Source: Clostridia bacterium (GTDB lineage Bacteria; Bacillota; Clostridia; Oscillospirales; CAG-272). From it: a stretch of 33,728 nucleotides of DNA. Numbering within the stretch: the first letter of the stretch is position 1; every line of letters starts with the position of its first letter. Of this stretch, positions 1 through 33,728 are shown one piece after another. The DNA is taken from assembly GCA_017463445.1 (NCBI GenBank), contig JAFTPF010000008.1:1-33728 (forward strand). The letters run 5' to 3'. The translations under genes were made by a program, and so were the position numbers. The notes beneath the pieces are model-generated. The model searched no databases and was not told where the DNA came from. It saw only the letters and a list, made by a program, of their open reading frames with translations.

Positions 1-284
1 CCACCATTCTGGTTGCAGTTGTGAAGGGCACCGACGTAACCAAGGACAGCATCAACGCTGCTATGAAGGCTGCTGCTACCGAGTCCTTCGGCTACAACAC
101 CGACGAGATCGTTTCCTCCGACGTTATCGGTATGCGTTACGGTTCTCTGTTCGATGCTACCCAGACCATGGTTGCTAAGATCGACGACGACACCTATCAG
201 GTTCAGGTTGTTTCTTGGTACGACAACGAGAACTCCTACACCAGCCAGATGGTTCGCACCATCAAGTACTTCGCAGAGCTGTAA
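1..284 (+). CDS. gap: Glyceraldehyde-3-phosphate dehydrogenase, C-terminal part (5' truncated by window)
   Basis: The reading frame is open from base 3 to the stop at 282-284, so the start lies outside the window. The visible ~93 residues match the C-terminal catalytic-domain end of type I GAPDH: the segment around [15 protein letters not shown], and [19 protein letters not shown] near the C-terminus, where the conserved WYDNE.(G/S)YS block is found. The enzyme converts glyceraldehyde-3-phosphate to 1,3-bisphosphoglycerate in cytosolic glycolysis. Codon use is strongly biased (GGT, GCT, GTT, AAG), as expected for a highly expressed glycolytic gene. A strong intrinsic terminator begins 16 bases after the stop, so gap is the last gene of its transcript. 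Confidence 0.95.
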
Positions 285-300
285 TTCAGAACTGTTTTCG

Positions 301-326
301 AAAAGCCGCCGCAAGGCGGCTTTTTC
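301..326 (+). terminator. Intrinsic terminator of gap
   Basis: A 10-bp perfect stem (301-310 with 315-324), GC core GCCGCC/GGCGGC, GCAA tetraloop, ending in a T-run. It follows the gap stop by 16 bases. Confidence 0.9.
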
Positions 327-330
327 TTTA

Positions 331-353
331 TTCCTTCGCCGATGGCGAAGGAA
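331..353. repeat. Palindromic hairpin downstream of gap terminator
   Basis: Perfect 10-bp inverted repeat (331-340 and 344-353) with a 3-base loop, placed directly between the gap terminator and intergenic repeat copy A. It has no T-run, so it is not a terminator itself. The gene-free stretch 285-600 holds the terminator, this hairpin, repeat copy A (363-432), about 110 bases (433-540) in which I see no feature, and a leader hairpin at 563-589. Confidence 0.6.
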
Positions 354-362
354 TAAAGAGGA

Positions 363-432
363 GCAAGGACGCCGTCCTTGCATCCTGCCAGAAACTTCTT
401 GAAAGAAGTTTCTGGACTTCAAGAACTTTAGG
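363..432 (+). repeat. Dispersed two-hairpin intergenic repeat, copy A
   Basis: First hairpin 363-381 (8-bp stem GCAAGGAC/GTCCTTGC), spacer ATCCTG, second hairpin 388-415 (13-bp stem starting CCAGAAACTTCTT), then the tail ACTTCAAGAACTTTA. The same order of small GC hairpin, short spacer, long AGAAACTT-type hairpin and CAAGAACTTT-like tail occurs four more times (24790-24853, 24997-25069 reversed, 26508-26583 reversed, 33651-33720). Stem sequences vary with compensating changes, so the fold is conserved more than the sequence. Confidence 0.8.
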
Positions 433-544
433 GGATTGGATTGAGATATATGTTATTTCTTATTCTACCACAAATTCCGACAATTTGCAAGAGTAAAGCG
501 GCAATTTTGCGCAAAAATCCATGAGAACCGTCCGAGCCCTGCGG

Positions 545-552
545 CATATACT
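545..552 (+). promoter_or_regulatory. Possible sporulation-sigma -10 element upstream of the sleC-like genes
   Basis: CATATACT differs at one base from the sigma-E -10 consensus (CATACAMT) and sits about 48 bases before the first start codon. No convincing -35 element is visible at the right spacing, so this is a weak suggestion resting mainly on the expected sporulation role of the downstream genes. Confidence 0.2.
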
Positions 553-562
553 GTACTAACGC

Positions 563-589
563 CCGATCCGAGCACCTCGGATCGGTTTT
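563..589 (+). promoter_or_regulatory. Leader hairpin with T-run just before the first sleC-like gene
   Basis: A perfect 10-bp stem (563-572 with 576-585, CCGATCCGAG/CTCGGATCGG) with a 3-base loop and a following TTTT. It has the form of an intrinsic terminator, yet the RBS GAGGTG (590-595) and the ATG at 601 follow immediately. It could mark the end of an unseen upstream transcript or act as an attenuator or RNA-stability element. Confidence 0.5.
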
Positions 590-600
590 GAGGTGAATCT

Positions 601-999
601 ATGCCAGAGCAAAACACAGGCACGGGGCATCTGACCGTTACCGTTCGCACAGGGGGCGGTGCGCTTCCCGTAGAAGGCGCGTTGATTACCGTCACCAGGG
701 ATGGGGAGATCATCGGCGTCTTTACCTCCGACGAGTCGGGAAACACCGAGATCCTTGATATCCCCACGCCGCCCAAGTCTGCATCCCTCTCCCCCGGATA
801 CGTGGGACTTCCCTACTCCACCGTCTTTATCGAGGTCGACAAGGACGGCTTTTACAGCGGGCAGTACATCAGCGCACCCGTCTTTCCCGACGTGCTCACC
901 GTTCAGCCGGTGAATCTGCTTCCTCTCCCCGAATTCTTCGCGGGCGATACTGCCGAGGGAACCCAATTCTTCGACGAAAGCGAGGGCTACAACCTGTGA
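601..999 (+). CDS. Carboxypeptidase-regulatory-like domain protein, matching the N-terminal part of SleC-type spore lytic enzymes
   Basis: 132 residues. The ATG at 601 has a GAGGTG RBS five bases upstream. Residues ~10-100 read as a beta-sandwich of the carboxypeptidase-D regulatory-like type (GHLTVTVRTGGGALPVEGA, then VFTSDESGNTEILDIP). From memory of clostridial SleC, such a domain occupies the N-terminus of a single-chain cortex-lytic enzyme, just before the region that begins the next ORF here. The stop (997-999) overlaps the GTG start of that next gene by GTGA, so the two are almost certainly translationally coupled. No signal peptide is visible. Likely role: prodomain or partner of the cortex hydrolase stored in the spore; this is inferred from context. 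Confidence 0.7.
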   Translation: MPEQNTGTGHLTVTVRTGGGALPVEGALITVTRDGEIIGVFTSDESGNTEILDIPTPPKSASLSPGYVGLPYSTVFIEVDKDGFYSGQYISAPVFPDVLTVQPVNLLPLPEFFAGDTAEGTQFFDESEGYNL

Positions 1000-2396
1000 A
1001 CAACATCCCCTTCCCCGTGATTCCCGAGACCATCACCGTCCATCTGGGTGCGCCCCAGACCAACGCGCAGAACGTCACCCTGAGCTTCCCCGACTACATC
1101 AAAAACGTCGCTTCCAGCGAGATCTACCCCACCTGGCCCGAGGCGGCGCTGAGAGCCAACATCTACGCCCAGATTTCCTTTGCTCTCAACCGCATCTACA
1201 CCGAATTCTACCCCGCTCAAGGGTATGATTTCGACATCACCAGCTCCACCTCCATCGACCAGTCATTCGTCAACGGACGGGACATTTTCGACAATGTGTC
1301 CCAGATCGTGGATGAGATCTTCAACAGCTACATCCGCCGACGAGGGAGCATTGAGCCGCTGTTTACCGCCTACTGCAACGGCACCACCTCCACCTGCGAC
1401 GGGCTGTCCCAATGGGGGACGGTTCCCCTTGCCGAAGAGGGGCTGGGACCCTACGACATCCTCACCCGCTTTTACGGGGAGGACATCGACATCGTGCAGA
1501 ACGTACCGGTGGAGAACATCGAAGCCTCCGTCCCCGACGTGACGCTGGAGCTGGGATCGTCGGGCAACGAGGTGCGGGATCTGCAGGTGCGGCTCAACCG
1601 CATCTCCACCAACTATCCCGCCATCCCCAAGATCTATCCCGTGGACGGCATCTTCGGCAGGGAGACCGAGGATGCGGTGCGCACCTTCCAATCGGTGTTC
1701 GGGCTGACGGTGGACGGTATCGTGGGACGGGCGACTTGGTATCGCATCCTCTTCCTCTACAACGGCATCAAGCGACTGAACGAGCTGACCTCCGAGGGGC
1801 TGACCGCCGAAGAGGTGGAGCGGCAGTTCGGGGAGAACATCGGTCCCGGCTCGCCCCCCGACTTCGTGCGGACAGTGCAGTATTTCCTTGCACTGGTGGG
1901 CTACTTCAAGCAGGAGATCGACTCCCCTCCCATCAACGGCATCTACGGTGATCGAACCGAGGCGGCGGTACGGGCGTTCCAGACTGCGTACGGTCTTCCC
2001 GTAACGGGGATCGTGGATCTGCCTACCTGGGAGCTGCTCTACGACGTCTATGTGGGTCTGCTGGCATCGCTACCCGACTCCTTCTTCGAAAATATTGCAC
2101 CGCCCTTTCCAGGGATCCCTCTCCGCCCCGGCTCATCGGGAGAGGAGGTTCTGCTGATTCAGCGGTATCTGAACGTCATCGCCTCGGTCTATCCCGAGGT
2201 ACCGTCGGTAGAGGTCAGCGGCTATTACGGTCCCTCCACCGTCGCGGCGGTGGAGGCCTTCCAGCGAATGATGGGCATCACGCCTTCGGGCATCACCTAC
2301 GCCACCACCTGGCAGGCCATCGCCAACACCTGGCAGGACATTGAGCAGGGCTTTTCCCGCAGCGAGGGGCAATTCCCCGGATCGGAGGTAGGATAA
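996..2396 (+). CDS. SleC-like spore cortex-lytic protein: SpoIID-like domain plus three peptidoglycan-binding repeats
   Basis: 466 residues from a GTG start that overlaps the previous stop. Residues ~10-175 form a SleC/SpoIID-type lytic domain: NVASSEIYPTWPEAALRAN (34-55 region) corresponds to the SpoIID motif whose Glu is catalytic, making Glu42 the candidate, and CDGLSQWGT corresponds to the SpoIID GxSQ(W/Y)G motif. Three PG_binding_1 modules follow at about 185-255, 285-355 and 370-445, each with the DG.FG..TE.AV..FQ pattern and a closing TW. SleC-type enzymes cleave spore cortex peptidoglycan during germination. There is no signal peptide at this start, consistent with a split protein whose N-terminal part is the preceding gene. 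TAA and the next ATG are one base apart. Confidence 0.85.
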   Translation: MNNIPFPVIPETITVHLGAPQTNAQNVTLSFPDYIKNVASSEIYPTWPEAALRANIYAQISFALNRIYTEFYPAQGYDFDITSSTSIDQSFVNGRDIFDNVSQIVDEIFNSYIRRRGSIEPLFTAYCNGTTSTCDGLSQWGTVPLAEEGLGPYDILTRFYGEDIDIVQNVPVENIEASVPDVTLELGSSGNEVRDLQVRLNRISTNYPAIPKIYPVDGIFGRETEDAVRTFQSVFGLTVDGIVGRATWYRILFLYNGIKRLNELTSEGLTAEEVERQFGENIGPGSPPDFVRTVQYFLALVGYFKQEIDSPPINGIYGDRTEAAVRAFQTAYGLPVTGIVDLPTWELLYDVYVGLLASLPDSFFENIAPPFPGIPLRPGSSGEEVLLIQRYLNVIASVYPEVPSVEVSGYYGPSTVAAVEAFQRMMGITPSGITYATTWQAIANTWQDIEQGFSRSEGQFPGSEVG

Positions 2397-2397
2397 G

Positions 2398-2919
2398 ATG
2401 GATACGAGAGATGAACGGCTGTCTATTATCGAAATTCAGCGGAATCTGAGAGAGCTGGCGAAGGCGGGATGGGATCTGCCCTCCATCACCGCAGACGGCA
2501 TTTACGGTGAGCAGACCCGTGAGGCGGTTCGGCAATTCCAGCGGATCGAAGGGCTTCCCGTCACCGGCAGAGTGGATCTAATCACCTGGCAGGTCCTGCA
2601 CACCGCCGCCCGTGCGGGAAAATGGCAGCGGTCGCCGGCAACGCCCATCTATCCCTGGAACCGACCGCTGGCAGGTGGGATCACTCTGCCGGGAGAGCGC
2701 ACCGATCTGATCTATATCGTTCAGTTGATGCTTCGGGAAAGTCTGCATTACGACTTCGAGCTGCCCCTGACCGGCGTGCTGGACGAAGCTACAGAGGTCG
2801 CGCTCCGACGCTTTCAACAGATCAACGGACTGCCGCCGAGCGGTCTGCTGGACCGTCCCACCTGGGACGCTCTCGCCGATGCCTACAACAAATATCTGCC
2901 GCAGATCGGGGATCAGTAA
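2398..2919 (+). CDS. Peptidoglycan-binding protein with two PG_binding_1 repeats
   Basis: 173 residues, starting one base after the stop of the SleC-like gene; the RBS GGAGG lies inside that gene's 3' end (2384-2388). Two peptidoglycan-binding modules are visible: residues ~10-65 (ADGIYGEQTREAVRQFQRI, then a closing ITWQVLH) and ~100-165 (TGVLDEATEVALRRFQQI, closing PTWDAL). No catalytic domain and no signal peptide. It probably works with the SleC-like pair, for example as a cortex-targeting factor or as an extra binding module split from the hydrolase. Confidence 0.8.
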   Translation: MDTRDERLSIIEIQRNLRELAKAGWDLPSITADGIYGEQTREAVRQFQRIEGLPVTGRVDLITWQVLHTAARAGKWQRSPATPIYPWNRPLAGGITLPGERTDLIYIVQLMLRESLHYDFELPLTGVLDEATEVALRRFQQINGLPPSGLLDRPTWDALADAYNKYLPQIGDQ

Positions 2920-2997
2920 CCGCATAAGTCTGCCGTTTTGCGGCGATACTCCTGCGGGCAAGAAGTTCTACCCTATTCTCGTACTATGGAGTTTTTC

Positions 2998-5421
2998 ATG
3001 AATCACTTTTCCCCTTCCGCATCCTCCGTGCTGGATCGCGCGCTATCCTTTGCCGAACAGCTGGGGCATACCTACATCGGCTCCGAGCATCTGCTCCTTG
3101 GCTTAGTCGCTGAAAAAGGCGCATCTGCCGCTGACTTTCTCTCGCGCCGAGGCGTGACCCTTCCTGCAACGCGGGGGCTTCTGATCGGGCTGTCCGGCGC
3201 GGGCTCGCCCACTACCCTGTCGGGCGGCGATATGACTCCGCGGCTCCGTGCCATTCTGGAGAATGCCGCCGCGGAAGCTCGCAAAGCGGGCTGTTTGTTA
3301 GTAGGCACCGAGCATCTGCTCTTTGCGCTGGTATCCGAATCCCAATCGGTGGGAGCCGGACTGATCTCGGCGCAGGGCGTATCGGTGGGCAGTCTCAAGA
3401 CCGAGCTGATCGCCTATATGCACCACGCCCCCGGTCAGCCGCCCACTCCTTCCAAAGGAGGCGGCAAGACCGCCGGCATACTGGAAAAATACGGCAAGAA
3501 TCTGACCGCCGTCGACAAACGGGATCCGGTGATCGGCAGAGAGGAGGAGATCCTCAAGCTGACCTACGTCCTCTCCCGCAAGACCAAAAACAATCCCTGC
3601 CTGATCGGAGAGCCGGGTGTTGGCAAGACCGCCATCGTAGAGGGGCTTGCCGCCCGCATTGCCGACGGAACCGTCCCCGATCTTCTGCGTGGCAAGCAGA
3701 TCTATTCGCTGGAGCTGTCCTCGCTGGTTGCGGGAGCAAAATATCGGGGCGAGTTCGAGGAGCGGATGCGTCAGGTAGTGGAGGAAGCCTCCGCCGATCC
3801 ATCGGTGATCCTCTTTATCGACGAGATCCACACGCTGATGGGGGCGGGAGGCGCGGAGGGCGCGGTAGACGCCGCCAACATTCTGAAGCCCGCGCTGGCA
3901 CGTGGGACGATCCGTCTGATCGGCGCCACCACGCTGTCCGAATACCGTAAGATCGAAAAAGACGGCGCGCTGGAGCGAAGATTCCAGCCTATCGTGGTGA
4001 AAGAGCCAACCTCCGCCGAGACGCTGACCATCCTGCGGGGCGTGCGGGAAGCATTCGAGGCTCACCATCGGGTCGCCATCAGCGACGAGGCATTGGAGGC
4101 GGCGGTGGAGTTGTCGGTGCGCTACCTCCCCGACCGTCGGCTGCCCGATAAAGCCATCGACCTGCTGGACGAAGCCGCCGCTTGTATGCGCGTGCATCGC
4201 GCCACTCCGCCATCCGCATTGCGGGAGCTGGAGCGGTCCGCCGCCTCCCTTGCCGACGCCAAGGAGATCGCGATCCGCAGACAGGATTTTGCCGAAGCAG
4301 GCAAGCTTCGGGAGCAGGAAGTACAGGCACGGGACGCCTTCTCTCTTGCCCGCACCCGTTGGGAGAAGGAGCAAACTGTGGAACGTGCCCAGATCGGCAG
4401 AGCCGAGATCGCCGCGCGGCTCTACGAGCAAACGGGTATCCCCATTCCTTCTCCCGATTCCCCCGGCGATCTGCGTCCTTTGGAGGAGCGGCTGGCAGAG
4501 CGGGTAGTGGGACAGGAGGAGGCGATCCGCGCCCTTGCATCCGCCATTCGCAGACGCGCGGCAGGTCTGCTCCCCGGCAGCAGACCTGCGGGCAGCTTTC
4601 TCTTCACGGGTCCCTCGGGCGTCGGCAAGACCGAGCTTGCCCGCGCGCTGGCAGACGTTCTGTTCGGCAGCTCCGCCGCGCTGATCCGCCTGGATCTGTC
4701 GGAATATCGGGAAGCCCACAGCATCGCGCGGCTCATCGGTGCGCCTCCCGGCTATGTGGGCTACGAGGAGGGCGGGTTGCTCACCGAGAAGATCCGCCGT
4801 ACGCCCTACGCGGTGGTGGTCTTCGACGAGATCGAAAAGGCTCACCCCGATCTGACCGCACTCCTGCTCCAGATCCTGGAGGAGGGCTGCCTCACCGATT
4901 CCTCGGGACGAAAGGCGGATTTCTCCAACGCCTACGTTCTGATCACCTCCAATATCGGCACGCCGCACCGAAAGGGAGCGGCACCCGTGGGCTTCCTAAA
5001 CGGAGGAAAGAGCGATACCGTTTCCATGGACGCGCTCCGCAAGACCTTTCCGCCTGAGCTGCTGTCCCGTCTGGACGAGGTGATCCCCTTCCGCAGTCTG
5101 GAGCGGTTGGATCTTGCCGAGATCGCCCGGCGACAGATCGGCATGCTGGCAGATCGGCTCAGAGATAGGCTCTGGCTGACCTTTGAGGAAGCCGTTCTCC
5201 CCCATCTTGCCGACCGCGCCCTCCAATCGCGTGAGGGCGGTGCGCGCGCACTGCGATCGCTGATCCGCCGTGAGATCGAAGATCCGCTGGCACTGCGGCT
5301 CCTGTCGCCGCCCGTACCGTCCGCGCTACGGCTGACGGTAGCGGAGGATTCGATCCTGCTGTCCGAGGATACCCTGCCGAGTTGCGATGAAAAAAGCGAA
5401 TTTTTTCAAAAAAACCCTTGA
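2998..5421 (+). CDS. clpC: ClpC-type AAA+ unfoldase (Clp protease ATPase subunit)
   Basis: 807 residues, close to the usual ~810-815. The ATG at 2998 is chosen for its GGAG RBS (2988-2991) and because [16 protein letters not shown] begins like a Clp N-domain; in-frame codons upstream lack an RBS. Order: double Clp_N repeat (~1-145), first AAA+ module with Walker A GEPGVGKT (204-211) and Walker [11 protein letters not shown], a middle region with a UVR-like motif ([13 protein letters not shown]), second AAA+ module with Walker A GPSGVGKT (538-545) and [11 protein letters not shown], and the ClpP-docking tripeptide VGF at 664-666. It unfolds substrates for ClpP in the cytosol. Here it is not beside ctsR, mcsA or mcsB, its common operon partners, but follows spore-lytic genes. 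Its 3' end carries the tRNA-Lys promoter. Confidence 0.95.
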
Positions 5422-5446
5422 CAAATGCGATTCTTTATGTTATGAT
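5418..5446 (+). promoter_or_regulatory. Promoter of tRNA-Lys
   Basis: Consensus -35 TTGACA (5418-5423), exact 17-nt spacer, -10 TATGAT (5441-5446). The TGA inside TTGACA is the clpC stop codon, so the promoter overlaps the end of that gene. The expected start point is near 5453, about 14 bases before the mature tRNA. Confidence 0.9.
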
Positions 5447-5466
5447 AGGGGAGCGTCCGAAAATAC

Positions 5467-5542
5467 GCCCCTGTAGCTCAGTTGGTAGAGCATTTGACTT
5501 TTAATCAAAGGGTCTGGAGTTCGAGTCTCCACAGGAGCACCA
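5467..5542 (+). tRNA. tRNA-Lys (anticodon UUU)
   Basis: 76 bases with an encoded CCA end. D-arm GCTC...GAGC, anticodon loop CTTTTAA giving anticodon TTT, T-arm TGGAG-TTCGAGT-CTCCA. The acceptor stem is GCCCCTG against CAGGAGC: position 3 is C opposite A70, a mismatch in an otherwise fully paired stem, where GCTCCTG would give a normal U-A pair. It has its own promoter. A 7-bp hairpin (5548-5554/5558-5564) follows the CCA but has no T-run. Confidence 0.95.
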
Positions 5543-5659
5543 AAAGCGCCAACCTTCGGTTGGCTAAAAGAAGAAAGAATAAAGAATAAATAAGAAATAA
5601 TAAACAAAGGTGCGCTGGCGCGCTTTTGGTGTATTATTCTTTATTCTTTATTCTTTTTT
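5538..5659. repeat. Two crossing inverted repeats between tRNA-Lys and the four-helix-bundle gene
   Basis: A 12-bp perfect inverted repeat pairs CACCAAAAGCGC (5538-5549, including the tRNA CACCA end) with GCGCTTTTGGTG (5620-5631). A second, AT-rich imperfect one pairs the GAATAAAGAATAAA-type run at about 5574-5602 with TATTATTCTTTATTCTTTA at about 5632-5659. Their arms interleave, so both cannot form at once in RNA. A small hairpin (5548-5564) lies in the left part. No clear terminator for the tRNA is visible here. Confidence 0.65.
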
Positions 5660-5685
5660 CTTTATTCTTTAACGGAGGTCCCGAC

Positions 5686-6048
5686 ATGAAAACGCAAAAC
5701 ATCCTCCTCGATAAATCCCTGCTCTTTGCCGCACGGATCGTGAAGCTGCATAAATACCTTCTCAAGGAAAAGCATGAGAGCGTTATCTCTAAGCAGATCA
5801 TCCGATCTGCCACCTCCATCGGCGCTAACGCCAACGAAGCGGTTTACGGGATCAGCAAAGCCGATTTCATCTCCAAACTGCAAATTTCTCTCAAAGAAAC
5901 TGCCGAAACCGAATATTGGCTCCGCCTTTTGATCCTCTCGGAGTACATCACAGAAAAAGAAGGCCATTCGCTCCTTTCGGATTGCCTCGAAATTAAACGG
6001 ATCCTCGTTTCAACTCTGAACACGGCCAAAGATAACAGCCTATCATAA
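5686..6048 (+). CDS. Four-helix-bundle protein of the 23S rRNA intervening-sequence (S23/IVS) family
   Basis: 120 residues. The start at 5686 is fixed by GGAGG (5674-5678) seven bases upstream; a longer reading would run through the AT-rich repeat. The protein is almost wholly helical, with the family pattern: LLFAARIVKLHKYL, then IIRSATSIGANANEAV, then KADFISKLQISLKETAETEYWLRLL. Homologues are encoded in 23S rRNA intervening sequences of Leptospira and Coxiella and, as free-standing copies, in many bacteria; the fold is shared with the Avd protein of diversity-generating retroelements. No reverse transcriptase or variable repeat is nearby, so a retroelement is not supported. The function of stand-alone copies is not established. 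It lies beside a tRNA and odd inverted repeats, suggesting past insertion. Confidence 0.85.
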   Translation: MKTQNILLDKSLLFAARIVKLHKYLLKEKHESVISKQIIRSATSIGANANEAVYGISKADFISKLQISLKETAETEYWLRLLILSEYITEKEGHSLLSDCLEIKRILVSTLNTAKDNSLS

Positions 6049-6062
6049 CATAACCTAAACCA

Positions 6063-6088
6063 ACCTGCCGTAAGGCGGGTAATTTTTT
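6063..6088 (+). terminator. Intrinsic terminator after the four-helix-bundle gene
   Basis: Stem ACCTGCC/GGCGGGT (6063-6069 with 6074-6080, one G-U pair), GTAA loop, then six Ts at 6083-6088. Confidence 0.8.
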
Positions 6089-6169
6089 ACCCTTCTCAGT
6101 TCATGCACGGATAATTCGCTTGTTATGTAATACCATTTTATAAAATTGTGCAAAATACGCTCCTGACTA

Positions 6170-6198
6170 TTGACAAAGATTTGGAAATATGTTATACT
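6170..6198 (+). promoter_or_regulatory. Promoter of the two-gene membrane-protein operon
   Basis: TTGACA (6170-6175), exact 17-nt spacer, TATACT (6193-6198) preceded by TGT. The predicted start point near 6205 excludes in-frame start codons upstream of 6205 and supports the ATG at 6252. Confidence 0.85.
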
Positions 6199-6251
6199 GT
6201 TCAAAAGATTGGATGCAACGACACAAAAACCGCCAAGGAGGCTTGCAGAAT

Positions 6252-6857
6252 ATGATTCGAAACCGCCCCGAGATCCCTACAGGACATATCGTTATCTCCA
6301 CTTTTGTGATGCTGATCGTATATTACGTTACCGCTAAAGCGGCGAATTTGATCAGTATAGTCTCTGTTCGCACCATTGTATATCATTTTCCCGGCATTCC
6401 GGAGTTTTTGGGGCTTGCTATTTGCTATATAGTCAGCGGTCTGATCGTCTTCGGTGGTTCCTTTGCAGCTTCCTATTTTTTGCAAAGACGCTTCGTCCCC
6501 GATCACTATCCCAGTGGGCAGGTTACCTATAGCTGGTTCCGCAGCGCCGTTTGCTATCTCGCCCCCTGCGAGATCATTCGCTTGGTAGTCAGTCTTTTCA
6601 ATTGCGCCGGACACTTCTCCGTAGGTTACTATTGGTCCTATCTGCCTTCGCTCATTTACAATAACAGCTATTTACTTTGGACGGAGCGGTATACCGCCGT
6701 ACACAAGGAGGGTCTGCACATCTTCTCCGATTATCTCGTGTTTTCGCTCTACTATCTGGTCTATCTTGCGATCCACCTTACCGTCGTTCTACTAATCTAC
6801 CGCCGCTTCTGGAAAGTTGGCAAGCAGGAGCGGGAGGATCTGATCATCCGCAGCTAA
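6252..6857 (+). CDS. Unrecognised multi-pass membrane protein
   Basis: 201 residues from ATG 6252, which has AAGGAGG (6235-6241) upstream. I do not recognise a family. Four to five hydrophobic segments are visible: about 12-35 (ISTFVMLIVYYVTAKAANLI), 50-75, 95-120 around FRSAVCYLAPCEIIRLVVSL, and 165-190 (LVFSLYYLVYLAIHLTVVLL), followed by a positively charged cytoplasmic tail (RRFWKVGKQERED). It is rich in Tyr. It is the first gene of a two-gene unit with a strong promoter and a shared terminator. No catalytic motif seen. Confidence 0.75.
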   Translation: MIRNRPEIPTGHIVISTFVMLIVYYVTAKAANLISIVSVRTIVYHFPGIPEFLGLAICYIVSGLIVFGGSFAASYFLQRRFVPDHYPSGQVTYSWFRSAVCYLAPCEIIRLVVSLFNCAGHFSVGYYWSYLPSLIYNNSYLLWTERYTAVHKEGLHIFSDYLVFSLYYLVYLAIHLTVVLLIYRRFWKVGKQEREDLIIRS

Positions 6858-6909
6858 ACGCGCCGACTCAGTCACAGCATCGTACTTTTGACTATAGGAG
6901 GAACCCGTT

Positions 6910-7506
6910 ATGTCGATCGAAGTCATTTTTATGACATTGGAGATCTATCTCGTTTTCGCCTTCATTCGCAGTATCTACCGATGGATCCGTTATTTCATCC
7001 GTCTATGCGCTTTGCGGAGAACCTTCAAAAAGCTGACGCGCGCCGGGATCACGGTTACCTACAATCGAAAGCTCAGTCAAATCGTCTTCGGTAAAAAGGG
7101 CGGTGTGGATATAGTACTGACGGTTGGCAATCAGAAATACGGCGTTGCCCTGCTCACTCACCGCTTGGGGATGGGGCGCTGGAATATTGAAAAGACGCGC
7201 AATCATTATTACTTTGAAGTGCGCAAGTCCAGCGTGTTCTTCCATTTACAAAGAAGCTCCGAAAAGCTGCCCGATCACGTCGCGGAGTTCGGCAGAGAAA
7301 AGCAGGTCAGTCGCGCGCTGTTGAATTTGTCTGCGCCTGCCGAGGCTTACGACCGGCTGTACTTGTTGGTGTACCCCAAGCCCAAATATCTCACCTACAC
7401 CGAGACTCGTCACAAGTATTTGTATGCAAGCGATACGGTGGCGGATTACGAGATCCTGTTTGCCGACGGTCTTCAACGGCTAACCGAAAAAAATCCTTCG
7501 GCATGA
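6910..7506 (+). CDS. Unrecognised protein with N-terminal membrane anchor
   Basis: 198 residues; AGGAGG (6896-6901) precedes the ATG. Residues ~5-33 form one membrane segment followed by a basic stretch (RRTFKKLTRAG). The remaining ~160 residues look soluble and alternate beta strands with helices: VDIVLTVGNQKYGVALLTH, then HYYFEVRKSSVFFHL, then RLYLLVYPKPKYLTYTE near the end. I cannot assign a family; the strand-rich core with charged edges could be an enzyme or a binding domain. It follows the membrane-protein gene by 52 bases and shares its promoter and terminator, so the two products may act together at the membrane. Confidence 0.75.
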   Translation: MSIEVIFMTLEIYLVFAFIRSIYRWIRYFIRLCALRRTFKKLTRAGITVTYNRKLSQIVFGKKGGVDIVLTVGNQKYGVALLTHRLGMGRWNIEKTRNHYYFEVRKSSVFFHLQRSSEKLPDHVAEFGREKQVSRALLNLSAPAEAYDRLYLLVYPKPKYLTYTETRHKYLYASDTVADYEILFADGLQRLTEKNPSA

Positions 7507-7533
7507 CCTAACGCTTCTTTTCATTTCTTTCAA

Positions 7534-7564
7534 AACCAACCTGCTGCAAGGCGGGTTGGTTTTT
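7534..7564 (+). terminator. Terminator of the membrane-protein operon
   Basis: A 12-pair stem (7534-7545 with 7550-7561, including two G-U pairs), GCAA loop and TTTTT at 7560-7564. Confidence 0.9.
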
Positions 7565-7603
7565 CTTCAGTTTTCCGATTCGCGCCCAAATATTCACACT
7601 TTG

Positions 7604-7635
7604 TTCACAAAATCTCGTTGGTTGTGTGCTATAAT
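7604..7635 (+). promoter_or_regulatory. Extended -10 promoter of the cotH-like gene
   Basis: TATAAT (7630-7635) preceded by TG and one base (TGCTATAAT), the extended -10 form. The best upstream box, TTCACA (7604-7609), is 20 bases away, longer than optimal, so the promoter probably relies on the extended -10. Confidence 0.7.
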
Positions 7636-7669
7636 AAACAAAAACGATTCTCTATTGGGAGATTTATTT

Positions 7670-9169
7670 GTGAAACGATTCTTGATTGTCCTGCTGGCGG
7701 CAACCGCCTGTCTGGTGGGATGCAGCCGTCAAACTCCGCCCAATACGACTTCGTCTTCGCCAAGCGATCAAACCGATCACACAACCTCCATCACACCCGA
7801 GACCACCACCGTTCCCGATGATCTGAGCGCGCTGTTTGAGCCTGCCCTTCGTGAAGACGATAACTATACCGTAGGCACCTTTACCGCAGACGGCAGTTAT
7901 CTCACCGGCAATTACGCCACGGTGGACGGGGCTACCGTGCAAAAATACCCCCGCCTGACCAATCTGGCGACGCTTTACATCAACTTTCCCGACCGGAAAG
8001 ATCTGTCCTCCGTACAGCACGGCGTATACACGGATGCTACCTACTCCTTCGTGGATCAGTATGTGGAAGACAGCTATTACGAGCTTCCTCTGCAGATCAA
8101 GGGGCGCGGTAACTACTCCTGGACCTTTGCCCAGAAGCCCTACTCCCTGAAGCTGGGCGAAAAAGCCGACCTTCTCGGCATGGGTGCCGCGAAAAAGTGG
8201 ACGCTGATCACCGTGTCCAGCGACCATACCATGATGCACAACTATCTGACGCAGAAGATGGCGGCGGCAATGGGTCTGCGCGGCACCTGCGAAAATGAGT
8301 ACGTGGATGTGGTGGTCAACGGCGAATACGCCGGCACCTGGGTGCTGACCGAAAGGATCCAGATCCACGCGGAGCGCATCGATGTCCCCGACGAGATCGG
8401 CGTGCTTTTTGAGATCGAGATGGTCTACCGCCATACCTGCGACACCTGCATCGTCCTCTATGAGGATCCACATAACCGTCAAAATACGGTTCATCTGTGT
8501 CTGAAGACCTACAAGGGCGTTGATCTGGAGGATATGGACGACCGCGCCAAAGAAGCCGCACTTGCCGATCTGCAGCCCTTCTTCAACGATCTATCCAATG
8601 CCTTTACCCGCGAAAAAACGCTGGACGCCATTTCTAAGTATATCGACGTGGATTCCTTCGTCAACTGGTATCTGCTCAACGAGCTGACCCGCAATTACGA
8701 CTCCCAATTCGTCACCAGCTGTTACTGCTACATAGACGAGACCGGGCGGCTGTATATGGGTCCCGTATGGGATTTTGACACCTGCTATGGTACGCAGGAT
8801 CCTCAGATCGACGGCTATCGCGTGAAGAACGCGCCCTGGTTTACCCAACTCTTCGAATGCCAAGCATTCGTCCGTCTGGTCTGCGAGCGCTGGACCGAGC
8901 TTCGGAACAACGGTCTGATCGATGCGTTTTGCGCCTCTATCGACCGAACGGCAGAACGGATCGCCGCTTCGGAGCAGTTAAATCACGCGCTGTATCCGCA
9001 TAGTGAGCTGGGCTCCAGCGACTTTCACGAAGCCGTGGAGTATTTCAAAAACTGGCTGGATCAGCGGATCGTATGGATGGACGCCCAGTTCCTTCTGATC
9101 GACGGCGACGCACCCGCGATTCCTTCCCAAACGACCGCGGCCACCACCACCCGCCGTCCGCGCGGGTAA
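7670..9169 (+). CDS. CotH-kinase-family lipoprotein
   Basis: 499 residues from a GTG start with GGGAGA (7657-7662) seven bases upstream; this start gives a clean lipoprotein signal (KRFLIVLLAATACLVGC, lipobox Cys18) followed by a Ser/Thr/Pro linker. The rest matches the CotH family: LPLQIKGRGNYSWTFAQKPY, then LLGMGAAKKWTLI, then VNGEYAGTWVLTERI, and the conserved acidic active-site block MGPVWDFDTCYG near residues 360-370. Family members include the spore coat protein kinase CotH of Bacillus and many secreted proteins in clostridial and cellulolytic bacteria. Because it carries a lipobox, it probably sits on the outer face of the membrane, not in the spore coat. The next gene follows after 27 bases and is probably co-transcribed. 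Confidence 0.85.
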   Translation: MKRFLIVLLAATACLVGCSRQTPPNTTSSSPSDQTDHTTSITPETTTVPDDLSALFEPALREDDNYTVGTFTADGSYLTGNYATVDGATVQKYPRLTNLATLYINFPDRKDLSSVQHGVYTDATYSFVDQYVEDSYYELPLQIKGRGNYSWTFAQKPYSLKLGEKADLLGMGAAKKWTLITVSSDHTMMHNYLTQKMAAAMGLRGTCENEYVDVVVNGEYAGTWVLTERIQIHAERIDVPDEIGVLFEIEMVYRHTCDTCIVLYEDPHNRQNTVHLCLKTYKGVDLEDMDDRAKEAALADLQPFFNDLSNAFTREKTLDAISKYIDVDSFVNWYLLNELTRNYDSQFVTSCYCYIDETGRLYMGPVWDFDTCYGTQDPQIDGYRVKNAPWFTQLFECQAFVRLVCERWTELRNNGLIDAFCASIDRTAERIAASEQLNHALYPHSELGSSDFHEAVEYFKNWLDQRIVWMDAQFLLIDGDAPAIPSQTTAATTTRRPRG

Positions 9170-9196
9170 GCCGCGATCTATCACAAAGGAAAAATT

Positions 9197-10654
9197 ATGA
9201 AACTCACCTGTAAGATCCTTTCGGGGGTACTGATCCCCGCATTGACCCTTCCCTGCCTGTCCCTGTCGGCACGGGCGGCACAATCCACCGCATCTTCGTC
9301 CCCGGTGTTGTCCTGCACGCCCGCCGACGATTGGACCGCACTCTTTGACCGTGCCGGAACCCGTGAGGGCTGGCTGGCCGCAGACGGCATCTACTCGGTG
9401 GCGCTGGACGGAAACGACGCCCTCTCCTCCGCAAATCCCTCCACGAAAACGCTGTTCTTCTTCAGCGATACCATCCTGGGTACCGCAAACAGCACGGGCA
9501 AGATCACCCGCTATAACGGAATGGCAAATCACACCGCCGCTGTATTGGAGGGTAACCTGCCCGACAAGTCCGGCATAGAATTCTATTATGGCGCCAAGGC
9601 CAATATGGCGTTGTCCGGTGATCTGAACCTGTTCAGCCAGGGACAATGGCTCTTCGACTGCTTCGTGCAGGACGGTTCGCTCTACGCCATCGCCTTCTCA
9701 CAACAGGATTGGAAGCCCTCCCAGATCGATCTGATCCGGATTCCCCTTGCCGATGACGGAACGCCCCAGTTCAACAAATACAAGCGCACCCGCAATGTGA
9801 CCGCGCTCCTGAAAAAGCTGGAGAATTTCGACTACGCTTACGGCATGGGCGTCCTCAGCAACACCGAAAGCGCGGGCGCGCCCGATCCGGACGGATACAT
9901 CTACATCTACGGCTACCGCGACAATTTTGCCGCCTTCAGCCAGAAGGATCTGATCGTTTCCCGCATCCACGAGGACGACTTCCCCGACTTCAAGAAGCTC
10001 CGCTACTGGAACGGCTCCGATTGGGTGGAGAATATTGAAGAGTCCGCTCTCATTCTGGAACGCGTATCCTGCGAGGTCAGCGTGACCCCCATTACGGTAG
10101 GTCCGTATAAAGGCAAATACATCGCGGTATACACCCAGGACGTTCAGTCCGACCGAATTATGTACGCCATCGGTGACTCGCCCGTGGGTCCCTTCGATAA
10201 GCCCGTGCAATGCTACACCGTCCCCGAGACGGGTGATACGGCTACGGGCGGCAGCGGTACGCTCTACACCTACAACGCAAAAGCGCATCCCCACATCTCT
10301 CCCGCAGGCACCCTGCTGATCTCTTACAACGTAAACGTCAACGGCGTTCCCATGGCACAGAACACTGCAGACTACCGTCCCCGCTTCCTGTCGCTGGATC
10401 TGGGTGCTACCGAGGAAGAGATCGCCGCCCTGAAGGCAGCCGCCGATCCATCGAATCCTGCGGATCCCACAGATCCGCCCGAAGGGGATGACACCGCCCC
10501 GCCGCCTGTCTCCCAGCCTTCGGAACAACCGACGACCCCGGAGGACTCTGACCAAGCGTCGCCGCTCATTCCCGTATTGATCGGCGCAGGCGTTCTTCTG
10601 GCCGCTGTCGGCGTTGCCGCCGGCATCCTGATTGGAAAGCGGCGCAGAAAATAA
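9197..10654 (+). CDS. Exported, membrane-anchored protein with a DUF4185/DUF5005-like propeller domain
   Basis: 485 residues. Signal peptide ~1-28 ending ARAA, then a ~370-residue domain that reads like a five-bladed propeller of the DUF4185/DUF5005 kind: GWLAADGIYSVALDG followed by TLFFFSDTILG is the typical opening strand pair, and later blades include YIYIYGYRDN, YIAVYTQDV and LLISYNVNVNG. A Pro/Thr/Glu linker (~415-450) and a C-terminal membrane helix (~455-478) with RRRK at the end anchor it to the cell surface; there is no LPXTG motif. Propellers of this type are related to glycoside-hydrolase-43-like folds, so glycan binding or cleavage is possible but unproven. It lies 27 bases after the CotH-like gene. 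Confidence 0.75.
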   Translation: MKLTCKILSGVLIPALTLPCLSLSARAAQSTASSSPVLSCTPADDWTALFDRAGTREGWLAADGIYSVALDGNDALSSANPSTKTLFFFSDTILGTANSTGKITRYNGMANHTAAVLEGNLPDKSGIEFYYGAKANMALSGDLNLFSQGQWLFDCFVQDGSLYAIAFSQQDWKPSQIDLIRIPLADDGTPQFNKYKRTRNVTALLKKLENFDYAYGMGVLSNTESAGAPDPDGYIYIYGYRDNFAAFSQKDLIVSRIHEDDFPDFKKLRYWNGSDWVENIEESALILERVSCEVSVTPITVGPYKGKYIAVYTQDVQSDRIMYAIGDSPVGPFDKPVQCYTVPETGDTATGGSGTLYTYNAKAHPHISPAGTLLISYNVNVNGVPMAQNTADYRPRFLSLDLGATEEEIAALKAAADPSNPADPTDPPEGDDTAPPPVSQPSEQPTTPEDSDQASPLIPVLIGAGVLLAAVGVAAGILIGKRRRK

Positions 10655-10693
10655 TTATTTTGGCATGCTGTCGGGCGGTAACGCTTCTGCTGC

Positions 10694-10710
10694 CGAATCG
10701 GATCGATTCG
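10694..10710. promoter_or_regulatory. Palindrome upstream of the CBM9-like lipoprotein gene
   Basis: CGAATCG-GAT-CGATTCG, a perfect 7-bp inverted repeat (10694-10700 and 10704-10710), 56 bases before the ATG. A possible -10 box TATATT (10729-10734) lies just downstream with only a weak -35. It could be an operator, but no regulator gene is adjacent. Confidence 0.35.
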
Positions 10711-10765
10711 CTTGTTTGCCGTCAAGACTATATTTTGCAAACCCAATACTTAGGAGGATCTATTT

Positions 10766-11602
10766 ATGAAGAAACTTTCTTTCCTGCTTGCAATTCTTGC
10801 AACCGCATCCATGTGCCTGGCATCCTGTGCCGGCGAAGACTCGAGTAGCAACGACCAAAACAAAGACACCACCACCGTTGCAACCACCCCTGCCGCAACC
10901 CCTTCCGGTAAGGTCACCAACCCCCTCGACAACAACAATAACAACACTCCCAGTATTACCCCTCCCGAGATCATTGCTCCCGAGCTGCTGGACGGCACCA
11001 AGTTCGCTCTGGACGGCGATCTGTCCGAGTACGCAGGTCTGCACACCCTTGAGGTGATCGGTGAAAAGGCAACCGACGATGCTGACTACTCCCACAAGAA
11101 GGTCACCTTCTACGGCGCAATGACCGATGCAGGTCTGTACCTGGCTTGTGACGCTTACCACGATATTTACATCGGTAACGGCACCGGCGAATGGTGGACA
11201 AATACCAACTTCGAGATCTTCATCGGTGCATCCAACGCGCAGAAGTACGCTTACGCCCGCGGCATCGACGCTGAATGTGAAACCAGCGGTGATGACGTTA
11301 CCGCTATCATGGTTACCGAAGAGTTGACCGACGGTCCTACCGTTTACCACTCCATCACCGAGATGTTCATCCCCACCGACTACCTGAGTGATGGCGACAT
11401 CATGTACAACACCATGGACGTTGGCGTTGCATGGAAGACCCTCGGCGACCTGATCATCGGCGGTGCCGCTAACGTAGGTCCCAACGGTGAGGACGAATAC
11501 TGGGTTCCCAAGGGCACATGGCCCAACCGCACCAAGCCCATCGTTGCTCCCTCCGGCATTTGGCTGCCCGACGAGTTCGAATTTGAATACACCGGTGAAT
11601 AA
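10766..11602 (+). CDS. Lipoprotein with a CBM9/DOMON-like ligand-binding domain
   Basis: 278 residues, AGGAGG RBS. The lipoprotein signal ends LASC with lipid-carrying Cys21; a Thr/Pro/Asn linker (~22-68) leads to a ~200-residue beta-rich domain. FALDGDLSEYAG, then VTFYGAMTDAGLYLACDAYHD and WWTNTNFEIFIGA match the CBM9/DOMON sandwich pattern, in which the W.n..FEIFI strand lines the ligand site. Likely role: binding a sugar or other small ligand at the cell surface. Codons are strongly biased (GGT, GCT, CTG, AAG), unlike the two preceding genes, suggesting high expression. A good terminator follows. Confidence 0.75.
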   Translation: MKKLSFLLAILATASMCLASCAGEDSSSNDQNKDTTTVATTPAATPSGKVTNPLDNNNNNTPSITPPEIIAPELLDGTKFALDGDLSEYAGLHTLEVIGEKATDDADYSHKKVTFYGAMTDAGLYLACDAYHDIYIGNGTGEWWTNTNFEIFIGASNAQKYAYARGIDAECETSGDDVTAIMVTEELTDGPTVYHSITEMFIPTDYLSDGDIMYNTMDVGVAWKTLGDLIIGGAANVGPNGEDEYWVPKGTWPNRTKPIVAPSGIWLPDEFEFEYTGE

Positions 11603-11634
11603 TCATTTGCTAAACCTTTGATGCAGCAGAATGA

Positions 11635-11664
11635 AGCCCTACCGCCTCTGACGGTAGGGCTTTT
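11635..11664 (+). terminator. Terminator of the CBM9-like lipoprotein gene
   Basis: 10-bp perfect stem AGCCCTACCG/CGGTAGGGCT (11635-11644 with 11652-11661), 7-base loop, T-run at 11661-11664. Confidence 0.85.
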
Positions 11665-11673
11665 CATTTTCGG

Positions 11674-11702
11674 TTGACACATTTTTTCGAATATGCTATA
11701 AT
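11674..11702 (+). promoter_or_regulatory. Promoter of the ECF sigma/anti-sigma/serpin operon
   Basis: TTGACA (11674-11679), 17-nt spacer, TATAAT (11697-11702), with an extended TGC before the -10. This is a full housekeeping-type promoter, not a typical ECF -35/-10 pair, so basal transcription should come from the vegetative sigma factor. Confidence 0.9.
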
Positions 11703-11719
11703 ATTTTCAGAAAAGAACT

Positions 11720-11780
11720 GAGGGTTTTCCCTCTTTCGTTCGTATAATCAGTGAAGAGGAGAAGATGCGCGATCTTCTCC
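11720..11780 (+). promoter_or_regulatory. 5' leader hairpins of the sigma-factor operon
   Basis: Two hairpins lie in the ~85-nt leader: GAGGG-TTTT-CCCTC (11720-11733) and a 9-bp stem GGAGAAGAT/ATCTTCTCC (11758-11766 with 11772-11780). The second ends five bases before the RBS AAAGGAG. Its left arm contains GGAGAAGATG, an RBS-like sequence followed by an ATG, which would be masked in the folded form. Confidence 0.45.
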
Positions 11781-11796
11781 GTGAAAGGAGCCGACT

Positions 11797-12348
11797 ATGG
11801 ATAACGGTGAAAGTAGCTACCGCCGATATCTGACCGGTGACGAGTCCGCATTCGAAGAAATACTGGAGCTTTATAAGGATAATCTGATCTTTTTCCTCTG
11901 CCGCTACGTGGAAAGCGTCGCCATCGCAGAGGAGATCGCCGCCGACTGCTTTGCCCTGCTGATCACAAAGCCGGACAAGTACGATTTCTCGGTGTCGCTC
12001 AAAACCTGGCTCTTTACCGTGGGACGCAACCGCGCCCTTGACTACCTGCGCCGCAAAAACCGCTGGCGGATCCATCCGCTGGAGGAAGCCGTCGCCCTGC
12101 CCGGGAGCCAGGAGGACGATCCCGAAGCCCTCTTTCTGAAGAAGGAGCGGGAGCGTCAGCTCCATCGATCGATGGGTCGGCTAAAGCCCGACTATCGGGC
12201 GGCGCTGCACCTGGTCTACTTCGAGGAATTATCCTACGAAGAGGCGGGGCGTGTCCTGCAGAAGAGCAAAAAGCAGATCGAAAATTTGGTTTACCGAGGA
12301 AAGAATGCACTCCGAACCGATTTGGAAAAGGAGGGGTTTGAATTTTGA
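11797..12348 (+). CDS. ECF-type RNA polymerase sigma factor
   Basis: 183 residues, AAAGGAG RBS. Region 2 spans ~15-90: FEEILELYKDNLIFFLCRYV, then IAEEIAADCFALL and LKTWLFTVGRNRALDYLRRK, the -10 recognition helix. Region 4 spans ~120-178: LKPDYRAALHLVYFEELSYE, then EAGRVLQKSKKQIENLVYRG, the helix-turn-helix for the -35 element. No region 1.1 or 3, as usual for ECF factors. The stop overlaps the TTG start of the next gene (TTGA), indicating coupling with a membrane protein placed where anti-sigma factors normally are. Confidence 0.95.
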   Translation: MDNGESSYRRYLTGDESAFEEILELYKDNLIFFLCRYVESVAIAEEIAADCFALLITKPDKYDFSVSLKTWLFTVGRNRALDYLRRKNRWRIHPLEEAVALPGSQEDDPEALFLKKERERQLHRSMGRLKPDYRAALHLVYFEELSYEEAGRVLQKSKKQIENLVYRGKNALRTDLEKEGFEF

Positions 12349-13247
12349 GAAGCAAAGAAGAATTTAAAGCGCTGGTGGAGGAGCGTGCCGCCGCACAGAG
12401 AAAAGCGGCGATCGCCGCCGCACGCCGACGGAAGATGATCCTGTCGGGCGCCATCCCGCTGGTGCTGATTATTGCAATCGCACTGCCCGCGATCGGGCTG
12501 TTCACGCTGCCCGCAGGCATGGCGGAGGATGGAAACGCTACGATGGCAGGGAACAACGGTGCCGAGAACCGTTGTCCCCTCGCCGACGAAACGGCACCGA
12601 ACGGAACCTCTCCCGAATTCGTCTATCCGAATTACGACGGGGCGGGCGATGATGCGGTCGATAATGAGGACTATGATCCCTCAAAGCCGACTCCTGATCT
12701 GACAGGGGCAACCGGCGGGATGGCTCCGCCTCCCGAGGAAACCGAGCCCGATCTTATGCCGCCGCCCTCCTACAGTCCATCTGACCCATACGCCGACATC
12801 ACCGCTGATTCCCCCGCGGACTTGCTCAGCGAGCTGCGCAAAGATACCGGCGGTTTGTCCGAGGAATCGGTCGCTCTGCTGACCGCGCTCCTCCCAAGCG
12901 ACCTTCTGACCCTTCCCGACGGCAGAGCTCCCTTTTGCGCTCTGTATCATCTGCACGATGGCTATTTTATGCTGAAGCTGACCTGGTCGGGTGAGAACGC
13001 CTTCCGCTACACCTTGCTGTTTGATGATACGCCCTTCTTCACCGAGGAATGGCTACAGGAGAATTATCAGCCCGTAGAGGCAGAGATCCCTCTCTACCGC
13101 CATCCGTCGGCGGACAATGAATTTTACCGCGCCTGCCTTTCCAATCTTCTGCTGGCAGAGATCGAATTTTCCAAAGATCACACCGACATCACCGCCACCC
13201 TCACCCATCTGATCGAGCTTTGCAAAGAGTTCTGTGTCGCACCGTAG
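12345..13247 (+). CDS. Putative membrane-bound anti-sigma factor
   Basis: 300 residues from a TTG start overlapping the sigma-factor stop; AAGGAGG at 12328-12334 supports this start. Layout: a ~30-residue charged cytoplasmic helix (KEEFKALVEERAAAQRKAA), one membrane segment at ~31-53, an acidic Pro/Asp/Glu-rich external linker (~58-145), and an external domain (~145-300) with four Cys over the whole exterior. Position and coupling argue for control of the ECF sigma factor. The cytoplasmic part is much shorter than the usual ~70-residue anti-sigma domain and shows no zinc-binding HxxxCxxC motif, so the assignment is by context only. The long disordered exterior could be a protease target. Confidence 0.6.
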   Translation: MRSKEEFKALVEERAAAQRKAAIAAARRRKMILSGAIPLVLIIAIALPAIGLFTLPAGMAEDGNATMAGNNGAENRCPLADETAPNGTSPEFVYPNYDGAGDDAVDNEDYDPSKPTPDLTGATGGMAPPPEETEPDLMPPPSYSPSDPYADITADSPADLLSELRKDTGGLSEESVALLTALLPSDLLTLPDGRAPFCALYHLHDGYFMLKLTWSGENAFRYTLLFDDTPFFTEEWLQENYQPVEAEIPLYRHPSADNEFYRACLSNLLLAEIEFSKDHTDITATLTHLIELCKEFCVAP

Positions 13248-13272
13248 ATCCGTGTGCAGAAAGGAGCTTCCT

Positions 13273-14574
13273 ATGAAACGAATCCTATCTATGCTGCTTT
13301 CGATCTGTCTGCTGCTGCCTCTGATCGCCGCTTGCGGCCAAGATGCCGCGGACAGCCCGACAACCAACACTACCACCACCGATCCCACGCCGGACGGCAA
13401 GATCGAAGCGGTCAACCTGATGGCGGATGTCACCGCCAACCAAGTCGCCGACCGCGAGCCTGACGACGCCTTCAAAACCGCTTACGCCGATTTTGCGGCA
13501 AAGCTGCTGACCGGCTCCGCCGCTTTGGAGCGGGAGGAGAATCTGCTGATCTCCCCGCTCTCTGCAATGCTGGCGCTTGCCATGACCGCGAATGGTGCCG
13601 AAGATGAGACCCTGGCAGAAATGCAAACGCTCTTGGGCGGCACGCTCTCCATGGAAGAACTAAACGGTATGCTCCGCACATGGGTAGCGTCCATGGCGAC
13701 CCGCAAATACGTCACGCTCTCCGCCGCCAACTCCATTTGGTTCAAGGAGAAACGCTTCATTCCCGATCCTGCTTTCCTGCAGACAAACGCCGACTATTTC
13801 GGCGCGGACGTCTACGCCGCACCCTTCAGCGATCAGACCGTGAAAGATGTGAATCTGTGGATCGAAGAGAAGACCAACGGTCTCATCAAAGAGATGCTGA
13901 ACGGGCTGGATCCCGAAACGGTGATGCTCTTGATCAACACGCTCTATTTCCAAGCGGAATGGAACGACCCTTACCAGGACGGACAGTTGGAGGACGGTAC
14001 CTTCCACGGCGTAAATGGAGACGAAACCGTTCAGATGATGCGCTCCGTGGAATCCACCTACCTCTCTATGGAGGGCGCGCAGGGCTTCAAGAAGTATTAC
14101 AAGGGCGGATTCTATTTTGCGGCTCTTCTGCCCGATGAAGGCACCGACATTGCCGATTTCGTCGCTTCGCTCACCGGAGAAAAGCTGACGGCTGCACTAA
14201 GCAGCGGATCCCGCGCGGACGTATACGCTAAACTCCCTGCCTTCAGCTACGACTGCGATCTGTCGCTGAAGGAGGTGCTGGCACCGCACATCCCCGACGC
14301 GTTCACGCCTTTCGAAGCGGATTTCTCGGGCATGGGCACCACCGACAACGGCGATCCCCTTTTTATCAGCAAGGTTCTGCAAAAGACCAACATCACGCTG
14401 GACAAGAACGGAACAACCGCCGCCGCGGCTACCGTAGTGGTGATGAACGGCGCGACCGGTATGCCCGAGGAGCTGCCCGTCTACCACATCACCCTCGACC
14501 GTCCCTTTGTCTATGTGATCACCGACAGCTACACCGGTCTTCCGATCTTCATCGGCGTGGTGGAACAGCTCTGA
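13273..14574 (+). CDS. Serpin (serine protease inhibitor) lipoprotein
   Basis: 433 residues from ATG 13273 (AAGGAG at 13261-13266). The signal MKRILSMLLSICLLLPLIAAC gives lipidated Cys21, then a Thr-rich linker. The serpin fold is clear: NLLISPLSAMLALAMTANGA, then AANSIWFKEKRFIP, VNLWIEEKTNGLIKEML, LLINTLYFQAEW, and the C-terminal LDRPFVYVITDSYTGLPIF. The reactive-centre hinge NGTTAAAATV (379-388) has the small residues required for loop insertion, so it should be inhibitory. Counting from P15 Gly380 puts P1-P1' at about Ala394-Thr395; a small P1 suggests elastase-like targets. Serpins of the gut species Eubacterium siraeum (siropins) are a precedent. It is the last gene of the ECF operon, 25 bases after the putative anti-sigma gene. 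Confidence 0.93.
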   Translation: MKRILSMLLSICLLLPLIAACGQDAADSPTTNTTTTDPTPDGKIEAVNLMADVTANQVADREPDDAFKTAYADFAAKLLTGSAALEREENLLISPLSAMLALAMTANGAEDETLAEMQTLLGGTLSMEELNGMLRTWVASMATRKYVTLSAANSIWFKEKRFIPDPAFLQTNADYFGADVYAAPFSDQTVKDVNLWIEEKTNGLIKEMLNGLDPETVMLLINTLYFQAEWNDPYQDGQLEDGTFHGVNGDETVQMMRSVESTYLSMEGAQGFKKYYKGGFYFAALLPDEGTDIADFVASLTGEKLTAALSSGSRADVYAKLPAFSYDCDLSLKEVLAPHIPDAFTPFEADFSGMGTTDNGDPLFISKVLQKTNITLDKNGTTAAAATVVVMNGATGMPEELPVYHITLDRPFVYVITDSYTGLPIFIGVVEQL

Positions 14575-14582
14575 TGACAATC

Positions 14583-14610
14583 AAAAAACTCCCCAAACGG
14601 GGAGTTTTTT
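14583..14610. terminator. Bidirectional terminator between serpin and yajC
   Basis: AAAAAACTCCCC (14583-14594) pairs with GGGGAGTTTTTT (14599-14610) across a 4-base loop. A-run and T-run at both ends let it work for the serpin operon on the plus strand and yajC on the minus strand. Confidence 0.9.
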
Positions 14611-14619
14611 ATATTGGCT

Positions 14620-15039
14620 TTACTTCTTCTTAGCCTTCTTCTCGGTCTTCTCCTCGATAGCGGGAGTTTCCTCTTCTGCGGGCTGTTCCTCAGCGGAAGC
14701 GACGGGAGCTACATAGCCCTTGGTAGCGGAAACGGGTACGTCAACGCTGCGGATAGCGGTCTTGAGAATACGGATCTTGGTGCCTGCCTTGCTGGTCTCG
14801 ATCACGCAGGTCTCGTCTTTGATGCTGACCACTCTGCCGATGATGCCGCCGATAGTGGTGATCTCATCGCCGACCATCAGGTTGTTGCGCATTGCGGCGT
14901 CCTCACGGTCCTTCTTCTTCTGGGGACGGATCATGATGAAGTACATGACCACCAGCATGACCACCAGAATACCGATGGAAAGCAGACCGCTGGCACCCTG
15001 TGCTGCGTTGGCGTCTGCCAACATAGAAATATAGTTCAT
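14620..15039 (-). CDS. yajC: Preprotein translocase accessory subunit YajC
   Basis: 139 residues. One N-terminal membrane helix (~19-39, LLSIGILVVMLVVMYFIMIRP), the hallmark RPQKKKDRE just after it, and the conserved VGDEITTIGGIIGRVVSI cytosolic domain. YajC binds SecDF/SecYEG and assists protein export. A ~40-residue C-terminal tail rich in Glu, Ala and Lys is longer than in typical ~90-110 residue YajC proteins. The RBS AAAGGAG lies six bases upstream of the ATG. It has its own promoter and is not next to secD, secF or tgt. Confidence 0.93.
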   Translation of the reverse strand: MNYISMLADANAAQGASGLLSIGILVVMLVVMYFIMIRPQKKKDREDAAMRNNLMVGDEITTIGGIIGRVVSIKDETCVIETSKAGTKIRILKTAIRSVDVPVSATKGYVAPVASAEEQPAEEETPAIEEKTEKKAKKK

Positions 15040-15075
15040 AGTGTTCTCCTTTTAGGGGTAAAAATTACTTTTTTT

Positions 15076-15104
15076 ATTATACAAGAGGATTTCCAAAAAT
15101 GCAA
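15076..15104 (-). promoter_or_regulatory. yajC promoter
   Basis: On the minus strand: -35 TTGCAT (15104-15099), 17-nt spacer, -10 TATAAT (15081-15076), with TG two bases before the -10 region. Confidence 0.8.
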
Positions 15105-15137
15105 GTCCAAATTGTAAACATTTTCCCAATTTTGCTT

Positions 15138-15788
15138 TTATCGGTTCAATTTATTGATATTCTTATTGGAACCGATCAGAGTGACCACATCGCCGTCCAC
15201 AAACTGACGGTCGGGAGCGGGGGAGATATTGATCTTGCCGTTCCCTGCTTCGTTGATGGCGATAATGTTAATGCCGTACTTGCGGCGCAGATCCAGCTCG
15301 ATCATACTCTTTCCCACCCAGGAGGCGGGGACCTTTTCCTCTACGATCGAGTAATCCTCGGAGTAGCGGAGGTATTCGAAGACGTCCTGCTTATCCAGCG
15401 TATGCGCCAGCTTCTCGCCCATATCCCGCTCGGGGAAAACGATGGTGTCTACGCCGATCTTTTCCAGCACGCGGCACTCCAGCTCGGAGCAGGCGCGGGC
15501 GACGACCCGGCGCACACCCATATCCTTGAGCATCATGGTCAGAAGGACGGTATTGTTGATCTGGCCGGGGAAGCTGATGACAGCGGTATCAAAAGAGGAA
15601 ACGCCCGCCTTGCGAAGCACAGATTCGCTCATAGGATCGCCGATGATGGCGTCGGTGGCAATGTCCGCCACCTTGCGCACCGCCTCGTCGTTCTCGTCGA
15701 TGACCATCACCTGATGGCCGCTCTGCTCCAGCGATACTGCCAAGGTCTGTCCGAAGGCGTCCAGCCCGAATATAACGAATGATTTCAT
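15138..15788 (-). CDS. ktrA: KtrA/TrkA-type potassium channel regulatory subunit (RCK)
   Basis: 216 residues. An N-terminal Rossmann RCK domain (MKSFVIFGLDAFGQTLA, VMVIDENDEAVRKVAD, DAIIGDPM) binds nucleotide, and a C-terminal RCK_C domain (~135-216; PASWVGKSMIELDLRRKYG) binds a ligand such as c-di-AMP in KtrA relatives. It forms the cytosolic gating ring for KtrB, encoded 83 bases upstream. The dinucleotide motif reads GLDAFG where GLGxFG is usual, so the middle Gly is Asp. The acidic residue after strand 2 (VIDEN) is kept. A 7-bp hairpin (15828-15846) lies between ktrB and ktrA. Confidence 0.92.
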   Translation of the reverse strand: MKSFVIFGLDAFGQTLAVSLEQSGHQVMVIDENDEAVRKVADIATDAIIGDPMSESVLRKAGVSSFDTAVISFPGQINNTVLLTMMLKDMGVRRVVARACSELECRVLEKIGVDTIVFPERDMGEKLAHTLDKQDVFEYLRYSEDYSIVEEKVPASWVGKSMIELDLRRKYGINIIAINEAGNGKINISPAPDRQFVDGDVVTLIGSNKNINKLNR

Positions 15789-15871
15789 AATTTTTACTCA
15801 CTTTCTGATCTTGATTGTGTATTCCTCCCTGCCGTAAGACGGCAGGCGTTTTGATGGATTCCGCACATCGG

Positions 15872-17374
15872 TCATCCAACCGGGAAATCGGTCTCGGGAT
15901 AGCGGGCGGTGGAAGAGTCGTGGGCGCGGCGCAGTGCAAGCGAGTAGATAACGGTGAGGATGCCTACGCGTCCCATGTACATCAGCAGCACTACCAGCAA
16001 TCTGCCGAAAACGTTCAAGGTCGGGGATAGATTCAGCGAAAGTCCTACCGTGGCGTAAGCCGATACGGTCTCGTACAGCGACTGCATAATGCCTGCTCCG
16101 CATACCGCCGACAGGAGCAGCGATGCGCCGAAGGCACAGCAGATGCCGATCACCGTTACGGTCATCGCCCGCAGGACGGTGTCCTTGGAGATGGTGCGCC
16201 GCATCAGCACGATCCGATCCTTACCGCGGGCGATCTGTCCCACGGCGAGGAAGAGGATGCCGACGGTGCCGATCTTGAGACCGCCCGCCGTAGATCCCGA
16301 GCCGCCGCCAATCAGCATCAGCAGGATGGAAACGCCCTGCCCCGCTTCGGTCATCGTAGAGTTATCGAAGGCAGAGAAGCCTGCCGTTCGAAGGGCGACC
16401 GAATGGAAGAAGGAAGCCCACAGCTTTTGTCCCGTCGGCATTCCCGCAAGGGCGTGGTCCCACTCCAGCACGGCGGTCAGAACGAAGCCGAACAGCAACA
16501 GAATGCCTGAGAACAATAGCACGAAGCGGGTGTAAACGCCCAGTCTGTCCCGTCTGCCGGTGATCTCCGCCGCGGAGCTGCTGCGGATATGCTTTGCCCA
16601 ATGCTTGGTTTTTCCCAGCCGCAAACGACCAAGTAACTGTTGCAGGCGGCAGTGGACCCAATCGAAGAGGTCGCTCCAGACCACAAAGCCGATGCCGCCG
16701 AAGACCACTAGGAAGGACAGCACGCTCATCACCAGCGGATCGTCGGTGAATGCGGTCATGCTGAAGCCGCCGCCGTAATCGCCCAGCACGTCAAAGCCGG
16801 CGTTACAGAAGGCGGAGATCGCGTGAAAGACGCTTTTGTACAGTCCCTCTCCCCAGCCGAAGATGGGAACGAAGCGGATGGCAAGCAGTGCGGCACCCAT
16901 TCCCTCCACGGCAAACGTACCGATCAGGATCCGCCGCATAAAGCCCGTGCTGTTCCCGTCGGCGGAGGAAAGTCCCAGCGCCTCAGTGACCAATCGGTTT
17001 TCCCGTGGAGTGACGGTGCGGCGGACAAGCTTTGACATCAGCACCGCCACCGACATAAAGCCCAGACCGCCTACCTGGATCAACAGGATGATCACCGTCT
17101 GTCCGAACAGCGTCCAATGGCTAAGGGTATCCACTACCACCAGTCCCGTCACGCAGGTAGCACTGGTGGCGGTAAACAGAGCCGCAGTGGGATCGGTAAA
17201 CTCTCCGCTTTTGGCGGAGATCGGAAGCATCAACAGAAGCGTTCCGATGAGAATAATGACCATAAAGCCGATGGCAAGCACCTGTGCGGGCGACATTCGC
17301 CGTCTCACACGGGTAGCGTACGCCGTACCTCGATCCGAGGTCACAAAAGGCCCGGCGGATTGTGACAAACTCAT
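15872..17374 (-). CDS. ktrB: KtrB/TrkH-type potassium transporter
   Basis: 500 residues, a little longer than typical KtrB (~450) owing to a ~30-residue basic N-terminal extension. The four M1-P-M2 repeats are recognisable by their pore loops: LFTATSATCVTGL, VFHAISAFCNAGFD, FHSVALRTAGFSAFD and LYETVSAYATVGLSLN, each with the filter Gly. It forms the membrane K+ (Na+-coupled) uptake pore and works with the KtrA ring encoded next. The start is supported by GAGG nine bases upstream. The GNAT gene ends 27 bases before, suggesting one operon GNAT-ktrB-ktrA. Confidence 0.95.
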   Translation of the reverse strand: MSLSQSAGPFVTSDRGTAYATRVRRRMSPAQVLAIGFMVIILIGTLLLMLPISAKSGEFTDPTAALFTATSATCVTGLVVVDTLSHWTLFGQTVIILLIQVGGLGFMSVAVLMSKLVRRTVTPRENRLVTEALGLSSADGNSTGFMRRILIGTFAVEGMGAALLAIRFVPIFGWGEGLYKSVFHAISAFCNAGFDVLGDYGGGFSMTAFTDDPLVMSVLSFLVVFGGIGFVVWSDLFDWVHCRLQQLLGRLRLGKTKHWAKHIRSSSAAEITGRRDRLGVYTRFVLLFSGILLLFGFVLTAVLEWDHALAGMPTGQKLWASFFHSVALRTAGFSAFDNSTMTEAGQGVSILLMLIGGGSGSTAGGLKIGTVGILFLAVGQIARGKDRIVLMRRTISKDTVLRAMTVTVIGICCAFGASLLLSAVCGAGIMQSLYETVSAYATVGLSLNLSPTLNVFGRLLVVLLMYMGRVGILTVIYSLALRRAHDSSTARYPETDFPVG

Positions 17375-17401
17375 ATTTATACCTCAAAATTCACAGTCAG
17401 A

Positions 17402-18016
17402 TCAGAAGCGGACCGCCGCGGCTTCTCCGCCGGCACGCCGACTGAGATAATCCTCCCTCAGCAGAGCGCAAACGCCGATGTCCCGATAGCGCCCCTTGAC
17501 CAGCATAGAGCCGCGCCACACCCCTTCGAAGGTAAGCCCGCAGCGCTCCATCACCCGTCGGGAGGGGGAATTCTCTACCATATATCGCCCTTCGATGCGA
17601 TGCAGCTCCAGCTTTTCGAAGCCGAAAGCGATAACGGCACCCACCGCCTCGGTGGCGTATCCTCTGCCGTGGTAGTCGGGGTTCAGCACATAGCCCACCT
17701 CGCCCAGATGATGCTGTTCGGCAAGGCGGGTGAATCCGCAGGTGCCGATCATCCTGCCCGAGGCTTTCTCTACGATCGCCCAATCGAAAAACTGCCCCTT
17801 ACGGTAGAATCTGCCGATCATGGCAAGATAGGAGCGGGTATATTCGACCGAAGGGTGCGGATGCCACAAGAGATAGCGGGTGGTATCGATACGCTTGGCG
17901 TAGTCGAACATATCGGCGGCATCCCCGGTCTCCATAGGACGCAGGATGAGCCGCTCAGTCTCCAGCCTCGGAAGAAAAGCGGGGGTTCGCCGTCTGCCAA
18001 ACAACCGATCGATCAT
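17402..18016 (-). CDS. GNAT-family N-acetyltransferase (RimJ/RimL-like)
   Basis: 204 residues. LETERLILRPMETGDAADMF is the classic start of the RimJ/RimL-type GNAT fold, GEVGYVLNPDYHGRGYATEA holds the acetyl-CoA pyrophosphate-binding loop (HGRGYA), and NSPSRRVMERCGLTFEG is the conserved helix alpha-4 region. It transfers acetyl from acetyl-CoA to an amine, often a protein N-terminus or small molecule; the substrate is unknown. GGGAGGA lies upstream of the ATG. It is the first gene of the ktr transcript, though a role in K+ transport is not implied. Confidence 0.9.
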   Translation of the reverse strand: MIDRLFGRRRTPAFLPRLETERLILRPMETGDAADMFDYAKRIDTTRYLLWHPHPSVEYTRSYLAMIGRFYRKGQFFDWAIVEKASGRMIGTCGFTRLAEQHHLGEVGYVLNPDYHGRGYATEAVGAVIAFGFEKLELHRIEGRYMVENSPSRRVMERCGLTFEGVWRGSMLVKGRYRDIGVCALLREDYLSRRAGGEAAAVRF

Positions 18017-18057
18017 AATACATCCTCCCTACCTTCCTCAATGGTATCGTATAGTTC

Positions 18058-18086
18058 AGTATATCACTTTTTCGTGAATAATGCAA
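18058..18086 (-). promoter_or_regulatory. Promoter of the GNAT-ktrB-ktrA operon
   Basis: Minus strand: -35 TTGCAT (18086-18081), 17-nt spacer, -10 TATACT (18063-18058). It diverges from the plus-strand promoter at 18116-18144; an ATCCG/CGGAT hairpin with a T7 loop (18092-18110) lies between them. Confidence 0.8.
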
Positions 18087-18115
18087 TATTCATCCGACTT
18101 TTTTTCGGATAAATC

Positions 18116-18144
18116 TTGCAAAATCTTTATTTGTGTGCTACAAT
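18116..18144 (+). promoter_or_regulatory. Promoter of the small membrane-protein gene
   Basis: -35 TTGCAA (18116-18121), 17-nt spacer, -10 TACAAT (18139-18144) with extended TGC before it. Confidence 0.75.
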
Positions 18145-18229
18145 AATAGGTAGTCTGCGGAAATGGCGGCATCATATCCTGTTTTTCGCCTTCATATAGT
18201 GGTAGAAACTCTAAAAAGGAGCGTCTGCC

Positions 18230-18739
18230 ATGAAAGTCTCCCGCCTTACCGCCCTGCGGCGCACCCTGCGTCTGGCGGATCCCCTGCCCACGCTGATCGT
18301 TGGCTATCTCTTCGGGCTGATCACCGCAGCAGGTGCAGTCCGATCCGATTTCGTCGGGGTCAGTGTCGCGCTGACCGCGCGCTCTCCCCTGCCCGCACTG
18401 AACGCGATGCTCGCCTGCGAGCTTCCCATCGTCCTTGCCGCGCTCTTTGCAGGCACCACCCGCTTTCCGATCTTGTGCAAGGTCCCCGTCTTCTATCGAA
18501 GCCTGCTGTGGGGATTTGGCAGTTTGTGCTTTTATCTGAGCGCCGGACAAAGTCTTCTCTATTTCCGTTACGTCCTTGCCACGGGCGCGACGCTGTTGCC
18601 GCTTTGCTGTCTGGCGCGGCTGTCATCGGAGCTTGCAAGCGCGTCACAAACGCCCGCAGGCCCCCGACTCTTCGATCATTTCGGCAGGTGCCTTTTCTAT
18701 CTGGGGCTGATCCTGCTGACCCTTCCCCTCAGGCTGTAA
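18230..18739 (+). CDS. Unrecognised small integral membrane protein
   Basis: 169 residues; the RBS AAAAAGGAG about nine bases upstream and the promoter at 18116-18144 support this frame over an overlapping one. Hydrophobic segments fall at about 20-40 (PTLIVGYLFGLITAAGAV), 58-75, 85-105, 112-130 and 150-168. The layout, a helix pair then FAGTTRF and an aromatic segment, is faintly like SpoIIM-type sporulation membrane proteins, but I see no decisive motif and leave the function open. The next gene starts 82 bases downstream with no clear promoter of its own. Confidence 0.6.
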   Translation: MKVSRLTALRRTLRLADPLPTLIVGYLFGLITAAGAVRSDFVGVSVALTARSPLPALNAMLACELPIVLAALFAGTTRFPILCKVPVFYRSLLWGFGSLCFYLSAGQSLLYFRYVLATGATLLPLCCLARLSSELASASQTPAGPRLFDHFGRCLFYLGLILLTLPLRL

Positions 18740-18821
18740 TAGGGGAAGCACCATCGGTACCGACAACGCTCCCTCGGGGAGATCATCTATCGACTGCAAT
18801 GCAGTCAAGGAGGTTTGAAAT

Positions 18822-19868
18822 TTGAGCAAATACGATGAGCGTCCGCGGCTGGACGATCTGGAAGAGAAGCCTGTCAAAAAGAAGAAAAAGTTTAATATTT
18901 TCGATATTTTATACGGCAAAGATAAGGTGGAGGACGATCCCGGCGATCGGGACGCGCCCCGTAATTTCGCCTTCTTCTTCAAGCTGACCGGGCGGAATAT
19001 GCGCCGTCTCTTCAGCCTGAATCTGCTGTTGGTCTTCGCCAATTTCCCCATTTTTCTGGTTCTGCTTGCCACCAGCCAGAATCTGCACGACACCGCACTG
19101 GCCCCCGCCTCCGCGCTGGCGGCTCCCCTGTACGGCGCATCCTATTTCGGTGCCGCCTCTCCTGCATCTGCCGCTATGTTCGGTCTGCACGGCGTCACCA
19201 CCCCCGTCGCCTATTGGACCCCTCTTGCGCTGACCGTTTTGATCGTCGGTCTGGTGCTTCTGCTGTTCACCTTCGGTCTGTCGGTCATCGGCGTGACCTA
19301 TATTATGCGGAATATCGTCCGCGGTGAGATGGTCTTCATGTGGCAGGACTTTATTTACGCCATCAAGCGAAACCTCAAACAGGGTCTGATCCTGGGCTTC
19401 TTAGACTTCCTTTTCACCTTCCTGCTGTGCTACGACATTTACTTCTTCTATCTAAACTTCGGCGGCGGCACCTGGTCGGTAGTAGGCTTCTGGGCGAGCC
19501 TTGTGATCTTCTTCTTCTACTTCATCATGCGCTTCTACACCTACCTGCAGGCGCTGACCTTTGACCTGACCATCAAGAAGATCTTCAAAAACTCCCTGAT
19601 CTTCGCGATTTTGGGTATGAAGCGGAATCTGATGGCCCTCTTGGGTATGATCTGTGTGCTGATCCTCAATCTGATGATCCTGCAGGTGCTGACGCCCGTG
19701 GGCATTCTGCTCCCCCTGCTGATCACGGTGGCGCTGATGACCTTTATGGCCAACTACGCCGCGTGGCCGGTGGTGAAGCGCTTTATGATCGATCCATATG
19801 AGAAGGCACGGAGCGCAGAAGAGGAGGAAGACGAAGAGGATGGGGACGCCGAAGCCGATCCCGCCTGA
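18822..19868 (+). CDS. DUF624 (YesL-like) membrane protein
   Basis: 348 residues from a TTG start with AAGGAGG (18807-18813) eight bases upstream. A charged N-terminus (VKKKKKFNIFDILYGKDK) leads to five to six membrane segments. LTGRNMRRLFSLNLLLVFANFPIF, the amphipathic GVTYIMRNIVRGEMVFMWQDF and FYFIMRFYTYLQALTFDLTI match the DUF624/YesL pattern of Firmicutes, known from loci for sugar uptake and degradation, though its role is unproven. The tail is a ~20-residue acidic run (EEEEDEEDGDAE). A palindrome GACTGCA-A-TGCAGTC (18792-18806) lies just before the RBS. Confidence 0.75.
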   Translation: MSKYDERPRLDDLEEKPVKKKKKFNIFDILYGKDKVEDDPGDRDAPRNFAFFFKLTGRNMRRLFSLNLLLVFANFPIFLVLLATSQNLHDTALAPASALAAPLYGASYFGAASPASAAMFGLHGVTTPVAYWTPLALTVLIVGLVLLLFTFGLSVIGVTYIMRNIVRGEMVFMWQDFIYAIKRNLKQGLILGFLDFLFTFLLCYDIYFFYLNFGGGTWSVVGFWASLVIFFFYFIMRFYTYLQALTFDLTIKKIFKNSLIFAILGMKRNLMALLGMICVLILNLMILQVLTPVGILLPLLITVALMTFMANYAAWPVVKRFMIDPYEKARSAEEEEDEEDGDAEADPA

Positions 19869-19946
19869 CCGTCATCGGTTTTTACCGCAAAATTATGTAC
19901 AAATAGTAAATTTAGAGGATTCCCTCTTCCATTTTGTGAAGTTTTG

Positions 19947-19955
19947 TGGTATAAA
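19947..19955 (+). promoter_or_regulatory. Extended -10 promoter of the trigger-factor-like lipoprotein gene
   Basis: TGGTATAAA: TG, one base, then TATAAA (19950-19955). No good -35 is present at 17 nt, so it would depend on the extended -10. The leader would be ~86 nt. Confidence 0.5.
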
Positions 19956-20047
19956 TATAAACAGTTTACGCTGTGGTGTTGTGGCGCTGCACGCTGCACA
20001 AACACGGCAATAATATTAATGTACAAAATCAAAGGAGCACTATCCAA

Positions 20048-21670
20048 ATGAAACGCACAATTGCTATGGCGACTGCCGCTATGCTGTTGCTGACCTCCCT
20101 CGTCGGTTGCGGCAGTGCATACGACAATCCTGAAAAGTATCTGACCCTTCCCGATCTGTCCACCATCACCATCAGCCAGGCTGACATCGATGCCGACAAG
20201 AAAGAGACCATCGACGCTCTGCTGGAGGAAAACCGTAAGGGAGACTACAAAAAGGTCGACGGTGTCGCTCAGAAGGGCGACCAGGTCAACATCGACTACG
20301 AGGGTAAGCCCACCGACAGCACTTTGCAGCTGGCCGATACTACCATTGCAGGTATGAAGGCCGAGGGTTCCGATCTGGTACTGGGTTCCAATTCCTTTAT
20401 CGGCGCATACACCAAGGACGGTAAAGAAACCCACAAGGGCTTCGAAGATCAGCTGATCGGCAAGAAGGCCGGCGATAAGGTAGACGTAAAGGTCAAGTTC
20501 CCCGACGATTACGACACCGCAGAGCTGCAGGGCGTTGAGGTCATCTTCGCCGTTACCGTCAACACCGTATCCCGTCTGACCGTCGACGACGACACGCTGA
20601 TCAAGGTAGACTACGAGTTCGAGCTGAAGGAAGACGAGCCCACTACCAGTGAGCCCACTACCAGTGAGCCTACTACCAGCGAGCCCACTACCGGCGAGCC
20701 CGACACCGCTCCCGTCACCGGCGAGGAAGAAAGCACTCCCTCCGCAGCATCCGAGGGCGCTGCTACTACCACCGGCTCCAACAGCACCGCCACTCCCGAA
20801 CTGGGCGAGGGTGAGGACGATGAAAAAGAAGATGCTGCTGATTTTGACAGCCTCTTCAAGAGCGGCACCTTCAACATCGATTATGTAAAAGACGCTGACG
20901 ACACCAAATTCAACGATGTCTTCAAGATCGCCGATTTCCGCGATGCTTTCACCGGCAAGCACCTGTACGACGTGGTGACCAAGGAAGTCGTCGTTCCTAC
21001 CGACGTTGCCGAGAAGTATAAGGATTTCGCAGGCAAGACCGTTTCCATCACCTTCACTATCTCCTCCGCTACCATCCTGCCCGAGTACAACGACGAGCTG
21101 ATCAAGACCGCAACCGCTGAAGAATATACCACCGTTGCCGCTTACGAAGCAGATCTGCTCGAGAGCATCAAGATCGAGTTGGCTCTGAAAGCAGTGGAAG
21201 AAGCTGCCGTATACTCCGGCTATCCCAAGGAAGAGGCTGAGGAGCTGTATGAGGAATACGTGGATCAGCTGATCAGCGAGAAGCTCTACTCCGCCATCGG
21301 AAAGACCCTGGATCAGGCTACCTCCGCTGAGCTGAAGGCCAACATCGACGACGCCACCTACCAGGAGATCTACGCTACCGCCGCATCCTACTCTATCTCC
21401 TCCGTCAAGAGCCGTCTTTTGATCGAGTATCTGTGCAACGTGCTGAACGTTGAACTGTCCGACAAGGAATACGACGCGAAGCTGGCTGAGTCCTTCAACG
21501 ATTACAAGGCCGATTACTACACTCAGTACTACTATTCCTACTACTACGGCGTGACCTTTGCCGACGCAGGGGATATGGAAGACTATATGGGTAAGGATTC
21601 TCTGGAGCTCCAGTTCAGATCCGACAAGATGTCCGAGGCTCTGATTAAGGTCATCAAGATCACCGAATAA
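20048..21670 (+). CDS. Trigger-factor-like lipoprotein with FKBP-type prolyl isomerase domain
   Basis: 540 residues from ATG 20048 (AAAGGAG upstream), with a lipoprotein signal ending LVGC (Cys21). Residues ~75-185 form a trigger-factor-type FKBP domain (GDQVNIDYEGKPTDS, LVLGSNSFI, GFEDQLIGKKAGDK, VKFPDDYDTAELQG). A disordered linker (~195-255) with four TTSEP repeats follows, then a C-terminal helical trigger-factor-like region (~345-540; LPEYNDELIKTAT, then YPKEEAEELYEEYVDQLI). Ribosome-binding residues of cytosolic trigger factor are absent. It likely acts as a foldase for exported proteins at the membrane's outer face, as PrsA does. A Tyr-rich patch (YYTQYYYSYYYG) lies near the end. Codon bias suggests strong expression. 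Confidence 0.85.
   Translation: MKRTIAMATAAMLLLTSLVGCGSAYDNPEKYLTLPDLSTITISQADIDADKKETIDALLEENRKGDYKKVDGVAQKGDQVNIDYEGKPTDSTLQLADTTIAGMKAEGSDLVLGSNSFIGAYTKDGKETHKGFEDQLIGKKAGDKVDVKVKFPDDYDTAELQGVEVIFAVTVNTVSRLTVDDDTLIKVDYEFELKEDEPTTSEPTTSEPTTSEPTTGEPDTAPVTGEEESTPSAASEGAATTTGSNSTATPELGEGEDDEKEDAADFDSLFKSGTFNIDYVKDADDTKFNDVFKIADFRDAFTGKHLYDVVTKEVVVPTDVAEKYKDFAGKTVSITFTISSATILPEYNDELIKTATAEEYTTVAAYEADLLESIKIELALKAVEEAAVYSGYPKEEAEELYEEYVDQLISEKLYSAIGKTLDQATSAELKANIDDATYQEIYATAASYSISSVKSRLLIEYLCNVLNVELSDKEYDAKLAESFNDYKADYYTQYYYSYYYGVTFADAGDMEDYMGKDSLELQFRSDKMSEALIKVIKITE
20636..20695 (+). repeat. 15-bp tandem repeat (four copies) inside the lipoprotein gene
   Basis: Four in-frame copies of GAGCCCACTACCAGT with few changes, encoding EPTTS units in the disordered linker. 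In-frame length means copy-number changes would alter linker length without breaking the gene. Confidence 0.9.
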
Positions 21671-21681
21671 TCTGCAAATAC

Positions 21682-21713
21682 AAAAATCCCACCGCAACGC
21701 GGTGGGATTTTTT
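21682..21713. terminator. Terminator after the trigger-factor-like gene (facing the ABC operon end)
   Basis: Stem AATCCCACCGC/GCGGTGGGATT with a 3-base loop (21696-21698), A-run on the left and TTTTTT on the right. It can serve both the plus-strand lipoprotein gene and the converging minus-strand ABC operon. Confidence 0.9.
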
Positions 21714-21723
21714 CGGTGGCGGG

Positions 21724-22545
21724 TTACGCCAGGTTCAGTTTGTTTTGCAGCAGATGCTTGTTGATCTGATGACAAGCGACTGTAAAGCCGCCGTAGAGAA
21801 GCGCGTTGATGAAGTAGTAGAGGATCATTGCCGATTCGTAAGAGCCAACGAGATATTCAAAATTAAACGACATCATGATCGCTTCCATAAGTCCGCCAAT
21901 CAACACATCCGCACCGAAGTAGAGCGCTACGCCGACCAGAGCCTTGTGCTTGCTTGCCAGGATCCCACCGTAGGTAATGCACAGATAGATCAGTGCCAGC
22001 TGGGAGAGCATGGTTGCCAGAGAGCTGAAGAGCGCTGCCAGATTGCCGAGAATCACGTTAGCTACCGACGAATAGGGCAAGATGAAAAAGACTGCGATAT
22101 CCTTCAACAGCGCCCCGACCGTGTAGTCATCGGAGGAATACACCAGAATGGAGGGAATGGAGATGATAGCGGCATTCACAATCATCACCGCCGCGGCAAT
22201 GATCATCCAGATGCTACCGCTGATCATTTTCGCGTTCAGGGTCTGTTTTGCGGTTGCGGGCAGGGTGAAGGTCAGATAGGCTTCGTCGGTCACTATTTTG
22301 CGGTAATAGTAGATCGCTACCGAGAAAACGATGGCAACCGGGCTGACGAATGCGCCCAGCAGCGTAAGCCCCATCACCAAGCCAAGTCCCATTGCAGACA
22401 GTGCGGAAGAAGCCTCGTAGCTTACCAACCCTTCGATCACCAGCGAAATGGAGCTGACTACCGCGCATCCCAGCGAGATCAAGATCAGCAATATATAGGT
22501 GCGCTTTTGGTTTTTCATATCCTGAGAGATCAGTTTGCGTAACAT
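21724..22545 (-). CDS. ABC-2-type transporter permease
   Basis: 273 residues with six hydrophobic segments, starting MLRKLISQDMKNQKRTYILL, a cytoplasmic lead-in typical of ABC-2 permeases. YYYRKIVTDEAYLTFTLPAT matches the conserved coupling-helix block (DEAYLTFTLP) of permeases in Firmicutes exporters. It overlaps the ATPase gene by 16 bases, with its RBS GGGAGGTG inside that gene, so the two are coupled. The substrate is unknown. Confidence 0.88.
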   Translation of the reverse strand: MLRKLISQDMKNQKRTYILLILISLGCAVVSSISLVIEGLVSYEASSALSAMGLGLVMGLTLLGAFVSPVAIVFSVAIYYYRKIVTDEAYLTFTLPATAKQTLNAKMISGSIWMIIAAAVMIVNAAIISIPSILVYSSDDYTVGALLKDIAVFFILPYSSVANVILGNLAALFSSLATMLSQLALIYLCITYGGILASKHKALVGVALYFGADVLIGGLMEAIMMSFNFEYLVGSYESAMILYYFINALLYGGFTVACHQINKHLLQNKLNLA

Positions 22546-23240
22546 CTGAACACCTCCCGGAAGAATTCATCAAGGGTCTGCCCACGCATCTCGCGCACGG
22601 CAGACACACGGTCACGGCAGATCACCCTGCCATCCCGTATAAAGAGGAAGGAGTCCAGCACATTCTCCACATCGCTGATCAAGTGCGTGGAAAGCAGGAT
22701 GGTACTCTCCGAATCGTAATTTCGCAGGATGGTGGACAGGATGTAGTCCCGCGCCGCGGGGTCCACGCCGGCGATCGGCTCATCCAAAAGATAGAGCTTC
22801 GCTCTCCGCGCCATTACCAGAACCAGCTGGACCTTTTCGCGGGTTCCCTTGGACAGCACCTTGATCTTGGCATCGGTGGGAACCGACAGCAGACGAAGCA
22901 TCTCCTCTGCCCGCGCCCTGTCAAAATCGGCGTAGAAGGTGGAGAACAGATTCAGACATTCGGCCACACGCATCGTGGGAGAAAGATAGGTACGTTCCGG
23001 CAGATAGGAAACGATCGCCTTGGTAGCGGCGCCGATCCGCATACCGTTTACCGCGATCTCGCCGTAGGTCGGTGTCAGCAGACCTGCCGTCAGCTTTAAG
23101 AGGGTGGTCTTTCCGCTTCCGTTGGGTCCGAGAAGTCCGATGATCTCCCCTTTGGGCAGCTCCATCGTCAGATCATTCAACGCAAGCGCTCCCTTGTCGT
23201 ACCGTTTGCTGAGATGACTGCATTGTAAGATGGGTTCCAT
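22530..23240 (-). CDS. ABC transporter ATP-binding protein
   Basis: 236 residues from ATG 23240, chosen because AAAGGAG lies seven bases upstream and MEPILQCSHLSKRY starts like the family. Walker A GPNGSGKTT, signature LSKGTREKVQL (variant common in ABC-2 exporters), Walker B LYLLDEPIAGVDPAARD, and the switch His in STHLI. It powers the permease encoded next. Its short leader holds a palindrome at the predicted transcription start, suggesting local repression by a regulator not encoded nearby. Confidence 0.95.
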   Translation of the reverse strand: MEPILQCSHLSKRYDKGALALNDLTMELPKGEIIGLLGPNGSGKTTLLKLTAGLLTPTYGEIAVNGMRIGAATKAIVSYLPERTYLSPTMRVAECLNLFSTFYADFDRARAEEMLRLLSVPTDAKIKVLSKGTREKVQLVLVMARRAKLYLLDEPIAGVDPAARDYILSTILRNYDSESTILLSTHLISDVENVLDSFLFIRDGRVICRDRVSAVREMRGQTLDEFFREVFRCYAN

Positions 23241-23295
23241 GTAGCAACTCCTTTGCATATTGATGTGCGCCCGGCTGTTACCGCGGCACCGGCTT

Positions 23296-23310
23296 GAACA
23301 GTGTCTGTTC
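23296..23310. promoter_or_regulatory. Candidate operator of the ABC operon
   Basis: Perfect palindrome GAACAG-TGT-CTGTTC, beginning about 7 bases downstream of the ABC-operon -10 box, at the expected transcription start. The spacing (GAAC-N7-GTTC) excludes a Gram-positive LexA box (GAAC-N4-GTTC). Confidence 0.5.
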
Positions 23311-23316
23311 ATTTAA

Positions 23317-23345
23317 ATTATAACACGCTATACAAAAACCGTCAA
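23317..23345 (-). promoter_or_regulatory. Promoter of the ABC exporter operon
   Basis: Minus strand: -35 TTGACG (23345-23340), 17-nt spacer, -10 TATAAT (23322-23317). It is divergent from the arginine promoters. Confidence 0.88.
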
Positions 23346-23376
23346 TAGCTTTTCAAAATTTTCTGCAAAAAACATA

Positions 23377-23405
23377 TTGCATTTTTGCTATATTTATAGT
23401 ATAAT
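23377..23405 (+). promoter_or_regulatory. Upstream arginine-cluster promoter P1
   Basis: -35 TTGCAT (23377-23382), 17-nt spacer, -10 TATAAT (23400-23405). It drives transcription through a small reading frame and a hairpin toward argG. The gene-free region 23241-23559 holds the divergent ABC promoter and its operator, P1, the small ORF, P2 and the ARG box. Confidence 0.7.
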
Positions 23406-23419
23406 GAGGAGAAAGAAAT

Positions 23420-23452
23420 ATGGACTCGTCCGAAGGGTTTGTTAATATATGA
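23420..23452 (+). CDS. Possible 10-codon leader peptide upstream of argG
   Basis: ATG with GAGGAG (23406-23411) eight bases upstream encodes MDSSEGFVNI then TGA. It overlaps a 7-bp hairpin (GTTTGTT 23437-23443 with AACAAAC 23452-23458). However, GAGGAG directly abuts the P1 -10 box, so P1 transcripts starting near 23412 would lack the RBS. The peptide has no Arg codon, so classical arginine attenuation is not indicated. It may be fortuitous. Confidence 0.2.
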   Translation: MDSSEGFVNI

Positions 23453-23489
23453 ACAAACTGTTAATGTTGCGTTTTTTTGCAAAAACCAC

Positions 23490-23518
23490 TTGACAAATTC
23501 ACGGCGATGTTGCATAAT
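23490..23518 (+). promoter_or_regulatory. argG-proximal promoter P2
   Basis: -35 TTGACA (23490-23495), 17-nt spacer, -10 CATAAT (23513-23518). The start point would be near 23525, just before the ARG box. Confidence 0.8.
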
Positions 23519-23529
23519 TATACACGGTT

Positions 23530-23547
23530 TTTGAATATTTATCCATT
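23530..23547 (+). promoter_or_regulatory. ARG box (ArgR/AhrC operator)
   Basis: TTTGAATATTTATCCATT fits the 18-bp ARG-box pattern TNTGAATWWWWATTCANA with two mismatches (C for T at position 14 and T for A at the last). It sits between the P2 start point and the argG RBS (CGGAGG 23548-23553), where ArgR bound with arginine would block transcription. Confidence 0.6.
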
Positions 23548-23559
23548 CGGAGGTTTATC

Positions 23560-24783
23560 ATGAAAAAAGAAGACATCAAAAAAGTAGTGCTCGCCTATTC
23601 CGGCGGTCTGGATACATCCATCATCATTCCGTGGCTGAAGGAAAACTACAACAACTGCGAGGTCATCGCAGTCTCCGCTGACGTAGGTCAGGGCACCGAG
23701 CTGGACGGTCTGGAAGAAAAGGCCATCAAGACCGGCGCTTCCAAGCTCTACGTGCTGGATCTGAAGAAGGAGTTCATCGAGGACTTCATCTACCCCACTA
23801 TGCAGGCAGGCGCCGTTTACGAGGGCGACTATCTGCTGGGTACTTCCTTTGCCCGTCCCATCATCGCCCAGAAGATCGTTGAGATCGCTCTTGCAGAAGG
23901 CGCCGACGCCATTGCCCACGGTTGCACCGGCAAGGGCAACGACCAGGTTCGGTTTGAGCTGACCATCAAGGCCTTCGCGCCCGAAATGGCAATCATCGCT
24001 CCTTGGCGTGAGTGGACCATCAAGTCCCGCGAGGAAGAGATCGAGTACGCCGAGGCGCACAACATCCCTCTGAAGATCAACCGTGAGACCAACTACTCCA
24101 AGGACAAGAACCTGTGGCACCTGTCCCACGAGGGTCTGGATCTGGAGGATCCCGCTAACGAGCCTCAGTACAACAAGCCCGGCTTCCTGGAACTGGGCGT
24201 CTCTCCCGAGCAGGCACCCGACACTCCCACCTACGTTACCCTGTCCTTTGAGAAAGGCGTTCCCACCGCCATCAACGGCGAGGCGATGGACGCCGTTACC
24301 CTGATCGAGACCCTGAACAAGCTGGGCGGCGAAAACGGCATCGGTATCACCGATCTGGTAGAAAACCGTCTGGTAGGCATGAAGTCCCGCGGCGTTTACG
24401 AGACTCCCGGCGGAACCATCCTCTACCGCGCGCACAAGGTTCTGGAGACCATCACCCTCGACCGTGACACCCAGCACTACAAGGAGCTGGTTGCCAACAA
24501 GTACGCCGAGCTGGTCTACAACGGTCTGTGGTTCACTCCTCTTCGCGAGGCACTGGCCGCATTCGTGACCTCCACTCAGCAGAACGTCACCGGCGAGGTG
24601 AAGCTGAAGCTCTACAAGGGCAACCTGATCAACGCAGGCGTAACCTCTCCCAACTCCCTTTACAGCGAAGAGGTTGCAACCTTCGACGAGGATAACGTCT
24701 ACAACCAGGCTGACGCTACCGGCTTCATCAACCTGTTCGGTCTGCCTCTGCAGGTTCAGGCAAATCTGAAGAAAAAGAATTAA
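23560..24783 (+). CDS. argG: Argininosuccinate synthase
   Basis: 407 residues, the normal length. CGGAGG RBS. The N-type ATP pyrophosphatase P-loop AYSGGLDTS is at 12-20; [31 protein letters not shown] and the C-terminal [20 protein letters not shown] are diagnostic. It joins citrulline and aspartate using ATP (to AMP and PPi) to form argininosuccinate. First gene of the arginine cluster, directly under P2 and the ARG box. Codon bias indicates strong expression. Confidence 0.97.
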
Positions 24784-24789
24784 ATAAAT

Positions 24790-24853
24790 CGGGGCGCTGC
24801 CCCGAACCCCGCCAAGGGCTTCTTGAAAGAAGCCCTTGGAACCCAAGAACTTT
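24790..24853 (+). repeat. Dispersed two-hairpin repeat, copy B
   Basis: Hairpin 1 CGGGGC-GCT-GCCCCG (24790-24804), spacer AACCCCG, hairpin 2 with 13-bp stem CCAAGGGCTTCTT (24812-24839), tail AACCCAAGAACTTT. Confidence 0.85.
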
Positions 24854-24905
24854 CCTGAAAAGCGGCAAATACTTGCCGCTTGGCAAGGTTTTGGGCGGTG
24901 AATGT

Positions 24906-24955
24906 TCCAAAATAGTCCTTTTGCGTGCCAAATTACGCGAAAGGACAGTTTTGGG
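24906..24955. ncRNA. Long structured hairpin between argG and argH
   Basis: Outer stem TCCAAAA/TTTTGGG (24906-24912 with 24949-24955), a 2x2 internal loop, inner 12-pair stem (24915-24926 with 24935-24946, one G-U) and an 8-base loop GCCAAATT. About 19 pairs in 50 bases. No T-run follows. It could be an RNA-processing site, a small RNA or a mobile hairpin relic; the class is unknown. Confidence 0.45.
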
Positions 24956-24996
24956 ATATTGACCTAATTTCGAAACACACTCATTTTTATCTATTT

Positions 24997-25069
24997 CCCC
25001 AAAAAGTTTTTGAAGTCCAGAAACTTTTTTTAAAAAGTTTCTGGCAGGATCCAAGGACAGAGCCCTTGG
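24997..25069 (-). repeat. Dispersed two-hairpin repeat, copy C (reversed)
   Basis: Read on the minus strand: hairpin 1 CCAAGG..CCTTGG (25069-25051), spacer, hairpin 2 with stem CCAGAAACTTTTT (25044-25017), tail ACTTCAAAAACTTTTT. It ends two bases before the argH RBS and forms an inverted pair with copy B. Confidence 0.85.
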
Positions 25070-25083
25070 TTGGAGACAAATTC

Positions 25084-26463
25084 ATGGCAGAAAAGATGTG
25101 GGCGGGACGGTCCGCCGGTGTCACCGATCAGGTGGCAGATGATTTCAATACTTCTCTTCCCTTCGATCAGCGGATGTACCGTCAGGACATCACCGGCAGT
25201 ATGGCGCACGCGACCATGCTGGCGGCGAAGGGGATCCTTCCTCCAAGCGACGTAGACACCATCATTGACGGTCTGTCGGGGATCCTTGCGGATCTGGACA
25301 GCGGAAAGCTGGATTTTTCCGCAGGCGGCGAGGACATTCATATGTTTATCGAGTCGGAGCTCACCGCCAGAATCGGCGATCTGGGCAAGAAGCTCCACAC
25401 CGCCCGTAGCCGCAACGACCAGGTCGCACTGGACCTGCGGCTCTATCTGCGGGATGAGGTAAAGTCCATCTCCGACCTGATCAGAGATGTGATCGACGCT
25501 CTGCTACTGCAGGCCGAAGCATACGCCGATGCGATCATGCCGGGCTACACCCACCTGCAGAGAGCACAACCCATCACCTTCGGCCATCATCTCATGGCGT
25601 ATGTGCAGATGCTTCTGCGGGATCTCGACCGCCTGTCCGATGCGGCAGGACGGATGAACATATCTCCCCTCGGCTCCTGCGCACTGGCAGGCACCACCTA
25701 TCCCACCGACCGTCAGATGGTCGCCGACATTCTGCAGATGAACGGCATCTGCGAAAACTCGCTGGACGGCGTGTCCGACCGCGATTACTGCATCGAGCTG
25801 CAGGCCGCGTTCGCTACGATCATGATGCACCTCTCGCGGCTGTCCGAGGAGATCATCCTCTGGACCTCCTGGGAATTCCGCTTCGTAGAGCTGTCCGACG
25901 CCTACTCCACCGGCTCGTCCATTATGCCACAGAAGAAGAACTCCGATATGGCGGAGCTGGTACGGGGCAAGACCGGCAGAGTCTACGGCAATCTGATGGG
26001 CACACTCACCATGCTGAAGGGTCTTCCTCTCGCCTACAACAAGGATATGCAGGAGGACAAGGAAGCCATCTTCGACAGCGTAGACACCCTGAAAATGTCG
26101 CTGGCGGTGTTCGCTCCCATGGTGGCGACTATGCGTCCGCTCCCCGAAAATATGCGGGCGGCGGCGGCAAAGGGGTTCATCAACGCCACCGACTGCGCCG
26201 ATTATCTCACCAAAAAGGGGATGCCCTTCCGCACCGCCTACAAGATCACGGGTGCGCTGGTGGCAGACTGCATCCGCGACGGGCTGACCTTGGAAACGCT
26301 CCCCATCGAGCGCTACAAAGCCGCGTCCGAGCTGTTCGAAGCCGACATTTACGACGAGATCAGCATGGAGACCTGCGTGATGCGCAGAACCTCCGCAGGA
26401 GGCACCTCCGTTGACTCGGTGAGAGCGCAGATCGCATCGGTAAAAGCAAAACTGGGCGAATAA
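25084..26463 (+). CDS. argH: Argininosuccinate lyase
   Basis: 459 residues. ATG 25084 is chosen because AEKMWAGR is the standard ArgH start and TGGAG (25071-25075) lies eight bases upstream; an in-frame extension would translate the repeat. Superfamily blocks present: HTARSRNDQVALDLRLYLRD, PGYTHLQRAQPITFGHHLM, and the mobile catalytic loop TGSSIMPQKKNSD with catalytic Ser near 278-279; Ser replaces the usual Pro after KKN. It splits argininosuccinate into arginine and fumarate. Confidence 0.97.
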   Translation: MAEKMWAGRSAGVTDQVADDFNTSLPFDQRMYRQDITGSMAHATMLAAKGILPPSDVDTIIDGLSGILADLDSGKLDFSAGGEDIHMFIESELTARIGDLGKKLHTARSRNDQVALDLRLYLRDEVKSISDLIRDVIDALLLQAEAYADAIMPGYTHLQRAQPITFGHHLMAYVQMLLRDLDRLSDAAGRMNISPLGSCALAGTTYPTDRQMVADILQMNGICENSLDGVSDRDYCIELQAAFATIMMHLSRLSEEIILWTSWEFRFVELSDAYSTGSSIMPQKKNSDMAELVRGKTGRVYGNLMGTLTMLKGLPLAYNKDMQEDKEAIFDSVDTLKMSLAVFAPMVATMRPLPENMRAAAAKGFINATDCADYLTKKGMPFRTAYKITGALVADCIRDGLTLETLPIERYKAASELFEADIYDEISMETCVMRRTSAGGTSVDSVRAQIASVKAKLGE

Positions 26464-26507
26464 GATTCAGAAATTACAACGAAACTATAAAAGATCCCCT
26501 GTCCTTA

Positions 26508-26583
26508 CCAAAAGTTTTTGAAGGATCAAAGGAAACTTTTTGCAAAAAGTTTCCTTTGCGGGGTCAAGGGGCGCCGCCCCTTG
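26508..26583 (-). repeat. Dispersed two-hairpin repeat, copy D (reversed)
   Basis: Minus-strand reading: hairpin 1 CAAGGGGC-GGC-GCCCCTTG (26583-26565), spacer, hairpin 2 with 15-bp stem CAAAGGAAACTTTTT (26558-26527), tail TCAAAAACTTTTGG. Its last base is the first base of the argB RBS GAGGAG (26583-26588). Confidence 0.9.
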
Positions 26584-26598
26584 AGGAGATTCAAAATC

Positions 26599-27450
26599 AT
26601 GGAAATTACAAATGCACAGCGGGCGGAAGTGCTGGTCAAGGCACTTCCCTACATACAGAAATACACCGGTAAGGTGGTAGTCATCAAGTACGGCGGAAAC
26701 GCTATGATCAACGAGGAGCTGAAATCTGCCGTTATGGGCGATCTGGCACTCCTTTCGCTGATCGGCGTCAAGATCGTGCTGGTTCACGGCGGCGGTCCCG
26801 AGATCTCCGAGACTATGAAGAAAATGGGCAAGGAGAGCGTCTTCGTGGACGGACTACGTGTCACCGACCGTGAGACTGCCGAGATCGTGCAGATGGTGCT
26901 GTCGGGCAAGATCAACAAGTCGCTGGTCAACCTCTTAAACAACGCCGATTGCCGTGCCATCGGTCTTTCGGGCGCCGACGACGGTCTTATTGAGGCGGTT
27001 CAGAAGGACCCCCGTCTCGGTTATGTGGGCGAGATCACCAAGGTCAATCCCCAGATCATCCACGATCTCTTGGACAAAGGCTACATCCCCGTCATCTCTA
27101 CCGTGGGCTACGACAAGGCGGGCAACATCTACAACATCAACGCCGACACTGCCGCCGCACGCATTGCGGGTGCGCTGAAGGCGGAAGCCCTCTTCTCCAT
27201 GACCGACATCGCGGGCATTCTCCGCGATAAGGACGATCCCACATCGCTGATCCACAAGATCTACGTCTCGGACGCTCCTGCACTGATGCGGGACGGTATC
27301 ATCTCGGGCGGCATGATCCCCAAGGTGGACTGCTGTGTGGAAGCCATCCGCCGCGGCGTGAAGCGGGTCTTCATCATCGACGGACGCGTTCCCCACTCCA
27401 TCCTCATCGAGGCTCTTACCGACGAGGGTATCGGCACCATGTTCCTGTAA
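26599..27450 (+). CDS. argB: N-acetylglutamate kinase
   Basis: 283 residues. ATG 26599 with GAGGAG (26583-26588); an upstream in-frame extension would read through repeat D. It has an N-terminal helix before the kinase core (AEVLVKALPYIQKYTGK), as in hexameric, arginine-inhibited kinases of the Pseudomonas/Thermotoga type. VIKYGGNAM (Lys for ATP), VHGGGPEI, and TDIAGIL follow. It phosphorylates N-acetylglutamate, the second step of ornithine synthesis. argC, argJ and argD are absent from the window. Confidence 0.97.
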   Translation: MEITNAQRAEVLVKALPYIQKYTGKVVVIKYGGNAMINEELKSAVMGDLALLSLIGVKIVLVHGGGPEISETMKKMGKESVFVDGLRVTDRETAEIVQMVLSGKINKSLVNLLNNADCRAIGLSGADDGLIEAVQKDPRLGYVGEITKVNPQIIHDLLDKGYIPVISTVGYDKAGNIYNINADTAAARIAGALKAEALFSMTDIAGILRDKDDPTSLIHKIYVSDAPALMRDGIISGGMIPKVDCCVEAIRRGVKRVFIIDGRVPHSILIEALTDEGIGTMFL

Positions 27451-27495
27451 TTTCGTTTAATATTACATAATTCATTATTTTGTGAGGCAACATAA

Positions 27496-28425
27496 ATGAA
27501 GCATTTGCTCAAACTGATGGATCTCTCCGAAAAGGAGATCCTGGGTCTGCTGAATACTGCGGACCAACTCAAATACGAAAAGCACAACGGCATCGAGCAT
27601 CATCACCTGAAGGGCAAGACTCTGGGTATGATCTTCTCTAAGTCGTCCACCCGTACCCGTGTCTCCTTTGAGGTAGGTATGTACGACCTGGGCGGTCAGG
27701 CACTCTTCCTCTCCTCCGCTCACACCCAGATCGGCAGAGGCGAGCCTGTGGAAGACACCGCCCGCGTGCTCTCCCGTTATCTGGACGGCATCATGATCCG
27801 CACCTTCGATCAGGAGGAAGTGGAGAATCTGGCAAAATACGGCTCTATTCCGATCATCAACGGTCTGACCGACTACTGTCATCCCTGTCAGGTGCTGGCT
27901 GACCTGATGACCATCCGCGAACACAAGGGCGCACTTGCCGGCAACAAGCTGGTATTCGTGGGCGACGGCAACAATATGGCAAATTCCCTCATCGTCGGCG
28001 GTATCAAGACCGGCATGGAGGTGACAGTTGCCTGCCCCAAGACCCATCAGCCCGATCCCGAGATCATGCAGTGGGCTGCCGAGAACGGCAAGTTCACCTG
28101 CACCGACGATATTCTGGAAGCCTGCAAGGATGCCGACGTACTTTACACTGACGTGTGGGCATCCATGGGTCAGGAGGAGGAAGCCGCAGAGCGGAAAAAG
28201 ATCTTCGCGGGCTATCAGATCAACAGTGAGGTCATGGCGGTAGCCCATCCCGATGCGATGGTGCTCCACTGTCTGCCTGCGCATCGCGGCGAGGAGATCA
28301 CCGCTGAGGTGATGGAAGCCCACGCCGACGAAATCTTCGACGAGGCAGAAAACCGTCTCCACGCTCAGAAGGCAGTTCTGGTCAAGCTGATGGGCGGCGA
28401 CGCCCCCCAAAGTGACCGCGACTGA
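27496..28425 (+). CDS. argF: Ornithine carbamoyltransferase
   Basis: 309 residues, GTGAGG RBS. Carbamoyl-phosphate loop SSTRTR (50-55), HPCQ (129-132), and ornithine-site HCLPAHR (258-264). VFVGDGNNMANSL marks the second domain. It makes citrulline from ornithine and carbamoyl phosphate, the product of the next two genes. The anabolic role is inferred from the biosynthetic context; an ArcB-type catabolic role would need arcA and arcC, which are absent. Confidence 0.96.
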   Translation: MKHLLKLMDLSEKEILGLLNTADQLKYEKHNGIEHHHLKGKTLGMIFSKSSTRTRVSFEVGMYDLGGQALFLSSAHTQIGRGEPVEDTARVLSRYLDGIMIRTFDQEEVENLAKYGSIPIINGLTDYCHPCQVLADLMTIREHKGALAGNKLVFVGDGNNMANSLIVGGIKTGMEVTVACPKTHQPDPEIMQWAAENGKFTCTDDILEACKDADVLYTDVWASMGQEEEAAERKKIFAGYQINSEVMAVAHPDAMVLHCLPAHRGEEITAEVMEAHADEIFDEAENRLHAQKAVLVKLMGGDAPQSDRD

Positions 28426-28434
28426 TCCTAAAGA

Positions 28435-28472
28435 CATCCAAGATTCAAGAAGTTAATTTCTGCGGTTGGATG
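28435..28472 (+). repeat. Hairpin between argF and carA
   Basis: CATCCAA (28435-28441) pairs with TTGGATG (28466-28472), with a smaller inner pairing AGAA/TTCT. No T-run. It is not a copy of the dispersed two-hairpin repeat. Confidence 0.5.
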
Positions 28473-28521
28473 CCAAGTCGCTCCGACTGCTGCGCCGCTG
28501 ATCGCGGCAGGAGATAAATCT

Positions 28522-29598
28522 ATGAAAAAAGCATATTTGGTACTTGAAAACGGAAAAGTGTTCGAAGGTGTACGCTTCGGTGCGGACGCTTCGGTCACCG
28601 GTGAGCTGGTCTTCACCACCGGCGTGGTGGGCTATCTGGAGAATCTGACCGATCCAAACTATTACGGTCAGATCGTGCTTCAGACCTTCCCTCTCATCGG
28701 TAACTACGGCGTCATTGAGGAGGATATCCCCGAAAAAGCCTGGGCTGCGGGCTATGTCGTCCGTGAATGGTGCGACACCCCCTCCAATTTCCGTTCGCAG
28801 TACGATCTGGATAAATATCTGAAAGATCAGGGTATCCCCGGCATCTTTGGCATCGACACCCGCGAGGTCACCCGTACCATCCGTGAGTGCGGCGTGATGA
28901 CGGCGATGATCTGCGACGAGGTCCCCGCCGATCTGTCCGCCCTTGCCGCGTACGAGATCAAGGACGCCGCCGCGGCGGTCACCCCCGACGAGAGCGCAAC
29001 TCTTCCTGCGGCAGGCGAGGAGCTATGCCGCGTGACAATAATCAGCTACGGCTCCTGCGCGCACATCGCAGACGCGCTGATGGCCAAGGGTGCTACCGTG
29101 ACCGTCCTGCCCTTCACCGCTACTGCAGAGGACGTGCTGGCAACCGCTCCCGACGGCATCGTGCTGTCGGAAGGCCCCGGCGATCCCCGTGAGAACGCAG
29201 CCTCCATCGAAACGGTGAAGGCACTGATCGGCAAGGCTCCCATCTTCGGCGTGGGAATGGGTCATCAGATCCTGGCGCTGGCCATGGGCGGCAAGTGCGA
29301 GAAGATGCACCACGGTCACCGCGGCGGAAATCAGCCCGTGAAGGATCTCACCGGTACCCGCACCTATATGACCACCCAAAATCACGGTTATACCGTTTTG
29401 GCTGATTCGGTGAACGCTACCGAGATCTACCGCAACGTCAACGACGGCACCTGCGAAGGTCTGTGCTACTATCCCGCCGTCCCCGCACAGTCGGTGCAGT
29501 TTACCCCCGTCTACGGGAACGGTCCTCACGATACCTCCTTCCTCTATACTAATTTCATCAATACTGTGATCAAATTCAAGAAAGCAGGTGAGTGCTGA
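28522..29598 (+). CDS. carA: Carbamoyl-phosphate synthase small subunit, glutaminase triad lost
   Basis: 358 residues, usual ~355-385; GGAG RBS. The N-terminal CPSase small-chain domain (~1-150; AYLVLENGKVFEGVRFG, LTDPNYYGQIVLQTFPLIGN) and a class I glutamine amidotransferase fold (~165-355; VLSEGPGDP, GGNQPVKD, TQNHGY) are both present. The nucleophile elbow reads FGVGMGHQ where FGICLGHQ is canonical, so the catalytic Cys (E. coli Cys269) is Gly245. The GHPEASPGPHD block reads FTPVYGNGPHD, so His353 and Glu355 are Thr328 and Val330. The subunit cannot be expected to hydrolyse glutamine; it probably supports a large subunit using free ammonia. The stop overlaps the carB ATG by one base. Confidence 0.93.
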   Translation: MKKAYLVLENGKVFEGVRFGADASVTGELVFTTGVVGYLENLTDPNYYGQIVLQTFPLIGNYGVIEEDIPEKAWAAGYVVREWCDTPSNFRSQYDLDKYLKDQGIPGIFGIDTREVTRTIRECGVMTAMICDEVPADLSALAAYEIKDAAAAVTPDESATLPAAGEELCRVTIISYGSCAHIADALMAKGATVTVLPFTATAEDVLATAPDGIVLSEGPGDPRENAASIETVKALIGKAPIFGVGMGHQILALAMGGKCEKMHHGHRGGNQPVKDLTGTRTYMTTQNHGYTVLADSVNATEIYRNVNDGTCEGLCYYPAVPAQSVQFTPVYGNGPHDTSFLYTNFINTVIKFKKAGEC

Positions 29599-32500
29599 TG
29601 CCCCGCGATAACGCTATTCAAAAGGTTCTTGTGATCGGCTCCGGTCCTATCGTCATCGGACAGGCTGCCGAATTCGACTACGCAGGCGCTCAGGCTTGCC
29701 GTGTACTGAAAAAAGCAGGCGTAAACGTAGTGCTGGTCAACTCCAACCCCGCTACCATCATGACCGACAAGGCACTGGCAGACGAGATCTATCTGGAGCC
29801 CCTGAACGTTGACACCATCAAACGCATCATCGAGAAGGAGCGTCCCGACTCCATCCTTGCAGGTCTTGGCGGTCAGACCGGCCTGACCATCGCCATGCAG
29901 CTGGCCAAGGACGGCTATCTGGAAAAGATGGGCGTGCGCCTCTTGGGCACCGACGCCAACTCCATCACCCGTGCCGAGGACCGTGAGCTCTTTAAGGAAG
30001 CTATGGAGGAGATCGGTCAGCCCCTGATCCCCTCGGACATCGCCGAGGATATGGACACCGCCATCGCGGTCGCCAACCGCATCGGTTATCCCGTTATCAT
30101 CCGTCCCGCGTTTACTTTGGGCGGCTCGGGCGGCGGCGTTGCTTACAACGAAGAAGAACTGCGGGTCGTTGCCCGCACCGGTCTGGATCTGTCGCCCATT
30201 ACCCAGATCCTGGTCGAAAAATATATCTACGGCTGGAAAGAGATCGAGTTTGAGACCATGCGCGATGCCGCAGGCAACGCTATCGTCATCTGCTCCATGG
30301 AAAACTTCGACCCCGTCGGCATCCACACCGGCGACTCCATCGTGGTCGCGCCCGCATTTACTCTCTCCCCCAAGGAATACGAGATGCTCCGTGCGGCTTC
30401 CCTCTCCATCGTGTCCTCGCTGGGCATCGTGGGCGGCTGTAACTGCCAGTTTGCGCTGAACCCCGAATCCTTCGAGTATGCGGTCATCGAGGTCAACCCC
30501 CGCGTATCCCGTTCCTCCGCGCTGGCGTCCAAGGCAACCGGCTATCCCATCGCCAAGGTGACCACTCAGATCGCTCTGGGCTATACCCTGGACGAGATCA
30601 AGAACGAGGTCACCGGCACCACTTTTGCTTGCTTCGAGCCTACCGTTGACTACTGCGTAGTCAAGTTCCCCAAGTGGCCCTTCGATAAGTTCGGCGGCAA
30701 GTCCCGTAAGCTGGGCACCCAGATGAAGGCTACCGGCGAGGTCATGGCAATCGCTCCCTCCTTTGAGATGGCGATCATGAAGGCCGTCCGCGGTGCCGAG
30801 ATCTCTCTGGACACCCTGAACAAAGCACCTCTGGACGACACTCCCGTTGAGGAGCGCCTGAAAAATCTGGACGACCTGCGCCTCTTCACCGTATTCGAGG
30901 CGATCAAGAAGGGCGTTTCCCTTGACACCATCAACAAGATCACCCGCATCGACAAGTGGTTCCTGAACAAGCTGAAGAAGCTTGCCGATTACGAAACGAA
31001 GCTGGCGGCAGAAGGTCTGACCGACGAGAATTACCTTGCCGGCAAGACCTACGGGTATCCCGACAAGGCAATCGCCCGCATCGCAGGCGCCAAGGAGATT
31101 CCTGCCGATATGCACCGTGCGGCCTCCTACAAGATGGTAGACACCTGCGGCGCAGAATTTGCGGCAGAGACCCCCTACTTCTACTCCTCCTATGACGAGG
31201 CGTGCGAGGCAAGAGAGCTGCTCGCCACCACCAAGAAGGAGCGTGTCATCGTGCTGGGCTCCGGTCCCATCCGCATCGGTCAGGGCATTGAGTTCGACTA
31301 CTCCTCGGTTCATTGCGTATGGACTCTGCAAGAGCTGGGCTACGAAGTCGCCATCATCAACAACAACCCCGAGACCGTTTCTACCGACTACGACACCGCA
31401 GACCGTCTGTACTTCGAGCCGCTGACTCCCGAGGACGTGATGAACGTCATCGAGATCGAGAAGCCTGTCGGCGTGGTAGTAGCATTCGGCGGTCAGACCG
31501 CCATCAAGTTGACCAGCTTCCTGGATGCAAACGGCATCAAGATTCTGGGCACCTCCGCAGAGGGCATTGACACCGCCGAGGACCGCGAAAAGTTCGACGC
31601 TCTGCTGGAGAGATTTGGCATCCGCCGTCCCAAGGGACGTGCCGTGCTGACGCTGGACGAGGCACTGGAAGCCGCAGAGGGTCTGGGCTATCCCGTACTC
31701 CTCCGCCCCTCCTACGTGATCGGCGGTCAGAACATGATCATCGCTCACGTTCCCGCAGACGTGGAGAAATATATGAATGTCATCCTGGCGGGCGGTATTG
31801 AGAACCCTGTTCTGGTGGACAAGTATATGATGGGTCCCGAGCTGGAGGTAGACGTGATCTCCGACGGCAAGGACGTCCTCATCCCCGGTATCATGCAGCA
31901 CGTGGAGCGTGCCGGCGTACACTCGGGCGACTCCATTGCGGTCTATCCTCCCTACAACATCACCGACAAGATGAAGCAGACCATCATTGACTGCTCCACC
32001 AATCTGGCGCTGGAGCTGGGCACCAAGGGTCTGGTCAACATCCAGTACCTGATCTATCACGGTGAGCTCTACGTCATCGAGGTGAATCCCCGCGCTTCCC
32101 GTACCATCCCCTATATCAGCAAGGTTACCGGCGTTCCCATGGTAGACATCGCCTCCCGCGTCATGATCGGCGAGCCGCTGGCTGACATGGGCTACGGCAC
32201 CGGTCTGTATAAAGCTCCGCCCTACGTTACCGTTAAGGCACCCGTCTTCTCCTTTGAGAAGCTGTCCGACGTAAACTCCTCTCTGGGTCCGGAAATGAAG
32301 TCCACCGGCGAGGTTCTTGGCATCGGCAAGACCATGACCGAGGCACTCTACAAGGGTCTGACCGCGGCAGGCTTCAAGCTGGCTGCTCCCTTCGGCGGAA
32401 ACGAAGTCGGCATCCTCCTGTCGGTAGTGGATCACGATCTGTTTGAGGTAGTTACCCTTGCCAAGAAGCTGGACGATCTGGGTATGAAGCTCTACGCCAC

Positions 32501-33644
32501 CGCAGACACGGCAGACGCCATCTCCAGCCTGGGCATCGACGTGACCGTAGTGAACAGCATCGCTCCCGGCGGCGACGCCTTCGAGCTGATGGAAGCGGGC
32601 AAACTGAACTATATCGTTTACACCGGTGCGCTGTACGACTCCACCATCGAGGAGTTCATCACCCTGCACCGCCGTGCGGTACAGCTCTCCATCGCCTGCC
32701 TGACCTCTCTGGACACGGCAAACGCCATGGCGGACATCATCTCCTCCCGCTACAATCTCTACAACACCGAGCTGGTGGACATCAACGATATGCGCGCTAC
32801 CCGCCGCAAGCTGGTCTTCCACAAGATGACCGCCACCGGCAACGACTATATCTATATCGACAACTTCGACGGCTCCATCACCTGCCCCGAGTCTCTGGCT
32901 GTCACCTACTGTGACCGACACTACGGCATCGGCGGCGACGGTATCGTGCTGATCGAGAAGTCCAATGTAGCAACCGCTAAGATGCGGATCTTCAACCAGG
33001 ACGGCTCCGAGGGTAAGATGGGCGGCAACGCGCTCCGTTGCGTAGGCAAGTTCCTCTACGACAACGGCTACACCACTCACACCCACATCACCGTAGAGAC
33101 CGCCAGCGGCGTCAAGTGGATGAAGCTCTTCGTCTCCGACGGCAAGGTGACCTCGGTCACCATCCGCATGGGCAAGGCTTCGCTGAAGGCGTCCGATCTG
33201 CCCGTTGCCATCGACAAGGAGACGGTCATCGACCATCCCGTGGAAATTGGCGGCGAGAACTACAACATCACCTGCGTATCGGTGGGCAACCCCCACTGCG
33301 TAGTCTTTGCCCCTCGCGTGGACGGCGTAGAAGTGGACAAGATCGGGCCTCTCTTCGAGCATTCTCCTCTCTTCCCCGAGCGTGTGAACACCGAATTCAT
33401 CCGCGTGGTGAATCCCGTGACCATCAAGATGCGCGTCTGGGAGCGCGGTAACGGCGAGACCCTCGCCTGCGGTACCGGCGCCTGTGCGGCCGTGGTTGCC
33501 GCCGTGGAAAACGGCTTCTGCAAGAAGGGCGAGGACGTCACCGTCAAGGTCAAGGGCGGCGACCTCATCGTCAACTACACCGACGACGGCATCACCCTCC
33601 CCGGCAACGCCGACCTCGTCTACAAGGGCGAGCTGGAGTATTGA
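29598..33644 (+). CDS. carB: Carbamoyl-phosphate synthase large subunit fused to a diaminopimelate epimerase domain
   Basis: 1348 residues in one open frame. ATG 29598 overlaps the carA stop (TGATG); AGGTGAG lies five bases upstream. Residues 1-~1065 are a complete CarB: two ATP-grasp halves ([40 protein letters not shown]), [20 protein letters not shown], and a C-terminal allosteric MGS-like domain (~930-1060). After the linker RATRR, residues ~1070-1348 are a full-length DapF fold: [47 protein letters not shown], and [16 protein letters not shown] with catalytic Cys1291. The first catalytic Cys (Cys73 of H. influenzae DapF) is Gly1142. CarB makes carbamoyl phosphate from bicarbonate, 2 ATP and ammonia; DapF interconverts LL- and meso-diaminopimelate. 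Confidence 0.95.
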   Translation: [1348 protein letters not shown]

Positions 33645-33650
33645 TTTTCT

Positions 33651-33720
33651 ATGGGGCTCTGACCCATACCCCGGCAGGAACCTTTTTGAAAAAAGGTTCC
33701 TGCACCTCCAAAAACTTTTA
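33651..33720 (+). repeat. Dispersed two-hairpin repeat, copy E
   Basis: Hairpin 1 ATGGG..CCCAT (33651-33667), spacer ACCCCG, hairpin 2 with arms GCAGGAACCTTTTT and AAAAAAGGTTCCTGC (33674-33703), tail ACCTCCAAAAACTTTTA. It starts seven bases after the carB-dapF stop, so it may end the arginine transcript although it has only a short T-run. Confidence 0.85.
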
Positions 33721-33728
33721 TATAAGGG

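Follow-up and report, generated by a model that had tools for sequence, protein, structure and literature searches.

The closest solved relative of the enzyme described here is the carbamoyl-phosphate synthase (CPS) of Escherichia coli, CarAB (CPS II; structures 1t36 and 1bxr), which uses glutamine. A review gives Cys-269 and His-353 as essential for glutamine hydrolysis by this enzyme and extends glutamine dependence to all bacterial CPSases (PMC6245113). A paper on human CPS1 states that every CPS type except CPS1 uses glutamine (PMC4655335). Vertebrate CPS1 (human structures 5dot and 6uel) has kept its class I glutamine amidotransferase (GATase) domain and lost the catalytic Cys, as has the CarA reported below. 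The same text describes replacement of this Cys by Ser294 in human CPS1, external ammonia as the donor, and a blocked ancestral tunnel for which an alternative external path is proposed. Blocking or perforating the tunnel in E. coli left the variant enzymes active with external ammonia (PMC4655335).

Direct ammonia use has also been described in other bacterial settings. Bacterial NAD synthetases of the single-domain kind have no glutaminase domain and amidate with ammonia in vivo (PMC3376133). In that family the single-domain form most likely came first and acquired the glutaminase afterwards, whereas in CarA the glutaminase has been lost repeatedly and stays as a subunit. For Blochmannia vafer, which lacks glutamine synthetase, free ammonia was suggested as a possible CPS donor (PMC3017870); in the portion of that report available, the suggestion rests on ordinary ammonia use by CPS, not on loss of CarA residues. 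Our search of titles and abstract openings in the open literature turned up no account of a bacterial CarA that had lost its triad naturally, which is weak evidence of novelty because most subscription journals lay outside the search.

The window, as we call the whole stretch of 33,728 nucleotides analysed here, is one entire contig (C93) of a 147-contig, 2.4 Mb, 99.5% complete assembly (G000) of a Clostridia bacterium. Its arginine genes run argG-argH-argB-argF upstream of carA, with a carB-dapF fusion downstream (Table 1). The fusion starts at 29592 or 29598 and overlaps the end of carA; the ATG at 29598 is likelier, with TGATG over the carA stop. The paired carA and carB are separate ORFs, and GATase and synthetase do not lie in one chain. 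Searches of the assembly returned one CarA, one CarB and one ornithine carbamoyltransferase, and no aspartate carbamoyltransferase was found in it. Judging from this gene content, the enzyme appears to supply arginine alone; a second role in pyrimidine synthesis was rejected, as the assembly yielded no aspartate carbamoyltransferase.

Table 1. Positions of the arginine genes, the replaced residues and other residues discussed in the text.
Feature	Position	Strand	Remark
argG, argininosuccinate synthase	23560..24783	+	
argH, argininosuccinate lyase	24925..26463	+	
argB, acetylglutamate kinase	26596..27450	+	ORF from 26518 if a TTG start is used
argF, ornithine carbamoyltransferase, carbamoyl phosphate consumer	27496..28425	+	Sole PF02729 match in the assembly
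carA, CPS small subunit, triad replaced (G245, T328, V330)	28522..29598	+	From ORF, TIGR01368 and alignments
CarA Asn46, E. coli S47 position	28657..28659	+	Ser in 66/67 live arg-type CarA
CarA Cys179, E. coli K202 position	29056..29058	+	Lys in 67/67 live arg-type CarA
CarA Glu217, E. coli N240 position	29170..29172	+	Asn in 66/67 live arg-type CarA
CarA Gly245 codon GGA, catalytic Cys position	29254..29256	+	
CarA Thr328 codon ACC, catalytic His position	29503..29505	+	
CarA Val330 codon GTC, catalytic Glu position	29509..29511	+	
carB-dapF in-frame fusion	29592..33644	+	CarB residues 3-1053, DapF 1075-1349
CarB E264 to R267, E. coli CarB Q262 to R265 equivalents	30381..30392	+	

The 358-aa CarA contains the Pfam domains CPSase_sm_chain and GATase and scores 354.7 bits against TIGR01368, above the curated cut-off of 307.35. 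It matches E. coli CarA with 221.7 bits and human CPS1 with 161.6 bits; the corresponding values for CarB are 1012 and 780.8 bits. The nucleophile elbow of the window CarA reads FGVGMGHQ and its His/Glu block FTPVYGNGPHD, and in the alignment Gly245, Thr328 and Val330 occupy the Cys, His and Glu columns, so that the triad of the TIGR01368 family is missing. Of the 115 Cys-bearing CarA rows that were read, 113 have C/H/E in these columns and two have C/H/D. The Gly245 column corresponds to E. coli Cys269 by counting along the aligned 1t36 chain; the Thr328 and Val330 columns we take to be those of H353 and E355, Glu355 presumably being the third triad residue. Rubino reportedly described an E. 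coli Cys269-to-Gly mutant in 1986, which would be the laboratory counterpart of the window enzyme.

By sequence, the protein is thus a member of the CarA family without that family's catalytic feature, its GATase domain lacking the catalytic Cys as in ammonia-dependent CPS I. An earlier note on this DNA had claimed replacement of all three triad residues, and both ORF reading and alignment bear this out. Two of the checks it proposed were run with the expected outcome: the same G/T/V combination is present in two congeneric genomes (G001 and G003; 90 and 88% identity to the window CarA), and no second carA, live (Cys-bearing) or otherwise, was found in the 99.5% complete window assembly. Two further members of the genus (G002 and G004) are without the window-type copy and carry another CarA, 40-41% identical, with an intact triad.

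We consider it probable that the window encodes an arginine-linked CPS that draws NH3 from outside, is unable to hydrolyse glutamine and keeps CarA as a structural subunit. Glutamine hydrolysis would have been lost at CarA, with free ammonia becoming the nitrogen donor for carbamoyl phosphate. Ammonia from solution would probably enter downstream of the dead site, pass the conserved CarB gate and meet carboxyphosphate; CarA would persist under constraint as a folded partner of CarB while its glutamine pocket, and perhaps also part of the path from the pocket into CarB, decays. The enzyme is expected to function in the manner of CPS I but, with its subunits separate, does not belong to that class: CPS1 is one N-acetylglutamate-activated chain of 1500 residues, whereas the window encodes CarA on its own, joins carB to dapF and has none of the three triad residues left.

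Three pairs within the window genus gave carA dN/dS values of 0.090, 0.129 and 0.096, indicating purifying selection, against the background of 0.057 for carB (one pair measured) and 0.049-0.091 for argF. The proposal that CarA is retained as a constrained subunit agrees with this range of 0.09-0.13 in the window clade. The carA/carB ratio of dN/dS was 2.3-4.9 in nine of ten Cys-less pairs (0.2 in the tenth, a nearly identical pair) versus 0.6-2.2 in eight live pairs, counts that leave out the pair L078/L079, which has no dS, and gene entries with stops. Cys-less CarA is therefore relaxed but far from neutral, since the ratio is raised yet carA dN/dS remains low. It is unlikely that CarA is instead a decaying passenger and that CarB works alone with NH3, an account in which the ammonia step is the same and the role of CarA differs. 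The raised ratio is consistent with such a passenger, as is the title of a 1987 paper by Rubino, according to which the E. coli large subunit carries out synthesis from NH3 in vivo, but a dN/dS of about 0.1 denotes strong constraint, and Cys-less ORFs keep a length of about 330-370 aa, except for one cut by a contig edge.

The decay is concentrated in the glutaminase domain of CarA. In arg-type CarA, Cys-less rows (n = 44) exceeded live rows (n = 105) in mean entropy: 1.45 against 1.34 for the N domain, and 1.76 against 1.31 for the GATase domain. When the comparison was confined to rows with a complete CarB (40 Cys-less, and 40 subsampled from 67 live), the N domain changed from 1.25 to 1.58 and the GATase domain from 1.18 to 1.83, and the entropy of the CarB domains changed by at most 0.08. 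Apart from five positions, CarB is nearly unrelaxed.

The window CarB is a whole-protein match to TIGR01369 (1373.6 bits). Its ammonia gate, placed by alignment with 6uel at positions equivalent to Cys648, Ala667 and Ala729 of human CPS1, which the CPS1 paper names as gate residues (PMC4655335), reads C/A/A in all 40 CarB beside Cys-less CarA, the window included. A gate kept in this way would also suit a separate glutaminase or ammonia-producing enzyme that docks on or near CarB and makes the CPS indirectly glutamine- or amino-acid-driven, and several amidotransferases are generally known to use separate glutaminase subunits. We regard this arrangement as rather improbable: a search of the assembly for class I GATases (PF00117) returned four matches, namely CarA, a TrpG-like protein, HisH and a PEP-utilising fusion, and no candidate was present among the arg genes read. 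HisH has Cys, His and Glu all in place, and the TrpG-like protein, located at a contig edge, keeps its Cys; glutamine is therefore probably still used elsewhere in this genome.

Three further CarA positions have changed alongside the triad. Where E. coli has S47, K202 and N240, the window CarA has N46, C179 and E217, and these positions vary in Cys-less CarA generally, so that the description of the protein as otherwise intact was too strong. We take S47 to belong to the glutamine site and K202 of CarA to line the ammonia tunnel. The QNH, GHxG and QF residues stay conserved in Cys-less CarA. This conservation would be expected if CarA had become a sensor that binds glutamine or another metabolite without hydrolysis and regulates CarB; the variation at the S47, K202 and N240 equivalents argues against such a sensor, which we hold to be very improbable.

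On the CarB side, 346 positions are invariant beside live CarA, and five of these (264, 267, 348, 927 and 1003) vary beside Cys-less CarA. With shuffled labels, the mean number of such positions was 0.08 and the maximum 2 in 100 shuffles, which is not a p-value because shuffling ignores relatedness. By alignment, positions 264, 267 and 348 correspond to E. coli Q262, R265 and F348, and R265 is presumably a tunnel-wall residue. Gln264 is present in 67 of 67 live arg-type rows versus 15 of 40 Cys-less rows. Human CPS1 retains Gln, Arg and Phe at the three equivalents, so an enzyme can use ammonia without change at these sites. Human CPS1 accordingly does not support such change as a mark of ammonia-using CPS in general.

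The DapF part of the fusion scores 270.9 bits against TIGR00652, above the cut-off, and represents a full diaminopimelate epimerase with GNALRC and ACGTG, which we take to be the two catalytic-Cys motifs of that enzyme. A CarB-DapF fusion was present in 82 of 106 full-length arg-like CarB of relatives. It was rejected as a cause of triad loss, being found beside 52 of 67 live and 30 of 39 Cys-less arg-like copies. No paper describing this fusion was found in the literature search.

The distribution of Cys-less CarA was assessed in 394 genomes drawn evenly from the order, using a family scan, a rescan of 60 chosen genomes and direct reading. A CarA or CarA paralog without the Cys was carried by at least 60 genomes: 51 yielded only such copies, and nine combined one with a live CarA, the Cys-less copy of G059 being an odd paralog. 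Among the remainder, 220 were classed as live, 11 were not verified and 103 had no CarA. The Cys-less count is a lower bound, because second copies were read in a minority of live genomes. Live status was mostly assigned by score, with 34 Cys-bearing rows read from genomes counted live, and some live calls near 1.0e-123 may be wrong, since a Cys-less copy in G030 scored 1.0e-123. In total, Cys-less CarA was found in 62 genomes and three further named contigs. A degenerate DNA motif for the Gly form matched 19 of the 394 genomes, 17 times in CarA and twice in unrelated DNA; the same motif read backwards matched one genome, which argues against chance.

In a 187-row alignment, the catalytic Cys of the 72 Cys-less rows was replaced by Gly in 59, Ser in seven, Asp in three, Ala in two and Arg in one. 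A CarA tree built without the catalytic columns (and without L107, which has a broken frame, L236, at a contig edge, and L098, from the same contig as L063) required at least 21 changes by parsimony, and the single independent event proposed earlier is therefore not borne out. When midpoint-rooted, the tree contained 22 all-Cys-less clades, several of them weakly supported. The branch uniting the window genus with four other Cys-less rows has a support of only 22, so the loss in the window may be a separate event.

Among the best 80 of 595 named contigs, Cys-less CarA was present in four (L098, a contig of G181; L115; L125; and L167), and L107 belongs to the same 80. L167 is Ruminococcus sp. 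FC2018, a named strain record without a MAG label. The window lies on one contig of a 147-contig assembly, but an assembly or binning artefact has negligible probability and sequencing error, doubted already in the earlier note, is rejected: G/T/V recurs in two congeners (88-90% identical), no Cys, His or Glu codon can turn into the respective window codon (GGA, ACC, GTC) by fewer than two base changes, and the FC2018 record also has a Cys-less CarA. The ammonia-rich gut niche suggested earlier as a possibility would accord with the sources of several named relatives, which come from gut and rumen.

Several unusual copies were observed in the course of this survey. One Cys-less clade includes CarA-like paralogs without an adjoining carB match. 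Five Cys-less CarA-like ORFs of family f2 (L237, L238, L239, L240 and L265) constitute an unexplained paralog; no carB match was present in the stretch fetched around each of L237-L240, and in L237, L238, L240 and L265 Gly fills the Cys column and Cys the Glu column, with a PCSD motif common to all four. In G361 and G388, a Cys-less CarA (L054, L055) stands beside a CarB about 60-70 residues short (ORFs of 992 and 999 aa), and both genomes additionally carry a live CarA (L188, L187). The arg-operon CarA of L080 (G025, contig C7) is very degraded, with S/C/R at the triad and an altered nucleophile loop and NHG block; it still precedes a CarB-DapF, whose CarB is only 44-45% identical to that of the window.

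The CarA state was associated with the state of two other glutamine-using steps. In the first 12 genomes searched, matches to CTP synthase (PyrG, PF06418) were confined to the two congeners whose CarA is live. Across the sample, PyrG was absent from 49 of 51 Cys-less-only genomes (exceptions G211 and G423) versus 29 of 229 genomes with a live copy (Fisher's test, 1e-31). GMP synthetase (GuaA) was scored as glutaminase-less in 34 of 39 detected in Cys-less-only genomes versus 16 of 205 in genomes with a live copy (Fisher's test, 4e-24), a comparison that leaves out intermediate scores and genomes without a match and in which some truncated calls may be contig ends. The Cys-less-only exceptions with full-length GuaA were G125, G138, G267, G298 and G311. 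In seven of the Cys-less genomes, G036, G095, G021, G074, G006, G017 and G001, GMP synthetase consists of the ATP-pyrophosphatase part with no GATase before it, and the copy of G001 (L277), from the window's genus, lies inside its contig. The GuaA match in the window assembly itself is cut by the contig start, and no match was found in G003, which is 72% complete.

In 11 hand-picked genera with both kinds of CarA, PyrG differed in the expected direction in ten and tied in one; GuaA did so in eight genera, was mixed in one, tied in another and had no data in the last. The eight include one genus that depends on G000, where the contig start cuts GuaA. For seven independent pairs on supported branches of the CarA gene tree, PyrG changed in the same direction in 5.2 and the opposite in 0.0 (median p = 0.06), and GuaA in 6.3 and 0.1 (median p = 0.03). 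PyrG was also missing in 79 of 103 genomes without any CarA, and for this reason the association may reflect a broad loss of nucleotide synthesis instead of a direct link.

The wider proposal, to which we give about even weight, is that many gut and rumen Clostridia lineages independently dropped glutamine as donor for carbamoyl phosphate and GMP. The enzymes would have been kept with their glutaminases disabled or deleted, CTP synthase often lost and the CarA-to-CarB path eroding in parallel; the turn to direct ammonia use would be genome-wide and have happened repeatedly. Should NH3 prove to be the substrate of these enzymes, the two statements of universal glutamine use (PMC6245113, PMC4655335) would no longer hold for a large group of gut bacteria, and some 20 natural replicates would be available for finding which tunnel and coupling residues matter. 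Dependence on ambient ammonia and resistance to glutamine analogues at these steps would be predicted, and direct ammonia use would become a genome-readable trait through the joint state of CarA, GuaA and PyrG.

Some minor observations were made in the same genomes. CTP synthase (PF06418) was not found in 158 of the 394 order genomes, of which 103 are among the 315 with at least 90% completeness and at most 5% contamination. GMP synthetases without a GATase domain were read at L257-L263, and in G078 (L255/L276) a shortened, eroded GATase remnant lies at the GMP synthetase N-terminus, an apparent intermediate of erosion. Contig C111 of the window assembly (L176) has a long ORF that combines a PEP-utilising-enzyme-like part, recognised by eye, with a class I GATase showing apparent C/H/E. 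In the window itself, a CotH kinase-like ORF is located at 7556-9169 and a serpin (PF00079, 260.8 bits) at 13234-14574, near an ECF-type sigma factor at 11797-12348.
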